A stretch of DNA of 64,000 nt from contig JAHDXO010000044.1 of assembly GCA_023382975.1 (NCBI GenBank), positions 1-64,000 on the forward strand, read 5' to 3'. This DNA is from Pirellulaceae bacterium. GTDB lineage: Bacteria > Planctomycetota > Planctomycetia > Pirellulales > Pirellulaceae. The position numbers and the translations under genes were made by a program. The notes under the pieces were generated by a model. It saw nothing but the letters and a program-made list of their open reading frames with translations, did not search any database and had not been told where the DNA came from. Shown here piece after piece: positions 1 to 64,000 of the stretch (positions within the stretch are counted from its first letter, which is position 1; each line of letters begins with the position of its first letter).

Positions 1-38
1 GTTTCTACACTTAGCGCCAAAGGAGTGCATCATGTTGG

Positions 39-57
39 ACACGCTTTAGCGTGTTTT
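39..57 (+). terminator. Hairpin plus T-run, probable intrinsic terminator
   Basis: Inverted repeat ACACGCT-TT-AGCGTGT at 39-54 followed by a short T-run. It would end transcription coming from a gene left of the window. A very similar hairpin at 756-770 follows the next gene, so this may be a dispersed repeat that doubles as a terminator. Confidence 0.4.
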
Positions 58-185
58 CCCGTCTTGCTCCTTCGCCCTTACACAACGAAAATCGAGACCG
101 CAAGCAGCGAAAACACGGTGAACCGTACACTCCAGCGCGAGGAGATCGTGCGACGGACTTCGTCCACTTCAACAGGAGGACCCTC

Positions 186-629
186 ATGCAAGAACGAATC
201 CAAAACCTGGACGACGCAACCGCGATCCGCGTGCTGCGGACGTTCGCCACCGCGCGCCGCCGCTACGGGGATTATCACACCGACTGGTCGCCCGAGTTGC
301 AGCAAGCAGTGGTCGAGAACACCGACGCCTCGGACGCCTCGGACGCGTCCGACGCGGTGGGCGAAGGCGACCTGGCCCGCGAGGCCCTGTTGCTGCTGGC
401 CGACGATCCGGACAACCGCGCGGCGCTGGCCGCGCTGATCGAAAGCCCGCCCGTCCAACGCTTTCTGGACCCGGCCACCATCGCCGTCGGAGTCGCCGCG
501 CTGATCGCACTGCAGACCCACGTCAAATTCGAACGCACGAAGGACGGCAAGATCCATTTCAAGATCGAAAAGAAGCCCCTGCCGGTCGAGCTGATGCGCA
601 AGCTCCTGACGTTCTTCAGCCAGAAATAA
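186..629 (+). CDS. Hypothetical protein, 147 aa
   Basis: I do not recognise the family. The start ATG at 186 is chosen because an AGGAGGA ribosome site lies 5 bases upstream; the longer open frame to the left has no such site and non-protein-like composition. The protein has a helical, Arg-rich N-terminus (to residue ~35), three DAS triplets around residues 48-57, a hydrophobic Ala/Val-rich helix near 102-115 and a basic tail (KFERTKDGKIHFKIEKKP) that looks like a beta-hairpin. The hydrophobic helix is short, so membrane insertion is uncertain. It stands alone and is followed by a hairpin at 756-775. A role as a small adaptor or effector-associated component is possible but not shown. Confidence 0.75.
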   Translation: MQERIQNLDDATAIRVLRTFATARRRYGDYHTDWSPELQQAVVENTDASDASDASDAVGEGDLAREALLLLADDPDNRAALAALIESPPVQRFLDPATIAVGVAALIALQTHVKFERTKDGKIHFKIEKKPLPVELMRKLLTFFSQK

Positions 630-667
630 GCCCCCGACCACGAGTCCCTTGTCCAGCGCCGCGCGAC

Positions 668-740
668 GGGGTCGGGAGTCGTTTTCGGCCATCGACCAAC
701 CACATGGCAAGACGCTTGCCCGAAAACGACTCCCGACCCC
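668..740. repeat. Hairpin repeat, copy 1 (21-bp perfect arms)
   Basis: Perfect 21-bp inverted repeat: arms 668-688 and 720-740, core GGGGTCGGGAGTCGTTTTCG, loop of 31 bases. Copy 2 (867-939) has identical arms and a diverged loop. Confidence 0.85.
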
Positions 741-755
741 TTCCCCGTCGGAGTT

Positions 756-775
756 CACGCTTCGAGCGTGTTTTT
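756..775 (+). terminator. Hairpin plus T5, probable intrinsic terminator
   Basis: CACGCT-TCG-AGCGTG at 756-770 followed by TTTTT, 127 bases after the stop of the gene ending at 629. The flanking text (to about 860) resembles 39-140, so the hairpin belongs to a longer, diverged duplication. Confidence 0.45.
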
Positions 776-803
776 CCCTCCCGCTGTCGTTTCCCCAGGC
801 GGT

Positions 804-1373
804 TCAGAATGGATAAAACAAAAGCCAAGAGCACGATGAATCGTGAACTCCAGCGCGGCGCACCACGGGGTCGGGAGTCGTTTTCGGCCATCGACTAAAC
901 CTATGGAAACGACCTTGCCCGAAAACGACTCCCGACCCCTTCCGCCGGTTCCACAAAGAACGACATAGCCGAGTGCTTCGTGCCCCCAAAGAAAGAGCCC
1001 CGTGATCCAGTGTTCCATCGCTGGTCGTATCCGAACTGCGCAGATGGCTGAACGGCTGCTCGGGCCTCGAACCGCTCCGGGATGGATGACCGCCGAAACA
1101 GCGGATCACCGTGTCGAGTTCGCGGCGGATGTCGGAGAAGTCAAAATGGTCTTCATCGATTTGACGATTCTCGATCCGCGACACGAGCAGCAGCAGGAGA
1201 AGCGGCTTCTTCAGCGCAGCACCAAGGGAACTCGAACGATGTAGCTTCATCGAGCAGATGTCGGTTAGCAACTGTTCCAAGATTTGGTCGGGATCGTCTT
1301 CCATCTGCTGTTTCGATTGGCAGGACGGCGTTTGATCCGAAGGTGCGTAATATACCTTCGTCAGTGAATCCAT
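804..1373 (-). pseudogene. Remnant of an HNH-type restriction endonuclease (sulfur-binding domain)
   Basis: On the minus strand about 70 residues read like the N-terminal DNA sulfur-binding domain of ScoMcrA-type HNH endonucleases: a hydrophobic KKPLLLLLLVSRI helix, then FDFSDIRRELDTVIRCFGG and PEQPFSHLRSSD, matching the family pattern HKPLLLL..., ...L..LL..FGP, HPEYPFW.L. A possible start is the Met at 1304. After SHLRSSD (about 1055) similarity is lost and the frame runs through the hairpin repeat at 867-939, so the remainder and the HNH domain are missing. The family is known to cut phosphorothioate-modified DNA. The assignment rests on motif recall, not on a search. Confidence 0.5.
867..939. 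repeat. Hairpin repeat, copy 2 (21-bp perfect arms)
   Basis: Arms 867-887 and 919-939 identical to those of copy 1 at 668-740; loop differs at several positions. It sits at the truncated end of the endonuclease remnant. Confidence 0.85.
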
Positions 1374-2083
1374 CGGGGCAACTTCTGGACTTTCCCTCCG
1401 AGGTTTGGACCGGTTCGTCGGACGATTCTTCGAGCGAGCTGGGCATCATCCCGCCGAATCCGGGAATGGGATCTCAGCGGTGGCTGTCCCAGCGAACGTC
1501 GGTGGTTTTCACGGATGCAGTCAGCGGCGAACCGAATCGCAGCCTTGGCGTTGTTGTACTCGTTGGCCGGGGATCGGGAAGCACCCGCGGACGAGTTTTC
1601 GAATCGTCCGTGTTGCGGGTTGCGATAGGAAAATGAGGACAGAAAGATGGTGAACGGGCGGGGGGACACTTCTGCCATCAAGGCTCTTGACGTGCTTCAT
1701 CGGACTTTGCGGCGGACGCTGGGTGCTGCGTGCGTTGCTCGTTCGGACGATTCGCCATGAAGAGGCGCAGGGCAGCCGGTGGGCGACGGCGGCCGGTTGC
1801 TGAATTGCGGAGATCGCGGGAGACCTGCGGTCGGCGGGGACGGCGGGGTGGAGAGCCGCGCCGAGCGTGTCGCCGATTTCAACCGTTCGCAATTCCGCCT
1901 GCAACGAGCCCTCGGTTGGCCCGTCGCCCCCCACCGCTCGCCAGCCGACGACCAAGCCTTCGCCGACGAAACCTCCACTTGGTGGTAAACCCGGTGGGCT
2001 TACGCCACACCGCTCGCCAGGAAAAAGCATTCGCCGACGAAACGTCAACTTAGTGGCTCGCGGGCGCCGAACGCGAGTCGCCC
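1374..2083. other. Gene-free stretch with a ~75-bp direct repeat
   Basis: No open frame here has protein-like composition or a ribosome site. Two direct repeats are visible: CCACCGCTCGCCAG followed by TTCGCCGACGAAAC.TC.ACTT.GTGG, ending at 1985 and again at 2056, about 71 bases apart. The second copy runs directly into the hairpin at 2057-2077. Confidence 0.6.
2057..2077. repeat. Small hairpin, CTCGCG/CGCGAG stem
   Basis: Stem CTCGCG (2057-2062) and CGCGAG (2072-2077) around GGCGCCGAA. The same hairpin with a compensated outer base pair (GTCGCG/CGCGAC) is at 8810-8830; both follow an AGTGG sequence. Confidence 0.6.
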
Positions 2084-2303
2084 CCGCCGAGCTTGCTCGG
2101 TGGTGCGGTGATTTTGCACTAGAGGGCAAAATCTGTACGTCTTCCGCTCCCCGCCGAGCTTGCTCGGTGGAAGCCGTGATTGAAGCTTCGCGCGTGAGCA
2201 TGACCGAATCATGCGCTCCACCGAGCGAGCTCGGCGGGGGCGAGGCTTCTCGCGATTCCGAGATTTAGTGTAGAATCGCCGTCCCACCGAGCAAGCTCGG
2301 CGG
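2084..2303. repeat. 220-bp imperfect palindromic element, copy 1
   Basis: Four 20-bp units: CCGCCGAGCTTGCTCGGTGG at 2084-2103 and 2151-2170, and its inverted form at 2218-2237 (one change) and 2284-2303. The DNA between the outer and inner units is also an imperfect inverted repeat, so the whole element can fold on itself. To the right, CCAACTTCAAAG (2312-2323) matches the terminal repeat of the 21-kb copy; the matching left end is absent, so this copy is truncated or fused to the hairpin repeat at 2057-2077. Confidence 0.85.
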
Positions 2304-2418
2304 AGACGCGGCCAACTTCAAAGTAGCCTCTCTTCCGGCCGGCCTTGGTCCCTTGAAGGCTCTCTCGGTTCGCAACCGTCTTCCCCGACGATCACCACAC
2401 GATCTGATCCATCGTTAG

Positions 2419-2775
2419 CTAGATCTCTGGATACTGAACACGACCATCCACTCCAACGTGAATATGTCGCTGCCGTTTCAGTTCAGCGAAGATTTTCTCC
2501 TTGTCACCATCCGAAATTCCGCCTTGGAACTGAAACATGGCGCCGATGGAATTGAAGACCGCCTCCTTCTTCGAGGGCTTCAATTTTCGAAGGCGGTCAG
2601 CGACGTACTGAACGACCTCCGGGTCCGGCTTGGGTTTTGCCTCAGTCGTTTGCCTTCGTTGTGGATTCTGTTCCTCTTCCTCCTTCCGCGCCAATTGAAT
2701 CAATAATTGCGCTAAGCGAAACTTGTCACGATAGGTGAGTTGCTCAATTCCCTTGGTAAGGTCATCGTAGGTCAT
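2419..2775 (-). CDS. Hypothetical protein, 118 aa, with a possible winged-helix C-terminus
   Basis: The N-terminal 35 residues form a charged helix ending in KEEEEQ, then a linker rich in K, P and Q, then a compact region (about residues 55-118) with the pattern LRKLKP...AVFNSIGAMFQFQGGISDGDKEKIFAELKRQ, followed by a short beta end. The last part has the helix-turn-helix plus beta-wing spacing of small winged-helix domains that I recall from planctomycete and cyanobacterial proteins, so DNA or RNA binding is possible. The start at 2775 is the only in-frame Met and lacks a strong ribosome site. It stands alone, and no toxin-like partner is seen. Confidence 0.7.
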   Translation of the reverse strand: MTYDDLTKGIEQLTYRDKFRLAQLLIQLARKEEEEQNPQRRQTTEAKPKPDPEVVQYVADRLRKLKPSKKEAVFNSIGAMFQFQGGISDGDKEKIFAELKRQRHIHVGVDGRVQYPEI

Positions 2776-3216
2776 GGCGAATCCGTCGAGTGATTAGGTT
2801 TCGACCCGCTTTCGGAGGTCAAAAACGTTAAGGCGTCGATACTGCCGGCGCTCAGTGATTTGACTTGCCATATACGAGGACTCGTTTCCGAACCCTGCAG
2901 GATCGAAACCTGGTTAACTGGACCGCGGAACCGCAGCGGGTATGGATTCTCTATTCCGCAAACCGCTCCGCACGCGACCATTTTAGCCAGACGGGAAAGT
3001 GAATGGCAACTAGCCACGGGCGGGGTTTTCGAGGAATCTCTGTGGAATCGGAGACTGGCGAAGTCTGCAGGACGATGCAGCGCGATGGATTGTGGCGATG
3101 GTGCTGGGCGGCGGTGCTTGAAGCAAGCACGCGGCGGTCATTTCTTGCTATGATGCGTTCTTTGACGGAACACCCACAGTCGCCAAGTGCCACGAAAGGT
3201 CGCAGGACACCGAAGA
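2776..3216. other. Intergenic region, nothing recognised
   Basis: Open frames here (for example minus-strand 2772-3017) have no ribosome site and non-protein-like composition. I see no RNA gene. Confidence 0.5.
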
Positions 3217-3340
3217 CTTTGAAGTTGCGCGTGGCCGGGTTCGCGAGAATTCGTTGGTGTTTCGCGGGGGACGGCCAACAATCCAGAGTCCGAATTCTCA
3301 CGAATTCGGCTACTCCCCGTCGAGAAGCGCAACTTCAACG
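3217..3340. mobile_element. 124-bp MITE-like element with 12-bp terminal inverted repeats
   Basis: Left end CTTTGAAGTTGC (3217-3228), right end GCAACTTCAACG (3329-3340), 11 of 12 complementary, and essentially the ends of the element at 21167-21440. Flanking octamers ACCGAAGA (3209-3216) and AGTGAAGA (3341-3348) agree at 6 of 8 positions, consistent with a decayed target duplication. The interior differs from the 21-kb copy and holds the palindrome at 3290-3313. Confidence 0.6.
3290..3313. repeat. REP-like palindrome, copy 1
   Basis: Core CCGAATTCTCACGAATTCGG (3290-3309) followed by CTAC. It is identical to 39512-39535, which lies next to a REP-type transposase fragment; a diverged form is at 13268-13288. 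Confidence 0.7.
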
Positions 3341-3380
3341 AGTGAAGACGATCCCCAGATCCTCACCAAGGATGACGAAC

Positions 3381-5453
3381 ATGAATCGAATCACGACGCT
3401 CGCCCTCGCACTGTTGTTGTTACTGAGCACCTCGCTTGCCGCCGCGGACCTCGACTCGGGTTTGGTCGGCCATTGGCGGTTCGACGATGGCGACGGGAAG
3501 ACGGTCAAGGATCTGTCAGGCGGCGGAAACGACGGGGTGATCGCCTTCGGTACGCTCCGCAAGGAGCGGGGCACCACGTCGCTCGAACTCGACGGGTTCG
3601 ACGGGCATGTACGGATCGAGCCCCAGACGCCGCTGCCATTGACGAACGAAATCACTACGGCCCTGTGGGTCAAGGTGGCTCGGTTGCCGAACAACACGGT
3701 GCTGTTCGGCATCCCCAACGCCAATCCCGACTGGACCACGCCGGTCTTCGGCATGTATGCGTCGGCCGGACGGATCGTCTACGGCCAGTTCGGCGACAAG
3801 CGCGCTCCCAAGGCGCTGGTCGAAGCGAGGACGGAAATGCCGCTGGGCGCATGGACCTTGCTGACCGCCACGTCGGACGGCGCGACGCTGCGATTCTACG
3901 TCAACGGGGTGCTGGACGCCGAGCAGGTCCAGCCCTCGGTCGTGGCCTTCAACGGCCAGCCGCTGCTGATCGGCAAAGGGATGGGCGCGAAGCCGTCGTT
4001 GCGTGGACGCGTCGGAGAATTGCGGATCTACAACCGCACGTTGACGGCCGACGAGGTGCACTCGCTGTTCGCCCAGACTCGATCGGCTTACGATCAGTCA
4101 TCGCCGGTTCGCGCCTCGGCTCGAGATGGAACCGTGCCGGTCGAAACGCACGGAAACAGTCCAGCGCACAACGCGCCCTGGCGAGTCCAACCCACGCGGT
4201 TGCTGGAGTTGCTGGACGGGTACACGCCGTCGGGCCAACAGGTGAAGTTGAACCGCTACGGCGGCAGAATGGACCGTCCGCGCGAAGAGGCCACCGGATT
4301 CTTTACCACCAAGAAGATCAACGGGCGCTGGTGGTTGATCGATCCGGAAGGCTGTCGCTTCGTCCACATCGCGATCAACGCGGTGCGTGAACCACGGGAC
4401 GTGAATGCGAACTTCGGCTCCGCCGATCAGTGGGCCGAGGCCGTGACGAAACAACTGCGGGCCAACGGTTTCAACGGACTGGGCAATTGGTCCACCAGCC
4501 GACTGCAAGAGGTCGATTCGCCGTTGGTCTGGGTGCTGCGCCGCGATTTCATCTTCGCCTTTGCCCGCGCAAAGAACCTGGTCGAGCCAGCCGCCGGAAC
4601 GCAAGGCTTCCTGAACCGCTGCATGCCGGTGTTTCATCCCGAGTTCCCGGCGTTTTGCGAAGAGTACGGCAAGGAGTTGGCGGCGACGGCCGATGACCCG
4701 ACGCTGCTGGGCATCATGACGGAAAACGAATTGCAGTGCCCCTACGATCTGCTGGACCGCTATCTCGCAAGCGACGCGGCGAATCCCGATCTGAAGCCCG
4801 GACGCGACGCGGCCGTGGCGTGGCTGACCGCGCGAAAGGGTTCGGCCGATCCCAGCGGGCTGACTCGCCGCGATCGGTACGAATTTATCGCGTACGCTTT
4901 CGATTCGTACTATCGCATCGTCACGCCGATCGTCCGCAAGTACGACCCGAACCATTTGTACCTCGGTTCGCGGCTGAACTATTCCTCGGGCCAGTTCGAC
5001 AATCCTTGGTTCTGGAAAATGCTCGCGCCGTTTCACGATGTCGTATCGGTGAATTACTATCACCGCTGGGAACCGCAGGCGGACGAGTTCTCGGACTGGG
5101 CAGCATGGGCGGATAAACCGATTCTGATCACGGAATGGTACGCCAAGGCGATGGACGTGCCGAACTTGGCCAATACGCACGGCGCCGGCTGGTTGGTGCG
5201 GACTCAGGAGGACCGCGCGCGGTTCTACCAGCATTTCACGCTGGGCTTGCTGGAAACGCCGAACGTCGTCGGCTGGCATTACTTCAAGTACCTGGACGAT
5301 CCGCCGGAGTCCAAGGCGTTGGACAATCTGGGCGGCGCCAACAAAGGGATGTTCGACGTGCTGGGCAAGCCGTACCCACCGCTATTCGAGCGAGCCGGCG
5401 CCGTGAACCGCGAGGCGTATCCGCTGATCGAATTCTTCGACGCGCGTCGTTAG
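3381..5453 (+). CDS. Secreted LamG-domain glycoside hydrolase, agarase-like, 690 aa
   Basis: Probably a polysaccharide hydrolase of a retaining (beta/alpha)8 family, exported to the periplasm or beyond. Residues 1-22 are a Sec signal peptide ending SLAAA. Residues ~25-230 form a LamG/concanavalin-like jelly roll (GLVGHWRFDDGDG, ELRIYNRTLTADEV), often a carbohydrate-binding module. The catalytic part starts near 305 with GRWWLIDPEGCRF and resembles beta-agarase-like enzymes. TENE near 446 would supply the acid/base Glu and ILITEWYAK near 582 the nucleophile. The start at 3381 follows AAGGA by eight bases and begins exactly at the signal peptide; the open frame extends left to 3003 but that part is not protein-like. 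It converges on the next gene with only seven bases between stops. The substrate is not known. Confidence 0.85.
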   Translation: MNRITTLALALLLLLSTSLAAADLDSGLVGHWRFDDGDGKTVKDLSGGGNDGVIAFGTLRKERGTTSLELDGFDGHVRIEPQTPLPLTNEITTALWVKVARLPNNTVLFGIPNANPDWTTPVFGMYASAGRIVYGQFGDKRAPKALVEARTEMPLGAWTLLTATSDGATLRFYVNGVLDAEQVQPSVVAFNGQPLLIGKGMGAKPSLRGRVGELRIYNRTLTADEVHSLFAQTRSAYDQSSPVRASARDGTVPVETHGNSPAHNAPWRVQPTRLLELLDGYTPSGQQVKLNRYGGRMDRPREEATGFFTTKKINGRWWLIDPEGCRFVHIAINAVREPRDVNANFGSADQWAEAVTKQLRANGFNGLGNWSTSRLQEVDSPLVWVLRRDFIFAFARAKNLVEPAAGTQGFLNRCMPVFHPEFPAFCEEYGKELAATADDPTLLGIMTENELQCPYDLLDRYLASDAANPDLKPGRDAAVAWLTARKGSADPSGLTRRDRYEFIAYAFDSYYRIVTPIVRKYDPNHLYLGSRLNYSSGQFDNPWFWKMLAPFHDVVSVNYYHRWEPQADEFSDWAAWADKPILITEWYAKAMDVPNLANTHGAGWLVRTQEDRARFYQHFTLGLLETPNVVGWHYFKYLDDPPESKALDNLGGANKGMFDVLGKPYPPLFERAGAVNREAYPLIEFFDARR

Positions 5454-5460
5454 AGTTCGG

Positions 5461-6606
5461 CTACTGCCCCTGGCCCTTCTTGCGCCAGTACTCCAGGAAT
5501 TCGGCGACGGGCTTGCCGCCGGGTTTCGCGCCGGCGGCGTGTTCTTCGATCGAGTGCCCGAAGTAGTGGCTGATCCATCCATCGACGCGATCGCTGGCCC
5601 CGTCGATGAACTGATCGAGTTCCTCGAGTGTGCAGCTCAGCGGAAAGATCTCGCCGACGACCATCGGCTTGCCGATATCGTAGACGGCCAATGCCGTCAG
5701 CGCCTTGTCGACTTCGCCCGACTTGGGATAGAAGTGGACGCTGACGAAGTCCAGGTGGCGAGCGACCTCGGGGGCGTAGAACAAGGGCTTCGCGCCCGGA
5801 AACACCTGCGCCCAGGGAATCACGCCGATGGTCACCAGATGGTCGCGATCGTGTTGGCGAATGGCCTCGGTCATCTTCTTGACCCAGGCCTCGGCGATGG
5901 CCGGACTGGTTCGTCCCGCCGGTTCGTTGCAGATTCGTTGCACGAAGTAGAACCCCTCCAACTCGCCCAGCAGCCAGGGATGTTCGCCTTCCTTGGCCTG
6001 GGTGATGACGGGCTCGTTCATCAAGTCGTAGCAGAACACCGCGGGATGTCCCGCGCACGCTTGAGCGATCACTTCCCAGAAGTTCGCTTGCGTCTGCCAG
6101 CGTTCCGCTTCGCCCAGTTTGTCGTACCAAGCCGGGACATGGTTCAGGCGGTAGCATCCCAGGCCGGTGAGTTTCAGATAGAGGCCGCAATCCCGAGCCA
6201 GATTCAACGTGCGCCGCAGTCGTTGGATCGCTTCGGCATCGACCTCCTCGGCCGTGTTCATGTAGGTGCCCACCTGGAGATGCAGACGCACCACGTTGGC
6301 GCCCAGGTCGCGCATCCGCCGGAAATCCGCTTCGACGCTCAGCCAGTCCTCCTCCCAGTACTCCTCGACGATCTGGCCGAACTTGCCGACGAAATTGAAG
6401 CCCCACGGCACAAAAGGCGTCTTCGAGTCAGCCAGGACGAACCCCTTGCCATCCTCGGCGATCTGGACCGCCTGCATGCTGTGTTTCTCCGCCGCGGCCG
6501 ATTGGGCGGACGGTTCCTGTGCGTGCAGCGACGCCGTCGCGCACAAGAGCATTGCAGCCAGCCAGATCGTCGTTTCCGAAAACTTGAGAGCCTTCTTCGT
6601 TTTCAT
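5461..6606 (-). CDS. Secreted GH5-like glycoside hydrolase, 381 aa
   Basis: Cellulase/mannanase-fold enzyme. The signal peptide is in residues 1-30 (hydrophobic run then ASLHAQ). The barrel begins at WGFNF (~69) followed by RRMRDLGANVVRLHLQ, the classic second strand of GH5. DLMNEP near 195 carries the catalytic acid and MVVGEIFPL near 317 the nucleophile. The start at 6606 is preceded by AAGGAG. The frame is open further upstream but overlaps unrelated DNA. Its neighbour on the opposite strand is another secreted hydrolase, so both may act on the same plant or algal polymer; this is inference. Substrate specificity cannot be read from the sequence. Confidence 0.85.
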   Translation of the reverse strand: MKTKKALKFSETTIWLAAMLLCATASLHAQEPSAQSAAAEKHSMQAVQIAEDGKGFVLADSKTPFVPWGFNFVGKFGQIVEEYWEEDWLSVEADFRRMRDLGANVVRLHLQVGTYMNTAEEVDAEAIQRLRRTLNLARDCGLYLKLTGLGCYRLNHVPAWYDKLGEAERWQTQANFWEVIAQACAGHPAVFCYDLMNEPVITQAKEGEHPWLLGELEGFYFVQRICNEPAGRTSPAIAEAWVKKMTEAIRQHDRDHLVTIGVIPWAQVFPGAKPLFYAPEVARHLDFVSVHFYPKSGEVDKALTALAVYDIGKPMVVGEIFPLSCTLEELDQFIDGASDRVDGWISHYFGHSIEEHAAGAKPGGKPVAEFLEYWRKKGQGQ

Positions 6607-6632
6607 GCCAGGGTCTCCTTGGACGAGAGGTA

Positions 6633-6758
6633 TCACCGCACGTCGGGCCGTGCCAAGCCGCGTTGGTCTTCGCCGTAACAGGCTTCGAGGAACGCGACGG
6701 CCGCCGGGTCCGCCGATTCCTCGCCGCTGAGTTTGAGACAAATGTCGCGAGGGTTCAA
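6633..6758 (-). CDS. Possible small coupled gene, 41 aa
   Basis: A TTG at 6758 overlaps the TGA stop of the upstream permease gene (TTGA), and the frame then reads a well-balanced sequence beginning LNPRDICLKLSGEESADPAA and ending GLARPDVR, stopping 26 bases before the start of the GH5 gene. Composition looks more like real protein than the neighbouring noise, and the overlap would allow translational coupling. It could equally be the tail of a lost gene. I do not recognise it. Confidence 0.3.
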   Translation of the reverse strand: MNPRDICLKLSGEESADPAAVAFLEACYGEDQRGLARPDVR

Positions 6759-7942
6759 TACCGGATGATCTTCCGCAACAACCAGATGCCCGCCAAACCC
6801 AGCAAAACGTTGCCGGCCCACACCGTGCAGGGCGGCAGGACACCCGTCTTCGCTTGATCGACGCCGAGTGCCAGCAGCGGGTAGTACACGATCAGAATGG
6901 GCAGGAAGACGATCGCGAAGCTGGTCCACAGATCCGAATTGCGGAGATGCATGGACAGCGGCGCGCCGACCACCACGAAGAACAGGCAACTGAAGCCGTT
7001 GGCCCAGCGCCGCCACGGTTCAGTCTCCAGCCGGTGCAGCCGTTCGGCGGAGGTGCGCAGCTCGCGTTGGCGGATGCTCCACTCGGCGCCCGACAGACTC
7101 TGCAAGTCGCCGGTCAAGAACGCATACGAGGCTTCCACGGCGCTGCGTTGTCGCAACTGATCGAGCGCTTCGCGTTGCTTCTCCGTTTCCGGGGCGAGCA
7201 GCCACATGGGCAGATTGGAAGGGCTGGTCGAAGCCCCGGCCTTCTGTGCGGCGTCGGTCAGCGGGATCTCGCGGCTGATCGTATTCGGGAACACGATCGA
7301 CGCCTGATCGCCCACGGTGACTTCGCCGTCGGTCATTTGAATGCTCAGCGTCCCGCGCGCCGGATTCAGCGTTAGTTCCGCCACCTGAGCCGTCAGTACC
7401 ACAGGCGGCTTACCGCCCTCGGTGTGGAAACAGATCATCGGCCGGATCAAACGCCGATCCTCGACGTCCTTGACGCTCACCGAAAACTGCTTGGTCCGGT
7501 ACGAACCCTGACTATGCAACATGCCGTAGATGATCTGCTCGACCGAATGCAGCACCACTCGCTCCATGCCGCGCCGGCCCCAGGACACGGCCAGGTCGTT
7601 CAGCCAGACAGCGACCAGGCTGACCAGGAAGGCCAGCACCAGCGCCGGCGCGATCAGTTTCATCGGCGAGATGCCCAGGGATTTGAGCGCCACGACCTCG
7701 TTTCCGGCAGCCATCCGGCCGAAGACGCTGCAAGCCGCGAACAACATGGTGCCGGGAACCGCGAATCTCAGGGCGTTGGGGGTCGCGTACGGGATCAACT
7801 TCAAGATCGGTTCGGGGCCCAGGCCCTGCCGAATCGCCTCGTGCGCCACGCCGACGATCAGCATCAACACGGTCATCCCGGTCAAGGTCAGGATGAACAC
7901 CTTGAGCAGTTCGCACAGTACGTAGCGAGAGATGATCCACAT
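6755..7942 (-). CDS. LptF/LptG-type permease (YjgP/YjgQ family), 395 aa
   Basis: Inner-membrane permease subunit of the lipopolysaccharide export machine, which with LptB2 extracts LPS and passes it to LptC. Three hydrophobic segments occur in the first ~110 residues (FILTLTGMTVLMLIVGVA; ALRFAVPGTMLFAACSVFGRM; LVLAFLVSLVAVWL), a large periplasmic beta domain follows (~130-290), and three more helices close the protein (SCLFFVVVGAPLS, FAIVFLPILIVYYPL, VWAGNVLLGLAGIWLL). NEVVALKSLGIS after the second helix is the typical cytoplasmic coupling loop. Met at 7942 fits family N-termini (WIISRYVLCELLKVF). No second permease or lptB is nearby, so the assignment to F or G is open. Confidence 0.85.
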   Translation of the reverse strand: MWIISRYVLCELLKVFILTLTGMTVLMLIVGVAHEAIRQGLGPEPILKLIPYATPNALRFAVPGTMLFAACSVFGRMAAGNEVVALKSLGISPMKLIAPALVLAFLVSLVAVWLNDLAVSWGRRGMERVVLHSVEQIIYGMLHSQGSYRTKQFSVSVKDVEDRRLIRPMICFHTEGGKPPVVLTAQVAELTLNPARGTLSIQMTDGEVTVGDQASIVFPNTISREIPLTDAAQKAGASTSPSNLPMWLLAPETEKQREALDQLRQRSAVEASYAFLTGDLQSLSGAEWSIRQRELRTSAERLHRLETEPWRRWANGFSCLFFVVVGAPLSMHLRNSDLWTSFAIVFLPILIVYYPLLALGVDQAKTGVLPPCTVWAGNVLLGLAGIWLLRKIIRY

Positions 7943-8062
7943 ACGACGCCCAGCGGCGAGATCCGGTCGAAAGCGCAACGACCCGCGGACTGTACCAATT
8001 CGCGCGCACTCTGAAAACGACAGTTTCCTGGTCGCGAGCCGTCAAACCGCCTGCGGGCAGTG

Positions 8063-8788
8063 CTAGCATGGGCCGGACGAAGCCCCAGCGATCTCGCCGA
8101 AGCGTTTCAGCAGCGATTCGGCCCACGGGGTTTCGGCAACCGCGTCCCGCAACCGGTCGGGATCATCGCCCTGGTCGCGCAGCGCGTCGGCGCATTGTCC
8201 GATGTAGCTCCGCACCGCCGCGACATCGAACTCCGGATGAAACTGGACGCACCAGGTGGATTCGCCCAGTCGATAAGCATGATGCGGGTCGCGATCGCTG
8301 GAAGCCAGACACACGGCCCCAGGCGGAAGCCGCAGCACGGATTGAGTATGGCTGGCATGGGCACCGAAACGGTCCGGCAGATCCGTGAACAGCGGGTCCG
8401 TACGAGCCGACTCGTGCAAAACGATTTCGACCGTCCCGAATTCGCGGCCTTGAGGATTCACCCCGACGTCGCCGCCCAGTGCGTGGGCGATCAATTGATG
8501 GCCGTAACAGATCCCGAGCACCGGCGTCCGGGTCTGGAGCACCGCCGGAATCCAGCGAGCCGTCTGTTCGCTCCACGTCTCGCGATCCGTGACCATCGAA
8601 TGGGAGCCCGTCAGAATCACCCCGGAAAACCGTGCCGCGTCCGGCAGCGGCGCGACGCGCGGATCGGTCACCTCGATCTGTCCCGGTTCCCGGCCCAACC
8701 CTCGTGCAATCCAATCCTCGAAATCGCCCTGCGACTCGGCCAAGGCCGGAATGGTCGAGCCCAGTTTCACAATCAGAATAGGTTTCAT
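8063..8788 (-). CDS. Class I glutamine amidotransferase, 241 aa
   Basis: GATase1-fold hydrolase of the GuaA-like stand-alone group. The nucleophile elbow GICYGHQL carries Cys94, and the catalytic His is in VQFHPEF near 180, with Glu two residues on. The protein has no synthetase partner domain. Such enzymes release ammonia from glutamine or hydrolyse gamma-glutamyl compounds. The start at 8788 (MKPILIVKLGST) follows a GGGGAC site; the upstream TTG alternative is less likely. The C-terminal ~40 residues are variable. Divergent repeat DNA lies just upstream (8805-8830). Confidence 0.85.
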   Translation of the reverse strand: MKPILIVKLGSTIPALAESQGDFEDWIARGLGREPGQIEVTDPRVAPLPDAARFSGVILTGSHSMVTDRETWSEQTARWIPAVLQTRTPVLGICYGHQLIAHALGGDVGVNPQGREFGTVEIVLHESARTDPLFTDLPDRFGAHASHTQSVLRLPPGAVCLASSDRDPHHAYRLGESTWCVQFHPEFDVAAVRSYIGQCADALRDQGDDPDRLRDAVAETPWAESLLKRFGEIAGASSGPC

Positions 8789-8809
8789 CCGAATCAAGTC
8801 CCCAAGTGG

Positions 8810-8830
8810 GTCGCGGGCGCCGAACGCGAC
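8810..8830. repeat. Small hairpin, GTCGCG/CGCGAC stem
   Basis: Same sequence as 2057-2077 except that the outermost stem pair is swapped on both sides (C-G to G-C), so the stem is kept. It lies upstream of the amidotransferase gene. Confidence 0.6.
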
Positions 8831-8898
8831 TCCAAGACCACGACAACCTCTTCATCAATCCACGTCCGATCGGCGCCCGAATCCTACCGCGGACCAGG

Positions 8899-9639
8899 TC
8901 AATACGGATTCAGCATCTCCTTGACTTGCTTGGTTCCCCAGATGATGGCCTCGTCGATCACGCAGTGTTCCGGGACGTCGATGCAATGCACCAAGGTACG
9001 AGCGAAATCGTGGGCGTCCGGATAGCCTTCGAGCCAACTGCTGTCGATGCCGGCGGCGTCGCAGAATCCGGTGCGGGCGGCGCCGGGCACGAAACTGGTG
9101 GCTTTGCCGCCCCACTCGGCCATCTCCTTGTGCAAACATCGCGTGAACGCGACCAGCCCCGCCTTGGCCGCCGTGTAGGTCGCCCACTGCCCCCACGAGT
9201 AATGCGCGCACCCGCTCGATACGTTGACGATGTGCCCGCTGCCCTGCGGTTTCATCACCTTGACCACTTCGCGACAGCCCTTGATCACGGATGCCAAATT
9301 GATATTCAGAATGGACTCGATCTCGGCATCGTCCAGCTTTTCGACCTCCGCGATCCTGACCCCGGCGCCGTGGTTGTTGACCAGAACGTCCAACCGTCCG
9401 AACCGGTCCAGCGTGGCCTGGATCAACCGTTGCCAGTCCTCCGTTCGCACCGCGTCCGCTTGGACGGCCAGCAAATCGTTCGACGACAATCCGTCCGCCG
9501 CCATGTTCAGCCGGAGTTGATCGCGCCCGGTGATCACCACCCGGGCACCCATCTCCAACAAGATCCGAGCCGCGTGCAAACCGAACCCCGACGAACCGCC
9601 GGTGATGATGATCACCTTGTCCTGCACATAGTGGTCCAT
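8899..9639 (-). CDS. Short-chain dehydrogenase/reductase, 246 aa
   Basis: NAD(P)-dependent oxidoreductase of classical SDR type. TGGSSGFG at residues 13-20 is the dinucleotide loop (TGxxxGxG), NNHGAG follows strand 4, the catalytic Ser is in NVSSG, and YTAAK gives the Tyr and Lys. ITGRDQ after strand 2, with Arg instead of an acidic residue, favours NADP. The start at 9639 follows GGGGAG. The C-terminus (IWGTKQVKEML) is typical of FabG-like enzymes. Substrate unknown; the length is standard for the family. Confidence 0.9.
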   Translation of the reverse strand: MDHYVQDKVIIITGGSSGFGLHAARILLEMGARVVITGRDQLRLNMAADGLSSNDLLAVQADAVRTEDWQRLIQATLDRFGRLDVLVNNHGAGVRIAEVEKLDDAEIESILNINLASVIKGCREVVKVMKPQGSGHIVNVSSGCAHYSWGQWATYTAAKAGLVAFTRCLHKEMAEWGGKATSFVPGAARTGFCDAAGIDSSWLEGYPDAHDFARTLVHCIDVPEHCVIDEAIIWGTKQVKEMLNPY

Positions 9640-9740
9640 TGCCTCGATCTCCCCAACGCAATCCGGTGACGATGTTGCCGACGCAGCATCGCAAGGTAGG
9701 AAACGCCACATCGGCAGCATAGCCGGAAAGCCCAAGGCAA

Positions 9741-12700
9741 TCAATCGAGCGTGCTGGTCGAGGCGGAACCGGTCCAGTCATGGATTTGAGTGGAGTCGAT
9801 GCGGAGGCGTTCGCCGGCTCTTAGGCTGGGCCAGAGCTGCGAGTCTGCGGTCAGTTCGCCGGTCCAGCGGTACTCGCCGTAGCCTTCGTGTTGGACAGCG
9901 ACGACGCGCAGCCAAAGAACTTCCGTCGCGGGACCAAGCTGGATCCGCACACCGATCCGCGCCTCGGCCGTTGAGTCGCGGCCGAACGACTCGGCGAACG
10001 CCCGCAGTTCGCGGCGGCGATCGGCGGCAGCCTTGTTCGAGACGGCTGGCGCGGCGGTTCCACGATGCTCCAGATCGAACGCAACTCCACCGTCTTCAAG
10101 CCATTCATCGAGTCGCGAGGAGGCCCGCAAACGCTCCGCTGTGTCCGGGCCGGCAAGGGCGAGGCGTGAACCAGACATCCAGGCATCGCGGACGAATACT
10201 GCCCGAAGGCTGCGGCCGGGAACGTCAGACGCCCGCGTCGTCTTCTCCGCCGCCTCGATGTTGTCGACCAGATCTGCGGCAAGTCGCCGAACGGCCGACT
10301 CCAGCAACACACGATCTTGGGGTTCCGCGGTTTCGACGCCCTGGACGAGCACCCAACCATCGTGCTCGCGCAAGACGGCCGCCAGCTCGGTGTGCCGCGG
10401 CAGCAATCGCTTCACGGAGGCTTCGTTCGCGTAGACGCCCGGGCCGGCCGCTACGACGATGCGCCCGGCTGACGTGCGGACTTCGAGCACCGCCTCGTCC
10501 GGCGGCGCCGGCAGGACACGGACTTCGAATGGCTCAACGTCTGAGGCGAGTTCCCGCAAGCGGTCTTCGTCGATGCGGTGTGGTGCGGCGGTCAGCAAGA
10601 CGACTAGACCGCCGAAATCCGGCTCGGGCAACGGCAAGGGGAACCGCCGGCGCAGTTCCGCCGCAGCCGCATCCCAGCGCAGATTGCGCAAGTGGCTTGA
10701 ATCGCCCCAGCGGAATTCGTCCAGGAAGCGTTCGGCAACGGTCGGGTCTTCGAGGGCGCGCGCCAATTCGTCCCATTGCCGTTGATGATTCAGAGCCATA
10801 AAGAGCGGCAAGTGGTCCGCGTCCGCGTCGGCGAATTCCCGCGCCCGCTCGAACGCCTCGTCGCTCCGCCCCAACCGCAGCAGGCTCGTGACCAATCGAA
10901 CTCGGGCCACGTCCGTGTCTGATGCCGATTCGGACAGCAGATCGGGCCAGGGCGTCAGCATTTCCACCACGTGCGAATCGTCGCCCTGTTCCCAGGCGCA
11001 ATCCAAGGACCCTGTCAGACATCCTCGCTCATCAGGAAACGCAGCACGATGCTGCTCGCACAATTCGCTCAACGCGGTCCATTCGCGACGACTGCGCAAC
11101 TCCCACGCGAGATGGTAAAACGTCTCGTCCGGAGCGGAGCAGCTCGCGTAAGCTTCCCGCCACCGGCCCAGCGCCAAGAGCAATTCGGCGCGGAGATGCC
11201 GGACGCTCCAGCCCAAGTCCGCATCGTCATCCGTAGCCATCTGGCCCAGTTGCTCCAACGCGGCTTCCTCGCGGCCGGAAAGCTGTTCCAAGATCGCGGC
11301 GTAGTACGCGATCCAGGGATCGTCTGGGGACATCGTACGATGCTCTTCCAGCAGTTGCTCCAGGCCCGTCGCGTCGCGGTCATCGCGGCATCTGGCCGCC
11401 AGTTCGGCGAATACGTTCGGAATGCCCGCATAGGCTCGATAGGCCTCGATCAGTTTGGCCTGCCGGATCATCACGTCACGATGCCGAGCTGCCGCGCCCT
11501 CGTCCGAACCAACTGATAACGCGAATTCCTGCTCGGCCGTCGCCAAGTCGCCACGGTGATCGGCCAGCACGCCGGCGAAATAGTGCAACCACGGATCCGC
11601 GGGCATACGTTCGCGGTGAGCCTCCAGCAGTTCGGGAAGATCCTCGATGGAGATCCGTGCGTAACCGGCTTCGACGCCAAGTGCCAGGTCGAGCAAGGCG
11701 CTCGGAGCGTCGGGCATGATCCGATAGGCCTCGACCGCGCGACCATCTTTCACCATGGCATTCAGGAACGAAGTCCAGTGGCCGCGCCGCGTCTCGACAT
11801 CCGTCTCCCGCTCGGCGGCCATGCGATAGCATTCCGCCGCCGCATCCCATCGGCCCTGGTACTCCGCCACGCGCCCGTCCAGAGCGACCGCGTGGAGGGA
11901 GTCCGGCGAGTGCTCGCGAACGAAACCTTGCAGCATGCTCAGCAGTCCCTCGTCATCACGGTACATCCACCAATTCGTCCACTCGATCGCCATAGCGGCG
12001 GGATCTTCGGCCAACCGCAAGACATCCAATACCTCCGCGCGACGTTCCGGCGGCAAAACGTCGTAGTAATCGGACACCAACACAACGTCATCCGGCAGGA
12101 ATTCGGCCAAACGCAGCCGGCAGTCGATTGCCTCGTCCTGGCGTCCGAGGGCCAACAGGATCTCGGCTTTCAACTCGAAGGTATCCACGGAGAACCCCGC
12201 GGCGCGTTCGGCCTTTTCGATCGCGGACAGCGCTTCCTCGTGTCGGTCCAGCCAATTCAGGCTGGTGGCACGCAGCGTGTGGATCTCCGGGACGCAGTCC
12301 GCTTCATCCACTTGGGCGCAAACGCTCAGGCATTCATCCCACGCTTCCATTTGGCTGTACAGTTGGGCAATTCGCCACTGAGTCATGGGCACGAGCAACG
12401 GCGGAATTGGAGTCTCTTCGATGCTCTTCAGCCGGTTCTTCGCCCTCTCGAACTCTTCCGACTCGATCCAGGTCTCGACATCTTCCAACTGCGTCCAGAC
12501 TCTGTCGTACCGGTTCAGTCCGGCATCATCGCCGGCGGCCAGCGCCCGGGCGTAGTGCTCGGCCTGACTCCAGCCGGTCGCGACACGTTCCCAGTCTTGG
12601 ACCCGCCAGCCGTCCGAGGTGCGGCAGAGCAGCAGCCGGTACGGATCACCGCGGATCTGATCGTTGAAGGCATAGGCGTAGGCGATCGCCTGATCCGACG

Positions 12701-13202
12701 CAGGACGATCCAAATGGACCAAGTCGAATCGTTCGACGTCCCCGACACCGGTGGACTGCATAGGGATCTGGAACTTGAAGACCGCCCGATCCAGCAGCGT
12801 GAGCGACTTCTGACCGGGATATCTGGCGATCCGCTCGATGAAGCCGTCGAAATCCTGCAAGCGGCGGAAGCCCGCCGCGTCGGCGTTGCGGGACGTGGAA
12901 GCGATTTCGTCCAGCAGACGCAGGATCTCCGGCAGATCCGCATCCTGGATCTCGCGCCGCTGTCCGTCGAACGCGGCAACCAGGGCGGCCCGGCGCTGCT
13001 CGGCCGTGTCCCAAGGCAATACCGAGACGGCGCCGGGAAACTGGTTGGTCAACCAAGCCGCGATACCCACCAGCAGGCCGAGGAAAAGCAGTCCGACGAC
13101 CGCGCAGCCGACGACCAGGGCTCGGTGACCGGGTCGTCGCAAGGTGGCGTCGGAATCGGACAGGATGATCGCGTCCAGGGGTTCCCGGGGATCAAAGGAC
13201 AT
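9741..13202 (-). CDS. Large membrane-anchored TPR protein with DUF2314-like C-terminus, 1153 aa
   Basis: I do not know a function. One transmembrane helix at ~27-50 (ALVVGCAVVGLLFLGLLVGIAAWL) is followed by an outside-facing region that reads as many degenerate tetratricopeptide-like helical pairs (roughly 230-880, with recurrent A..L...GR..EA spacing), then an alpha/beta part (~890-1000, FGGLVVLLTAAP...). The last ~80 residues (VRIQLGPATEVLWLRVVAV...GEYRWTGELTADS...RIDSTQIHDW) resemble DUF2314, a small beta domain. The start at 13202 begins the only sensible N-terminus. The antisense strand is open over much of the gene, which is a GC effect. Confidence 0.8.
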   Translation of the reverse strand: MSFDPREPLDAIILSDSDATLRRPGHRALVVGCAVVGLLFLGLLVGIAAWLTNQFPGAVSVLPWDTAEQRRAALVAAFDGQRREIQDADLPEILRLLDEIASTSRNADAAGFRRLQDFDGFIERIARYPGQKSLTLLDRAVFKFQIPMQSTGVGDVERFDLVHLDRPASDQAIAYAYAFNDQIRGDPYRLLLCRTSDGWRVQDWERVATGWSQAEHYARALAAGDDAGLNRYDRVWTQLEDVETWIESEEFERAKNRLKSIEETPIPPLLVPMTQWRIAQLYSQMEAWDECLSVCAQVDEADCVPEIHTLRATSLNWLDRHEEALSAIEKAERAAGFSVDTFELKAEILLALGRQDEAIDCRLRLAEFLPDDVVLVSDYYDVLPPERRAEVLDVLRLAEDPAAMAIEWTNWWMYRDDEGLLSMLQGFVREHSPDSLHAVALDGRVAEYQGRWDAAAECYRMAAERETDVETRRGHWTSFLNAMVKDGRAVEAYRIMPDAPSALLDLALGVEAGYARISIEDLPELLEAHRERMPADPWLHYFAGVLADHRGDLATAEQEFALSVGSDEGAAARHRDVMIRQAKLIEAYRAYAGIPNVFAELAARCRDDRDATGLEQLLEEHRTMSPDDPWIAYYAAILEQLSGREEAALEQLGQMATDDDADLGWSVRHLRAELLLALGRWREAYASCSAPDETFYHLAWELRSRREWTALSELCEQHRAAFPDERGCLTGSLDCAWEQGDDSHVVEMLTPWPDLLSESASDTDVARVRLVTSLLRLGRSDEAFERAREFADADADHLPLFMALNHQRQWDELARALEDPTVAERFLDEFRWGDSSHLRNLRWDAAAAELRRRFPLPLPEPDFGGLVVLLTAAPHRIDEDRLRELASDVEPFEVRVLPAPPDEAVLEVRTSAGRIVVAAGPGVYANEASVKRLLPRHTELAAVLREHDGWVLVQGVETAEPQDRVLLESAVRRLAADLVDNIEAAEKTTRASDVPGRSLRAVFVRDAWMSGSRLALAGPDTAERLRASSRLDEWLEDGGVAFDLEHRGTAAPAVSNKAAADRRRELRAFAESFGRDSTAEARIGVRIQLGPATEVLWLRVVAVQHEGYGEYRWTGELTADSQLWPSLRAGERLRIDSTQIHDWTGSASTSTLD

Positions 13203-13267
13203 GGAATTCTCCGACAGACGTTGATGGGCGGTGGAAATTGCGAGAGGTGATGGAAAGCGAAAGCATG

Positions 13268-13288
13268 CCGAATTCGCACGAATTCAGC
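13268..13288. repeat. Diverged REP-like palindrome
   Basis: CCGAATTCGCACGAATTCAG followed by C differs at two positions from the repeats at 3290 and 39512; it lies in the divergent gap between the TPR gene and the PAC2 gene. Confidence 0.5.
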
Positions 13289-13397
13289 GTCGATTCGGAT
13301 TCGAGTACGATTCTATACCCCAGACGGCGACTCGACAAAGGGACGAATTTCGCGGGCAAGTTGCCGCCGTCGTCTTTCAGCCGCTACAATACCCGCT

Positions 13398-14240
13398 ATG
13401 AACGAAACACCTGACGACTTGCTGAGAATCCGACGCACGCCAGACTATGCCGACGGCACGCTCGTCCTGGCCCTGAACGGCTGGATGGACGGAGGCGATG
13501 TATCCACCGGAACCGTCGAACGCCTGGCGCGTCTGGTGGATGCCGAACCGGTCGCGGAAATCGATCCCGATCCGTTCTACATCTTCAATTTTCCCGGCTC
13601 GATGGAGATCGCCGCGATGTTCCGGCCGGCGACCGAGATCCAGAACGGGGTCGTCAGCCACGTCGAGATGCCGACGAACATCTTCTACGCGCACGATCCC
13701 GGATCGTTGTTGCTGTTCGTCGGCAGCGAACCGAACCTGCGCTGGCGGACCTTCGGCGAGTGCCTGTTCCGGTTCGCGCACCAGACCGGCGTGCGGCGGA
13801 TCCTGTTCGTCGGTTCGTTCGGCGGCACCGTGCCGCATACGCGCGAACCCCGCTTGTTCGTGACCGTGTCGAATGCGGAACTGCTGCCCGCGATGGAGCA
13901 GTACCAGTTGCGGCGCACCGACTACGAAGGCCCTGGTTCGTTCACGACCTATTTGATGTCCCAAGCCGAATCGCAAGGTCTGGAGATGATCTCGCTGGTC
14001 GCCGAGATCCCCGCCTATCTGCAAGGCGCCAATCCGACTTGCATCGAAGCGGTGACCCGGCGATTGGCCAAGATTCTGCGTCTGCCCCTAGAGCTCGATT
14101 CTCTGCGCAGCGCGAGCACCGAGTGGGAACTGCAAGTTTCCAGCGCCATCGAAGAGAACGCGGAATTGGCGGCCCGCGTCCACGAACTCGAAGAACAATA
14201 CGACAACGATCTGCTGCGGCAAGAGGCCGAAGGGGCGTAG
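13398..14240 (+). CDS. PAC2 family protein, 280 aa
   Basis: Resembles the PAC2 (proteasome assembly chaperone 2-like) family: LVLALNGWMDGGDVSTGTV near the N-terminus, FNFPGSMEI, LLLFVGSEPNLRW, then ILFVGSFGGTVPHTREP and a C-terminal helical tail that is charged (EENAELAARVHELEEQYD). Bacterial members occur with or without proteasomes and their role is not settled. The ATG at 13398 lacks a clear ribosome site but is the first plausible start. No proteasome genes are seen in the window. Confidence 0.85.
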   Translation: MNETPDDLLRIRRTPDYADGTLVLALNGWMDGGDVSTGTVERLARLVDAEPVAEIDPDPFYIFNFPGSMEIAAMFRPATEIQNGVVSHVEMPTNIFYAHDPGSLLLFVGSEPNLRWRTFGECLFRFAHQTGVRRILFVGSFGGTVPHTREPRLFVTVSNAELLPAMEQYQLRRTDYEGPGSFTTYLMSQAESQGLEMISLVAEIPAYLQGANPTCIEAVTRRLAKILRLPLELDSLRSASTEWELQVSSAIEENAELAARVHELEEQYDNDLLRQEAEGA

Positions 14241-14307
14241 CAAGGATGGCAAGGCCGGGGCACGGAGGAAAGGGAAGGACAACTTGTCGCGAGGCGGTAG
14301 CCGGTCG

Positions 14308-15303
14308 CTAGCCGGCGAGCAGCCAGGTCGCCAGTCCCAGGTAATAGAGCATGGTGCCCAGGTCGGTCAGCGTCAGGACGATGGGGCCGGAAGCGAGTTT
14401 CGGATCGCGCTGGGCCGCCAACAGGATCGTCGGTACGATCAGGCCCAGGACTGCGGCGGTCGTGACGGACAGCGTGATCGCCGACAGGATCGTCAGGCCG
14501 ACCATCGCCTCCCCCTTCCAAATCAGCGCCATACCCGCGACCAGGACACCCGCGCCCAAGCCGAGCAAAGCGCCAACGGGGATCTCCCGGGCCAGCGCCC
14601 CCAGCGTGTCACGCCAGCGGAACCGGTTGCCGTGATGGGCTTGCAGAGCCAGACTGAGCGTCTGGATGCTGACGCTCTCGGCGATCGCCAGCACGACCGG
14701 GATGAAGAGCGAAAGCGATACGAACTTGGCCAGCACGCTTTCGAACTGGCCGCCGAGCAGCGCGCACGCGAGTCCGCCGAAGATGTTGCTCAGCAGCCAG
14801 GGGAAGCGGCGTCCGAAAACCGCGGGAATCGAAGCCCGCTGCACCTCGGCCAACCGGACGCCGATCAGTTGGAACACATCGTCACTTTCCTCGCGACGCG
14901 CCAATTCGCTGATCTCGTCCGTGTACAACTCGACGTCGACGACGCCCACCATCCGGCCCTCGCGATCGACGACCGGCAATCCCAGCAGCCGGTGAAAGAT
15001 GAAATACTCGCAGGCGTCCAGCAGCGTAGCTTGGTGAGGCAACGCGATGACTTCCTTGACCATGATCTCCCGCACGGGAGTGTCCGGTTCGCTCAGCAGC
15101 AGTCGCCGCGTCGGCAGCACACCCTTCAAGCGTCCTTCGTCGTCCAGCACGTAGAAATAGACGATCCGTCCCGCCGGCCGACTTTGGCGGACCTGTTCCA
15201 ACGCGTCGGCGACGGTGCAGGTGTCCAGCACACGGACAAAGTCGTCGCGGGCATGTTGCAGAACCGGTTCGTCATAGTGGTTCCGCTTGGGTCGATCTCG
15301 CAT
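14308..15303 (-). CDS. MgtE-like Mg2+ transporter lacking the N domain, 331 aa
   Basis: Two CBS domains (about residues 25-150; VYFYVLDDEGRLKGVLPTR and FHRLLGLPVVDREGRMVGV) precede an MgtE membrane domain with five hydrophobic helices. The helix 1-2 region has RRFPWLLSNIFGGLACALLGG and the second helix carries PVVLAIAESVSIQTLSLA, equivalent to the family's PxxxxxxGNxGxQ with the glycine-asparagine replaced by E and S. The superhelical MgtE N domain of the usual ~450-residue protein is absent. The start at 15303 follows GGAAGGAG, and the longer open frame is not protein-like. Mg2+ or another divalent ion is the likely substrate; the altered pore motif is worth noting. Confidence 0.8.
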   Translation of the reverse strand: MRDRPKRNHYDEPVLQHARDDFVRVLDTCTVADALEQVRQSRPAGRIVYFYVLDDEGRLKGVLPTRRLLLSEPDTPVREIMVKEVIALPHQATLLDACEYFIFHRLLGLPVVDREGRMVGVVDVELYTDEISELARREESDDVFQLIGVRLAEVQRASIPAVFGRRFPWLLSNIFGGLACALLGGQFESVLAKFVSLSLFIPVVLAIAESVSIQTLSLALQAHHGNRFRWRDTLGALAREIPVGALLGLGAGVLVAGMALIWKGEAMVGLTILSAITLSVTTAAVLGLIVPTILLAAQRDPKLASGPIVLTLTDLGTMLYYLGLATWLLAG

Positions 15304-15390
15304 CTTGGCTCCTTCCGCAGTCGCCTTCGGCCTGCCGTTCAACGAAGTTGCGCGCACCGTGCATGCATCTTACTCCGAAGACTCTATAAT

Positions 15391-15497
15391 CCTTCACTTG
15401 ATCCTTCCCTTAATCTTTCACCTAATCTTTCCCTTCATCTCTTCCCACTGTCCTGGAACCGGGAGGATTAAGTGAAAGATTACGTGAAAGATGATGG
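15391..15497. repeat. Inverted GTGAAAGATTA repeat cluster
   Basis: Left half (to ~15447) carries several copies of TAATCTTTCAC or close forms; right half (15471-15497) carries GGATTAAGTGAAAGATTACG and GTGAAAGATGAT. The halves are inverted around CACTGTCCTGGAACC, so the segment could form a long imperfect hairpin between the MgtE gene and the sulfatase gene. Confidence 0.6.
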
Positions 15498-15525
15498 TAT
15501 TCTTCCTGCCAACCGCCAGCGTCGG

Positions 15526-17148
15526 TTACGGCTGCGCGGACTCGGATGATTCGGCCGCCTGTTTTCTCTTCTTCGGTTTCTCTTTAGCGGCTTTGGCGGC
15601 CTTGGCCTGCGGTGGCCGGGCGGGCCGGTCGGAAACGTAGTCTCCGGTGCCGGACACAGCCCAGGCCAGATCGGCCTGAATCATCGCGTTGGCGGCGCGC
15701 GGATCGCTGAATCGCTGGCCGTAAGCAGCCAATTCCTGTCCCAGTTCACGGACCGTTCGGCGGTACGCCGAGTCGCGAAAGCGGTTGACCAACTCGTCGG
15801 GATCGTTCTCCAGATCGAACAGCCAAGGCTCGTCGCTCGTCGAAACCACCAGCTTGTAACGCTTGGTCACCGCGGCCAGCCATCCATGCTCCAGCCCCGT
15901 ACCGCGCAGTATCGCGATGTCCTTCCAATCGGCGGGCGCACGGCCCGCGGTCAGGAGCGACGAAGCGTCGCGGCCTTCCACTTCGCCCGTCGCAGCGACC
16001 TGCATCAATCCCAGAATGGTCGGGTGGAAATCGACGCATCCCAACGCTTCGTGGACGATCGTTCCGGGCTGGATCTTGCCGGGATACGCGATCACGAACG
16101 GAACTTTCGCCGATCCCTCGTAGGGCACGCCCTTGTTCTGCCGATGGTGCTCGCCGCGCAGATCTCCGTGGTCCGACGTGAAGACGACGATCGTCTGCTC
16201 GCTCAGTCCCGTCTGGTGGAGCGCGTCGAGGATCTTGCCCACGTTGTCGTCGATGCATTTGACCATGCCGTAGTAGGCCGCTTGATTGAAGCCTCCCTGC
16301 TGCTTCTGCCCCCACGTCGGCAGTCCGTCGTCGGTTTTCAAAGCAGACCGCGGCTGCCGGTAGGTTTGGTGTTGGAACATCGTGTCGTACGGTGGCCGGA
16401 CCGTGTCGGGGCCGTGCGGATCGGGCAGGCTGAGCATCAGGCAGAATGGACGATCGCGGTGCGCGCGAATGAACTCGACCGTCCGGTCGGCCAGGAAGTC
16501 CGTGGCGAACGATTGTTCGTCGGCGCCCGCGACGTCGTAGGTCGGCTCGCCCGCGGCGTTCGTCGCTTTGACTCGAGGCCCAGCCGCTGTGTCTTCCAGT
16601 TGCTTCCAGTGTCCCCGGTTGAACATGTAGCGGTTGTCCTCGAACCCGAACTTCCGCTCGGGTGCCCATTGCGGTTTGCCCGTGCCGTCCAGGTGCCACT
16701 TCCCCAGGTAGCCGGTCGAATAGCCGACGCGGCGGAGGATCTCCGCAAAGGTAACGATTTGGTCGCTCATCGCGATGTCGTTCGTATACACCGGCGTGTT
16801 GTGCGGGTAACGCCCGGAGACGAACGAGGACCGGGACGGCGAACAAACCGGGGTCGTGGCGTAGAAACTGGTACACAGCGCGCCGCGCTGGGCGATCGAA
16901 TCAATGTGCGGCGTCTCGACCACCGCCTCGCCCCACATCAGCGCCTGCTCGGGCGGCAACGTGGCCCGGTAGCAGCCCAGCGTGCGAAAATTGTGTTCGT
17001 CCGTATGGATGATCAACAGGTTGGGCCGGCGAGGCGCCGCATCGGCCCGCGCATCCCGCTTGCCGACCGACAAGGCAGCCGACAAGGCCAGAGCCAGCAC
17101 GAGGGCGCGAAGCGGAAACTTGCCGGTCAGCACGAGGTCGTTTCTCAT
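15526..17148 (-). CDS. Secreted type I sulfatase, 540 aa
   Basis: Arylsulfatase-family enzyme, probably acting on sulfated polysaccharides in the periplasm. The signal peptide is within residues 1-36 (ALVLALALSAALSVG). NLLIIHTDEHNFRTLGCY supplies the first metal ligands; VCSPSR at 101-106 is the C-x-P-S-R site in which Cys102 would be converted to formylglycine; GKWHLDG follows, and FTSDHGDLRGEH gives the second metal pair. A Lys/Ala-rich tail (last ~35 residues) is unusual. It needs an anaerobic or FGE-type sulfatase maturase, not seen here. The start at 17148 begins directly at the signal peptide. A gene in the same direction ends 71 bases upstream, so co-transcription is possible. Confidence 0.9.
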   Translation of the reverse strand: MRNDLVLTGKFPLRALVLALALSAALSVGKRDARADAAPRRPNLLIIHTDEHNFRTLGCYRATLPPEQALMWGEAVVETPHIDSIAQRGALCTSFYATTPVCSPSRSSFVSGRYPHNTPVYTNDIAMSDQIVTFAEILRRVGYSTGYLGKWHLDGTGKPQWAPERKFGFEDNRYMFNRGHWKQLEDTAAGPRVKATNAAGEPTYDVAGADEQSFATDFLADRTVEFIRAHRDRPFCLMLSLPDPHGPDTVRPPYDTMFQHQTYRQPRSALKTDDGLPTWGQKQQGGFNQAAYYGMVKCIDDNVGKILDALHQTGLSEQTIVVFTSDHGDLRGEHHRQNKGVPYEGSAKVPFVIAYPGKIQPGTIVHEALGCVDFHPTILGLMQVAATGEVEGRDASSLLTAGRAPADWKDIAILRGTGLEHGWLAAVTKRYKLVVSTSDEPWLFDLENDPDELVNRFRDSAYRRTVRELGQELAAYGQRFSDPRAANAMIQADLAWAVSGTGDYVSDRPARPPQAKAAKAAKEKPKKRKQAAESSESAQP

Positions 17149-17219
17149 GGCACTCTCTCGAATGGTCCGTTGTGTGATTCGCGGGGGCCAGTCTCCCGGT
17201 CGAGCGATGTTCGGTCGCC

Positions 17220-18119
17220 TCATGACCACCGGTCGCAATCGGCGAGGATCTCCAGGACTTCCTCGGTCGGCTTTGTCTTGCCGAATTCGCAAGCGACGAT
17301 GCCGCGGTAGCCCGTGTCGTAGATCGCCTTGAAGACGTTCCGGTAGTTGATTTCGCCGGTGCCCGGTTCGTGGCGGCCCGGATTGTCGGCGAAATGATAG
17401 TGCCCGATCTCCTGGTGGTACTTCCGGATGTTGTTGATCAAGTTGCCTTCGCTAATCTGCTGATGGTAGATGTCGAACAGGAACTTGACGTTCGGATGAC
17501 CGGTCCGCTTGGTCAATTCGGAACCGTCTGCGGAGTACACCAGGAAGTAGCCCGGATGGTTGACCAACACGTTCAGCGTCTCCCATACGAGGACGACTCC
17601 GGCCTCTTCCAACAACGGTGCGACCCGCTTGCCGGCTTGAACCAACGCTTCCATCTGTTCCTCTTTGCTGACGCCGTCGCGCGCCGCGCCGCTGAGTGCC
17701 AGCACCAGTTTGGACCCGATCGCCGTGGCGTTGGCGATCCCTTCCTTGACCGCTTCGACAAACCGGTCGTGGTGCGCCGGGTCGTTCGGTCCCCAATCGT
17801 TGATGGTTCCCATCCCGCCGCCGACCGCGCCCACCTCGATGCCCAGTTCCTGGCAGCGGGCGCGAACGGCTTCCTTGTCCTCCCACGTGCCGCACCGCAA
17901 CAGCTCGAAAGCCGGAAAGCCATAGGCCGCGATCTGTTCGACCTGCTCGATGTGCGTTCCGGTGAACCAACTTGGATTCACGGCGATCTTTGTCCGCAGA
18001 TCGGCCCCAATCTTCTTGACGTCCGCCGCGGCCGATGCGTCCGCTGCGGCACCGCGGGAGGCCAAGGCGGCGACTGAAGCCGCGCCCAATCCAGCTTGAA
18101 GAAAGTCCCGACGATCCAT
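17220..18119 (-). CDS. Tat-exported hydroxypyruvate isomerase/xylose isomerase-like TIM barrel, 299 aa
   Basis: N-terminus DRRDFLQAGLGAASVAALASRGAAA is a Tat signal with a hydrophobic stretch. The rest is an AP endonuclease 2-type barrel: VLVWETLNVLVNHPGY carries the first metal Glu, VKFLFDIYHQQISEGN the Asp-x-x-His pair, IGHYHFADNPGRHEPGTGEINY the substrate loop, and VACEFGKTKP the last Glu. This set matches the Hyi-like group, whose members isomerise or epimerise keto sugars. Start at 18119 follows GCAGGAGA. It is upstream of the sulfatase in the same direction, and a carbohydrate role fits the neighbourhood. Confidence 0.85.
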   Translation of the reverse strand: MDRRDFLQAGLGAASVAALASRGAAADASAAADVKKIGADLRTKIAVNPSWFTGTHIEQVEQIAAYGFPAFELLRCGTWEDKEAVRARCQELGIEVGAVGGGMGTINDWGPNDPAHHDRFVEAVKEGIANATAIGSKLVLALSGAARDGVSKEEQMEALVQAGKRVAPLLEEAGVVLVWETLNVLVNHPGYFLVYSADGSELTKRTGHPNVKFLFDIYHQQISEGNLINNIRKYHQEIGHYHFADNPGRHEPGTGEINYRNVFKAIYDTGYRGIVACEFGKTKPTEEVLEILADCDRWS

Positions 18120-18232
18120 AGTTGCGATCTCCTGCAAAAAGAAATAGCTTGAGTCCATCCGTGGCCACCCTATACCGGCCAGTTTGGCGAACCGTCACAG
18201 TTTACCCGATGATCGTCCCGCGAGATAGCGTC

Positions 18233-19495
18233 ATGCAAACCAAAACCGTCCCGCGAGCATTGCTTGCTGCGCTGACTGCCGCACTGGTTGCCCTCCCGGG
18301 CCTTCGCTCGGGCCGCGCGGATGATCCCATGGCGAGCTTCGACCGGATGGCGACTCGTTTTCTGGCCGAGCACGGTGTGCCGGGGATGGCGCTGGCCGTC
18401 ACCGATGGGAGCCGGCTGGTGTACGCCCGCGGCTTCGGGCTCGCCGACACCTCGTCCGAAGAACCGGTCACGCCCACCAGTCTGTTCCGGATCGCCAGCG
18501 TGTCCAAGCCGATCACGGCTATCGCGGCCCTACAACTGGTCCAGGACAAGCGTCTGCGGTTGGACGACCGAGTCGTCGAGATCGTGCCGATCGAGCCCTT
18601 CGTGCCGGACGGGGCATCGCGGGACGCTCGCTGGAACTCGGTCACCGTCCGTCACCTGCTGGAGCATCGCGGCGGCTGGGACCGCGACCAGTCGTTCGAT
18701 CCGATGTTCCAAGCGGTTCGTTGCGCCAACGCGTTGGGCGTCGAGCCGCCGGCCGAACCCGCGCACATCATCCGCTGGATGCTGGGGCAACCGCTCGATT
18801 TCGAGCCCGGCGAGCGTTACGCCTATTCGAATTTCGGCTACTGTTTGATGGGTCGCGCGATCGAGGCGGCAGCCGGCCAGGATTACGAGTCCTACGTCAA
18901 GGAGCACGTCCTGGCGCCGCTGGGCATCCGGTCGATGCGGATCGGAAGTACGCGCTCCGACCAGCGGGCACCGAACGAAGTCTGTTACTACCATCCGGGC
19001 ACAGGCCGATCCGTCTTTGCCGACGATTTGAACGAACCCTGCCCGCATCCCTACGGTGCGTGGCATCTGGAGGCGATGGACGCGCACGGTGGTTGGATCG
19101 CCTCGGCGGTGGATCTCGCTCGATTGGCCGTGGCCTTGGATCATTCAGACCGCTGCAAGATCTTGTCCGACGAGAGCATTCGCACGATGTACGGCAGACC
19201 GGGCGGTCGCGTCGAGACGGACCCGGACGGCACACCGTCGCCCGTGTACTACTCGTGCGGCTGGTCGAACCGAATCGTCGCCGAAGGGAAATTCAATCGC
19301 TGGCACGCCGGCTCGCTGCCCGGCACTACCGCCCTGCTGGTCCGCCGCCACGACGGACGCAACTGGGCGGTGCTGTGCAACGCCAGCATCGGCAAGGACG
19401 GCATCTCGCTGGTCCGAGCCGTCGATCCGCTTATTCACGCCGCAGCAAGGGAGGTATCATCATGGCCCGAACACGACTTGTTCGACAACTTCTGA
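18233..19495 (+). CDS. Secreted serine hydrolase, beta-lactamase/penicillin-binding-like, 420 aa
   Basis: Class C beta-lactamase fold. Signal peptide in residues 1-30. SVSK at 89-92 gives the nucleophile Ser and the Lys, YSN near 204 (ERYAYSNFGYCLMG) the second element, and HAGSLPGT near 360 the HxG element that replaces KTG. Members are usually esterases or peptidases rather than true beta-lactamases. An upstream ATG at 18209 is possible, but the signal peptide begins at 18233. The 3' end overlaps the next gene by 34 bases, so the two are translationally linked. It diverges from the isomerase-like gene with 113 bases between. Confidence 0.85.
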   Translation: MQTKTVPRALLAALTAALVALPGLRSGRADDPMASFDRMATRFLAEHGVPGMALAVTDGSRLVYARGFGLADTSSEEPVTPTSLFRIASVSKPITAIAALQLVQDKRLRLDDRVVEIVPIEPFVPDGASRDARWNSVTVRHLLEHRGGWDRDQSFDPMFQAVRCANALGVEPPAEPAHIIRWMLGQPLDFEPGERYAYSNFGYCLMGRAIEAAAGQDYESYVKEHVLAPLGIRSMRIGSTRSDQRAPNEVCYYHPGTGRSVFADDLNEPCPHPYGAWHLEAMDAHGGWIASAVDLARLAVALDHSDRCKILSDESIRTMYGRPGGRVETDPDGTPSPVYYSCGWSNRIVAEGKFNRWHAGSLPGTTALLVRRHDGRNWAVLCNASIGKDGISLVRAVDPLIHAAAREVSSWPEHDLFDNF

Positions 19496-21228
19496 AAGAC
19501 GGGAGACTCCATTCCCGCGATCCCCGCGCAACCGTGCTTGCCGTCTTGACGGTGCTGGCGATCGGGGGGGCCGTCCTGGAAGCGGGCGAGCCCTCCCCGG
19601 CGGCGCGCGAGGTGGCTGAGCGGATTCGGCACGAGGCGTTGCTGCCGCCGCGCGGGCCGGCGGGCCGACCGCTGCCGCTGCTGGGCCACTGGAACATGGG
19701 CGGCCAAGGCCAGGGGTGGACGCCGCAGTATCAGTTGGAACTGCTGGACCAGGGCACGCCGCTGCTGCCCTGGTTCGGCTGGCCGCAGGGCGATCCGGAC
19801 AAGGACGAGAAAGCGGCGCAGCGATTTCGCGACTACTACGAGGCATGGATCACCCGCTGCCGCCAACTGCGACTGCCGATCTCGTTCCGCGGCACGCAGT
19901 GGGAAGCGGTCCTGGTGGGCAAGGAGTATCGGCAACTGCCGCCGGAAGAGTGCCCGGCGGTGATCACTCCCGAAGGCCAAGCGATCATCAAACTCTGCCC
20001 GTTCGGCCCCATCGATAAATGGCGTGACCCGGCCGCGGTCTACGTCGACACGCCGGCGATGAAGTTGCTGCAACAGTGGTATCCCGATCCGCCGCTCGTG
20101 CTGTTCGTGTCGAACAACGAAGCGCCGGACCTCCGCTGGCACCAGGCCGAGACGCTGTCGCAGCGATACCGGGACCGCTTCGGCACCGGCCGGTCCGACG
20201 AATTTAAGCGGCAGGTGGTCGCCCGCGGATGGATGGAACGCTATCCGGTGATGTTCCAGGCCATGCGCGACGCGCTGGTCAGCGACGCATGGAAGAAGAA
20301 CGTCCGTTTTGTCGGCTACGGCGCCTTCGGGCCATCGCATTTCGGACGCTGGGACGGCTGGAAGGAATACTCGCTGATCACGGACCAATGGACCAGTCCG
20401 GATTGGCACATTTGGGACGGAGGCAGCCCGTCGTACTACACGCACAACTGGTGCCCGAACCGCGATCATTGGGTCTGGTCGACGCAGGTCGAGTCGATGA
20501 ACTGGATCTTTCAATTGGACGAAGCGTGGCGGGTGAATCCGAACTTCTGGTGGGAAGTCTCGATCTGGGACGGCAACCAGTCCTGGAAGCCCAACGATCC
20601 GTTCGACCCCAAGCTGTTGGCCAATTCGAAAGCCTGCCAATACATGAACGACGGGCAGACGTACACGCCCGAGCGTTACCGCGGCTGGGTCCAGTTCGGC
20701 ATGTGGCTGTTGCGTCCGCGCGTGGTGCGCGAGTTCCGCGGCAGCACGGTGCCGCGCGAACCGTGGCGAGCTTATTTCGACGAATTGATCGCCACCGTCA
20801 AACTCGTCCACTCGGACGATACGCTGGCCGAATTCTGGAGGCACGGAGAATTGGTGGCCAACCCAAGCCACGAGCATCCGTTCCAGGATGACATTCCCGA
20901 AAAGTACCACGAAACGCAACGTTGGTTCCTGCTGGACACCGACCTGGACGCGCCGCGACCGTGGGACCGGCAGACGGATATTCCCGTGTTCAGTCTGGCG
21001 CTGGTCCGCGGGACGGCCGGATCGCGTCAGTGGCTACTGTATGCCCACTCGCCGCTCGCAGACCGCTCGAACGTCGCCGTGACGATCCCCGAATTCGGAG
21101 CACTGACCGTTGACGTCCCGCGAGCCGGAGCGTTTTACGTGGTTGAAGAAAGTGGCCGACGAGTGACTTTGAAGTTGCACATTTCGTCCGGCTTCGCCCC
21201 CCGCCGAGCTTGCTCGGTGGTGCGGTGA
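19462..21228 (+). CDS. Secreted protein of unknown function, 588 aa, C-terminus altered by a repeat insertion
   Basis: The start at 19462 follows AGGGAGG and lies inside the end of the preceding gene. A basic N-terminus and ATVLAVLTVLAIGGAVLEAG look like a signal peptide. The body is rich in Trp and Tyr (LGHWNMGGQGQGW, TPLLPWFGWPQGDPD, VLFVSNNEAPDLRW, WTSPDWHIWDGGSPSYY) and reads like a sugar-active TIM barrel, with NNE a possible catalytic site, but I cannot name a family. The last ~20 codons (from 21167) lie in a 274-bp mobile repeat; without it the frame would run GRRVTGR and stop at 21457-21459. So the native protein was about 14 residues shorter. Confidence 0.75.
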   Translation: MARTRLVRQLLKDGRLHSRDPRATVLAVLTVLAIGGAVLEAGEPSPAAREVAERIRHEALLPPRGPAGRPLPLLGHWNMGGQGQGWTPQYQLELLDQGTPLLPWFGWPQGDPDKDEKAAQRFRDYYEAWITRCRQLRLPISFRGTQWEAVLVGKEYRQLPPEECPAVITPEGQAIIKLCPFGPIDKWRDPAAVYVDTPAMKLLQQWYPDPPLVLFVSNNEAPDLRWHQAETLSQRYRDRFGTGRSDEFKRQVVARGWMERYPVMFQAMRDALVSDAWKKNVRFVGYGAFGPSHFGRWDGWKEYSLITDQWTSPDWHIWDGGSPSYYTHNWCPNRDHWVWSTQVESMNWIFQLDEAWRVNPNFWWEVSIWDGNQSWKPNDPFDPKLLANSKACQYMNDGQTYTPERYRGWVQFGMWLLRPRVVREFRGSTVPREPWRAYFDELIATVKLVHSDDTLAEFWRHGELVANPSHEHPFQDDIPEKYHETQRWFLLDTDLDAPRPWDRQTDIPVFSLALVRGTAGSRQWLLYAHSPLADRSNVAVTIPEFGALTVDVPRAGAFYVVEESGRRVTLKLHISSGFAPRRACSVVR

Positions 21229-21440
21229 TTTTGCACTATAAGGCAAATCTCAACGTTTCTTGCTCCCCGCCGAGCTTGCTCGGTGGAAGCAATGATTGGA
21301 GCTTTGCGAGTGAGAGTGATTGAATCATGCGCTCCACCGAGCAAGCTCGGCGGGGGCGGGGCTTCTCGGAATTCCTCGATTTAGTGCAGAATCGTCGTTC
21401 CACCGAGCAAGCTCGGCGGAGACGATGCGCAACTTCAAAG
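21167..21440. mobile_element. 274-bp MITE-like element with 12-bp inverted ends and 8-bp target duplication
   Basis: Ends CTTTGAAGTTGC (21167-21178) and GCAACTTCAAAG (21429-21440) are perfect inverted repeats. Flanking octamers ACGAGTGA (21159-21166) and ACGAGTAA (21441-21448) agree at 7 of 8 positions. The interior is the 219-bp palindromic element with four 20-bp units (21201-21220, 21267-21286, 21334-21353, 21400-21419), also found at 2084-2303. It encodes no protein, so it would need a transposase in trans. Confidence 0.8.
21201..21419. repeat. 219-bp imperfect palindromic element, copy 2
   Basis: CCGCCGAGCTTGCTCGGTGG occurs twice direct and twice inverted, all four perfect here, nested symmetrically. 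It supplies the stop codon (21226-21228) of the preceding gene. Confidence 0.85.
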
Positions 21441-21496
21441 ACGAGTAACGGGGCGGTAGGGTGGGCGGCAGGATTTGTAGGCGAGGCGTTGCGAGC

Positions 21497-22294
21497 ATGT
21501 TACCGATCGTTATCGACCGTATCGACGATTCGCGGCTGGATGTATTCCGCGAACTGAAGGCGCCGCGCGAGCCGCGTTTTCGGCCGCTGTTCGTCGTCGA
21601 AGGGTTGCTGGTTACCGAGCGATTGTTGGCCAGCCGGTTCGAGGTCGAGGCGGTGTTGACCGAGCCGCGCTTCGTCGATCGTCTGTCGGCCCAACTCGAC
21701 GATGCCACCGTGCTGTACGTGCTGCCTCGCGACCGCATTCAACAATTGGCGGGATTCAATTTCCACCGCGGCGTGCTGGGTTGCGGCCGGCGACCGGCGT
21801 TACCCGCGCTGGTCGACCTGGTGCCCGCCGCCCCGGCCCCTGTCACGTTGGCCGTTTGCGTCGGCATTCAGGATCCGGAGAACCTGGGAGGCATCCTGCG
21901 CAGCAGCGCGGCGTTGGGCATCCAGGCGGTCGTGCTGGGGCCGAATTGCGCCGATCCGTACTCGCGTCGCGTCGCGCGGACCTCGATGGGCGCCAACTTC
22001 CGCGTTCCCGTTGCGGAACCGCAGGATCTTGGCCGCGAATTGGCCGAACTGCGCGACCGGCACGGAGTCCGGCTGATCGCCACCGTGCTCGATCCGCGCG
22101 CGGATCGGCTGGACGAGGCCGAGCGTCCCGCCCGAGTCGCCTTGCTGTTCGGCAGCGAGGGTTGGGGGCTGGACGAGTGGTGGACCGCGCTGTGCGATCA
22201 GCGAGTCACGATCCCGATGCAACCCGGCGTCGATTCCCTGAACGCCAGCGTCGCCGCCGGGATCTTCCTGTACACCTACCGCCGCACCGACTGA
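21497..22294 (+). CDS. SpoU/TrmH-family RNA 2'-O-methyltransferase, 265 aa
   Basis: AdoMet-dependent methyltransferase with a trefoil knot. An N-terminal substrate-binding part (VEGLLVTERLLASRFEVEAVL) is followed by the three SpoU motifs: VGIQDPENLGGILRSSAALG (motif 1), LLFGSEGWGLDE (motif 2) and IPMQPGVDSLNASVAAGIFLY (motif 3). Targets of the family are tRNA Gm18 or 23S rRNA positions; this one cannot be placed further. ATG at 21497 has only a weak GCGAGG site upstream. The mobile element ends 57 bases before the start and may have brought or removed promoter sequence. Confidence 0.9.
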   Translation: MLPIVIDRIDDSRLDVFRELKAPREPRFRPLFVVEGLLVTERLLASRFEVEAVLTEPRFVDRLSAQLDDATVLYVLPRDRIQQLAGFNFHRGVLGCGRRPALPALVDLVPAAPAPVTLAVCVGIQDPENLGGILRSSAALGIQAVVLGPNCADPYSRRVARTSMGANFRVPVAEPQDLGRELAELRDRHGVRLIATVLDPRADRLDEAERPARVALLFGSEGWGLDEWWTALCDQRVTIPMQPGVDSLNASVAAGIFLYTYRRTD

Positions 22295-22333
22295 CACCCG
22301 GTCTCGCTCGACCAATCTGGGATGCTTCGGCGC

Positions 22334-23710
22334 TCAACGGCTTTCCGCGTCCAGTTCCTGGATCAGGATGTTGGCGAATTCGATGGGATCGCCATGATGC
22401 TGCAACGCAATCGGGCCGCGCTCCGGGACGCCGGGCAGTTGGGCGTTCTCGATCACCGTCTCGTCGTTCAAGACCACCGTCAACCGGTCGCCTCGCATCG
22501 TAATGACGAAGCGGTTCCACTGTCCGATCGGCTTGTCCGCCTTCTTCTTCGGCGTCACGCCGGCGCGAATCTCGGGCGGTTGGCTGCCGTCGGTGCGATA
22601 GCCCCAGACTTCACCCGACCCGCTCGGCCAGCACCAGATGTTCACCTGGCTCTTGCTGCTGCCGCGCAGATAGATCCCGCTGTCGCCCGCGTCCGGTGCC
22701 ATCTCGGTCTTCGGCTGGCCGTTCTCGTCCACGGCTTGGTCGCCGCTGGGCAGGAGAACCGGCAGCGGCTTCGCTTCGGGCTTGCGAGTCCAGCGCCAAT
22801 CGCAAACGAGCGTGAAATCGCCGAACTCTTTTTCCGTCCAAAGGCTCTTATCGTTCGCTTCGCTCTGACCATCGTACGCCAGCCGCCAGTCCTTGGGCTG
22901 CCAATGTCCTTCGTGGCCGGGATCCGCCCGCCAATTGGTCAAATCTTCCCCCGTGTACAACGGCACGAACCCCTTGACCGCCACAGCGGTTTCTTCGGGC
23001 TTCGGATCGGTCGAGGGCAATTCGACGATTCGGATGTTGCGGAAGTGGCATTCCGAGCCCTCGGATTCCAGGCACAAGTAGCCCTTGCGCGGCACGCAGT
23101 CTTTGCCGACCGTCACCTCTTTGCCGTTGACGCTCAGCCGCAGCTCGCCGTTGCGGCCTTCGACCCGGTAGTGATTCCACTCCGGGGAATCCTTCACGCG
23201 GTCCTCGCTGGGAAAACTCCGGCTGCCATTCTTGGAAGTGCGTCCGGTCGTTGTCATGGTCGCGCCCCAGACCGGGAACACGTCGCCGTGTGTCGTGAAC
23301 CACTCGTTCTTGCCGTTGGCGTTGTAGCCCGTGTCCAGGATTTGCACCTCGATCCCGCGGGCGAAAGGCGATCCGACGGCCGGCAGACCGTCGCCCCACA
23401 CGAACAGCCCCGCGTTGCCGCCCGGCTTCATGTGCCGCCATTCCAACTCGATGATGAAGTTCTCGTACTGCTTCTCGGTGCGGAGCAAGCCGGTCGGAAT
23501 CCCAGTCGACACGATGATGCCGTCCCGCACGGTAAACGTGCCAGGCCCGACGTTGATCGGTATCCAGCCGGTCAAGTCGCGGCCGTTGAACAGGGGCACG
23601 AATGGCTCCGCCTGCTCGTCGGCGCAACTGGCCTCGGGGACAGCCCACAGCATGGCCGCGATCAGCAGAAATCCGAGCGAGACATATCGTTTCTGAATCC
23701 AGTGGTTCAT
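22334..23710 (-). CDS. Secreted protein with two DUF1080 (3-keto-disaccharide hydrolase) domains, 458 aa
   Basis: Signal peptide in residues 1-29 (VSLGFLLIAAMLWAVPEAS). Two jelly-roll DUF1080 domains follow, about 33-235 (FVPLFNGRDLTGW... to IRIVELP) and 250-455 (FVPLYTGEDLTNW... to ILIQELD). Each carries the family signatures NAGLFVWGDG or DSGIYLRGS and EVQILD or NIWCWP. Some DUF1080 members are established 3-keto-glycoside hydrolases or lyases acting after oxidation of a sugar by Gfo/Idh/MocA enzymes. That fits the oxidoreductase gene 64 bases upstream in the same direction; the pair probably forms an operon. Confidence 0.9.
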   Translation of the reverse strand: MNHWIQKRYVSLGFLLIAAMLWAVPEASCADEQAEPFVPLFNGRDLTGWIPINVGPGTFTVRDGIIVSTGIPTGLLRTEKQYENFIIELEWRHMKPGGNAGLFVWGDGLPAVGSPFARGIEVQILDTGYNANGKNEWFTTHGDVFPVWGATMTTTGRTSKNGSRSFPSEDRVKDSPEWNHYRVEGRNGELRLSVNGKEVTVGKDCVPRKGYLCLESEGSECHFRNIRIVELPSTDPKPEETAVAVKGFVPLYTGEDLTNWRADPGHEGHWQPKDWRLAYDGQSEANDKSLWTEKEFGDFTLVCDWRWTRKPEAKPLPVLLPSGDQAVDENGQPKTEMAPDAGDSGIYLRGSSKSQVNIWCWPSGSGEVWGYRTDGSQPPEIRAGVTPKKKADKPIGQWNRFVITMRGDRLTVVLNDETVIENAQLPGVPERGPIALQHHGDPIEFANILIQELDAESR

Positions 23711-23774
23711 TCGACTACCTTTCTGTTTGCTACCGGTTGGTGCCACAATACCGCATTCAAAACGTCCCAAGCCG

Positions 23775-25151
23775 CTAGAGACTCCATCCCGGACGATACT
23801 CGCGCCGCAGGGCGGCATCCGCCTCGGGGTGGTCCATGATCTTGCACGCGGAAACATCGAAGGTCAAACGCTCCGCGAACCGCGAAGCCACGTTTCCCAA
23901 CATCAGGAATTCGTTCAACGGCCCCGCGTAGTCGAAATTCGACAGCGAGCGGGGCCCGCCTTTGCAGGCCGCGATCCATTCGCGTTCGTGGCTGCCCGAG
24001 CGGGGAAGCGTGGGGGACGGTCCCTCGAAACCGGCGAACTTGTCCTCCGGGTACAGGAAGATCCGAGTGTTGTGTTCCGTGGCCCGCAGCATCCCTTCGC
24101 TGCCGACGATCAGGCATCCGCCATGCTCCAGCCACTTCCGATCGCCCGCGTCGCCCCAGTCCAAGCGCCGGCCGATCAGCTCCTCGACCCGCTCCCGTCC
24201 CGGCTGGTATCCATTGTGCCACTGGATCGTGATGGGCGGCAAGTCGTGCCGCGCGGGGACTTCCCAGCGGACCGATTCCCAACGGGGAAAGTTGTCGTTC
24301 AGCGTCTCCGATACTTCGGCCTTGAACGACAGCGTCTTCTCCACCGGCGCCCCTCCCTCACTGTCCCACAGAGAAGCGATCTTCAACGCCATGAAAGGCA
24401 GATTGGCGCTGTGCGAGCCCCAGTTTCCCAACTGGCCCGTGGCGAAATCCCGCCAGGTATGCCAGCGCATCCAGTCGGGATGGTACGAACGCCAAGCGGC
24501 CGGCCCGAGCCACAGATCCCAATCGAGCGCCGTCGGAACCGGCTGCTCGCCCTGCGGTTTGGGGCGTGCTCCGGAACCGCCCGTGTTCCACACGTGAACT
24601 TCTTGGATCGTGCCCAAGACGCCTGCCTGAACAATCTCCACACCGCGACGGAAATCGGCGGTCGCCGTTCCTTGGTTGCCCATCTGGGTGGCCACGCCGT
24701 GCTGGCGAGCCAGTTCGCGGACCGCGCGGGCCTCGGCCACGTCGTGCGTCAGCGGCTTCTCGCAGTACACATGCTTGCGGTGCCGGATCGCCGCCGCCGA
24801 AATTACCGCGTGCGTGTTGTCGGGCGTGGCGACGATCACCGCGTCGATCTCCTTCTGCCGATCGTCCAACATCCGGCGGAAATCCCGGTATTTCGGGACG
24901 TCCGGCAACTTCTGGAATGCGGCTGCCGCGCGTTGCTCGTTGACGTCGCACGCCGCCACGACGTTCTCGCCGATCCTCGGAATCGTCTCGACAAACCACG
25001 ATCCCCGGCCGCTCACGCCGACCAAGGCGACGTTCAGCCGCTGGTTCGCCGCGAATCCGCGCGCCGATCTCGCATCGCGGAGGATCAGCCATGATGCTCC
25101 CGCCCCCGCTGCTCCAGCCAAGAATTGCCGCCGACTCGTTCTTGCGCCCAT
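23775..25151 (-). CDS. Tat-exported Gfo/Idh/MocA family oxidoreductase, 458 aa
   Basis: NAD(P)-dependent sugar oxidoreductase. The Tat signal RTSRRQFLAGAAGAGASW starts at residue 4. The Rossmann fold has VALVGVSGRGSWF (GxGxxG variant), VAACDVN, and VYCEKPLTHDV with the catalytic Lys of the EKP motif. The C-terminal alpha/beta domain contains WDLWLGPA and WHTWRDFATGQLGNWGSH typical of planctomycete members. The start at 25151 follows GAGGAG. It is followed by the DUF1080 gene, so oxidation of a glycoside to its 3-keto form and then cleavage is the likely pathway. Confidence 0.9.
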   Translation of the reverse strand: MGARTSRRQFLAGAAGAGASWLILRDARSARGFAANQRLNVALVGVSGRGSWFVETIPRIGENVVAACDVNEQRAAAAFQKLPDVPKYRDFRRMLDDRQKEIDAVIVATPDNTHAVISAAAIRHRKHVYCEKPLTHDVAEARAVRELARQHGVATQMGNQGTATADFRRGVEIVQAGVLGTIQEVHVWNTGGSGARPKPQGEQPVPTALDWDLWLGPAAWRSYHPDWMRWHTWRDFATGQLGNWGSHSANLPFMALKIASLWDSEGGAPVEKTLSFKAEVSETLNDNFPRWESVRWEVPARHDLPPITIQWHNGYQPGRERVEELIGRRLDWGDAGDRKWLEHGGCLIVGSEGMLRATEHNTRIFLYPEDKFAGFEGPSPTLPRSGSHEREWIAACKGGPRSLSNFDYAGPLNEFLMLGNVASRFAERLTFDVSACKIMDHPEADAALRREYRPGWSL

Positions 25152-25417
25152 CGTGGAACTCCTCGTTGCATCGCGTAACGACTGACTCTCGGTTGGAAAA
25201 TCCGCCAAGTGCAAATAGCACTAGACCGCAGATCGATCCGCTAGCCAACCGGGGATGGGCAATGTGGGCGAGGGCTGAAGCGGAGAACCACCGGAATCGT
25301 TCCACTTTTTTCCGGCGAGTGCCGATGGTAGTTGTGGAGTACACTTTTCACGGCCCATTCGCAACGACTTGGATTGCCCCTTTTCCAGCGGAATCCTCCC
25401 GCTCGCCGTACCCCAAA

Positions 25418-25864
25418 ATGACACCAGCACTGACGGCAGACCGACCGGCTAGTGATTCGAACCGCGGGACCAGTCTTGTCTGGTCGAAACCGGCAAGAGG
25501 ATTCGATGACTGGCAACTCCGTGAAGAATTGACCGCGGCGGATCGCCTGCTCGCCGATCTCGAGCGGGAATTGGCCGCGGAACAGCGTGCCCGCCGACGG
25601 GCGATTGACAGCGCGTCATCGAAGACTCCGCCGGTGGCCGAAGCCGCTACTGAGGTCGCCGCCGGCCCGTCCAGCCGACCGGTTCCAGCCTGGTTGGTAT
25701 CCGCTCTCTGGCCGCTGGGCATCGCCGCGCTGGTGGCCGGAGCGGGACTTGTCGCGGGATCTTTCGCCGCCGATTGCGGCGGACTGTGGGACGGCGGCTT
25801 GGCCGCGATGGTGATCGGCCAAGCAATCCTCTTGCTGGCATCTCTGGCAGACCGCCGTGCGTAG
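25418..25864 (+). CDS. Small membrane protein with N-terminal coiled coil, 148 aa
   Basis: Not recognised. After a polar N-terminus, residues ~35-68 form a charged helix with heptad character (LREELTAADRLLADLERELAAEQRARRRAI). Two hydrophobic helices follow (VSALWPLGIAALVAGAGLVAGSFA and GGLAAMVIGQAILLLASLA), separated by a short Gly/Asp loop. The design, a cytoplasmic coiled coil on a two-helix anchor, is common in planctomycetes. ATG at 25418 is the best start. It converges on the receiver-domain gene 48 bases away. Confidence 0.7.
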   Translation: MTPALTADRPASDSNRGTSLVWSKPARGFDDWQLREELTAADRLLADLERELAAEQRARRRAIDSASSKTPPVAEAATEVAAGPSSRPVPAWLVSALWPLGIAALVAGAGLVAGSFAADCGGLWDGGLAAMVIGQAILLLASLADRRA

Positions 25865-25912
25865 CGGCGCCGCAACAAGAACGGCGGGCTCGAAAACATG
25901 CGGCAGTTGCTG

Positions 25913-26314
25913 CTAGCATCGCACCGGCGTTGCGAGACTCGCGCCGCCCAGGATCTCGGCCAGTCGTTGGCGAGTTTCCGGCGAGTCAAGCGACTTCTTG
26001 CCGAATCCCATCTCCGCCCCGACTGCTGTCGCCTGCTGCTGAAAGTGCTCAAAGTCGGAGATCAGCATCGCCGGTGTGGAGCTTAGCTGCGGATCGGCCT
26101 TGATCGTCTGAATCAATCCGAGCCCGTCGCCGCCGTCGCGATTCATTACGCGGTTCACCAGCACCAGGTCGAACTTCCCACCACGCAGACTGGTGATCGC
26201 GTCCGCGGGGCCGTGAGCCCGGGAGACCGTGGCTTCGAAGTTGGATTCGATCAGCCGTTTCAGATTCGAGTGATCAAACGAGCAATTGCCGACATCCAGC
26301 ACATGTTTTTTCAT
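25913..26314 (-). CDS. Receiver-like domain lacking the phosphorylation Asp, 133 aa
   Basis: Single-domain response-regulator fold: HVLDVGNCSFDHSNLKRLIE (strand 1, helix 1), FDLVLVNRVMNRDGGDGLGLIQTIK (strand 3 and loop), PAMLISDFE (strand 4), and MGFGKKSLD (strand 5). Compared with CheY, the phospho-acceptor Asp57 is Asn, the Asp pair at strand 1 is Asp-Val, Thr87 is Ser and Lys109 is kept. So classic phosphorylation is unlikely and it may act as a constitutive or ligand-free partner. Start at 26314 follows GGAGGAC. No kinase is nearby. Confidence 0.8.
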   Translation of the reverse strand: MKKHVLDVGNCSFDHSNLKRLIESNFEATVSRAHGPADAITSLRGGKFDLVLVNRVMNRDGGDGLGLIQTIKADPQLSSTPAMLISDFEHFQQQATAVGAEMGFGKKSLDSPETRQRLAEILGGASLATPVRC

Positions 26315-26563
26315 GATTCCGTCCTCCGTTTCGAGTTGCGTTATTATGCGAGCGACCTCAGACCGTGCAACCCCCCGATACGACGTCTTCCAAGTCCGTT
26401 TGTTCTCGCTGGAACTACGTTTGGTCTCTCGCGACCGCGTCCGCTCGACACAGGATGGCCGAACGCGAATCGCCGCGACGCGCTGCCTGCGACCGCTAGA
26501 CCATCACCGGCTGTCGGCTTACATTAAACCGACACGAAGGGAAGACAGCGCGGAGTTGTGGGT

Positions 26564-29500
26564 ATGGAAGTAAGGGACTTAACCCCGGAGGACAGGCGAG
26601 CGGCCGAGCAAGCTCTCGGTTATCTCAATTTCTCGTCCGGCGCGCCCGATCCCCGCTTTCTCGCTAGTCTGAATCACCTGTTCGCCTCGGCGTTGTCGCT
26701 GGACTCGAATCGTCCGCCTTGGACGGTTGTGCTGGCGACGCTCGAAATCGAGCTGGCGCGGTTGGCTGCCGAATCGACGGCGTTTCGGGACGCCGAGCAA
26801 GCGCGGGCCGTGCTACGCCTCGTCAGCGGCACGGTCCTGCCCGGGTATCTCGAATTTCATCGCGACCTGCTGTTTCATCAAAACGACGCAACGCTTTTCA
26901 ACTCGTTCTTTCTGGGCCGAGTGTGCGAAGCCGTGCTGCGTCAGGAGCCGCCCTGGGACGATCCGGCGCGGATCGCGTCGGTGGCGATCCAAACGCTGTG
27001 CGACTACATCGGCCACCGGCCGGTTGCGGTACTCGAATCGCAGCGGATGGAACCCTACGCGCACGAATGGGTCCGGCCTGTTCCGCTGTACGTTCGCGAT
27101 GCCGGAGTGGCGGTCGGCGGATACCGTGAAGTCGTCGAGACGGCGTTGCGGCTGTTGGCCGAGGCGAGCGAGGATATCCTGCGCGAGGCCTGTTTCGACC
27201 CGGGACTCCTGGACGAATTGGCTTTCGATCCACGAGCCTACGATTTCGACCATCCGGTGAACAAGCGGCCGAACTACCATTTCGGCCAGTGGGATCCGAA
27301 CCTGATCGATAACCAAGGTTTCTACCGGCGCTACGTGGCTCAGCAGGTCACGTTGGACGCGCTGACGTCGCGGTTGACTACCTGTACCGATACGCCGCAC
27401 GACGAGTTGGTCTTCGAAGCCGCCGCGGTCCTGGCGGGAACGATCATCATGTCGACCGGCATCAGCGGATCGGGGCCGGGTAGCCACGATTCCACCGTCA
27501 CGCTGACGACGCTGTTGCCGCGGATCGCAGCGTACCGCGATGCGTTTTACGAACGACTTCTCGGCCGGCTGACGGGGCGGCACGGGGAGCGGCTTCGCCG
27601 CGAGGCCGAACAGCGGCGGCAGCCGTTCGGCGGCGCCCGCCAGCACCTGAACGGCGAATTGGCGCGCCGCCGCGCCGCTCAACTGGAACATGTCCATCTG
27701 GCCGCGATCTTCGCGCGGATGGGATATCCCGACGCCGCCGTGTCGCAGGCCGATGTGGTGCCCGCGGTCTCGGCCCGCATGTTGTGCCAGATCGATTGCC
27801 GCTTGACCGAGGGCGATCTGACGCTGAACGTCGGCGACTTGCCGCGGTGCGCCCGGTTGGTGGACGAGATCATGGAGTGGATCCACCGCGGAATCCAGTG
27901 CGGCGCGATCGTCGACCCGTGGAACATTCTTGGATTCGACGGCAATTTCAGTCTGTTTCCCGCGTCGGAAAACAGTGTCCGCGATCACCGCATCGACGAA
28001 CTGGTGACCTTGATGGAACAGGTCTTCGGCCTGTACTCGCGGTTGTGGAGCGAGGCGGCGGCGCGGAACGACGGGCCGTTGTGCGAACAGGTCTCAGCCC
28101 GGTTCCGGGACACGGCGACATGGTGGCGACGCTACGCGGCGCACGAGGTGTCCAGCGTCGAGGCGATCGATGTCGACGAAGCCTACGAGTCGGCCGAGCG
28201 GGTGGCGCACGCCCTGAATCTTTGGCATCGGGGCGGGGCGGCTGCGGAGGATGTTCGCTTCTGGGCGCCGCACGCGGACATGTTCGATTCGCCCAAGGCG
28301 TACGGTCTGGTCATCGCCAATCTGTTGGAACGGGGCGGATTGGTGACCTCGATGGCGCTGATGATGCACTGGCTCGAACAGGCCGCGCGCATCGGTCTGG
28401 AGAAGGGCGACACGTCGTTCTTCGAATTGGCCGAGCGGTGGATTTACGAACTCCGGCGGCGTTCCGAATCGGGAAAGCCGGACGCGGCCTCGGTCGATGC
28501 GTGGTCCTTGGCCTGCAAGTTCCTCGAACGTCTGGAAGCCAACGCCGACGAGTACTGGGACGTGCCTTCGTTCGAACTGGCCCGCGACCGGAATCACCCG
28601 CCGAGACGGGGTGGATTCATCGAAGAAACGGACGAAGACGACGAGGACGAGAATGAGAACGAGTTGTACCGCGCAGCGCGTGAAGGCGTGACCTTTGTGG
28701 GCAGCACCGACGATGGCTTCGAGGGTTCCGTAGCCGACGAAGGCCCGGTGAGCGACGACGAGCTGTACGGTGAGTCCAAGCGATTGAGCGAGCGGCTGTT
28801 GTTCTTGAGTCTGGTGGCGCGGCTCTGGCAACTCGCGGTGACTTGTCCTTCGCCCTCCGGCGGAACCGACATGGACGCCGCGCGGCGCGAAGTGGTCAGC
28901 CGCTGGATCGATCAGGCTTCGACCCATCGCGAGCAACTGCGCGGGCTGGTGGACGAAATCGCGGCTTTTCGCCTGCCGTCGCCCAGCGGCGACCATGATT
29001 CGATGGTCCAATACGACCGCATCCGCATGATCAAAGAGACGATGCTCGATAACGCCATTGCGTCGAGCGTCGACATGGTGGACGCCTGCCGGGTGTTGGC
29101 CGCCACCACGTTCGAAGCCAAGCCCGCGGGCGGTCGCCCGCCCATGGCCGGGGAGTACGGCGAAGACGAATTGAAATCGTTGCCCGTCCTGGCGGCGATT
29201 TTCCAGGGGAATCCGCAGGAAGTCCGCCGGGGCTGGGAGCCGTTGGTCAAGTGCTTGCGACGTCTGCCCTTGCTGTACGTGCCCCTGGCCAAGGAAGGAA
29301 ATCCTCACGATCTGGTCACCGCCAAGGCGCGGCAGCACATGATCCAATCGCTGCTGGCTTGGCTCCCGCGCCTGGGCCTGGTCTTCGAGACCTGCCAACT
29401 GATCGAAACAGCCCGCGAGATGGAACGTCAGCACCCGGTCGGCCCGGGGGCAGTGACCGAATTCGACGAGCTGTTCAAGATCGGCTACAAGTCGCTGGTA

Positions 29501-30559
29501 CGGACGATCATCCGCGCCGCCTCGGAGGGAACCGCGTCCGGCGCCACGAAACCTTCGATCCGCAAGCGGGAAGGGGCGATCGTCGATTGCCTGAAGCAAT
29601 TGACCGAGTCGTTGCTGTCCAGTTGGTTGGCCCATAGTCGGACCTTGCGTCTGTCGGTGCTCGAACGGCTGAAAGACAAGGACGATTGGCAGGAACTGGT
29701 CGCGTTCATCGAACACTACGGCGCCGATATTTTCACTCAGCGGTTCTTGAACTTGTCCAATCTGCGCGCGATCTTGCATCGCGGGGTACGGCTGTGGCTG
29801 CAGCAGTTGGTCGAAGATGAAAACTCGGAACTGGAATGGCGTCTGTTGGACGACCTGCAGTCGGGACGCCTGTCTCCGGACATTGCTCAGGAATATCTTT
29901 CGCTGGTGCTGGAGGCGATCGTCGAGAACTACGGCGAGTACCGGGACTACAACAGCATGACCACGCAATCGGACCGCGGGGAACTGCTGTACATGCTGTT
30001 GGATTTCCTGCGACTCAGAACCCAGTACGACCGCATCTGCTGGCAATTGAAGCCCGTGGTATGGGCTCACGAACTGCTCGTGCGCCGCGGGCAGAAGCAA
30101 GCTGCGGAGATTTGGCGCCGCGAGTTCAGCGAGCAGACGCGCGAGCAGGCCGACCGCCTGCTCGAACGCCTGGCGGCGTTGCAGAAGAAGTACGCCATGC
30201 GGATGCCCACCGTCGCCGACCGACTTGGCGAACGCTTTGTTCGGCCGATGGCCATCGACCGCATCCGCGCGCTGGTGGGACCGGCGATGGAAGAGTGCCG
30301 CGTCAGCACGCCGTCCAGCAGCTTCGAACTGCTGCAGCAGGAGACGGACCTGCTCACTCGCGAACCCAGCGGCGTCGGTCTGGACGTGCCGGCCTGGCTG
30401 GTCGCCTTGGAAGAAGAAGTCGCGGAGACCCTGCAGCAAGAGGCGCACTGGAACCAGGCCCGCCAGTTGGAAGTCCTCATCCCGCGGCAGCCGCTCACGC
30501 TTCAGGAAGCTCGCCGCCAACTGGAACGCTGGCGCCGCGAATGGAAAACGCGGGACTAG
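26564..30559 (+). CDS. Very large hypothetical protein, 1331 aa
   Basis: No family recognised. ATG at 26564 is preferred over GTG at 26558 because GGAG lies eight bases upstream of it. The protein is mostly helical, soluble and acidic, without a signal peptide or clear membrane segments. A highly acidic linker (EETDEDDEDENENE, ~687-700) divides it. Paired helices resemble a scaffold or repeat protein. It ends in an Arg-rich segment (EARRQLERWRREWKTRD). It diverges from the receiver-like gene across a 249-base gap, and a functional link between the two is conceivable. The minus strand is open over 28094-30577, which I take as a GC artefact. Confidence 0.8.
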   Translation: MEVRDLTPEDRRAAEQALGYLNFSSGAPDPRFLASLNHLFASALSLDSNRPPWTVVLATLEIELARLAAESTAFRDAEQARAVLRLVSGTVLPGYLEFHRDLLFHQNDATLFNSFFLGRVCEAVLRQEPPWDDPARIASVAIQTLCDYIGHRPVAVLESQRMEPYAHEWVRPVPLYVRDAGVAVGGYREVVETALRLLAEASEDILREACFDPGLLDELAFDPRAYDFDHPVNKRPNYHFGQWDPNLIDNQGFYRRYVAQQVTLDALTSRLTTCTDTPHDELVFEAAAVLAGTIIMSTGISGSGPGSHDSTVTLTTLLPRIAAYRDAFYERLLGRLTGRHGERLRREAEQRRQPFGGARQHLNGELARRRAAQLEHVHLAAIFARMGYPDAAVSQADVVPAVSARMLCQIDCRLTEGDLTLNVGDLPRCARLVDEIMEWIHRGIQCGAIVDPWNILGFDGNFSLFPASENSVRDHRIDELVTLMEQVFGLYSRLWSEAAARNDGPLCEQVSARFRDTATWWRRYAAHEVSSVEAIDVDEAYESAERVAHALNLWHRGGAAAEDVRFWAPHADMFDSPKAYGLVIANLLERGGLVTSMALMMHWLEQAARIGLEKGDTSFFELAERWIYELRRRSESGKPDAASVDAWSLACKFLERLEANADEYWDVPSFELARDRNHPPRRGGFIEETDEDDEDENENELYRAAREGVTFVGSTDDGFEGSVADEGPVSDDELYGESKRLSERLLFLSLVARLWQLAVTCPSPSGGTDMDAARREVVSRWIDQASTHREQLRGLVDEIAAFRLPSPSGDHDSMVQYDRIRMIKETMLDNAIASSVDMVDACRVLAATTFEAKPAGGRPPMAGEYGEDELKSLPVLAAIFQGNPQEVRRGWEPLVKCLRRLPLLYVPLAKEGNPHDLVTAKARQHMIQSLLAWLPRLGLVFETCQLIETAREMERQHPVGPGAVTEFDELFKIGYKSLVRTIIRAASEGTASGATKPSIRKREGAIVDCLKQLTESLLSSWLAHSRTLRLSVLERLKDKDDWQELVAFIEHYGADIFTQRFLNLSNLRAILHRGVRLWLQQLVEDENSELEWRLLDDLQSGRLSPDIAQEYLSLVLEAIVENYGEYRDYNSMTTQSDRGELLYMLLDFLRLRTQYDRICWQLKPVVWAHELLVRRGQKQAAEIWRREFSEQTREQADRLLERLAALQKKYAMRMPTVADRLGERFVRPMAIDRIRALVGPAMEECRVSTPSSSFELLQQETDLLTREPSGVGLDVPAWLVALEEEVAETLQQEAHWNQARQLEVLIPRQPLTLQEARRQLERWRREWKTRD

Positions 30560-30685
30560 CCCGGATCCTTGTAGCAAGCGGCCCGCGGATCGCCCGTGAT
30601 GTGGCCTTCCGCACGGGTAGCGGATCCCGCGATGTCGCGGAAGTCGGTAAGGATGTTGTCGAAATTGCTCATGGGCCGCTGGATC

Positions 30686-30783
30686 CTCTCACGGAGGCAC
30701 GGAGTACACAAAGTAGGTATTCGTGAGTCAGCAGTTTCCGTCCTTTTCCGCCTTTCTCCGTGTGCTCCGTGTCTCTGTGAGAG
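30686..30783. repeat. Inverted repeat pair, CTCTCACGGAGGCACGGAG type, copy 1
   Basis: Arm CTCTCACGGAGGCACGGAG at 30686-30704 and its imperfect complement CTCCGTGTCTCTGTGAGAG at 30765-30783. Copy 2 lies at 31224-31296. The two pairs bracket the GxxExxY gene. Confidence 0.8.
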
Positions 30784-30789
30784 CCTCGT

Positions 30790-31170
30790 CTACAGAGTTC
30801 CGTTGATGGTGCGCGTGATGCCTTGCTTCATCAACTCCTCGCCGAAGTTGAGCAGATACCCCAGCTTGATTCCAGTGAGCTTCAGGTACGTGAGCACTTG
30901 CTTTTTATGCGCGTTGTTGACCTTCTCCACGGACTTCAGTTCCAGGAGCACCTTGCCCTCGACGATCAAGTTCGCCCGGAAACCTTCCTCGAAATGTTCG
31001 CCCTCGAACTCGATCGGCACCGGTACTTGACGCTGCACGTTCAATCCCCGCTTGGCGAGACGACGAGCCAAGACTACCTCGTAAACCGATTCCAGAAGGC
31101 CCGGGCCCAACGCCTTGTGTAAGTAAATCGCCTCGTCCACCACGATCGTTCCGATTTCGTTCTCGTTCAC
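30790..31170 (-). CDS. GxxExxY protein (PDDEXK_3 nuclease-like), 126 aa
   Basis: Contains the family signature GPGLLESVYE and the later block EGFRANLIVEGKVLLELKSV, which corresponds to the D...ExK active site of PD-(D/E)XK folds; here the Asp is Asn. The end (LKLTGIKLGYLLNFGEELMKQGI) is typical of the family. GTG at 31170 is chosen as start because AGGAG lies seven bases upstream. The gene is enclosed by two inverted-repeat pairs and looks like a transferable cassette. Its role is unknown in general; the Asn suggests impaired nuclease activity. Confidence 0.85.
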   Translation of the reverse strand: MNENEIGTIVVDEAIYLHKALGPGLLESVYEVVLARRLAKRGLNVQRQVPVPIEFEGEHFEEGFRANLIVEGKVLLELKSVEKVNNAHKKQVLTYLKLTGIKLGYLLNFGEELMKQGITRTINGTL

Positions 31171-31223
31171 GGCAAGCTCCTTTCGCGCAGGGCAGAAATG
31201 AAGTCTCCACAGACCAGAGAGTA

Positions 31224-31296
31224 CTCTCACGGAGGCACGGAGTACACAGCGTGAACAATGTCCTACTTCTCCGTGAGCTCCGTGCCTCTGTGAGAG
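31224..31296. repeat. Inverted repeat pair, CTCTCACGGAGGCACGGAG type, copy 2
   Basis: Arms 31224-31242 and 31278-31296 (CTCCGTGCCTCTGTGAGAG). The right arm lies inside the 3' end of hemW and encodes part of its last residues. Confidence 0.8.
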
Positions 31297-32441
31297 AAAG
31301 CTTCAAAGCTCTGAGGCGGAACCAGGAATCGCGGCCAAATCGAATCGCTGACCAACAGACCGTCGCGGGTCAGCCGCAGATGGTCGCCTCGCTGTTCCAG
31401 CAGACCTCGATCGATCAGTTCCCGCATGCTGTCACCGACCAGCGTCTCGACCGCGAACCCGGACTGCTGTTGAAACCGGCGCACGTCCACGCCCTCGATG
31501 ATTCGCAACTGGAACACCAAACGCTCGCGCGCCCGGTCTTCGCTGCCCAACCGTTCCCGCTCCGCCACGGGCGATCGACCAGCCAGCACGCGGTGCATCC
31601 AGGTGGTCGTGCTGCGGTGATTGGTCTCGCGGACGCCGGCGACGTAACGCGCGGCGCCGGGGCCGGCGGCGTAGTACTCCTGCCCAGTCCAGTAGACTTC
31701 GTTGTGCCGGCAGCGATGTCCCGGCCGCGCAAAATTCGAGACCTCGTAGTGCTCCCAGCCCGCGCCCGTCAGCACGTCGATGGCGGCCAGATACATCTGC
31801 CGCTCCAGTTCCTCGTCGGCCGGCGTCAACAGGCCCTTCGTCATCCGGCCCCAAAACGCGGCGCCTTTCTCGTAGGTCAGGCCGTAGGTCGAAACATGAT
31901 CCGGACATCGTTCGACGGTCGCTTGCAGGTCGGCCAACCAGACGTCCAGCGATTCGTCCGGCACGCCGAAGATCAAGTCCAGCGACCACGACGCGAAGCG
32001 TCCGCGGCAGGCCGCCAGGGCGCGGTCGACATCGGCGCGGCGATGATCGCGTTCCAAGCGATTCAGTTTGGCGTCGTCGAACGATTGAACGCCGATACTC
32101 AACCGGTTGACGCCACCGTCGACCAAGACCGCGATCTTCTCGGGGACCAGATCTACCGGATTCGCCTCGATGCTGAATTCGGCTTGTCCCGACAACGGAA
32201 ACCAATGCGTGGCCAGCTTCAACAAGCGTTCCAGTTGAGCTGGCGCCAGATGCGTCGGCGTCCCGCCGCCCAGGAACAAGGTGTCGACGGGCCGGGGCCA
32301 CTGGAGGCCTTGCAGCTCTCGCTCCAACGCCGTCAGGAAACGCTCGATCAGATCGTCGCGCCCGGCCGTCACGGTAAAGTTGCAATAGCCGCAACGGCGC
32401 CGGCAGAATGGGACGTGAATGTAAGCCGCTCGCGGGTCCAT
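31263..32441 (-). CDS. hemW: Radical SAM protein HemW (coproporphyrinogen III oxidase-like), 392 aa
   Basis: Cytoplasmic radical SAM protein. YIHVPFCRRRCGYCNF contains the CX3CX2C cluster (Cys13, 17, 20); TLFLGGGTPTHL, EFSIEANP, RLSIGVQSFDD and SLDLIFGVPDE follow in the HemN/HemW order, and the C-terminal HemN_C helices end near residue 380. HemW members are heme chaperones; the extra N-terminal part of true HemN is absent, supporting HemW. The last ten residues (SHRGTELTEK) are encoded by an inverted repeat, so the native C-terminus was probably lost. The gene lies 13 bases after an RNase Z-like gene in the same direction. Confidence 0.85.
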   Translation of the reverse strand: MDPRAAYIHVPFCRRRCGYCNFTVTAGRDDLIERFLTALERELQGLQWPRPVDTLFLGGGTPTHLAPAQLERLLKLATHWFPLSGQAEFSIEANPVDLVPEKIAVLVDGGVNRLSIGVQSFDDAKLNRLERDHRRADVDRALAACRGRFASWSLDLIFGVPDESLDVWLADLQATVERCPDHVSTYGLTYEKGAAFWGRMTKGLLTPADEELERQMYLAAIDVLTGAGWEHYEVSNFARPGHRCRHNEVYWTGQEYYAAGPGAARYVAGVRETNHRSTTTWMHRVLAGRSPVAERERLGSEDRARERLVFQLRIIEGVDVRRFQQQSGFAVETLVGDSMRELIDRGLLEQRGDHLRLTRDGLLVSDSIWPRFLVPPQSFEAFSHRGTELTEK

Positions 32442-32454
32442 GACCGGTTCGCCG

Positions 32455-33294
32455 TCAAAGCCACAGATGCAAACGGCCGCCCAACATGTCGGGCAGCGCC
32501 CTTTCGACGAAGTTGCGGATCTGGCTGCCGCTGTAGCGGGTGCTGAAATGGCAGGCGATCACCAACTCGTTCTGGAAACGGTCGCGACGCTCGACAAAAT
32601 CGTCCAAGTGCATGTGGCCGTGCTTGTGGATCTTCTCCTTGCGGTGCGCCGGCGCGACGAATGTCATCTCGGCGATCAGGATTTTCGCCTGGTACATCTC
32701 CGGGCAATCGTCCAGGCCGCGAGGCTCCGTGTCGCCCAGCACGCCCACCAGCGGATGCCGCCGCTCCTCGGTCACTTCGACGCCAGACAACCGCAGATCC
32801 CGGATCTGCTCGCCCGCCAGTTCGAGATACTCCGCCTTGAGCTTCTTGCGCCGGTCCCAGACGATATACCCCAGCGACGGCACCGTGTGCCGCGTGGCAT
32901 GCGCCGTCACCACCAATTCCTTGGACAGCTCGAACTGGTCGCCCGCCTTGACCGGGATCAACTCGCAAGGCAGCCGCCCGCGGTCCAGTCGGCTGACCGC
33001 GCGCAGCAGTTGGCCGATCAGCTCCAAAGCATGTTCCGGAACGTAGATCGTCGGCGGGTCCATCTTCATCATCCGCCGCCGGGCCACGTAGACAGGCAGC
33101 GCCGCGATGTGGTCCAAATGCGTGTGCGAGATGAACCAAGTGGACGTCCCCATGAAATCCCAGGGCTGGGCTCCCAGATCGAATCCGAGCTTCAACTCGG
33201 GAATCCGCCAATACGTCTGCACCGCGGCGCGCGAGTAGCCCTCGATCGTCAGTCCTTGGTGTTCGAGCTGTTTGACGGGAAGATTGCGGATCAT
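32455..33294 (-). CDS. RNase Z-like metallo-beta-lactamase-fold hydrolase, 279 aa
   Basis: [15 protein letters not shown] (56-70) carries the HxHxDH metal motif with the ELAC/RNase Z spacing. [30 protein letters not shown] and [13 protein letters not shown], followed by [11 protein letters not shown], supply the remaining ligands. RNase Z matures tRNA 3' ends; the flexible arm of the long form is not evident and the family also contains non-tRNA hydrolases. Start at 33294 is the first Met and aligns with family N-termini. The open frame continues far upstream antisense to the oxidoreductase gene, which I reject. Co-transcribed with hemW. Confidence 0.85.
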
Positions 33295-33522
33295 AGTCGG
33301 CTTCTGGACAAGGATACGGAAACCGGCAAGTGTACGGACACACTGTTCGATGCGAAAGGGGACATCGGCGGCCCAAGTCCCGACGGAGGGCTGTCCCGTC
33401 GGCGGACTTCGTGAGCCTGGCAGGCGTCGGCGGCAGCGATCTCGCGACGCCCTCGCGAGTGTGGTAGATTGATGCCGCGGAACGTGGCAAGATCTTCGAC
33501 CAATCATCCGGGGGACAGAACG

Positions 33523-34821
33523 ATGCGAAGCGGTATCAATCGTCGACGTTTTTTGCGCGGCAGTGCGGGGGTGGCTGGAGCGTGTTTCGGGATGCCGGCC
33601 CTGGTGCCATCGTCCGTCCTGGGTCTCGACGGAGCGGTGGCGCCTAGCGAGAAGATCACGGTCGGCTTCATCGGCACCGGCAGCCACGGAATCCACTGGA
33701 ATCTGCGGGCCTATCTGGCTCAGCCCGATGCCCGCATCCTGGCCGTTTGCGATGTGGACAGCAACAACCTGACCAAGGCCCTGACGCAGGTCAACGAGAA
33801 ATACGGCAATCAAGACTGCGCGGCGACCAAGGACTTCCGCGAGGTGCTGGACCGCAAGGACATCGACGCCGTCATGATCTCGACGCCGGACCATTGGCAC
33901 ACACTGATGAGTGTGATGGCGATCCAGGCCGGCAAGGACGTCCAATGCGAGAAACCGACGCTGACGATCGACGAAGGCAAGATCCTGATCAAGCGGGTCC
34001 GCGAGGCGGGCAAGGTCTTCCAGACCAGCACCGAGGACCGATCGCTGGACATGTACCACCGGATGGCGCAACTGGTGCGCAACGGGCGGATCGGCAAGCT
34101 GCAGCGCATCGAAGTGATTCTGCCCAAGCAGCCCAACCACGCCGGAGATCCGACGCCCCAGCCCGTGCCGCCCGAGTTGGACTACGAGATGTGGCTGGGT
34201 CCGGCGCCGTACGCACCGTACACACCCCAGCGAGTCCACTTCAACTTCCGCTGGATCTGGGACTACTCGGGCGGCATCATCTGCGATTGGGGCACACATC
34301 TGTTCGACACAGCGCAGTGGGGCAACGACACCGAGCATACCGGGCCCGTCGAGATCACGGGCACCGGCACGCATTGGGAAGGCGGGCTGTACAACACGGT
34401 CAAGGACTACGACGTGACCTACAAGTACGCCAACGGCGTGGTGATGTCCTGTACGCCGGGCAACCCGAGCATCAAGTTCATCGGGACCGACGGCTGGGTC
34501 GGCAACCGCGGCTGGCGTGGACGGCTGGAGGCCAGTTCTGACGAGATCCTGAACTCGGTCATCGGCCCCGACGAAATCCACCTGTACACCAACCCGGCCG
34601 GCGAGCACCGCGATTTCCTGGACTGTGTCAAGAGCCGCAAGGACCCGTACTTCCCCGTCGAGATCGGCCATCGCGTCGCGACGATCTGCCATCTGGGCAA
34701 CATCGCGATCAAGGTGGGCCGCACACTGAAATGGGATCCCGACCAGGAAGTATTCCCCGGCGACGACGAAGCCAACGCCTTCCTCTCCCGCCCCATGCGC
34801 AGCCCCTGGAAACTGACGTGA
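33523..34821 (+). CDS. Tat-exported Gfo/Idh/MocA family oxidoreductase, 432 aa
   Basis: Twin-arginine leader [22 protein letters not shown]. Rossmann domain with [27 protein letters not shown] and [10 protein letters not shown] (EKP Lys). The second domain has [22 protein letters not shown] and a long insert [20 protein letters not shown], typical of the abundant planctomycete subgroup. Start at 33523 follows GGGGGAC. It has no DUF1080 neighbour, unlike the paralogue at 23775-25151. Sugar substrate unknown. Confidence 0.9.
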
Positions 34822-35308
34822 CGATTTGACGCACCGCCGGCCTCGACTCGACGCGAATCTCGACGCCATCGGGCTTCGATGGACCGCCATGTGCGGACGA
34901 TTGCCGAATGCGAAGCTAGGCACGTGTGAGCCCGATCCGATTCGCGTGGCGCTCGACGCACCGATGAGCGACGGGATCCATGGGCTCAGGCGATCGAAGC
35001 GGCTACGTTGTCCAGGGTGATAGATGCGTCGCTGGCGATTCGTGCGGAAAGGGCTGCCCAGCAACCGCGTCGTCTCCAACAGCCGGTGAATTCGGGTGTT
35101 CAGTCTGTGCTTGTCAAAGTCAACCCCCTGCATTCCGTCTTTGTCTGCATCGCGATACCCCCTCTGCCTCGCGCGGATGGTGGATCAGATTGAACGGCTA
35201 TCGCTGTCGTTTATCCACTTGGTTTCAGACCCGACTTCGGGTTGCGTGGCACGACGATGTTCGCATGATGGATACGTGCGACCGTGAGAGAATGCGGGGC
35301 GAAATCGA
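34822..35308. other. Intergenic region, nothing recognised
   Basis: Short open frames only, none with a ribosome site. A hairpin ACCCGA-CT-TCGGGT lies at 35231-35244 but is not followed by a T-run. No tRNA or known RNA motif seen. Confidence 0.5.
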
Positions 35309-36886
35309 CTACGTTGCCGACCCGGAAGCGTTGGATTGCCGGGAATCGCTGTCAGTGACGGCCGAAGGCGAAGCCGATTGGGCGGCGCGCGGTTCATCAA
35401 AGACTTCGGTGCCGTTGGCCACCGGCCGGGGGAATTCGACGCCGCACACGCTGCACGCGGTGCGGTCGCGCGGAAGCCGCTGGCCGCAGGACGGACACGG
35501 CTGACGCACCGGCCAACTCCGGTGCAGCAGATAACCGGCCAAACCCGGCAAGCCCAACAGCAAGACGAAGACGAACCAAACCACGCCGCCGGTCTGACCG
35601 TAACGGCGATGCCGTCGACGACACCAGGCGGCCAAGGCGAATGTCAACAACGTAACTGGCGGCACAAACCAACGGTATTCCCGCAAGCTAGTTGCCAGGG
35701 CTTCGAAGTACGTCGCGGCCGTGCCCTGGAAAAGTGCCTCAAGCGGCTGGAGCAAGATGACGAACAAGCCGAGCAGGATGGGGACCGGCAGCATGACCAC
35801 CGCCCCCAGCTTGTTCAGCCAGCCGCTTGTGGATCGAAGGCTCGCTCGATTCAACGTGACCACCTGCTGCCGTGAGATGTTCCCGCCTTCGTCCAGCCAC
35901 AGTACATCGAAAGGAGCGTTGGCGTACATGGGCCAGTCCGAGGCGGTCAGCAGCAAACCGTCCTGCAGCAGATGTACTCCCAAATAGCGATTTCGCAACT
36001 CCTGCGGCAAGGGAAACTTGCGTCGGTCGCCCGTGCCGGGGGCGACGATTCATACGCAGTCGTGACCGCGAGCCGCCAGGTATTCCACCGGTGCCTCCGC
36101 GTGAGTTCCTGCCTCGTCTGCGCCCAGGGCCCGTTCGACAATGCCGACCGAGATCAGGTCCGCATCTTCCAACACGGTCCGCACGCTGCGCTGCCGCAGG
36201 TCGATCTCCAATAATTGGCCCGCCGAAACCAGATAAACCATCCACGGCGGGAGTTGAGCGCGACCTGTTCCGGCGGATGCCGTGCTGGTTACGCCCGCAT
36301 TCCCCCACAACGGACCGCCAGGATTCGTACGTCCCGCAAGCAAGGTTGCGAGAGTCCTGCCATCGACCGCAAATATTGCATCCGGCCCAGGCGGATCCGA
36401 ACGGAATCCATCCCGGCCGATCCAGCCGACTCGCTGTTTGGTGACGCTGTCGAATCCCTCGAACCATGCCTGCCCCTCGCGCCGTCCGTCATGCACGAAG
36501 TACCACAGCGACGGAGGCGTGGCGAAGTCGGAACAGCCCTGAACTCGAAAACGCCAATCCCACCGCTGGCCCATGCGATCCAGTTGAGCCAGGGCCAGCA
36601 GGCTGGCGGAACGCAACTGGTTGCCCTCCGCACGGAAATCTCCGTTCAAAGTGCGAAAGGTGCTCCGGCTGTAACCACCGGCATACGAGTTGGTGGCGAT
36701 CACAGGGGTGCCGTCTTGCAGGACAAGCAACTGCTCGTAGCTGCTCTGTGGTTGCCGGACGGCGCGGAGCCAGGCGTCGATCAGGCTGCCCACAAAGCCG
36801 CAGGCCACGCCCCACGCGATCGCAGCGCCAATGGCGAGCACCAGGGCGAGCAGCACGCCGCGAACCATCCCGCTTGGCTTGTCCAT
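35309..36886 (-). pseudogene. Membrane/zinc-ribbon protein of an ABC operon, split by an in-frame TGA
   Basis: One 525-codon frame is interrupted by TGA at 36050-36052. The first part (36886-36050, 278 aa) has a transmembrane helix (GVLLALVLAIGAAIAWGVACGF) and a beta-propeller-like extracytoplasmic region; the second continues in the same frame (IVAPGTGDRRKFPLPQEL...) with three membrane helices and a C-terminal CPSC...CSVC zinc ribbon. CGA to TGA (Arg to stop) is a simple explanation; a sequencing error is another. The start at 36886 is 12 bases after the permease gene. It is the last gene of the GntR-ABC operon and probably helps the transporter or senses its state. Reinitiation in the second half is possible, but no ribosome site stands out. 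Confidence 0.7.
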
Positions 36887-36898
36887 CGTCCGATCCTT

Positions 36899-37585
36899 TC
36901 AAGAGTAATCGCGAACGCTCGCCGCCTGCTGAATGCAGACCAGAAACAAGACGTCCAGCACGATCACAATCGGCACCGTCAACCACCAAACGGCCGCCAC
37001 GTGCAGCACGAATACCGGCAGTCCGACCGCCGCCAGCGGAAGCAGCCGCGAGCCGATCCAGCGCGCCGACCGCAGACCGCTGAGGAATGCGGCCAAGTAG
37101 AGCGCCGTCATACTGAACCAACTGGCCCATGCCGGCAGCGTCATCGACCAGTAGAACGGGCTGGCGTGCGTGCCGGGCGTCGCCCCCCAGGCGGCAAAAA
37201 TCGCGATCGGCAACGCGGCGCAGAACAAGTACGTCACCAAACCAACCAACAATTTGGCATACAGCAGATCATTGCGACGGATGGGCAACCGCCACAAGAG
37301 CAGCCACGTCTCGTGCAGCGATTCACCGAGCGTCTGCCGAAAAGCGATGGCAATCGCCAGAAGGGCCGAGACGATCGCGATGGAAGTCACGAAGTCGTTG
37401 GCAACAAAGGGAATCTGTTGCGGCCCCCCGCGATAGCCGTAGGAATAGATCCACGAAACGCCGGAAAGGAAACCCGGCAGATTCCAGCCGATGTTGTCGA
37501 TCACAATCAGCAGGTAGACGGCCAGCGCGACCGCGGCGATCCAGGTGTTTTCCCGGATCTCCTTAATGGCCAGTGCTTTCCACAT
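36899..37585 (-). CDS. ABC-2 type transporter permease, 228 aa
   Basis: Six hydrophobic segments: WIAAVALAVYLLIVI, VANDFVTSIAIVSALLAIAIAF, LVGLVTYLFCAALPIAIFAAW, ASWFSMTALYLAAFL, LLPLAAVGLPVFVLHVAAVWWL and VIVLDVLFLVCIQ. RQTLGESLHETWLLLWRLPIRRNDLLYAKL is the cytoplasmic coupling region typical of ABC-2 permeases. The ATG at 37585 overlaps the 3' end of the ATPase gene by 23 bases, so translation is coupled. With the ATPase it should form a (1+1)2 exporter; substrate unknown. Confidence 0.85.
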   Translation of the reverse strand: MWKALAIKEIRENTWIAAVALAVYLLIVIDNIGWNLPGFLSGVSWIYSYGYRGGPQQIPFVANDFVTSIAIVSALLAIAIAFRQTLGESLHETWLLLWRLPIRRNDLLYAKLLVGLVTYLFCAALPIAIFAAWGATPGTHASPFYWSMTLPAWASWFSMTALYLAAFLSGLRSARWIGSRLLPLAAVGLPVFVLHVAAVWWLTVPIVIVLDVLFLVCIQQAASVRDYS

Positions 37586-38501
37586 CGTCCCGTTCCTTTG
37601 CGAAAATCGGCAGCGACCGTCGCGGCCCCCGTGTGTACTCGATGAACGCGTCTTCCAGATTCAGGTCCAGCACCTCCTGAGACCGCGGTCCCAGTCCGGC
37701 GATCTGCTGCTGCACCGCGCCGTCCAGGCGGACCACAATCAATTCCAACCGCGTGCCAACTTGACGGCGACTGACCAGTCCCGAGCAGGGCGGGAAATCG
37801 GGCGGCTCGCGCCCGAATTCGAGCACCACCCGCTTGACCGCCTGCTTGAACGTCTCCGTGGGACAGTCCACGCGCAACACGCCGTCGACCAGCACGCCGA
37901 TCCGGTCCGCCACCCGCTCGACATCCGCCAGGATGTGCGAGCTGAACAGGATCGTGCGTCCCTGCTGCTGAATGATCTGGATCATCGATTCCAGGAAATC
38001 ACGCCTGACGACCGTATCCAGTCCGATCGTGGGATCGTCCAGGATCAGCAGTTCCGGCTCCGACGCGACCGCCAAGGCCAACGCCACCTGCGCCCGCTGG
38101 CCGCGCGACAGGTGCCGGATGCGTTTCTTGGTCGGCAGCTCGAAATGATCCAGAATCTGCTCGACCAACCGCGAGTTCCAGGCGGGATAGAACGCACGGG
38201 TGAAGGCGACCATCTGGCCGACCGTCATCCAGCGGTACAGCGGGTGGCCTTCCGCCAGATATGCGACGCGAGCCAGCACGCCCGGCGACAAGCCGGCGGA
38301 ATCCTCGCCCAACAACTCGGCCCGGCCGCAATCCGGGTGGACCATTCCCAGCAGCATCTTGATGGCCGTCGATTTCCCCGCGCCGTTGCGGCCCAACAGC
38401 CCGTACACCGCCCCGCGCGGGATCCGCAGATCCAGCGAATCGACCACTGGCCTGCCGCCGTAATATTTGGTCAAGCGGTGCGTCACCACGGCATCGGACA
38501 T
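37563..38501 (-). CDS. ABC transporter ATP-binding protein, 312 aa
   Basis: Walker A GRNGAGKST (38-46), Q-loop in VAYLAEGHPLYRWMT, signature LSRGQRAQVALALAVA (instead of LSGGQ), Walker B LLILDDPTIGLD and switch His in LFSSHILADVE. A C-terminal ~90-residue domain of the YtrB/CcmA-like group follows. It powers the adjacent ABC-2 permease. Located 59 bases downstream of the GntR regulator in the same direction. The signature Gly-to-Arg change is common in this subgroup. Confidence 0.9.
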   Translation of the reverse strand: MSDAVVTHRLTKYYGGRPVVDSLDLRIPRGAVYGLLGRNGAGKSTAIKMLLGMVHPDCGRAELLGEDSAGLSPGVLARVAYLAEGHPLYRWMTVGQMVAFTRAFYPAWNSRLVEQILDHFELPTKKRIRHLSRGQRAQVALALAVASEPELLILDDPTIGLDTVVRRDFLESMIQIIQQQGRTILFSSHILADVERVADRIGVLVDGVLRVDCPTETFKQAVKRVVLEFGREPPDFPPCSGLVSRRQVGTRLELIVVRLDGAVQQQIAGLGPRSQEVLDLNLEDAFIEYTRGPRRSLPIFAKERDDVESTGH

Positions 38502-38560
38502 GCCAACCTCCGTTTTCCCTCACGAACCAATTGCCAACAAACAACTCTCCAAGGCGGAAT

Positions 38561-38956
38561 TTACGGGCCGGATTGCTCCCATTGGAATCGCGTCGCGCGT
38601 TCGGCAAGTAGTTCCGCGACTTCCGCGGACGTAAAACCCAAATGCACGGCCTCGGTCAGCAATCCGTCGACCCGTCGAGTCAGCCGGTCTCGCCGCGCCC
38701 GTTTCGTCAGTTCGTGGTGTGGCCGAGCTACGAACACACCCAAACCGGGCCTCGTGTTCAGAATCCCCTCGCGTTCCAGTTCCAAGTACACCCGCGCGAT
38801 CGTGTTGGGATTGACCACCAGCGTTCGTGACAGCTCCCGCACCGACGGCAGACGCTCGTCCCACGCCAACTGGCCGGTCGCGATCGCGCCGCGAATCTGG
38901 TCGGCCAATTGACGATAGATCGGTACGCGGCTGCTGGGTTCGATGCGAAATTCCAT
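38561..38956 (-). CDS. GntR-family regulator, YtrA type, 131 aa
   Basis: Short GntR repressor: winged helix in residues ~8-76 (VPIYRQLADQIRGAIATGQL, RLPSVRELSRTLVVNPNTIARVYLELEREG) and a ~45-residue dimerising tail, the arrangement of YtrA regulators. It heads the ABC operon and probably represses it in response to cell-wall or membrane stress. An AACTGTA-N13-TACAGTT palindrome lies in its own promoter (38968-38994). Confidence 0.9.
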   Translation of the reverse strand: MEFRIEPSSRVPIYRQLADQIRGAIATGQLAWDERLPSVRELSRTLVVNPNTIARVYLELEREGILNTRPGLGVFVARPHHELTKRARRDRLTRRVDGLLTEAVHLGFTSAEVAELLAERATRFQWEQSGP

Positions 38957-38967
38957 GACGCTGTCCT

Positions 38968-39008
38968 AACTGTACTAATAATACCAATACAGTTTTCAAG
39001 TGCGTCAA
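38968..39008 (-). promoter_or_regulatory. Promoter and operator of the GntR-ABC operon
   Basis: On the minus strand a -35 like TTGACG (39003-39008) and a -10 TATTAT (38978-38983) are 19 bases apart. An inverted repeat AACTGTA (38968-38974)/TACAGTT (38988-38994) overlaps the -10, the expected place for autorepression by the YtrA-type protein that starts 12 bases downstream. Confidence 0.55.
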
Positions 39009-39106
39009 GCGGGCTCGCGGAATTTTCTCGTCGTTTTCCAGGCTTGTGCCCGGTGACACTGAGTCGTGAAAGGCGGACATCCGCGATGCCTGCCTCTAAG
39101 AGTTCG

Positions 39107-39436
39107 TCAAGCGACCAAGTTGCCTTGCAGGTATCGCCGATTGACGCGCGGCGGCAATATGCGCCGCGCTCCGAGCCCCGGACAGTTGCGAGACGCTGGG
39201 CGATGTCTGACAGCTCTGCCCGGACGGCGCAATCGGCCGGTTTCGTCGTCCAGGATCGCAACGACATGGAAACGCGACTCCCACAAGGTGCTTTTGAAGT
39301 CGTCCTCCTTGTTCGCCATCCGTGCCAGGGGCACGTTCAATGCCAACGTGAACCATCCCAAGTCAACCCCAGCGTTGCAAAAAGGACGGTAGTCGAAGTC
39401 GAGAGACTTCGCAATTTGCCGTCTCAGCTCGACCAA
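39107..39436 (-). pseudogene. Fragment of a REP-associated tyrosine (Y1) transposase
   Basis: The stretch ALNVPLARMANKEDDFKSTL followed by WESRFHVVAILDDE matches the RAYT/IS200-like family pattern (ALN.PIARRANRED..KGRFWEGRF..QALLDE). The upstream part (LRRQIAKSLDFDYRPFC) is less alike, and after ILDDE the frame degenerates; a sister frame carries AVRAELSDIAQRLATV, suggesting a frameshift. The catalytic HUH and Tyr motifs are not visible. It is 75 bases from a REP-like palindrome at 39512-39535, the arrangement known for RAYT genes. Confidence 0.5.
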
Positions 39437-39511
39437 TAGATCTCGCTGACGGATTGCTCAATCCGTGAGTTCTAGAAACAACGTACTTTGGTCGGCTTAA
39501 GTCCCGTTTTT

Positions 39512-39535
39512 CCGAATTCTCACGAATTCGGCTAC
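39512..39535. repeat. REP-like palindrome, copy 2
   Basis: CCGAATTCTCACGAATTCGG plus CTAC, identical to 3290-3313, immediately beside the transposase fragment. Confidence 0.75.
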
Positions 39536-39557
39536 GATTGCGTATGCAACTACGGGG

Positions 39558-40886
39558 TCAACCAACCGCGCGGGACATTTCCAGGCGGATGAGTTGGTTG
39601 AGAGGGACCGCGTAGCACATGGGCAGTTCCTTCAGCAACGGTTCGAGAAAACCGACGATGATCATTTCGTTGGCTTCGTTCTCGGTCAAGCCGCGGCTCC
39701 TGAGATAGAACAGTTGGTCGGTTGCGATCTTGGAAATCGATGCCTCGTGTTCCACGACGGCATCCCGCTCTCGGACCTCGATCACCGGGTAGGTGTCGCA
39801 ACGGCTGACCGCATCCAGGATCATCGAATCGCAGCAGACATGCGATCTCGCCCGGCGACTGCCGCGGAGAACTTGCACCCGGCCGCGAAACGTGGTTCGG
39901 CCGCCGTCTTTGGCAATGGATTTCGACAGGATCTTGCAGCTCGTGTCGCAAGCGGCGTGCAGTACCTGGGCGCCTGTGTCTTGATGCTGGCCGGCGCCAG
40001 CAACGGAAAGGGATAGCAACTCGGCGCGCGCCCCGTGTCCCTGCAATCGCACCGACGGATACGACATCGTCACCCGCGACCCCAGATTGCCGCCGATCCA
40101 TTGGATGGTGGCCTGCTCGTCCAACTTGGCTTGTCGAGTCGCCAAACTGAAGAAGTTCCCAGCCCAGTTCTGGATGGAGGAAAAACGACAACGGGCCCGG
40201 GGACCGAGCACAATCTCGACCACTCCTGCATGGAGCGACCGGGCGAGGCCCGCGCGCGAGGAACAGGCTTCGACGTAGTCCAGCGTGGCATCTTCTTCCA
40301 AGACGATGATCGTGTGCTCGAACTGTCCGAAGTGCGGCGTGTGAACGTGGTAGTAGCCGTGCAGGGGCAACTCGACTGCGGTCCCTGCCGGAAGATAGAC
40401 GAAAACGCCCCCCGACCACATGGCAAAGTTCAATGCCGCAAACCGGTTGTCCGTCGCCTTGACGACCGCGCCAAAGTACTTGCGCACCAGGTCAGGGTAC
40501 TGGCGCAAGGCCGTGTCGGTATCCGTGAAGATGATCCCATGCCGATCGAACGATTCGAGGCGGCTGCCATAGACCACTTCGGAATCGTATTGGGCCTGGA
40601 TGCCGACGCCGTCATCTCGTTCTGTCGCCACCAAGCCGAGCCTCTCGTAGGTCCTGCGCATCTCCTCGGGCAAGTCCCTCCAATCGGCCGTCTTATGCTC
40701 GATTGCCCGCTGGTAGTAGTCTAATTCGCCCAGGTCGTGCAGGCCGGGATCGCCGCACGATCGATGGGCGAGATGGTTCAGGTACGCAGCCAAGCCCTTC
40801 AGGCGAAGTTCACACATCCACGGCGGCTCGGCCTTCAATGCCGAGATCTCGCGAACGGCCGCAGCAGTGATACCGGTAAATTTCAT
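39558..40886 (-). CDS. sufB: SufB-type Fe-S cluster assembly protein, 442 aa
   Basis: Scaffold of the SUF pathway, where SufBC2D builds Fe-S clusters. Diagnostic blocks: YYQRAIEHKTADWRDLPEEM, SEVVYGSRLE, GIIFTDTDTALRQYPDLVRKY, VFVYLPAGTAVELPL, then VCCDSMILDAVSRCDTYPVI containing the Cys equivalent to E. coli Cys405, and VEHEASISKIATDQLFYLRSRGL. The N-terminus is shorter than E. coli SufB. No sufC, sufD or sufS is adjacent, which is unusual. A sigma-54-type promoter lies 109-124 bases upstream of the ATG. Start at 40886 is the first Met of the conserved part. Confidence 0.88.
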   Translation of the reverse strand: MKFTGITAAAVREISALKAEPPWMCELRLKGLAAYLNHLAHRSCGDPGLHDLGELDYYQRAIEHKTADWRDLPEEMRRTYERLGLVATERDDGVGIQAQYDSEVVYGSRLESFDRHGIIFTDTDTALRQYPDLVRKYFGAVVKATDNRFAALNFAMWSGGVFVYLPAGTAVELPLHGYYHVHTPHFGQFEHTIIVLEEDATLDYVEACSSRAGLARSLHAGVVEIVLGPRARCRFSSIQNWAGNFFSLATRQAKLDEQATIQWIGGNLGSRVTMSYPSVRLQGHGARAELLSLSVAGAGQHQDTGAQVLHAACDTSCKILSKSIAKDGGRTTFRGRVQVLRGSRRARSHVCCDSMILDAVSRCDTYPVIEVRERDAVVEHEASISKIATDQLFYLRSRGLTENEANEMIIVGFLEPLLKELPMCYAVPLNQLIRLEMSRAVG

Positions 40887-40994
40887 GGGAGCAAGCTCCG
40901 AGGCTGGCACATTCGCCTGGCTCCGAAGGGTGTGCCGGACCGCCAAAGTCCGATACATCTGCGGGCGGTGACGACATGTGCTTCGTGAGAATGA

Positions 40995-41010
40995 GGCAAA
41001 TACGATGCCA
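40995..41010 (-). promoter_or_regulatory. Sigma-54 (-24/-12) promoter for sufB
   Basis: Minus strand TGGCATCGTATTTGCC: TGGCA and TTGC at the correct spacing of the consensus TGGCACG-N4-TTGCW (9 of 12 fixed positions, both invariant GG and GC present). The transcript would start near 40984, about 98 bases before the ATG. Confidence 0.6.
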
Positions 41011-41054
41011 ATCCCTGCCGAGTTCCGGCATGCGTTGTGCATCGTTCATCCAGA

Positions 41055-41070
41055 TGGCGATTCTGGTGCC
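41055..41070 (+). promoter_or_regulatory. Weak sigma-54-like promoter for the 77-aa gene
   Basis: TGGCGATTCTGGTGCC keeps the GG and GC at the right spacing but matches only 7 of 12 fixed positions. It starts 72 bases upstream of the ATG at 41127 and diverges from the sufB promoter. TGCCG-N5-CGGCA (41016-41030) lies between the two. Confidence 0.3.
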
Positions 41071-41126
41071 GCGTCGAACCGGCTCGAACGATGGGAGCCA
41101 AGACACATCGCATAGGGAGAGAACGC

Positions 41127-41360
41127 ATGTCTACTCTAGCCAATTTGACCAATGAAGAATGTGAATTGTTAGTCGAGGTGTTGAGCGCGAAACAGAAGGA
41201 GTTGCAGCTTCATCCTACCGAGATCGAATCGCGCGAGGAAACCGAAGGTGATCCACAGCGTCAAGAAGTGTTGGGGCAACTGCTGTGGCACGCCAAGCTG
41301 GGATGTGCAAAACAAGATCCGAATGACGTCGAACTCAGACGAATCAGCAGCTACGCTTGA
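41127..41360 (+). CDS. Hypothetical protein, 77 aa
   Basis: Small acidic protein; AGGGAGAG precedes the ATG. TNEECELLVEVLSAKQKELQ is a charged helix and a second helix is in the C-terminal half (RQEVLGQLLWHAKLG). Family unknown to me. It lies between sufB (divergent) and the aspartate oxidase gene (convergent, 41 bases away). Confidence 0.75.
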   Translation: MSTLANLTNEECELLVEVLSAKQKELQLHPTEIESREETEGDPQRQEVLGQLLWHAKLGCAKQDPNDVELRRISSYA

Positions 41361-41400
41361 ACGCGCCGCTGGTCATTGGCGCCGTCTGTGCGTAGCGCGA

Positions 41401-43440
41401 CTAGGCATTCTTGGGCTGGAACTGGAGCTTAACGACGATTTCCTGTTCTGTCTCGCGGTGCTCGACAACCCGATAACGATGGGCTCCTTGCAGACCGGCA
41501 TCCGCCGCCTCGGGCCAGCCATGCAGACGGGCATAGGTTACAGCATCGTCGGACAGTCCTACGCATTCCGCGCCGATCGTCCCGTGATGAGCCATTTCGT
41601 AACAAGCCGATGCTAGTAGCGATTCCTCCTGGTCGGCGGAATCGGTGTGAAGGGTCTTGCCCTCCCAGTATCCCCCGGCGAATTCCAGGGTGATCGTCTT
41701 GCCGTGATGCACTTGCGGCCGTGGTTCGACAACGGCTGATCTCGCGATGGGCCTACTCCGGTTCACCTCGGCCTCCCTTGGGATGGAATCGTCCTGTCGG
41801 CTGACGCCAACAGCGAAAGAGATGTGTCGGTTCCAGCGTTCGTCGTCGGGCTCCGGGTAATCGGTGCGGATGTGACCGCCGCGCGACTCGGTGCGGAGCG
41901 TTGCGGCCTGGACGATCAGCCCGGCCACGATCAACATGTTCTGCAATTCCCAGCCGATGGGGTTCGAAAACTGGCGGGACAAGACGTAGCGGCACCAGCG
42001 ACCGATGCTCTCAGCCGCTTCGGCCAAACCCGAGGCATCGCGACGCACACCGCAGGCGCGCCACATCAGGCTCTTCAGCGAGTTGCGGATATCAGCGATG
42101 TCCAGCGGCTCACCACCTGAATCGATGGGCGAATTCTCCAATGCGGAGGCATGAAAACTGTCGTTCTGAAGTGCCGCTGCCGTCGACGCTTCCCGCCCGG
42201 CGTGGGCTGCGTAGACAGCCGCTTCGCTGAGACTGTTCGATGCCAAGCGGTTGGCACCGTGCAGGCCAGTCGAAGCCACCTCGCCCGCCGCCCACAGACG
42301 CGGCAGCGTCGTGCGGCCATCGCGGTCTACGGTTACGCCGCCCATCATGTAGTGTGCGCCAGGCCGGACTGGGATGCGGTCGCAGGTGATGTCCAAACCG
42401 AACTGAGCGCACAGGGCAGAGATCCCGGGAAACCGATGACGCACGAATTGCGGGTCCAAGTGAGCCAAGTCCAGGTAAACGTTGGGGTGACGCGTCCTCT
42501 CCATCTGGGTGACGATTGCGCCGCTGACGATGTCGCGCGGCGCCAGTTCCGCACGGGGGTCATAGTCGAGCATAAAACGATGGCCGTCCCGGTCGATCAG
42601 ATGAGCGCCTTCGCCTCGCACGGCTTCGGTAATTAAGTGGCGGCTGCTGCCGGCGACGTATAGCACGGTTGGATGGAATTGCATGAACTCCAAGTCGCGG
42701 ATTTCAGCACCCGCGCGGTAAGCGATGGCCAAGCCGTCGCCCGTGGCGACCTCCGGATTGGTCGTCTCGCGGTAGATTTGCCCTGCTCCGCCGGCGGCCA
42801 GAATCGTCTCTTTCGCCCAAATCGACGTCTTGCCGTGTTGCCGGTTCCAAACCAGTGCCCCGCCGCATTGCGTCGCGTGGATCAGCAGATCGATCGTGAA
42901 CGTATTCTGCCAAACGCTGATGTTCGGTGCTTGCTGGACGCGGTGGGCCAATGCCCTCATCACTTCGCGACCGGTTGCGTCTCCGTCGGCATGAACCACG
43001 CGGTTGTGGCGGTGGCCCCCCTCGCGAGTCAGAGCCAAACGGCTGCCCTCTTGATCGAACTTCGTCCCCCATTCGATCAACTCGAAGACTCGCCGCGGGG
43101 CCTCCTCCACAACCGAGCGGACGACATCCCGGTCGCACAGCACGCCGCCGGCGATGAGCGTGTCGGCGACGTGATCATCGAAACAGTCGTCGCTGCCCAG
43201 GACGGCGGCTATTCCTCCTTGGGCACACGCGGTATTTGAGAGTTGAAGCTCCGCCTTGGTCACGACCAGTACCGAGAGATTTGGATCGACTTCCAACGCG
43301 GCGCGCAGCCCCGCCAGGCCGCTCCCGATCACCAGCACATCCGTGAAGAAGTGTGGCACTTGCTTCGGCTGAAACGTGGCTAAATAGCGAGGGCCCACAC
43401 ACAGACATTCTGTCCCCGTTGCCTTACTGAGAATCGGCAT
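41401..43440 (-). CDS. nadB: L-aspartate oxidase with an extra C-terminal domain, 679 aa
   Basis: FAD flavoenzyme of the succinate dehydrogenase family that makes iminoaspartate for NAD synthesis. DVLVIGSGLAGLRAALEV (FAD loop), NTACAQGGIAAVLGSDD, THREGGHRHNRVVHADGDATG-type block, EFMQFHPTVLY, GEGAHLIDRDGHRFM, and GAHYMMGGVTVDRDGRT with WAAGEVASTGLHGANRLASNSL are all present; the usual C-terminal helical domain follows. Family length is ~530-550; here residues 580-679 form an extra module (FAGGYWEGKTLHTDSADQEE, SACYEMAHHGTIGAECVGL) that I cannot assign. No nadA or nadC is adjacent. Lies 106 bases downstream of the coiled-coil gene and may share its sigma-54 promoter. Start 43440 follows AAGGTG. 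Confidence 0.88.
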   Translation of the reverse strand: MPILSKATGTECLCVGPRYLATFQPKQVPHFFTDVLVIGSGLAGLRAALEVDPNLSVLVVTKAELQLSNTACAQGGIAAVLGSDDCFDDHVADTLIAGGVLCDRDVVRSVVEEAPRRVFELIEWGTKFDQEGSRLALTREGGHRHNRVVHADGDATGREVMRALAHRVQQAPNISVWQNTFTIDLLIHATQCGGALVWNRQHGKTSIWAKETILAAGGAGQIYRETTNPEVATGDGLAIAYRAGAEIRDLEFMQFHPTVLYVAGSSRHLITEAVRGEGAHLIDRDGHRFMLDYDPRAELAPRDIVSGAIVTQMERTRHPNVYLDLAHLDPQFVRHRFPGISALCAQFGLDITCDRIPVRPGAHYMMGGVTVDRDGRTTLPRLWAAGEVASTGLHGANRLASNSLSEAAVYAAHAGREASTAAALQNDSFHASALENSPIDSGGEPLDIADIRNSLKSLMWRACGVRRDASGLAEAAESIGRWCRYVLSRQFSNPIGWELQNMLIVAGLIVQAATLRTESRGGHIRTDYPEPDDERWNRHISFAVGVSRQDDSIPREAEVNRSRPIARSAVVEPRPQVHHGKTITLEFAGGYWEGKTLHTDSADQEESLLASACYEMAHHGTIGAECVGLSDDAVTYARLHGWPEAADAGLQGAHRYRVVEHRETEQEIVVKLQFQPKNA

Positions 43441-43546
43441 CGTTCACCTTCTTCCGGCAAATTCCAGGTAGAGATTTCCGCATAGCCGCTTGCGGATCGC
43501 GAGCCGATTTCCTTGGCACACACTCGTGTTCGGCAGCGGCATGTGA

Positions 43547-43960
43547 TCACATCGCAGCTTCCAGGGCTGCTTTGACGTTCGTCAAACGCTCCATGACCGT
43601 CCGGTGGTGCTTGGAGATCCGCTCGTGGGCGTCGCGTTGTTTCTGGTGGCGTTCCGAAAGCGCTTGGTGGGCATCGGCCAAGGTCTCTTGCAGACGCTCG
43701 TCGGTGCCCTGATGCTCGTACTCGGAGATCGCTCGGTCGTGGTTCGAGAGATCCTGTTGATGCTGCTCGATGGCGCACGCATGGTCGGCAAGCGCTTCCC
43801 CGTGTTGACGGATCATCTCCTGCAGCTTCGTCAACTCGGACAAGGCCGATCCATGCTCGCGTTGCCAGTGTTCCAGGTCGACTCGCCAAGCGGAATGCAC
43901 GTGATCCCACCGGCGGTGGTCGGCCTGCATACTCGTGAAACTGAGAATTTCCTGGTTCAT
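43547..43960 (-). CDS. Coiled-coil hypothetical protein, 137 aa
   Basis: Almost entirely helical and rich in His, Gln and Glu (HWQREHGSALSELTKLQEMI, QHGEALADHACAIEQHQQDL, LSERHQKQRDAHERISKHHR), with heptad-like spacing; no signal peptide. Sixteen His residues or so suggest metal binding, but this is a guess. Start at 43960 is preceded by GGGAGA. It is the first gene after a strong sigma-54 promoter (44020-44035) and is divergent from the ORP-like operon. Confidence 0.75.
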   Translation of the reverse strand: MNQEILSFTSMQADHRRWDHVHSAWRVDLEHWQREHGSALSELTKLQEMIRQHGEALADHACAIEQHQQDLSNHDRAISEYEHQGTDERLQETLADAHQALSERHQKQRDAHERISKHHRTVMERLTNVKAALEAAM

Positions 43961-44019
43961 GGCTCGTCTCCCATCGTCGCTTGATGCTGCTCGCTTTCCC
44001 GGCCTGCTATTCATTAAAC

Positions 44020-44035
44020 AGCAACTTCCGGGCCG
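44020..44035 (-). promoter_or_regulatory. Sigma-54 (-24/-12) promoter, leftward
   Basis: Minus strand CGGCCCGGAAGTTGCT matches 10 of 12 fixed positions of TGGCACG-N4-TTGCW with intact GG and TTGC. Transcript start near 44009, about 50 bases before the coiled-coil gene. Confidence 0.7.
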
Positions 44036-44069
44036 TTTAGCCGCTCAGGCAGTTCCATCGGAATGCCGA

Positions 44070-44085
44070 TGAGCCACGTAGCTCA
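44070..44085. promoter_or_regulatory. Imperfect palindrome in the divergent regulatory region
   Basis: TGAGCCACGTAGCTCA, arms TGAGC/GCTCA around CACGTA. It lies 35 bases upstream of the leftward sigma-54 promoter and could bind an accessory regulator. Confidence 0.35.
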
Positions 44086-44110
44086 GCAACATGGGATTCG
44101 TTGAAACCTG

Positions 44111-44127
44111 TCTGGCATCATGCCAGA
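44111..44127. promoter_or_regulatory. Perfect palindrome, candidate activator site (UAS)
   Basis: TCTGGCATCATGCCAGA: 8-bp perfect arms around a single C. It lies about 76 bases upstream of the leftward and 144 bases upstream of the rightward sigma-54 promoter, the usual distance for enhancer-binding proteins; the candidate protein is encoded at 49351-50709. Confidence 0.6.
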
Positions 44128-44270
44128 GGCTTTTCTGCCCGGAGAAGGGCAATTTGCAAGACCGTTTTCATCGTTGAACCGCCGGTCGATGGTTCCCGAT
44201 CACAGATCGCTCACGTGGAAACGAAGTCATTTTCACAGGATCGGCCGGAACGCTTCGCGAGATGTTGCTT

Positions 44271-44286
44271 TGGCACGAGTAATGCA
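44271..44286 (+). promoter_or_regulatory. Sigma-54 (-24/-12) promoter, rightward
   Basis: TGGCACGAGTAATGCA matches 11 of 12 fixed positions of TGGCACG-N4-TTGCW. Predicted start near 44297, about 30 bases before the ORP-like gene. Confidence 0.8.
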
Positions 44287-44327
44287 AAAGGGAGCAGGCA
44301 GACGATTCACCCACGGAGTACCCCGCC

Positions 44328-44699
44328 ATGAAGCTTGCAATTACGGCTCAGGATACCGACTTGAACGCTCCGATCGAGACTCGATTCGGGCGTGCCCGAT
44401 ACCTCTTGATTGTCGACTCGGAGAGCGGAAGTCTCCGCGTCCACGACAACGCCGAAAACGCAGACGGACTGCAAGGAGCGGGCATTCAGAGCGCTCAAGC
44501 CGCGGTCAAGTTGGGAGCCCAGGCGTTGCTGACAGGCCATGTTGGCCCCAAAGCGTTGGAGACTCTGCAAGCGGCAGGAATCGCCGTGTACGTCGGCGCG
44601 ACGGGAACCGTGGCGGAGACGATCGAGTCATTTCATGCGGGAAAACTGGACGTCGTGGCAGAATCGCCGACCACGGAACACGCTTCTTCGTCGAAGTAG
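44328..44699 (+). CDS. Orange-protein-like NifX/NafY family protein, 123 aa
   Basis: Dinitrogenase iron-molybdenum cofactor-binding fold (RNase H-like): MKLAITAQDTDLNAPIETRF, GRARYLLIVDSESGSLRVHDN, AGIQSAQAAVKLGAQALLTG, VGPKALETLQAAGIAVYVGA, TVAETIESFHAG. Members bind metal clusters; the orange protein (ORP) of Desulfovibrio carries a Mo-Cu-S cluster. It lies in the first position of an operon with DUF5320 and MinD-type genes under sigma-54 control, as in the ORP gene set. Start follows ACGGAG. No nitrogenase genes are present, so a nif role is unlikely. Confidence 0.85.
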   Translation: MKLAITAQDTDLNAPIETRFGRARYLLIVDSESGSLRVHDNAENADGLQGAGIQSAQAAVKLGAQALLTGHVGPKALETLQAAGIAVYVGATGTVAETIESFHAGKLDVVAESPTTEHASSSK

Positions 44700-44765
44700 C
44701 CGCTTCGCACAGCGCGCAGCAACAACCCGCATTCGACATTTCGAAATCCGGAAAGGAGATTCATC

Positions 44766-45119
44766 ATGCCCGGAGGAGATGGAACAGGACCTAGTCGAAG
44801 AGGCTCGCGGACAGGCCGTGGGTCGGGATTCTGCCGCGGCGTCAGAGTCACAGCCCCAGATGCCTCGGAGGAACCAAGGAACACCGGTGGAGGCGGCCGC
44901 GAGGACAGCACTCGACGGCATGGCGAGCGGCGGCGACGCCGTTGGCGGAGCGGGCTTGATGCTGCCGAGCCGACCGTGTCGCAGGTTGATCCCGTGGCGA
45001 TGGATGCGGCCCAAACGCCCGACGCAGCGACTCCGCAAGACTTGGCGGAACTCCTGGAACAAGCCGACAGGCTGGCCGTCGAGTTGGACGAGATCCGCAA
45101 ACGCATCCGGGAGATCTAG
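44766..45119 (+). CDS. DUF5320 family protein, 117 aa
   Basis: The N-terminus MPGGDGTGPSRRGSRTGRGSG matches the family signature (MPGGDGTGP.G.GP.TGRG.G.C), and the C-terminal helix DLAELLEQADRLAVELDEIR is the usual coiled-coil end. The Gly/Arg middle is Arg-rich here (HGERRRRRWRSG), unlike the usual Gly/Trp run, so it may be altered. AAGGAG precedes the ATG by seven bases. DUF5320 genes commonly accompany NifX-like and MinD-ferredoxin genes in anaerobes; the function is unknown. Confidence 0.8.
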   Translation: MPGGDGTGPSRRGSRTGRGSGFCRGVRVTAPDASEEPRNTGGGGREDSTRRHGERRRRRWRSGLDAAEPTVSQVDPVAMDAAQTPDAATPQDLAELLEQADRLAVELDEIRKRIREI

Positions 45120-45160
45120 GCCATCGGACGATGAACGAATCTCGCGAGGGGAGGAGTACG

Positions 45161-46030
45161 ATGCGAATCGCAGTGGCCAGCGGCAAAGGCGGCACGGGCA
45201 AGACGACGATCGCCACGAACTTGGCCTACCTGGCCGCCAAGGCCGGTCGCCGGGTTGTCTACGCGGACTGCGACGTCGAGGAACCGAACGGGCATCTGTT
45301 CCTCGCTCCGACCATTACCCAGGAGATCTCGATCGATCGCCTGCTGCCGGTGGTGGATCGAGACCGATGCACCCTGTGCGGACGGTGCAGCGAGGTCTGC
45401 CGTTACGGCGCGATTGCCTGCGTCGGCCGGTCGGTATTGGTTTTCTCCGAGTTGTGTCACTCCTGCGGCGGCTGCCAGTTGGCCTGTCCGGAAGCAGCGA
45501 TTACCGAGGTGCCGCGGTCTCTGGGGCGAGTACGACTGGGGGCGAGTGGAGAACTCAGATTCGTAGACGGGTGCTTGAACGTGGGCGAAGCGATGAGCCC
45601 GCCGGCGATACGAGCCGTCAAGGTGGCGATCCCGGTGGATGCCGATCTGGTGTTTCTGGACTGCCCACCGGGCACTTCGTGTCCAGCGATCGAAAGTGTG
45701 CGCGGCGCTGACCTGGTGCTGTTGGTGACCGAGCCAACGCCTTTCGGCCTCCACGACTTGGAACTGGCCGTCCAGATGATTCGCGCCTTGCAATTGCCCT
45801 TCGCCGTGGTGGTCAATCGGGCCGATGTGGGCGATCGGAAAGTCTGGCAATACTGCGGTCGTCAGCACATCACGATCCTGGCAGAGTTTCCGGACGACCG
45901 CGATGTGGCTGGTGCGTACTCGCGAGGCCAGTTGGCAGCCGTCGCGGTGCCGCGTTTGGCAGCAAGCCTGCATGGATTGTTGGAGGCCGTGGAAGCAGAA
46001 AGTAGTCTGCAGGAGAGTGCGGTGGCATGA
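45161..46030 (+). CDS. MinD/Mrp-type ATPase with two inserted 4Fe-4S motifs (first copy), 289 aa
   Basis: Deviant Walker A SGKGGTGKTTIATNLA (8-23), switch regions YADCDVEEPN (34-43) and DLVFLDCPPGTSCP. A ferredoxin insert carries C70, C73, C76, C80 and C99, C102, C105, C109, the spacing for two 4Fe-4S clusters. ORP clusters carry a pair of such ATPases; they may place or load metal clusters. Start ATG at 45161 follows GGGGAGGAG; the longer frame from 45131 is less likely. The ATGA overlap with the next gene couples translation. Confidence 0.88.
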   Translation: MRIAVASGKGGTGKTTIATNLAYLAAKAGRRVVYADCDVEEPNGHLFLAPTITQEISIDRLLPVVDRDRCTLCGRCSEVCRYGAIACVGRSVLVFSELCHSCGGCQLACPEAAITEVPRSLGRVRLGASGELRFVDGCLNVGEAMSPPAIRAVKVAIPVDADLVFLDCPPGTSCPAIESVRGADLVLLVTEPTPFGLHDLELAVQMIRALQLPFAVVVNRADVGDRKVWQYCGRQHITILAEFPDDRDVAGAYSRGQLAAVAVPRLAASLHGLLEAVEAESSLQESAVA

Positions 46031-46962
46031 AGGAATTAGTGGTCATCAGCGGCAAAGGCGGGACGGGCAAGACGTCGATCGTGGCGTCACTGGCGAGTCT
46101 CGCACGGCGAGTGGTCTTGGCCGACTGCGATGTCGACGCGGCCGATCTGCATTTGGTCCTTCAACCAGAGATTGGACATCGCGAGGATTTCATCGGGGGC
46201 AGCAAGGCACAAATCGATCCGGCGCGCTGCAGGGCGTGTGGACAGTGCGCGAAATGGTGTCGATTCGATGCGGTCTCGGCCGACGGCCCCGAGAACGGCT
46301 CGCACCTGACAACGTGCCGGATCGACCCGCTGGCCTGCGAGGGCTGTGGAGTCTGCGTGGACTACTGCCCCTGGCGAGCGATCGAATTGCAGCCGGTGGT
46401 GTGCGGGCAATGGTTCGTCTCGCGGACGCGTTTTGGCCCGTTGGTTCACGCCCAGTTGGCGATCGCGTCGGAGAACTCCGGCAAGTTGGTAACGCACCTG
46501 CGACGCACGGCTCGACGGCTGGCCGAGGAGCGGCACCTGGAAATCATCCTTTGCGACGGTCCACCCGGCATTGGCTGTCCGGTCATTGCGTCGTTGACCG
46601 GCGCCGACTTGGCTCTTTTTGTCGCGGAGCCTACGATTTCCGGCCTGCACGATCTTCGCCGCTTGGCCGAACTGGCGAAGCGACTGCAAGTTCCGGGGAT
46701 GTTGGCGGTCAACAAGGCCGATGTGAACCCGGATTTGACAGTCGAATTGGAACAGTGGGCCCGGCAACAAGGTTTGCTGATCGCCGGTCGCGTACCCTAC
46801 GATGCGGCCGTGACGCGCGCTCAAGTGGCCGGGCAACCGGTGGTGGAAGTCTCCGATGGTCCGGCAGCGAGTGCGATCCGCGCGCTGTGGACCGAAGTGG
46901 CAACCAGATTGCCGACGGTGACCCCGGCAGCAATGCGAGGGTTGATACACCTGGCAGGCTAG
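46027..46962 (+). CDS. MinD/Mrp-type ATPase with two inserted 4Fe-4S motifs (second copy), 311 aa
   Basis: Paralogue of the preceding protein: SGKGGTGKTSIVASLA (8-23), LADCDVDAADLHL (31-43), ILCDGPPGIGCPVIASL. Cys68, 71, 74, 78 and Cys104, 107, 110, 114 form the ferredoxin insert. The two copies differ throughout, so a heterodimer is likely rather than a recent duplication. The start overlaps the stop of the first copy (ATGA). The same tandem arrangement is known in Desulfovibrio ORP clusters. Confidence 0.88.
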   Translation: MKELVVISGKGGTGKTSIVASLASLARRVVLADCDVDAADLHLVLQPEIGHREDFIGGSKAQIDPARCRACGQCAKWCRFDAVSADGPENGSHLTTCRIDPLACEGCGVCVDYCPWRAIELQPVVCGQWFVSRTRFGPLVHAQLAIASENSGKLVTHLRRTARRLAEERHLEIILCDGPPGIGCPVIASLTGADLALFVAEPTISGLHDLRRLAELAKRLQVPGMLAVNKADVNPDLTVELEQWARQQGLLIAGRVPYDAAVTRAQVAGQPVVEVSDGPAASAIRALWTEVATRLPTVTPAAMRGLIHLAG

Positions 46963-46980
46963 GAGGCTCGAGATTTCATC

Positions 46981-47916
46981 ATGGCTACGACGACCGCCTA
47001 TGTGTTTGGCCCCGTGCCGTCGCGGCGTTTGGGACGGTCGCTCGGGGTCGATCTCGTGCCTTTCAAGACATGCACGTTCGATTGCATCTATTGTCAGTTG
47101 GGGCGAACGACCCGCAGGACGATGGAACGGAAGCAGTGGGTGCTGCTGGAGCAAGTGCTGTCTCAGGTGCAGGCAAAGCTCGCCTCGCAACCGGACTACA
47201 TCACGTTGAGCGGATCGGGCGAGCCAACCCTGTTTTCGCCGTTGGACCGCGTGATCGACGGCATTCGCGCGATGACCGACATTCCCATCGCGGTGCTGAC
47301 CAATGGCTCGCTGTTGGGTAACAGCCAGGTTCAACGAGAATTACATTCGGCCGATCTGGTCATCCCTTCGCTGGATGCCGGCAACGAAACCACGTTCCAG
47401 TTGGTCAACCGGCCGCACCCGGAGATCGAGTTCCGGCAAATGCTGGACGGGTTGGTTTCCTTCCGCTCCCGTTTTGGCGGCCAGGTTTGGCTGGAGATCC
47501 TGTTGGTCGATCCGTACACCACATCGCCGTCCGAGTTGGAGGATCTCCGGCGATGCGCCGAACGGATCCAACCGGACCGTGTCCAACTGAATACCGTCGT
47601 CCGTCCGCCGGCCGAAAGACGAGCTCGATCCGTTGCCGCCGAACGGCTAGCCGAGATCGCCCGCACCTTCCGACCGCCCGCCGAAGTGATCGCGGAGCAT
47701 GCGGCAAACGACGAGTACTCGCCACTCTGCGGGCGCGAGGAGGTCTTGGATCTGTTGCGCCGCCGGCCTTGTACCGTCGCCGACATTGCTAGCGGTCTTC
47801 GGATCCATCCCGCCGAAACTGTCAAGATCGTCGAGTCGCTCTGTCGCGAGCAACGCGTCGAGTCTTGCTCGACCGCGGAAGGAATCCACTATCGTGCCAG
47901 GATGGAACCGGGCTGA
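46981..47916 (+). CDS. Radical SAM protein with C-terminal winged-helix-like domain, 311 aa
   Basis: CTFDCIYC (Cys31, 35, 38) is the CX3CX2C cluster within FGPVPSRRLGRSLGVDLVPF, the start typical of the COG0731-like group. YITLSGSGEPTLFSPL and IAVLTNGSLLG follow. Residues ~245-305 (EVLDLLRRRPCTVADIASGL, VKIVESLCREQRV) look like a winged helix. Last gene of the rightward operon, 18 bases after the MinD pair. A role in metallocofactor maturation is inferred from the neighbours. Confidence 0.85.
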   Translation: MATTTAYVFGPVPSRRLGRSLGVDLVPFKTCTFDCIYCQLGRTTRRTMERKQWVLLEQVLSQVQAKLASQPDYITLSGSGEPTLFSPLDRVIDGIRAMTDIPIAVLTNGSLLGNSQVQRELHSADLVIPSLDAGNETTFQLVNRPHPEIEFRQMLDGLVSFRSRFGGQVWLEILLVDPYTTSPSELEDLRRCAERIQPDRVQLNTVVRPPAERRARSVAAERLAEIARTFRPPAEVIAEHAANDEYSPLCGREEVLDLLRRRPCTVADIASGLRIHPAETVKIVESLCREQRVESCSTAEGIHYRARMEPG

Positions 47917-47928
47917 TCGACAAGCGGT

Positions 47929-48186
47929 TCAATCCTCCGCCGTGGCGTCATAGGCCTCCAGATAATCTCTGCCAAATCGTTCTTGCAGGATCTCCAGCGC
48001 AAGCGTTCGCTCGCTCTCGCCACAAAACGCGAAGCCCTCGTCCGTGCGGTGTCCGCCGCATCGTTCGATGCCGCGGCACAATTCCCAGGCATCGTCCCAG
48101 TCCGCCTCGGGCAGATTCAAACGGATCAGGAATCGCGGTTCCGACCGATGGGTCCGCCTGCCAACTTCCATCGTTGGTGCTTGCAT
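47929..48186 (-). CDS. Hypothetical protein, 85 aa
   Basis: Small alpha/beta protein (PRFLIRLNLPEADWDDAWEL, GFAFCGESERTLALEILQER). Start at 48186 follows AAGGGGG. It follows the metallo-beta-lactamase-fold gene in the same direction by 66 bases and ends 12 bases from the radical SAM gene on the other strand. The family is unknown; it may belong to the ORP-like set. Confidence 0.75.
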   Translation of the reverse strand: MQAPTMEVGRRTHRSEPRFLIRLNLPEADWDDAWELCRGIERCGGHRTDEGFAFCGESERTLALEILQERFGRDYLEAYDATAED

Positions 48187-48252
48187 GATGTTTTCCCCCT
48201 TTCCCTTCACGCATTCTCGCCAAGACGGCGCCCGAGTCAACGGACGTCCGCG

Positions 48253-49095
48253 TCAGGGAACGTCGAATTCGAATCGCGTTCCGACATGGCATGTGGCGCA
48301 GCGGCCTGGAAACGCTTTCCAGATCGCCGCGGTGGCCGCCATCCCAGTGCAATGGCCGGGCGCGAGCAACCGGATATTCCAAGTCCGCAGCGACTCGATC
48401 GTCCGTTCGAGCCGTTCCGGCGATGCCTGAACCAGATGCATGCCGCCCAAGACCGCATGGATCGGTTTGCCACCGGTCAACTGGTCGATGTACCGCAGTG
48501 TATTCACCACTCCACTGTGCGCGCATCCAAGAAGGACCACCACGCCGTCCGACGCCTCGAAGTAAACCGCCTGGTCATCGACCAGCGGATCGGGACGAGT
48601 GCATTCGGCGTCCAAGTAGAACGGCCCGCCCGTGTCTTCGAAATCCGTGGTGCGAGGCACGGGGCCCGTCACCATCAAACCATCCAGCACCGCGGTCGGA
48701 CCCGTCGTTTCCACCACGTGTGCTCGGTAATCCTGGATCGCCCGCTGACTGGTCGAGGGCATGCCGATCTCCCGCGAAGTGCCGTCCCGGTTGCGTGCGA
48801 ACTTGGGCTGCATCGCCGCTGGATGGAGGAAGACCCGCGGGTGGTTCAAGCGAAGCACGTCCGCCAAGCCGCCGGTATGGTCGTAGTGACCGTGGCTCAA
48901 AACAACCGCATCCGCCTGGTGCAGCGGCACGTCCATCTTAAAGGCATTGGCTACAAGAACGGTGCCTTGCCCGGTGTCCAGCAACACGCGGCGGCCCTTC
49001 CACTCAATCCAATAGGCCAGACCATGTTCCGCCAACAGTCTGGCTCCCTCGACCGTATTCTCAACGACGACGCGAATCTGAATTTTCTCGGGCAT
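48253..49095 (-). CDS. Metallo-beta-lactamase-fold hydrolase, aminobenzene 5'-phosphate synthase-like, 280 aa
   Basis: IRVVVENTVEG at the start, VLLDTGQGTVLVANAFKM, and LSHGHYDHTGGLADVL with the HxHxDH motif place it in the COG1237 group, named after an archaeal methanopterin enzyme but mostly uncharacterised in bacteria. VLLGCAHSGVVNTLRYI and LAPGHCTG give the remaining ligands. Start at 49095 follows GGAGAATC. It lies between the activator gene and the small protein in the same direction. Confidence 0.85.
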   Translation of the reverse strand: MPEKIQIRVVVENTVEGARLLAEHGLAYWIEWKGRRVLLDTGQGTVLVANAFKMDVPLHQADAVVLSHGHYDHTGGLADVLRLNHPRVFLHPAAMQPKFARNRDGTSREIGMPSTSQRAIQDYRAHVVETTGPTAVLDGLMVTGPVPRTTDFEDTGGPFYLDAECTRPDPLVDDQAVYFEASDGVVVLLGCAHSGVVNTLRYIDQLTGGKPIHAVLGGMHLVQASPERLERTIESLRTWNIRLLAPGHCTGMAATAAIWKAFPGRCATCHVGTRFEFDVP

Positions 49096-49208
49096 GATCC
49101 CGATTCTCCGGGTACTGAAAACCTCGGTGCCATCCACCATGGATCCGTGTACGCACTTTTCATGCCGACCGTTTGTTCGCTGGGAAGACGAGTGCGTATC
49201 GTCGGCCC

Positions 49209-49224
49209 GGCAAGATCCGTGTCG
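49209..49224 (-). promoter_or_regulatory. Degenerate sigma-54-like sequence upstream of the MBL gene
   Basis: Minus strand CGACACGGATCTTGCC has CACG-N4-TTGC intact, but the -24 GG reads GA. About 115 bases upstream of the ATG at 49095. Confidence 0.25.
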
Positions 49225-49350
49225 GCAACCCCAAACCGCTTCCGACATGGCGATCCTGGAGGACCCAAGCTGAAGAACCGCAGATTGCCAGCGGTAAACT
49301 GCAAGGCTGGCGTCTCCAGCCACCGTGGCATTTTGCCGTACCGAAGGCCA

Positions 49351-50709
49351 TCAGGACTTCCGTGGCTTGGAACCCGGCATCTCGATGCCGTACGATCGAA
49401 TCTTACGGTGCAGCGTGCTGGGGTCGATGCCCAGTTGCTTGGCCGCCGCGGTGCGGTTGCCCTGGTGCTTGCTCAGGGCGTCGCGGATCAGCCATTGTTC
49501 GGCGGCGGCGAGCGTCATGCCGGTCATCTCGGCCAGCGAGCACGATTCCGCCGGGCGGCGCAGCGAGGCGGGCAGGTGCGACATCTGGATCAGACCGCTG
49601 CGGCAGAGGACAAAGGCGTGTTCGATGATGTTCTCCAATTCTCGCACGTTGCCGGGGAATTCGTATTCCATCAAACGCGACAGCACCTCGTCGGCGACGC
49701 CCACGACGTCCTTGCCTTGCAGCCGGTTGAACTTGGCGACAAAGTGATCGGTCAACAACGGAACGTCTTCGCGGCGCTGGCAGAGACGCGGCAACTCGAG
49801 GCGCACCACGTGAATCCGGTAGAACAGATCCTCGCGGAACGTGCCCGCCTCGACCAGTCCGGCCAAGTCCTGGTGCGTGGCAGCCAGCACGCGCACATCC
49901 GTGGCGACCGATTCGACGGACCCCAGCGGCTCGAACACCTTTTCCTGCAAGACACGGAGCAGACGAGCCTGCATCGCGGGAGAAATGTCACCGATCTCGT
50001 CCAGGAAAATCGTCCCGCCGCGGGCCAACTCGAACCGTCCGGGCTTGTCGCGGCGCGCGTCCGTAAACGCGCCGGCCTTGTAGCCGAACAGTTCCGATTC
50101 CAAGAGAGTGTCCGGCAAGGCGCCGCAGTTGATGGCGACGAACGGATGGTCTTTGCGCCGCGACAGCGAATGGATCGCGCGGGCGAACAGTTCCTTGCCC
50201 GTTCCGCTGGCGCCGTGGATCAACACCGTGCTTTCGCTCTCCGCCAGCAGCGGCAAGAGCTCGAAGACCTGGCGGATCGCGGCGCTTCGTCCCACGATGT
50301 CGGCGAAGGTATGCTTCCGCTCGAGTTCCTTCCTGAGATCTTCGACCAGAGTCAAATCGCGGAACGTTTCGACACCGCCGATCACCTTGCCGCGGCGGTC
50401 CTTGAACACAGCGGTCGAAATGCTGATCGGGATCCGCTGGCCTTTCACGCCGAGGATGTAGATCGGCTTGTTGACGATCGGACGCCCTGTCGCCAACGTT
50501 TCCCGCAAGGCGCACGAGGCCTCGCAGATGCTGGCGCGAAACACTTCGCAGCAGCGGCGTCCCAGGGCTTCCTTGCGTTTGACTCCCGTGATGCGTTCGG
50601 CCCCTCGGTTGAACGAGGTGATCCGCCACTCTTCGTCCACGGTGAACACCCCGTCGTTGATCGAGTCGAGGATGACACCGTGGAATTCGTCGATATTGCC
50701 AACAGTCAT
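49351..50709 (-). CDS. Sigma-54-dependent transcriptional activator with PAS sensor, 452 aa
   Basis: PAS domain (residues ~5-120) containing CCEVFRASICEASCALR, a Cys-rich loop that could bind a metal or an Fe-S cluster. AAA+ domain from ~140: HGASGTGKELFARAIH (Walker A), ESELFGYKAGAFTDAR, where the canonical GAFTGA reads GAFTDA, GGTIFLDEIGDI (Walker B), and FPGNVRELENIIEHA. Fis-type helix-turn-helix at the end (NRTAAAKQLGIDPSTLHRKI). It is the probable activator of the sigma-54 promoters at 44.0-44.3 kb and 41.0 kb. ATG at 50709 with GGAGGG 12 bases upstream. Confidence 0.9.
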   Translation of the reverse strand: MTVGNIDEFHGVILDSINDGVFTVDEEWRITSFNRGAERITGVKRKEALGRRCCEVFRASICEASCALRETLATGRPIVNKPIYILGVKGQRIPISISTAVFKDRRGKVIGGVETFRDLTLVEDLRKELERKHTFADIVGRSAAIRQVFELLPLLAESESTVLIHGASGTGKELFARAIHSLSRRKDHPFVAINCGALPDTLLESELFGYKAGAFTDARRDKPGRFELARGGTIFLDEIGDISPAMQARLLRVLQEKVFEPLGSVESVATDVRVLAATHQDLAGLVEAGTFREDLFYRIHVVRLELPRLCQRREDVPLLTDHFVAKFNRLQGKDVVGVADEVLSRLMEYEFPGNVRELENIIEHAFVLCRSGLIQMSHLPASLRRPAESCSLAEMTGMTLAAAEQWLIRDALSKHQGNRTAAAKQLGIDPSTLHRKIRSYGIEMPGSKPRKS

Positions 50710-50923
50710 CGGCCTGCTTCAGCCCTCCGGGAAAAATGCTCGACGCCTCCCGCCAAGACGGATGGGCCGCGCGTCGTGGTCGATCGCACCGCGGAAACGC
50801 GGTTCGCTGCCCCCGATGATTATAGCGGTCGGGCTCCGTCTCGGGTAATCTTGACAGGGGCCTTGCGGGTGGTAGAATCCGGACGTCAAATAATCCTTAC
50901 CAAATAAGGACTTGCAAACCATC

Positions 50924-51430
50924 ATGAAATGCGACCGATGTGACAAACAGGCTACGTTTCACATCACCGAGCGGGTCGGAGAAGAGGAGCAGTGGGAGGA
51001 ACGCCATCTGTGCGAGAACTGTGCCCGGGAATATCTGAGCAAGCCCAACGAATCCGAATCCCCGTCTTCGTTGGCCAGCGCCTTGGCACAGCACTTGAAA
51101 ATCGGCCAGACGGCGGAAGAACTCGCCAAGCTTGACCAACAGACCTGCCCGATATGCGGGATCTCGTTCTACGATTTCCGACATCACGGACGCCTCGGCT
51201 GTCCCCACGACTACGTTTGTTTTGAGAAACAACTGACGCCGTTGATCGAGAACATCCACGGCGAAAGACAGCACACGGGCAAGCGGCCCCGGCGTTCGAC
51301 GCGTGGCGCCGACCAGCAGACTCGTCTGATCCGGCTCCGCAAAGACATGCGGGAAGCCGTCCGGGCCGAAGACTACGAGCGGGCTTCCCGGCTCCGCGAT
51401 GAAATCCGCGAACTGGAGGGCGGCGCGTGA
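50924..51430 (+). CDS. mcsA: McsA, activator of protein-arginine kinase, 168 aa
   Basis: CDRC (residues 3-6), LCENC, CPIC and a later Cys make zinc-binding pairs, followed by a C-terminal UVR motif (LRKDMREAVRAEDYERASRL). McsA binds and activates McsB, which tags proteins for ClpC. The start ATG at 50924 lies 13 bases after AAGGA. The stop overlaps the mcsB start (GTGA). Confidence 0.9.
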   Translation: MKCDRCDKQATFHITERVGEEEQWEERHLCENCAREYLSKPNESESPSSLASALAQHLKIGQTAEELAKLDQQTCPICGISFYDFRHHGRLGCPHDYVCFEKQLTPLIENIHGERQHTGKRPRRSTRGADQQTRLIRLRKDMREAVRAEDYERASRLRDEIRELEGGA

Positions 51431-52509
51431 TCAAACTCGAGGAACTCGCGGGACGCTGCGGCGAATGGTTGCGCGGCTCCGGCCCCGATTCGGATATCGT
51501 CGTCAGCAGCCGCATCCGCTTGGCGCGCAACGTCGCGGATTTTCCGTTCATGCGGAAATGCACGGGATTGGACCGGGCGGCCATCGAACGCACCCTGCGC
51601 GAACGCCTGGAACGCATCCAGGAATGGAACGCCGTCTCGTTCATCGATGTCAACGCACTGGACGAGGTCGATCGTCAGTTTCTGGTCGAGCGGCAGTTGA
51701 TCAGCCGCGAGCTGGCCGATGCCGACGGCTCGCGCGGCGTGCTGGTCGACTCGAACGAACAGTTCAGCGTCATGATCAACGAGGAAGATCATCTGCGAAT
51801 CCAGGTCATGAGCAGCGGACTGGACCTGCAGGCCGCCTGGGAGCGGATCAATCGGATCGACGATCTGATCGAAAAGCAGGTGACCTACGCCTTTCACGAG
51901 AAGCTGGGCTACCTGACCGCCTGCCCGACGAACGTCGGCACCGGGATGCGGGTCAGCGTCATGCTGCACATGCCCGCGCTGGTGCTGACCCGGCACCTGG
52001 AACGAGTCTTCCGCAGCTTGCACCGCATCAGCTTGGCGGTGCGGGGACTGTACGGCGAAGGCTCGCAAGCGATGGGCGATTTCTACCAGATCAGCAACCA
52101 GATCACGCTGGGCAAGAGCGAAGAGGAACTGATCGCCCAAGTGGCCGAAGTGGCCCAGACGCTGATCGAGTACGAGCGCAAGGCGCGCGACTACTTGGTC
52201 GAGAACGGCCTGAAGGAACTGCACGACCGCGTCAGCCGGGCCTTCGGAGTGCTGTGTACCGCTCAGACCATCAGCAGCGAAGAGACAATGGCGCTGTTGT
52301 CCAGCGTCCGCATGGGAATCAACCTGGGGCTGATCCGCGACGTCGAGATCCCGACGGTCAACAAGCTGTTCATCCACACGCAGCCGGCCCACCTGCAAAA
52401 GATCCGCGGTACCGTCCTCAGCACCGCGGAGCGAAACGCCGAGCGAGCCATGTACCTGCAAACCCACCTGCGCCACCCCCCGCACGACGGCGCCGCCGAA
52501 GTGAATTGA
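51427..52509 (+). CDS. mcsB: McsB, protein-arginine kinase, 360 aa
   Basis: Phosphagen-kinase fold. SSRIRLARNVADFPF, VLVDSNEQFSVMINEEDHLR, TACPTNVGTGMRVSVMLHMPAL with the conserved Cys, and GLYGEGSQAMGDFYQISNQ define McsB and its active site. The C-terminal RGTVLSTAERNAERA includes a pArg-binding loop. GTG start overlaps the mcsA stop. ClpC and CtsR, its partners in Firmicutes, are not in the window. Confidence 0.92.
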   Translation: MIKLEELAGRCGEWLRGSGPDSDIVVSSRIRLARNVADFPFMRKCTGLDRAAIERTLRERLERIQEWNAVSFIDVNALDEVDRQFLVERQLISRELADADGSRGVLVDSNEQFSVMINEEDHLRIQVMSSGLDLQAAWERINRIDDLIEKQVTYAFHEKLGYLTACPTNVGTGMRVSVMLHMPALVLTRHLERVFRSLHRISLAVRGLYGEGSQAMGDFYQISNQITLGKSEEELIAQVAEVAQTLIEYERKARDYLVENGLKELHDRVSRAFGVLCTAQTISSEETMALLSSVRMGINLGLIRDVEIPTVNKLFIHTQPAHLQKIRGTVLSTAERNAERAMYLQTHLRHPPHDGAAEVN

Positions 52510-52706
52510 AGACACCTAGGCGATCCAGGTCGACCGATCACCCGATACATGGAGGCACCTACAACCGAGGTTCCGGCACAAGGCCCAGTCTACCCGAGAC
52601 CGCGTCACGCACCCGCCCTCCCAGATCGGCGCCAACTCTTCGAACGCCGTGACCACCAGAGGACAAGAGCTTACCTGCCGCATCGCCCTCCTCGCTCGCA
52701 ACGCTC
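52510..52706. other. Short intergenic region before the antitoxin
   Basis: A 54-codon open frame (52550-52713) has Pro/Arg-rich composition and no ribosome site; I do not support it as a gene. No terminator with a T-run is obvious after mcsB. Confidence 0.4.
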
Positions 52707-52735
52707 TTGATTCTGCAAGAAAACAAGGCTATTAT
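52707..52735 (+). promoter_or_regulatory. Sigma-70-type promoter, probably giving a leaderless mRNA
   Basis: TTGATT (52707-52712) and TATTAT (52730-52735) are 17 bases apart. The expected start (6-7 bases after the -10) falls at or within a base of the ATG at 52743, so the transcript would lack a leader. Confidence 0.65.
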
Positions 52736-52742
52736 TTCTTAC

Positions 52743-53369
52743 ATGAATGGGCGGAAGAAATCACCAAGAGCTATTGATTCCCGGATATTCGCGGCCATCC
52801 GAAGCCGCGGGCGAGGGTCCGTGTTCGTCCCAGCCGACTTCTTGAACATCGGCAGCCGGCAGGCCGTTGACGTTGCCCTCCACCGACTGGCTCGGCAGGG
52901 AACCATCCGACGGCTCGCTCGCGGAGTGTACGACTTCCCGAACGAGCATCCGGTGCTTGGGCCATTGGCACCGTCCGCCGAAAACATTGCGAGGGCACTG
53001 GCGGGACGCGACCGTACCCGTCTCCAGCCGGCCGGGGCGTATGCCGCGAACGCACTGGGGCTGTCCGATCAAGTTCCGGCCAAGGCAGTGTTCCTGACGG
53101 ACGGCCCAGCCCGAAAGATCACAGTCGGTGCAACCACCATCCAGCTCCGCCGCACGACGCCGAAGAACATGGAAGCGGCCGGTCGGCTGAGCGGTTTGCT
53201 CATTCAGGCGCTCCGCGAATTAGGCAAGGAGCAAGTGACGCAGCAGCGTCGAGACCATCTCAAGCGGACGATTCCCGCAGACAAACGACGCGGTCTGCTG
53301 AAAGACCTGCGACTCGCCCCAGCCTGGATGCATCCGATCTTCCGCGAACTCGCGGCGGAGGAAGCGTGA
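52743..53369 (+). CDS. AbiEi-type antitoxin, DUF6088 family, 208 aa
   Basis: N-terminal winged helix (SRIFAAIRSRGRGSVFVPADFL, VALHRLARQGTIRRLARGVYDFP) followed by the AbiEi antitoxin domain (SAENIARALAGRDRTRLQPAGAYAANALGLSDQVPAKAVFLTDG). Type IV antitoxins of this group repress their own operon and counteract a nucleotidyltransferase toxin (AbiEii) encoded immediately downstream. Here only 23 codons of a possible partner remain (53366-53434). Expression appears leaderless. It lies at the left border of a defence-like region. Confidence 0.85.
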   Translation: MNGRKKSPRAIDSRIFAAIRSRGRGSVFVPADFLNIGSRQAVDVALHRLARQGTIRRLARGVYDFPNEHPVLGPLAPSAENIARALAGRDRTRLQPAGAYAANALGLSDQVPAKAVFLTDGPARKITVGATTIQLRRTTPKNMEAAGRLSGLLIQALRELGKEQVTQQRRDHLKRTIPADKRRGLLKDLRLAPAWMHPIFRELAAEEA

Positions 53370-53434
53370 ACCTCAGTTTCCTCGCGACTCTGACCGAACT
53401 AGAGAGGCGAATCAACGGAATCGCAGAAGGCTGA
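53366..53434 (+). pseudogene. Stub of a possible toxin gene
   Basis: A GTG overlapping the antitoxin stop (GTGA), with GGAGGAAGC upstream, opens a 22-residue frame NLSFLATLTELERRINGIAE before TGA. The position and overlap are those of an AbiEii-like partner, but nothing toxin-like follows in any frame up to 53816. Confidence 0.35.
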
Positions 53435-53816
53435 CTCAAGCGGGCAAACTTCGGACGGTCCTTGTTATCACGGACTGCCCTCCAACGAAACAGGGAAACA
53501 TTCTCATCGGATCGTTCCGCAATCGGAATGCCGAACGAGCGCGACTCGTTCTCCTCGCCGTCACTGCTTCGTTGTTCCCCTCACGTGGTCCGGGCTCTCC
53601 GAGACTGGGTTTCCTGCACTTTGCTCGCAGACCGGCCCAGCGTCTTGGAAAGACGCGGCCACGCGGGGAAGAAGACCCGAGAATCGAAATGGGCCTCGAC
53701 TGCTGATCGGAACAGTTGGGCTCGCTTCACGATGCCTCTTGCCAGTCGGGGTGGCTCGAAGCAAAATGGACCCGGCTATTCGGTTCTGTCCCAGCACGCC
53801 TTGAGATTCGTCAGCG
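53435..53816. other. Gene-free stretch left of the helicase gene
   Basis: Contains a plus-strand open frame from 53462 overlapping the helicase N-terminus, with unlikely composition and no ribosome site. No repeat or RNA family recognised; it may be scar DNA from the loss of the toxin gene. Confidence 0.4.
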
Positions 53817-56800
53817 ATGTCATCGATCAACATCCGCGAAGAATTGAATCGATTTCGCGATCGGCTCTTGGATCTGTCGAACGCCAACCGTCTGCTAAAC
53901 TACCGGAAGACCAAGACGCGTTCGGTGCAGATCGTTCACGCACGCTTGGATCACATCATGCAGCGTCTGGTCCAACAGGGCAAGTCGTTTCGGTTTCAAT
54001 GGATAGAAGAACCGGAACTCCGTGGCGGACGCAGTCCGCGGGCGAGCCAACAGCGCGGCCTGCCGTTTCCGTCTTTCGATCAGTTCAAGGAAACGAAGGA
54101 ACTTGGCACAGATGACGTTTCTGGCGAATCCCTGCCGTCGGTGGAACGAGAAGGTGATCAACCGCGGTTGGACAATCCCGAACAAGCCCCGCTTCCGGTC
54201 AAACAGCGAGACGACACGCTGCAAACGGATCGGACCGAAGCTGGCTTGGAGCGGGTACTGACGACGATTCGCCGCGCCGCGAACAATGCGGTCGAGGAGA
54301 CCGGCGTCAACTATCTGTATATCGCTTTGGGGATGCTCGACTGGAACGAACGGGCGAAAGCGGCGAGCCGTTTGCTGTCGCCCTTGATCTTGGTACCCGT
54401 CAAGTTGCAACGCGAATTCGATAACCGCCGGCACCGTTACGAAACAACGCTGCACTACACAGGCGACGAAATCCAAACCAACCTTTGTTTGGGCCGACGA
54501 TTGCAGCGGGATTTCGGAATCGTTATTCCGTCGCTTGTCGATGAAACTGACGAAGAACCGACAACGCCAAGAAAGTACCTTGCCCAGGTCTCGGACGCCA
54601 TTGCCGGACAGCCGGAATGGAAGGTGCATGACGAAGCGGTTGTCGGCTTTTTCATGTTCAACAAACTGTTCATGTACCTGGACCTTGACATGAACGCATG
54701 GACCGATGAACTGTCCCCTGAAAATAACGAATTGGTCCGGGCGGTCATCGAAGGCAGCCAGATCGAGGAGGACGCCTCGATCGGAGGCTACGCACCGGAT
54801 TATCCCATCGACGAGCATCCCGGAGCACAACGCATTCAACTGGTCAAGGATGCCGATAGTTCCCAGCATTCCGCGCTCTGTGACATCGCAGACGGCAAGA
54901 GTCTGGTGATCGAGGGGCCACCGGGAACCGGCAAATCCCAGACGATCACCAACGCGATCGCTGATGCCCTGCACCGCGGGCAGAGAATCCTGTTCGTGGC
55001 CGAGAAGCTTGCTGCTTTGGAGGTGGTGAAAAGCAACCTGAATTCGGCGGGCCTGGGGCAGTTTTGTCTCGAGTTGCACAGTGACGCTGCGACGCCACAG
55101 CGCGTGATGGACGAATTGCGACGACGCTTGGATTTCACCCCAAGACGTCCGGGCGACATTCAGGCAGTACGTACACGACTGCAAGACCGCCGAAAACGGC
55201 TCGGGCGATACCTGGAACGCATGGCGCAACCGCTTGGGCCACATCAGTTGCCTGCATACGACGTGTTATGGCGAGTGGCGGCAACACAACAAGCGAACGG
55301 TCGCAAACCGATTGGCGAGATAACGATTCCCTGGGATGTGGACGCAGCCGGTTTTGATGCTGCTTGTACGGCGATTAAGGAACTGGCAATTCATCTCCGG
55401 GAATTGCAGCCGGTGAATGAACTACCGTGGCGAGGCTTGAATGCCGATCGCTTGGTTCCCTCGAAGACACATCTCGTCAGTAAGTGGTTGGAGGATTTGC
55501 GTCGATTGGCGAGCGCTGCCGAGGTTAATCTGCAGAAGCTCGTGTCCGAGTTTGGGGACTCGGAAGAAATCTGGCTGAAACGGATCATCGCAGGACAGAA
55601 CGACCAACTTGAAGAAGCACGCGCGGAATGGCTGGACGGGGTTCCTGAAAATGTGGCTCGATGGTTGGTCGAGTTTGCGATACCCAAGCGGCGCGAGTTG
55701 GCCGCCGTGATGCTGCAGGAAATCGAGGAAGCGAATACCGTGAGGTCCCAAGCAAGGTCAGTTCTGGTCGTAGATCCCGAGCAGGGCTTGACCGCAAGCG
55801 TCGCGTTGGTTTCCGCGATGGACATCCTTGGCGAAGCGGGAGTACTGACCACACCGGTCTCAGGCTTGCTCGAAATGCGTGTGCAGTGGCTGGCGGCGAC
55901 AACTTGCCTGGAACATGTCATGCGATTGGGGAAGCAGTTGGAAACGTTGGGCTTCGGCCCGATCCATACGCTGCAGCATTTCCGAGAGGCCGTCGAATTG
56001 TACCGGATGATGATCCATCCCGCGGTGGAATCAGTTCCGCCGCCCGCCTGGGCTTTTTCGCAGAACGCTGCGCAACTCCTACAGCGTGGTCAGCAGGAGA
56101 CTTCGACGCTGAAGTCTCTGCGAACCGAGATCGAAGAGCGGGTCTTCATGCACAAGATTCCCGCCCGCGAAACGATCGAGGAACTGATCGACGTATTTGC
56201 GACCATTGGTAAATCCTGGTTTCGCACATTCCAAAGTCGGTATCGTTGGGCGCGGCGCACCATGAAGGAATTCACCAAAGCGGCTCATGGAAGACGGAAC
56301 GCTCGCCAGGATCTTCGCTTGCTGGAAAAGCTGCTCGACTTCCATTCGCGCAGCGAGCGGTTCCCTCATCACGCAGAGCTGAAGCAGGCATTGGGCGACC
56401 AGTTCTCGGGGGAAGAGACGAACTGGGAGAGATTGGACACGTTGGCTCGATGGGCTCGCCAAGCCAAGCGGATGGGGATGGGATATCAGGAGTGCTCGGA
56501 ATGTCACCGCCACGTACACGCTGCGCCGAAGATGACCAATCGTGAACTGCTGGATGCATGCAAGCAATTCCAGCGGGGGTGGGAGCATCCCGTATGCGCG
56601 GCTTTGGTCGGCGGTTCGGACCTGTCCGGTATCCCGCTGGCACCACTTCGCGCACGGGCTCAGCAATGGATCGACGCTGCCGCAGTAGTGCTGGAGCATC
56701 GCCGCGCTTTTCGTGCGGTGGACGACAAACCCGTGGGGCACCTCCTGGAACTTGCTCGACTTCAAATCGAGGCATCTCAGAGCGAACAAGCCCTATCGAA

Positions 56801-58895
56801 CGGACTTTACGGGAAGGCGTTCCCCGACTTGTTTCAAGGTGTCGCCACGGACCTGCAGGGACCCCAGTCTGCCGGAAGGTTGTACGAGGCACTGGCGCCC
56901 CTGCAGCTTTCCCCGGATTGCACGACGCGACTGGTTCGAGACGCTGACGGCATGCTCATGCGCGAGTTGTGCGGTCGCATGGCCGACAGCCGCGTCGTCC
57001 TCGGTCAGTGGAACGTCGTCCTCGACAAGCTCCGGGAACTGGGTAGCAAACCATCGACGTGGCTGAAACTCCCCGGGCCGTCCAAAGACCTCTTCCATCG
57101 CCACCGGATCGAGTCCGCCCAGCAGCGTTTCTCCTCGATCACTGCCTGGGCCGGCTACTGCCGCGCCGTGGCCCGTTGCGACAAATTGGGGCTCGCGAAG
57201 TTTGTTCGCCGACTGGAACAAGGGACGATTCCGCTAGATACGGCTGTGGAAGTCTACGACCTGACCCTGCATCATCACTTGATCGAACGATTTCTCGAAG
57301 ACTCGAATCTTCTTCGCGACACATCCCGGCAGAGACTCGAAACGGCCCGCCGGGAATTCACCCAATTGGACGAAGAACTAATCGAGCTTCAGCGGCAGGA
57401 ACTGGCATGTCAGTTGATCCGCCACCCGGTCCCGCCGGGAAATGCCAAGGGGCGGGTCGGTGAATTGACGGAGTTGGCGCTGATCCGGCACGAAACGAGC
57501 AAACAGCAGCGGCACTGCCGAATCCGAGATCTCATTCAACGCGCCGGCAGGGCCGTGTTGGCGCTGAAGCCCTGTTTCATGATGAGCCCCTTGTCCATCG
57601 CCCAGTACCTGGCGCCCGGCTCGGTCGAATTCGACTTGGTCGTGATGGACGAAGCGTCGCAGATCAAGCCGGAGGACGCCCTCGGCACGCTGCTGCGCGC
57701 GCGTCAAATGGTGGTCGTGGGCGATCCCAAGCAATTGCCTCCGACTTCGTTCTTCGACCGACTCGGTGGGGCCGAGGAAGAGAACGACGGCGAAGAAACG
57801 TTTCTCGACAATACGGAATCGGTGCTCGAAGTCGCCCTGAAGACGTTCCCGGCCCGGCGTCGGCTCCGCTGGCACTACCGCAGCCAGCACGAATCGTTGA
57901 TCGCATTCTCCAACGAGAAGTTCTACGACGGGGAACTGGTCATCTTTCCCTCCCCGTCCAGCGAACGCGGCCGTTTGGGGGTCTTCTTGCGCCACGTTCC
58001 GGATGCGTTCTTCTCAGGCGGCTGCAACGCCGTCGAAGCGGATGTGGTCGCGCAGGCGATTGTCGAACACGCCCGGCAGCACGGTGGCGAGTCGCTCGGC
58101 ATCGCCGCGTTCAATGCGGCCCAGGCCCGGGCGATCCAGGACCGCTTGGAGGCGATCTGCGTCCAGGACGACGATGCTCGAAACGCCGTGGCCGCGCTGG
58201 AACAGCACAACGAACCCCTGTTCATCAAGAATCTGGAGAGCGTCCAAGGCGACGAGCGGGATGTCATCTTCATCTCCTACACCTACGGGCCATCTCCCGA
58301 GACCGGCCGGTGTTTCAATCGTTTCGGGCCAATGGCCGGCATACACGGTTGGCGGCGGCTGAATGTGTTGATTACGCGCGCCAAAAGGCGAGTGATCGTG
58401 TTCTCGTCCATGCATCCCAGCGATATCGTCAGCGGACCGGACCGCAGCCGAGGCGTCAACGCGATGAAGCAATATCTCGAATTCGCCCAGACGGGCCGAC
58501 TCGGCGAGCGCGAAACCAGCTCGGGTCGCGGCCCCGAATCACCGTTCGAAATCACCGTCTCGCGGATCGTCGAAAGCCTCGGGCTGCGCGTCGTGCCTCA
58601 AGTCGGCGTGGCTGGTTTCTTCATCGATCTGGGCGTCCTAGCGCCCGGCAGCGACGATCAATTCCTGCTGGGGATCGAATGCGACGGCGCCACCTACCAC
58701 AGCTCCAAATCCTCCCGAGACCGCGACCGGCTCAGAGAGCAAGTCATCCGCAGCCGAGGCTGGAATCTCCACCGAGTCTGGTCCACCGACTGGTTCCTCA
58801 ACCGAGAAGCCGAAGAACAACGCCTGCGAAAAGCGATACTGGCCCAGGTGGAAAGCTGCGAAAGGTCTTGTCGCACACTGACATCTAATGGGTAG
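53817..58895 (+). CDS. DUF4011 superfamily I helicase with Vsr-like nuclease, 1692 aa
   Basis: N-terminal DUF4011 (residues ~5-250: REELNRFRDRLLDLSNANRLLNYR, NYLYIALGMLDWNE). Walker A in IEGPPGTGKSQTITNAIADA (~364-383). A long helical insert (~480-1230) precedes the second RecA half: VMDEASQIKPEDALGTLL (~1276), VVGDPKQLPPTSFF, RLRWHYRSQHESLI, SVQGDERDVIFISYTYG and RRLNVLITRAKRRVIVFS. The C-terminus holds a Vsr/DUF559-type PD-(D/E)XK nuclease (FFIDLGVL, GIECDGATYHSSKSSRDRDR). Such single large proteins are known antiphage factors (the Hhe type). Start at 53817 follows the antitoxin region; ribosome site weak. A membrane-protein gene follows after 78 bases. Confidence 0.9.
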   Translation: MSSINIREELNRFRDRLLDLSNANRLLNYRKTKTRSVQIVHARLDHIMQRLVQQGKSFRFQWIEEPELRGGRSPRASQQRGLPFPSFDQFKETKELGTDDVSGESLPSVEREGDQPRLDNPEQAPLPVKQRDDTLQTDRTEAGLERVLTTIRRAANNAVEETGVNYLYIALGMLDWNERAKAASRLLSPLILVPVKLQREFDNRRHRYETTLHYTGDEIQTNLCLGRRLQRDFGIVIPSLVDETDEEPTTPRKYLAQVSDAIAGQPEWKVHDEAVVGFFMFNKLFMYLDLDMNAWTDELSPENNELVRAVIEGSQIEEDASIGGYAPDYPIDEHPGAQRIQLVKDADSSQHSALCDIADGKSLVIEGPPGTGKSQTITNAIADALHRGQRILFVAEKLAALEVVKSNLNSAGLGQFCLELHSDAATPQRVMDELRRRLDFTPRRPGDIQAVRTRLQDRRKRLGRYLERMAQPLGPHQLPAYDVLWRVAATQQANGRKPIGEITIPWDVDAAGFDAACTAIKELAIHLRELQPVNELPWRGLNADRLVPSKTHLVSKWLEDLRRLASAAEVNLQKLVSEFGDSEEIWLKRIIAGQNDQLEEARAEWLDGVPENVARWLVEFAIPKRRELAAVMLQEIEEANTVRSQARSVLVVDPEQGLTASVALVSAMDILGEAGVLTTPVSGLLEMRVQWLAATTCLEHVMRLGKQLETLGFGPIHTLQHFREAVELYRMMIHPAVESVPPPAWAFSQNAAQLLQRGQQETSTLKSLRTEIEERVFMHKIPARETIEELIDVFATIGKSWFRTFQSRYRWARRTMKEFTKAAHGRRNARQDLRLLEKLLDFHSRSERFPHHAELKQALGDQFSGEETNWERLDTLARWARQAKRMGMGYQECSECHRHVHAAPKMTNRELLDACKQFQRGWEHPVCAALVGGSDLSGIPLAPLRARAQQWIDAAAVVLEHRRAFRAVDDKPVGHLLELARLQIEASQSEQALSNGLYGKAFPDLFQGVATDLQGPQSAGRLYEALAPLQLSPDCTTRLVRDADGMLMRELCGRMADSRVVLGQWNVVLDKLRELGSKPSTWLKLPGPSKDLFHRHRIESAQQRFSSITAWAGYCRAVARCDKLGLAKFVRRLEQGTIPLDTAVEVYDLTLHHHLIERFLEDSNLLRDTSRQRLETARREFTQLDEELIELQRQELACQLIRHPVPPGNAKGRVGELTELALIRHETSKQQRHCRIRDLIQRAGRAVLALKPCFMMSPLSIAQYLAPGSVEFDLVVMDEASQIKPEDALGTLLRARQMVVVGDPKQLPPTSFFDRLGGAEEENDGEETFLDNTESVLEVALKTFPARRRLRWHYRSQHESLIAFSNEKFYDGELVIFPSPSSERGRLGVFLRHVPDAFFSGGCNAVEADVVAQAIVEHARQHGGESLGIAAFNAAQARAIQDRLEAICVQDDDARNAVAALEQHNEPLFIKNLESVQGDERDVIFISYTYGPSPETGRCFNRFGPMAGIHGWRRLNVLITRAKRRVIVFSSMHPSDIVSGPDRSRGVNAMKQYLEFAQTGRLGERETSSGRGPESPFEITVSRIVESLGLRVVPQVGVAGFFIDLGVLAPGSDDQFLLGIECDGATYHSSKSSRDRDRLREQVIRSRGWNLHRVWSTDWFLNREAEEQRLRKAILAQVESCERSCRTLTSNG

Positions 58896-58973
58896 AACCA
58901 ATTAGCGCAGCGTCTCTTGCAAGACTCCCTTTCTATCAACTTCAACTTTAGACAACCTTACATCGGAAAGCCA

Positions 58974-59510
58974 ATGACTGTAGCCCAGAATCTTTTCGCT
59001 GTATTCTTTGCAATCTTCTCGGGTTTTGTCGGGAGTGTTCAGCTACGCTGGAACATGTTTCCCTGGGCAGAAGTGGACCTATGTGACTTTTGGGTGATCC
59101 TGTCCAAACTGCTCTGCCGCCGAAGAAGGCGCGCTGGAGCTTTCAGCGCCCGATGCAATTACAGAGCGGCATACCGCTTACTACTATCGACAGTCCTGCT
59201 CAACCTTATACCTCTCGCCTACTTCATCATAGTGTTCTTCGTGCTACGCAAGGCTTCCAATTCAACTGAAGACTGGGATCTTTTTACAGCTGCTTTCCAG
59301 ACTACTTGGGGGATTCTTCCCTCCTTCGCAGCATTCGGCTTCTATCGACTCTGGATCGGGATTGTACAATGCTGTCCAAGATCCTTCTATAATCTGCGTG
59401 ATCGACGCAAACTCAAACTCGTCCGGGTTGAACGTTATCGAACCCCGAATATCGTGTTTGGTGTACTGTACGTTTTAATTCCGCTGCTTGTGGCCATCCT
59501 GATGGCTTAG
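58974..59510 (+). CDS. Membrane protein with four helices, 178 aa
   Basis: Hydrophobic segments at residues ~2-20 (AQNLFAVFFAIFSGFVGSV), 66-88 (LLSTVLLNLIPLAYFIIVFFVL), 104-125 (TWGILPSFAAFGFYRLWIGIV) and 160-177 (VFGVLYVLIPLLVAIL), with a basic loop CRRRRRAGAFSARC between the first two. Function unknown. GGAAAG precedes the ATG closely. It follows the helicase-nuclease gene in the same direction and converges on the DUF1998 gene, so it may be a membrane partner or effector of either. Its base composition is more AT-rich than the left of the window. Confidence 0.75.
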   Translation: MTVAQNLFAVFFAIFSGFVGSVQLRWNMFPWAEVDLCDFWVILSKLLCRRRRRAGAFSARCNYRAAYRLLLSTVLLNLIPLAYFIIVFFVLRKASNSTEDWDLFTAAFQTTWGILPSFAAFGFYRLWIGIVQCCPRSFYNLRDRRKLKLVRVERYRTPNIVFGVLYVLIPLLVAILMA

Positions 59511-59575
59511 TGTCACAGTCCTTATGCAGCTCCCGTTGAAGGATTACAGATGTCGCTACCGAATAAGTAAACAAG

Positions 59576-62500
59576 CTAAGCATCCCAGTACTCTTGGAAT
59601 TCTGCTTCTGACACCTCGAACCATGCGCCTTCGCTGGCCTGCCTGCATCGCTTCGAGAATGCGTACAGCCCGTATCCGAGCAATAGCTTGTAGTAACGAG
59701 ACTGTCCGTCTTCGATGACATGCCACAACATGGGCCGATCGTGAGATCCGAAGTCCGCCTTGTCTGCTGCGAAGTTTATCGAGATGGCAAACCTTTGTTT
59801 CAGTGGTCGAAGTGCCGCTTCAAGTCCCTGTTGCTGATCAACAGGGGTGTTGAATTGCCAGGGCTTTCTTGTGCGCGGATCAATTTCCGTCGTACGAATT
59901 CTCACTGTTGCTCCCGAAACTGCGTGGATACGTACCAAGAACCGGTAGATGTCGATAACTTGTTCCTGTCCAGGAGCAATGTACGGATCGATGATCAAGA
60001 GCTGTTTCATGGGCTTGGCAAGCAGTTCGCCCAGGTACTCCGTGGATTGTAACGGAGTCGAGATACCCGCAACGGGGTTAATCCTAAAATGATGGAAGCA
60101 CCGGGCCGTCGTCAGCTCTGCCGCCGCAGTCTCCGTTGGCAACTCGAGTTGATTCATAACCTGCGAAGCCTTGCCTTCACGCGTTCTCTGAATTCGCCCT
60201 TCGCGAGTAGCCAAATTGGCTGACGAAAAACGCCACACGGCCAGAGCTTCGCCGGCGGTGCCATTCGCCACAATCACCGCGTGGCGAATGGGCTGCACCG
60301 TGGTCTCTATGCTGACGCCGCGAGCAGCCAACGCTTGAAGACTGTGATGCACATAATTGGCCTCTGCTTGTTCCGTCTGTTTGGGAACGCGATTCAAGAC
60401 GATGCGTAGCGATCTGTCCTGTCGCGACAGCCAACGATGAAAGACGCCGAACCAATCCAGCTCACTGCCTTCCAGGAGGTTCCCACTCAATTCGGAGGAG
60501 AAGACATTGAGACTTTGCGTGTTGGTAGGGATGGCATTCAGTAGCTGTCTCGGCTTGCGGAATGGCGGCCTCCAAATCGATTCGATGTCTCCATGACAGC
60601 GATCGAGAAGGAGCCCCAAGTATTCGAGGACTAGACTTCGCTGTAGTTGGTCATGGAACTCCTGATTCGCGTAGTCGCACAAACAGCCATAACACCCTGT
60701 GGCGTTAGGATCGCAACTGCACTGATCCAGCAAGCGATACGTCTCGCGAAGCACATCCAGAAAGCGGTCTGCAATCTGTTTGCAATGCCCAGCGCCACCG
60801 GGCACTGCGTCGTGCAAGACAATCACCTGACGATCCTCGCCCTGCAGCGGTGCCGTGGTAACGTCTAGATCGTTCCGTTCAATTTCCAGAGCCTCGGCCG
60901 CTCCGTGAACAATCGCATAGGCCAAACTCAACCAAAATGGGGTGTCGAGCATGCCGTGCTGGGTCTCGAAGAAGTCCAGCCGCAGCACATCGGTCTCGTA
61001 AACATGAGAAAGAGCGACTTGCCGCTTCACGTCCGCCGCCCGTCCAGGGCACCGGCCAAATCTCCACCCGGGTGGACGATGATTGTTCTGGGTCTCCGTC
61101 TTCGTGAATTCGCTTCGCCCACAGTGCGGGCAGACAGAGAACCCCGCACGTGGGGCGCGAGTTGCGTGCATCCCAAGATTCAAAATTACGAGAGATCGGC
61201 CTTCGGCGTGTCGCATCGTCACCCAGGGTTGATCCGTGGCAAGCGGAATCTGATCCGTGCCGCGATCCACCTGGCCTAGGTCGAAAAATGCTCGCCCGGC
61301 GAAAACTCGGTTCGGTCGCATTCCTCTGGGCGGCCTTGGCGGAGTCTTCGCATCAGTTGTGTATCCCCACCTGGCCTCGACGGCCTGCCAAGGGATTGCC
61401 CAGTGGCCAAGGGGCTGCCGGCAGACGTCGCATATGGCTTCAAGATCGGCCGGCTTCCATATGCCTCTATATTGATGAAGGTGATTGCAACGTGGACACC
61501 ATCGGAACCAGTGTTGCCAATCGAACTCCAGCGTCGGATAGCGAAACAGCCCTACAGATCGGTAAATGCGTTTCCCAGCGATGACTTCGGCCGACGGCGC
61601 ATACTCGCTGATCGCAATCTTTCCATCTCGCTGAAGGGCCAACGGCGAATCTTGGCCGGGGAAGAAATACCGTCCCCCGCGTTGAAGGTGCAATTGGCGA
61701 ACGTTTACGGGAAATGCAAAACTGGGAAGAACACCGCGGGTCATCAAGTGGTTGATGAGCGATTCCTTTTTGCGTTGCTTCAGCAAATTTCGGTACGACC
61801 GTTCGCGTCGCTGATACTCTTCCCGAAGCTTCACGGATGCCTCATCCAATGTCCCAGTTAGCGCGCTTGACAAGTCGATACTTTCAAGCATACCGCGCTC
61901 CAGGTCGTCCAATTCCTCGCGAGCTTCAGCTCTGGCACGTGCCAATGGATTCTCATGCTTTGCCTGAAGATCAGAGATGGCCTGAATCTCTTTTCGCGCA
62001 TCCTCACGAGTCAGGTCGAAAGCATCCATGATCCTCGCCTCACATCGCGATCGCGAATCCGCTGAATCGAGCCACTGGGGCAGATAGTCAGCAGCATTCG
62101 CCCCCACAGCATCCAGGGACAGTTGAAAGAAAGTTTCTACATCGCCCGCCTTCTGGAATCGTCCAGCTTTGCCGTTAATCGACTGGTGGTCTAGCCAGCT
62201 CCAATACTCCGACAAAATCTCTCCAAAGCAATGTCGTCGCAGTATCTTGCGATTGCTGAGATCGATTCGAGGTGGTGTGACCCGTCCGGCTAGGATTGCC
62301 AATGGATCATCAAAATGTCTTCGATCGTGAGGTCTGCGTTGGCAATAGGTTAAGACAAATGCGACCGCATCCGCCCGGCGTCCCGCCCGCCCTGCACGTT
62401 GCAGATAGTTGACGGTTGTCGGCGGCACATTGCGCAGGACAACCGCCTGCAAATCGCCGATGTCAATGCCCATCTCGAACGTCGTCGAACAGCTCAAAAC

Positions 62501-64000
62501 GCTCAATTGTCCCGACTGAAATGCTTGCTGCACTTTTTGACCCAACTTGCTGCTCAATTGCGCCGTGTGCTCTTCGCAACGCATCTCCGCGCGGATGCCG
62601 CGTGTGTACCGCCTAACCGCGTAACCGTAGCGTGAATCGAGTAACTCGCTGGTGTTTTCACTTGGCTTCAGGTTACCGGAGCATCCTGGCCGAACGCAGA
62701 GGCCAAAGAGGGAATCAACTTGGAATTTCGAGCACCTGTCGCATTGATGGACTTGAGCGGGCCGCACGAATTGAAGTCTGTCGCCGCATAACTGCAACGC
62801 CGCGGTGGCTACAGTATCTGAAGATTGCAGCCACGGATTAGGAAGCCGCAGCAATTCGAACAACTGAGCTAGAAACGGGCGGATCGAGTCGTCGTCGTCA
62901 GGCAGGCCCTGTCGCACACACCATCGGCGGATCAAGTCGACAAAGACGGTATCGCGACTACCAGCCTTCCACAAGCTAACGTGGTGCTCAGGTGCATTTT
63001 CTGAACGCGAGAACACGAGTATTCTAGCCTTACCAGCGTACCACGGATTCGCAACGCCTGGGGTCTCGCGAAGAATGACTTGCCTGCGCATCAAGTCCAG
63101 TAGCCCATTGACCAATCTAATCAGATGGCTCGCGGTAACATAGGTTCCTTTGGGGAGAGCTACGTCCTTTCCGTCCAGCTTTTCATCGCTATCTTGCATG
63201 GGTCCAAGGCGCGTGCTGGACCAGTCCCAGACGGCTCTGCTCAAGCCGACTGCTTCCAGTGACGTGGGCGTCGTCCCGGTTACTTCGGTCAGCAGATATC
63301 CCAGCATCCGGCGACGCCGAACGTCCTTGTCCAAATCGTAGCTGTCCTTGAACGGGTCGTCACGTTCCGCCAAATCGTCTTCGACCAGGAAAGGAACCAG
63401 CAGATCCTGTTCTTCGGCGCCGATCATTGTGCGCCGGGCCCACTCTTCCACACTAATCGGTTCCTCACTGGGCAGTGTCTGCAATGCAAGCTGTCGAACT
63501 AGCCCCTCGGTATGCCGATCCTGCAAATAAGACGCCATGAACGCCGCATTCTGACGGCTATCGCTAAAAAGCACCAGTTTCCGCCCTTCCCCAACCATCC
63601 GGTCCCCAGTCCCGTCGTATTGCTGCGGATACATCCGTCGGAGATTCGTCTTCTGAGCCGGCCTAAGCGGAGGTAGCTGTTCATAGATCGCTTCCGTGAG
63701 AATACCAACCGGCGCATCCTGGCCAGTCTGAAGCCGCTCCATGACCACATTGCTTCCTTTGAGACGACCACACCTTGGACATCGGAGGATGTCGCGCCCA
63801 TCACCCGACGGTGGCAACCGATACATCGTTCGAACAAGCTGGTTCTCGCGGGGAGTGCCGACCACCGTTTGGCCCGTTCGCAGGTCAAGCTTGATGGCTG
63901 TCCCGGAGTCGATGTCCAGACCCTCCGAGGTCAGGGAGAAAAACTGGACGGGTCGCACCCAGACGGACGGAGCGTCCAGCGAAGGGAAATCGGAGATCTC
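59576..64000 (-). CDS. Helicase with DUF1998 and C-terminal PLD-like domain, partial (5' end outside window)
   Basis: The frame stays open to base 64000, so at least 1474 residues are present and the N-terminal helicase half is missing. Visible: superfamily II C-terminal core (KLVLFSDSRQNAAFMASYLQ; LSCSTTFEMGIDIGDLQAVV; NYLQRAGRAGRRADAVAFVL near 62.35-62.40 kb), zinc-binding pairs (HQCDRCSKFQ and a second near 62.68 kb), DUF1998 near 60.60-60.85 kb (VLHDAVPGGAGHCKQIADRF; CSCDPNATGCYGCLCDYANQ), and a C-terminal module (QLLIIDPYIAPGQEQVIDIY and SHDRPMLWHVIEDGQSRYYK) resembling the PLD-like domains of defence helicases with an HDR...DG variant. The architecture recalls DISARM and other DUF1998 systems. 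Convergent with the membrane-protein gene. Confidence 0.88.
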   Translation of the reverse strand, partial: EISDFPSLDAPSVWVRPVQFFSLTSEGLDIDSGTAIKLDLRTGQTVVGTPRENQLVRTMYRLPPSGDGRDILRCPRCGRLKGSNVVMERLQTGQDAPVGILTEAIYEQLPPLRPAQKTNLRRMYPQQYDGTGDRMVGEGRKLVLFSDSRQNAAFMASYLQDRHTEGLVRQLALQTLPSEEPISVEEWARRTMIGAEEQDLLVPFLVEDDLAERDDPFKDSYDLDKDVRRRRMLGYLLTEVTGTTPTSLEAVGLSRAVWDWSSTRLGPMQDSDEKLDGKDVALPKGTYVTASHLIRLVNGLLDLMRRQVILRETPGVANPWYAGKARILVFSRSENAPEHHVSLWKAGSRDTVFVDLIRRWCVRQGLPDDDDSIRPFLAQLFELLRLPNPWLQSSDTVATAALQLCGDRLQFVRPAQVHQCDRCSKFQVDSLFGLCVRPGCSGNLKPSENTSELLDSRYGYAVRRYTRGIRAEMRCEEHTAQLSSKLGQKVQQAFQSGQLSVLSCSTTFEMGIDIGDLQAVVLRNVPPTTVNYLQRAGRAGRRADAVAFVLTYCQRRPHDRRHFDDPLAILAGRVTPPRIDLSNRKILRRHCFGEILSEYWSWLDHQSINGKAGRFQKAGDVETFFQLSLDAVGANAADYLPQWLDSADSRSRCEARIMDAFDLTREDARKEIQAISDLQAKHENPLARARAEAREELDDLERGMLESIDLSSALTGTLDEASVKLREEYQRRERSYRNLLKQRKKESLINHLMTRGVLPSFAFPVNVRQLHLQRGGRYFFPGQDSPLALQRDGKIAISEYAPSAEVIAGKRIYRSVGLFRYPTLEFDWQHWFRWCPRCNHLHQYRGIWKPADLEAICDVCRQPLGHWAIPWQAVEARWGYTTDAKTPPRPPRGMRPNRVFAGRAFFDLGQVDRGTDQIPLATDQPWVTMRHAEGRSLVILNLGMHATRAPRAGFSVCPHCGRSEFTKTETQNNHRPPGWRFGRCPGRAADVKRQVALSHVYETDVLRLDFFETQHGMLDTPFWLSLAYAIVHGAAEALEIERNDLDVTTAPLQGEDRQVIVLHDAVPGGAGHCKQIADRFLDVLRETYRLLDQCSCDPNATGCYGCLCDYANQEFHDQLQRSLVLEYLGLLLDRCHGDIESIWRPPFRKPRQLLNAIPTNTQSLNVFSSELSGNLLEGSELDWFGVFHRWLSRQDRSLRIVLNRVPKQTEQAEANYVHHSLQALAARGVSIETTVQPIRHAVIVANGTAGEALAVWRFSSANLATREGRIQRTREGKASQVMNQLELPTETAAAELTTARCFHHFRINPVAGISTPLQSTEYLGELLAKPMKQLLIIDPYIAPGQEQVIDIYRFLVRIHAVSGATVRIRTTEIDPRTRKPWQFNTPVDQQQGLEAALRPLKQRFAISINFAADKADFGSHDRPMLWHVIEDGQSRYYKLLLGYGLYAFSKRCRQASEGAWFEVSEAEFQEYWDA

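Follow-up and report, generated by a model that had tools for sequence, protein, structure and literature searches.

Anatomy of the element

The window, a 64,000-nt stretch from a Pirellulaceae bacterium, carries at 21159-21448 a mobile element of 274 bp (21167-21440, by direct reading of the sequence) together with its flanking target duplications, lying across the end of a gene for a 588-aa protein and upstream of a gene for an RNA methyltransferase. The features of the locus are listed by coordinates, strand and identity.

19462..21228, plus strand: host gene, 588 aa; the element supplies its stop codon and the 19 codons preceding it
21159..21166, unstranded: left target duplication ACGAGTGA, 7/8 identical to the right copy
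21167..21178, plus strand: left terminal inverted repeat CTTTGAAGTTGC, perfect over 12 bp and mismatched once over 16 bp (to 21182)
21197..21225, minus strand: REP-type palindrome 1 (core 21204-21217)
21263..21291, minus strand: REP-type palindrome 2 (core 21270-21283)
21330..21358, plus strand: REP-type palindrome 3 (core 21337-21350)
21396..21424, plus strand: REP-type palindrome 4 (core 21403-21416)
21429..21440, minus strand: right terminal inverted repeat GCAACTTCAAAG
21441..21448, unstranded: right target duplication ACGAGTAA, by direct reading
21461..22294, plus strand: downstream gene, SpoU-type RNA methyltransferase (PF00588, 133 bits)

The first-pass annotation had described a MITE with 12-bp perfect terminal repeats and an 8-bp target duplication. 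That reading is supported: direct reading confirms the 12-bp repeats, which over 16 bp differ at a single position, the family as a whole duplicates 8 bp of target, and in other genera a DDE transposase gene lies between ends of this kind; the flanks hold as a duplication in their length, and their two copies, matching at 7/8 positions, are imperfect. The element has the terminal inverted repeats, the target duplication and the many dispersed copies of a MITE and is without coding capacity, and ends of the CTTTGAAGTTGC type bound at least 15 other elements in the window's genome.

The four interior palindromes share the core CCGAGC-NN-GCTCGG, are spaced by 66, 67 and 66 bp, and lie two in each orientation. 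A single strand of the 274 bp was predicted to fold at -97.4 kcal/mol, against -48.3 ± 3.8 for shuffled sequences (z -13.1). A CRISPR-like array, suggested by the 66-67 bp repeat spacing, was rejected, the units being palindromes in both orientations and the copies dispersed. Rfam gave no match above threshold in the window. A scan of 21000-21600 for terminator-like and promoter-like sites came back empty, and we therefore claim no regulatory role.

The rewritten end of the host gene

The 588-aa frame runs ...GGC CGA CGA GTG ACT TTG..., crosses the left end and palindrome 1, meets a TGA at 21226-21228, and closes in ...GAFYVVEESGRRVTLKLHISSGFAPRRACSVVR and stop; this TGA falls inside the element, in agreement with the earlier claim that the present tail and stop codon come from the repeat. 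The flanks were joined by script after removal of the element and one duplication copy, giving a frame that ends in ...GAFYVVEESGRRVTGR and stop and reproducing the proposed restoration to ...GRRVTGR; the variable codon encodes valine from either duplication copy (GTG or GTA), and the ending is the same both ways. The terminal GR would accordingly have been replaced by 19 element-encoded residues, LKLHISSGFAPRRACSVVR.

The host protein matched no family in Pfam or NCBIfam at E 0.1, and its relatives, at 55-73% identity, are from planctomycete MAGs; it was matched in 5 of the 60 relatives searched, its own genome counted. Eleven homologues were compared (8 from MAGs and 3 from further genomes, with L087 and L274, a single locus, counted once), and their tails after a conserved G-x-F-Y are 13, 13, 14, 14, 15, 17, 18, 21, 21, 23 and 44 residues long (median 17, with three values hand-counted on the tail sequences), none of the 11 containing element sequence. 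The present tail, at 29 residues, is longer than 10 of the 11. Longer, unrelated C-termini in element-free relatives had been named as the observation that would count against the reconstruction: the homologues have short, variable, element-free tails, and the reconstructed tail of 12 residues falls slightly under their 13-44 range.

A true empty site was not found among the homologues searched (closest ~73% identical), the closest, at ~70-73% identity, being too distant to provide a site-exact empty allele. The ancestral allele that the first-pass annotation had called recoverable can thus be reconstructed as GRRVTGR; because the C-terminal tail is not conserved, we infer this ending and do not read it from a relative. 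For the same reason the changed protein end is probably mild in effect or tolerated.

Copies of the family in the window, the genome and its congeners

BLAST with the element returned 113 matching stretches in the 10.46-Mb genome, the majority bare palindrome arrays and the minority with CTTTGAAG ends. Within the window, the following were recorded.

2081..2323, plus strand: family 1 copy, right end GGCCAACTTCAAAG kept, left end lost to another repeat
3217..3340, plus strand: family 2 element, same ends, other REP pair (GTAG-CCGAATTC type), flanks ACCGAAGA and AGTGAAGA matching at 6/8

Family 2, recovered by an end-pattern search, is ~124 bp long and has the same ends around an inverted pair, GTAG-CCGAATTC-GTGA-GAATTCGG. 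In the congeners G001-G003, the same ends enclose 1-4 palindromes, the shortest elements being 69-76 bp. At L147:322-637 (G002), another repeat is nested in an element whose flanks still read ACGCGAGT on both sides. A gene end shared by L142 (G003) and L146 (G002) carries, at the same site, elements differing in internal make-up. Elsewhere, L201:127-1101 (G218) holds two identical 247-bp elements with the same flanks, 728 bp apart, apparently a tandem duplication of the element with neighbouring sequence.

Target duplication across the family

For 42 pairs of terminal inverted repeats (ends with up to 3 mismatches, at least five spurious-looking pairs kept in), 8-bp flank agreement was 0.729, against 0.355 ± 0.024 for re-paired flanks (maximum 0.438 in 2000 shuffles), and lengths 3-7 and 9-12 gave nothing comparable to length 8. 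Agreement was 8/8 in 11 pairs and 7/8 in 10, the window copy being among the latter. In a set of 93 paired elements from 33 genomes (ends with up to 2 mismatches, genomes assigned by hand, overlapping the 42-pair set and excluding loci recovered on viral contigs or through protein or transposase searches), flanks matched at a mean of 5.88/8 versus 2.79 ± 0.17 when shuffled, again at length 8 only, with 29 elements at 8/8 and 21 at 7/8. In 7 of the 93 elements the two flanks are reverse complements of each other, with 7 or 8 positions out of 8 agreeing; flanks of this kind were noted in other genera, at L185, L189, L207, L216 and the G121 pairs in L234 and L237, as if the element lay in the middle of a REP hairpin.

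Distribution of the ends and target sites

Ends of the YTTTGAAGTTGCGC form occur in many genera of the class. Allowing one mismatch, 76 of the 241 genomes searched in the family, representing 30 of 68 genera, contain CTTTGAAGTTGCGCAT; exact TTTGAAGTTGCGCAT is present in 49 of the 397 searched in the class, the reversed control giving one match each in 4 genomes. The end 13-mer (up to 1 mismatch) was counted 150+138 times in G261 (control 7+14), 105+118 times in G121 (control 13+10) and 84+77 times in G214 (control 14+17). Viral contigs gave no match to an 18-mer and 57 stretches matching a 15-mer, among which no pair had flanks agreeing at 5/8 or more.

In genera other than the window's, CTNNCGC(T/G) within palindromes of the CCTCGCTNACGCTTCGGGTT type is the site of many insertions. 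The target duplications of the window's genus (ACTGGGGT, ACCGAAGA and others) are unlike the CTNNCGCT sites used in other genera, so the local enzyme may differ. Using 60 elements with flanks matching at 6/8 or better, each element was searched for its own 20-bp target at 15/20 or better: outside the window's genus 12 of 38 contained it, 3 of 38 reaching that level in any of 30 scrambles, and within the window's genus none of 22 did. The element carries its own landing sites in G380, G198, G121 and G075; in the window's genus it does not.

A probable partner transposase

An intact transposon of 1,506 bp was found at L394:1997-3502 (G393, in a different family of the class) when 20 regions with unpaired ends were extracted. 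It is bounded by TTTTGAAGTTGCGC ends, has CGCGCAAG on both sides (8/8 duplication) and codes for a single ORF of 484 aa without frameshift. The protein matched Pfam DDE_Tnp_1 at 63.5 bits (cut-off 23) and contains a complete Y-2-R-3-E-6-K motif, YSLRWQIELFFKELK, the two D residues being assigned only by eye; against NCBIfam it missed every curated cut-off, the best match being IS701 (106.1, cut-off 150) and the best IS4 model IS4_1 (56.2, cut-off 115). No PDB sequence matched it.

As set out in the accessible text of PMC2266710, the IS4 family is defined by a complete YREK, a DDE transposase and no frameshift, IS701 by an incomplete YREK with a 4-bp duplication, and the ISPepr1 subgroup by a size of 1500-1600 bp, a 7-8 bp duplication and YT-AA-YTT ends. 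Under this definition, an IS701 identity is excluded by the complete YREK and the 8-bp duplication, and these two features with the 5'-YT ends agree with membership of L394 in the IS4 family. Among the subgroups covered there, ISPepr1 and IS50 are nearest to it in size, 5'-YT ends and duplication length; unlike ISPepr1, L394 agrees with YT-AA-YTT at YT only and so falls outside the subgroup by its ends, while fitting in size and duplication, and its target is a GC-rich palindrome, not an AT-rich site.

In G214, a second genus of the window's family, relatives of the L394 transposase were found at 67, 61 and 56% identity. The transposase match begins 32 bp after an exact end in L266, finishes beside CTTTGAAGTTGCGC in L212, and finishes beside a degenerate end in L255; L255 and L266 were PF01609 loci recognised as relatives through L394. 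An autonomous relative with the same ends, as expected for a MITE, is represented by L394 and the end-adjacent G214 genes. The search recommended by the first-pass annotation, for a transposase gene with such ends, thus succeeded in G393 and G214, and found none in the window's assembly (G000), where five DDE_Tnp_1 matches include no L394-type gene and no gene lies between paired ends.

Nor was an L394-type gene present among the DDE_Tnp_1 matches of G001-G003, a transposase in the single-ended loci of these genomes, or a transposase between ends in 400 kb of G121 and the other end loci examined before L394; the PF01609 profile, run on seven genomes, picked up no gene enclosed by two such ends. 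A multi-copy transposon could have been lost in assembly, as in G362, where the copies of a multi-copy candidate run off contig ends. A 31-residue C-terminal piece in G520, resembling the end of the L394 protein by eye only, had no match to any Pfam or NCBIfam family and only four weak ones on Streptomyces plasmids.

The REP interior and a Y1-type system

Family 1 palindromes also occur without the ends, in tandem arrays with GTAG mostly kept: the tetranucleotide is present in 29 of 49 units with no end within 330 bp and in 4 of 14 with an end, and the window copy carries TTAG or ATAG in its place. Family 2 units have GTAG in most copies (by eye). According to the available part of PMC8266576, GTAG is important for Y1 enzymes in the systems treated there, less so in some.

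In the window's assembly, a Y1-type gene on contig C36 (L031:1549-2430; Y1_Tnp 42.4 bits, cut-off 23) is flanked by family 1 REPs, and a similar REP-flanked Y1 gene, judged by eye, was seen in G018:C178 (L139). No family 2 REP was found within 1.5 kb of nine Y1 matches. Between subtypes, the two strands at the base of the stem change together (GCTTCC/GGGGAGC, CGCTCC/GGGGGCG, CGTCGTCC/GGAGACG and CGTCATCC/GGAGATG, read by eye), as would be expected for a hairpin under selection. The interior behaves like the REPs of a Y1 system and the ends like those of an IS4-type transposon. At L175 (G000:C19:94458-94802), tandem repeats of ~24 residues (AAGVSPQNKDAQSTQAAERRQHL type) lie in frame ahead of a Y1 transposase ORF.

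Origin of the element

Given the family-wide 8-bp duplication, the class-wide ends, the intact L394 transposon and its G214 relatives, the element is most likely an IS4-type MITE. With a probability of roughly three in four, it is a non-autonomous element moved in trans by an IS4-superfamily DDE transposase by way of its YTTTGAAGTTGCGC ends, with the REPs as cargo. Such a transposase would recognise the ends in trans, cut at ACGAGTRA with an 8-bp stagger and insert the element among the final codons of the 588-aa gene, whose frame would then extend across the left end and palindrome 1 to a new stop. The interior would consist of four REP-type palindromes in nested inverted order, the same repeat being free in arrays and around a Y1 (RAYT-like) gene, so that the ends would act as carrier for the REPs. 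This reading builds on the observed anatomy and 8-bp duplication, the genome-wide family, the transposase gene between such ends in another family and the REP arrays around a Y1 gene; by extension, an L394-type transposase lineage would have moved the window copy, and the REPs would derive from the Y1 system.

A DDE transposase of a different family with similar ends might mobilise the element in the window's genus, the IS4-type enzyme of other genera not being its partner. We consider this unlikely: the DDE_Tnp_1 matches of G000-G003 indeed include no L394-type gene, and the targets preferred in the window's genus are not those of the other genera, yet the ends agree at 13/14 positions or more, the duplication length is identical, and G214, in the window's own family, has an L394-type gene beside CTTTGAAGTTGCGC. 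It is more improbable still that the whole element is a large REPIN or BIME moved as single-stranded DNA by a Y1 (RAYT-like) transposase, with the terminal repeats incidental. The REP-type interior and the presence of a Y1 gene with the same REPs would suit such an origin, but the 8-bp duplications are strong, and Y1 transposition is not known to duplicate its target. Two unrelated REP types share common ends, and GTAG, to which the accessible text of PMC8266576 assigns a role, is the less often kept in units near ends, both of which argue against it. Least credible is a REP cluster grown in place by recombination, its ends and flanking repeats agreeing by chance; the imperfect duplication in the window (7/8) and the tandem expansion of REP arrays in this genome lean that way, against independent insertions at many unrelated sites and a flank agreement far above that of re-paired flanks and confined to length 8.

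Relation to known systems

Like the NEMIS, ERIC, Nezha and RUP MITEs, as far as the accessible text of PMC3733652 describes them, the IS4-type MITE favoured here is short, bounded by terminal inverted repeats, target-duplicating and non-coding, forms long hairpins and lies beside genes; unlike them, its interior is made of REP palindromes, and the same ends enclose other interiors in other genera. Its palindromes resemble the REPs, BIMEs and REPINs of RAYT/TnpA-REP systems in carrying a GTAG tag in part of the copies, in forming arrays and inverted pairs and in lying beside a Y1 gene, and REP/RAYT systems are reported in the planctomycete R. baltica; unlike REPINs as described in the available parts of these sources (PMC3116915, PMC3733652, PMC8266576), the window REPs lie between IS4-type ends with an 8-bp duplication. 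Insertion sequences can also use REPs as targets (Tobes and Pareja 2006, as cited in the accessible text of PMC3733652). The elements of other genera likewise insert into REP-like palindromes, and differ from the REP-targeting insertion sequences covered there in that, in several genera, the element itself contains the target palindrome.

MITEs, IS4 transposons, REPs and REPs as targets of insertion sequences are already known. In the literature consulted, mainly openly accessible, no account was found of REP palindromes inside an IS4-type MITE, of these ends, or of the variant seen here, a single set of IS4-type ends with differing REP palindromes across a bacterial class. A broader reading, which we regard as tentative and rather doubtful, is that IS4-type ends in Planctomycetia form an interchangeable carrier for REPs, with cargo repeatedly exchanged between lineages; in several genera the cargo would be the landing palindrome itself, element and target multiplying each other and a DDE transposon being coupled to a Y1/REP system.

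How REPs spread is still debated, because Y1 enzymes are rarely caught moving them; a DDE carrier with clear insertion scars offers a second, testable route. With more than 100 ends per strand in some genomes and occurrence in several families of the class, these ends also matter for the annotation of planctomycete genomes, and the window case shows, on a small scale and in nature, how a mobile repeat can rewrite the end of a protein.

Follow-up and report, generated by a model that had tools for sequence, protein, structure and literature searches.

In enteric bacteria, the NtrC enhancer of glnA comprises a pair of dimer sites spaced by about 32 bp and located about 110 and 140 bp upstream of the sigma-54 promoter. 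In Desulfovibrio vulgaris Hildenborough, orp1 and orp2 are divergent sigma-54 operons with DVU2106 as activator and palindromic activator sites found ~88-131 bp upstream of the promoters; in orange-protein (ORP) clusters, IHF sites lie between the activator sites and the promoters (PMC3897727, PMC4641369, PMC6345978).

The region considered here spans 270 bases of the genome of a planctomycete (Pirellulaceae) and was analysed within a 64-kb stretch of DNA, hereafter called the window. We estimate at about 0.8 the probability that these 270 bases form a bidirectional sigma-54 control region, in which one tandem enhancer would be shared by two promoters and the activator encoded at 49351-50709 would drive both gene sets. 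The features of the locus are the following.

43547..43960, minus strand: leftward gene, 137-aa His-rich helical protein, with homologues in a few planctomycetes
44020..44035, minus strand: leftward sigma-54 -24/-12 element CGGCCCGGAAGTTGCT, 10/12 consensus positions, rank 8 of 127,970
44109..44129: putative operator 1, TGTCTGGCATCATGCCAGAGG, with the perfect palindrome TCTGGCATCATGCCAGA (44111-44127), rank 5 of 63,980 with a matrix from other genomes
44143..44163: putative operator 2, AGAAGGGCAATTTGCAAGACC, an imperfect copy, rank 1 of 63,980 with the same other-genome matrix
44271..44286, plus strand: rightward sigma-54 -24/-12 element TGGCACGAGTAATGCA, 11/12 consensus positions, rank 1 of 127,970
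44328..44699, plus strand: NifX/Orp8-like protein (Nitro_FeMo-Co; PF02579 2e-21)
44766..45119, plus strand: DUF5320 protein (PF17253 1.7e-16)
45161..46030, plus strand: MinD-like ATPase with 4Fe-4S motifs (Orp3/Orp4-like; CbiA and Fer4 matches)
46027..46962, plus strand: second MinD-like ATPase with 4Fe-4S motifs (CbiA and Fer4 matches)
46981..47916, plus strand: radical SAM protein (PF04055 6e-14)
47929-48240, minus strand: 103-aa reading frame flanked by the radical SAM gene and the MBL gene, no family match
48253..49323, minus strand: MBL-fold hydrolase, adjoining the activator gene (PF00753 8e-12)
49351..50709, minus strand: sigma-54 activator with PAS, AAA+ (GAFTDA; PF00158 1.3e-67) and HTH_8 (STLHRK helix; PF02954 4e-12) domains

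Most likely, this region is much like the Desulfovibrio orp operons, with an operator newly proposed here. As in orp1/orp2 of D. vulgaris, predicted divergent sigma-54 operons go with NifX-family and 4Fe-4S MinD-like proteins, in a comparison that covered gene content, promoter layout and activator type. The NifX-family protein and the two 4Fe-4S MinD-like ATPases characteristic of an ORP cluster are found together, and the sequence alone shows the pattern of palindromic activator sites combined with divergent sigma-54 operons. The activator, like DVU2106, is a single-component protein with a GAFTDA motif. However, the locus departs from orp1/orp2 in several respects. The two promoters would have one tandem enhancer in common, the activator gene closes the cluster, next to the MBL gene, and the left target would be the helical-protein gene. 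A single, poor IHF-like match was found; it has 2 mismatches and overlaps the right promoter. Moreover, the genome has no match to the fused MrpORP (Orp9) above the NF041136 cut-off; a separate Mrp is encoded on contig C57 and a NifX-type domain on contig C24. For this reason, the cluster is named ORP-like. With regard to glnA, the operator geometry (two sites, their spacing and their distance) resembles that of the NtrC enhancer, whereas the operator sequence differs, a PAS domain takes the place of the response-regulator receiver and two promoters would be served.

The search for sigma-54 sites covered 127,970 positions of the window and used a -24/-12 weight matrix; this matrix was set up from the established consensus rather than trained in this analysis. 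The right site, in front of the NifX gene, is the top match of the window and has one mismatch to the TGGCAYRNNNNTTGCW consensus; the left site has two. GG and GC 10 bp apart are present in both, the right site being strong and the left one moderate. A preliminary description of the region had reported these two 16-mers, with 10 and 11 matches out of 12, as well as the 17-bp palindrome; all were found where it had placed them and the match counts were confirmed. The distances of 76 and 144 bases that it gave between palindrome and promoters correspond to measured gaps of 75 and 143 bp, and the rpoN gene that it presupposed is present in the genome (PF04552 9e-61, contig C2). Back-to-back sites 100-400 bp apart are expected ~0.04 times per 64 kb, a value obtained with a threshold set after the sites were seen.

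The left -24/-12 element is mediocre and less certain than the right one. This raises the question of whether the rightward promoter alone uses sigma-54, the leftward match being fortuitous and the helical-protein gene having another promoter. Indeed, the left site is just the eighth in the window and ~6 sites of its class are expected per simulated window. However, it precedes the likely start codon of the helical-protein gene by 74 bp, and in three out of four distant homologues a sigma-54-like site (TGGCACTCAGCTTGCA, TGGCCAGGCGCTTGCT and TGGCCACCCGCTTGCT, the third scoring just 9.7) is found ahead of the gene match, at a distance of 41-80 bp; the homologue loci L208 and L209 are close relatives of one another. 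The left site is thereby backed independently of the ORP-like cluster. Moreover, the back-to-back layout is seen again on contig C24 and in the related genome G010, described below. A fortuitous leftward match is thus considered unlikely. In the predicted bidirectional control region, the right half is well supported and the left half is likely.

The leftward 137-aa protein has no Pfam match. A single-sequence structure model contains two long helices, and no significant fold match was found with this model. Among the searched planctomycete genomes, this His-rich helical protein family is sparse, mostly with sigma-54-like sites upstream.

By itself, the perfect palindrome of operator 1 is weak evidence. 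Perfect palindromes of 17 bp, with 8-bp arms around a single central base, occur twice in the window, and perfect inverted repeats with arms of at least 8 bp and a centre of at most 5 bp occur 9 times. Since such palindromes are not rare within the window, the palindrome alone was dropped as proof. With the family matrix, whose highest possible score is 32, the palindrome reaches only 7.8. Operator 2, overlooked in the preliminary description, is stronger evidence. The centres of the two operators (44119 and 44153) are 34 bp apart, that is, about three helical turns, so that both would look towards much the same side of the double helix. Counted from the predicted left start, the centres fall at about -110 and -144; counted from the predicted right start, at about -144 and -178. 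One may argue that the palindrome is no operator, but an inverted repeat that arose by chance or has a structural or terminator role. The abundance of perfect palindromes of like size in the window goes in this direction, but the palindrome is positioned between two divergent gene starts, tandem operator pairs were absent from all 300 simulated windows (0/300) and the operator core and spacing are conserved in relatives. This explanation is therefore very improbable.

The conservation of the operators was studied in 80 loci from several phyla, chosen for their relatedness to the second MinD gene. In many of them, an activator 54-72% identical to that of the window is encoded beside NifX and MinD genes. 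In ORP-like clusters of several phyla, these related activators are accompanied by operators of the form AnnATTGCA-N3-TGCAATnnT. These often come in pairs, with a spacing of 31-33 bp and a location 80-200 bp ahead of sigma-54 sites. In the loci and the window, the pattern TKGCA-N3-TGCMA has 34 matches, whereas two control patterns have 7 and 9. Most of its matches near activators have an outward sigma-54 site at a distance of 80-200 bp. The operator matrix (consensus AnnATTGCAnnnTGCAATnnT) was derived from 25 such operators, none of which comes from the organism's own genome or from G010. It should be noted that the training sites were chosen by motif match, so that the flanks are informative, the core is fixed by choice and part of the operator enrichment is built in. 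Among the 23 pairs scored in the loci and the window (15-80 bp range), 21 have a spacing of 31-34 bp, some of the underlying loci overlapping or sharing a genome. With 34 bp, the pair of the window is at the edge of the range and near the 31-33 bp found in relatives. The palindrome, initially proposed as an element shared by both promoters, would indeed belong to a family of operators that, in several phyla, precede sigma-54 sites in the neighbourhood of homologous activators, but the enhancer would consist of two operators, not one. Overall, these comparisons support the earlier sigma-54/enhancer interpretation as largely right, though incomplete.

The 452-aa protein encoded at 49351-50709 has the AAA+ domain with a GAFTGA-type loop (PF00158, GAFTDA) and the DNA-binding HTH (PF02954) expected of a sigma-54 activator. 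Its gene, previously described as next to the promoters, is actually 5 kb away, on the opposite side of the cluster. The PAS domain carries a Cys-x8-Cys-x3-Cys motif, invariant in the 28 homologues that cover this domain. It is plausible that this domain responds to a metal or redox signal, given the predicted Fe-S targets of the activator. At one position of the recognition helix, Tyr, Trp or Phe is found in 30/31 aligned activators and His (His434) in that of the window; His is also found there in L172 and L180, two less similar activators. From these very few cases, we hypothesise that the helix His is tied to a TGGCA operator.

Single operators are uninformative at the scale of the genome: TKGCANNNTGCMA is not commoner than a control pattern (36 vs 44), and a tandem pair together with a promoter is therefore needed as a criterion. 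GCA-N3-TGC tandem cores number 16 in the whole genome, against 10 for the control pattern. Among the 15 tandem cores that were read, good operator scores and a sigma-54 site are combined only in the window and on contig C28 (L146:2632-2683), where canonical tandem operators and the sigma-54 site AGGCACGATTGTTGCA precede the gene of a secreted Cys/Thr-repeat protein. The exact 17-mer palindrome, for which the preliminary description had suggested a genome scan, occurs once in the 10.46-Mb assembly. A paralogue 61% identical to the window activator is encoded ~6.5 kb downstream of the C28 tandem pair.

Since the genome has ~25 clear sigma-54 activators, a different one could bind the control region. 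The C28 paralogue, for instance, might bind the operators of the window, alone or together with the window activator: its own tandem operators are canonical, and operator 2 of the window is near this canonical form. Nevertheless, the window activator is encoded within the cluster that it would control, and its G010 orthologue is likewise found beside such operators, which makes binding by another activator distinctly unlikely. In the preferred reading, the activator encoded at 49351-50709 would sense a signal via its three-cysteine PAS domain, bind both operators, at 44119 and 44153, and then oligomerise. DNA looping would bring it to the sigma-54 polymerase at either promoter. The NifX, DUF5320, MinD, MinD and radical SAM genes would then be switched on rightward, and the helical-protein gene leftward.

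Orp-like regulation would thereby extend to a planctomycete and the helical protein would be linked to sigma-54/ORP-like regulation, while activators beside Fe-S/orange-protein-like clusters in several phyla would be provided with a testable operator code. A broader scenario may tentatively be put forward. In several phyla, a widespread Cys-PAS activator family would keep the tandem code ATTGCA-N3-TGCAAT (31-33 bp) by ORP-like Fe-S clusters; within one lineage of planctomycetes, this code would have drifted along with the change from an aromatic residue to His in the recognition helix, so that two paralogues of one cell could address separate targets. The locus thereby suggests a naturally occurring instance of joint change in operator and recognition helix.

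The back-to-back layout recurs at two places. On contig C24 (L216:6673-6914), two divergent NifX-family genes enclose back-to-back sigma-54 sites, which in turn flank two weaker operator-like sites with a spacing of 35 bp. G010 is the only one of 60 related genomes with a close activator (~76% identical), which has the STLHRK helix in common with that of the window. On its contig L205, a minus-strand sigma-54 site at 8800 and a plus-strand one at 9110 stand back to back and enclose two operators with a spacing of 31 bp. This recurrence supports the reading of a shared enhancer. A third sigma-54 site, at 10794 of L205, comes with a further operator pair, and the contig that carries the G010 activator also encodes an MBL-fold hydrolase with 64% identity to that of the window.
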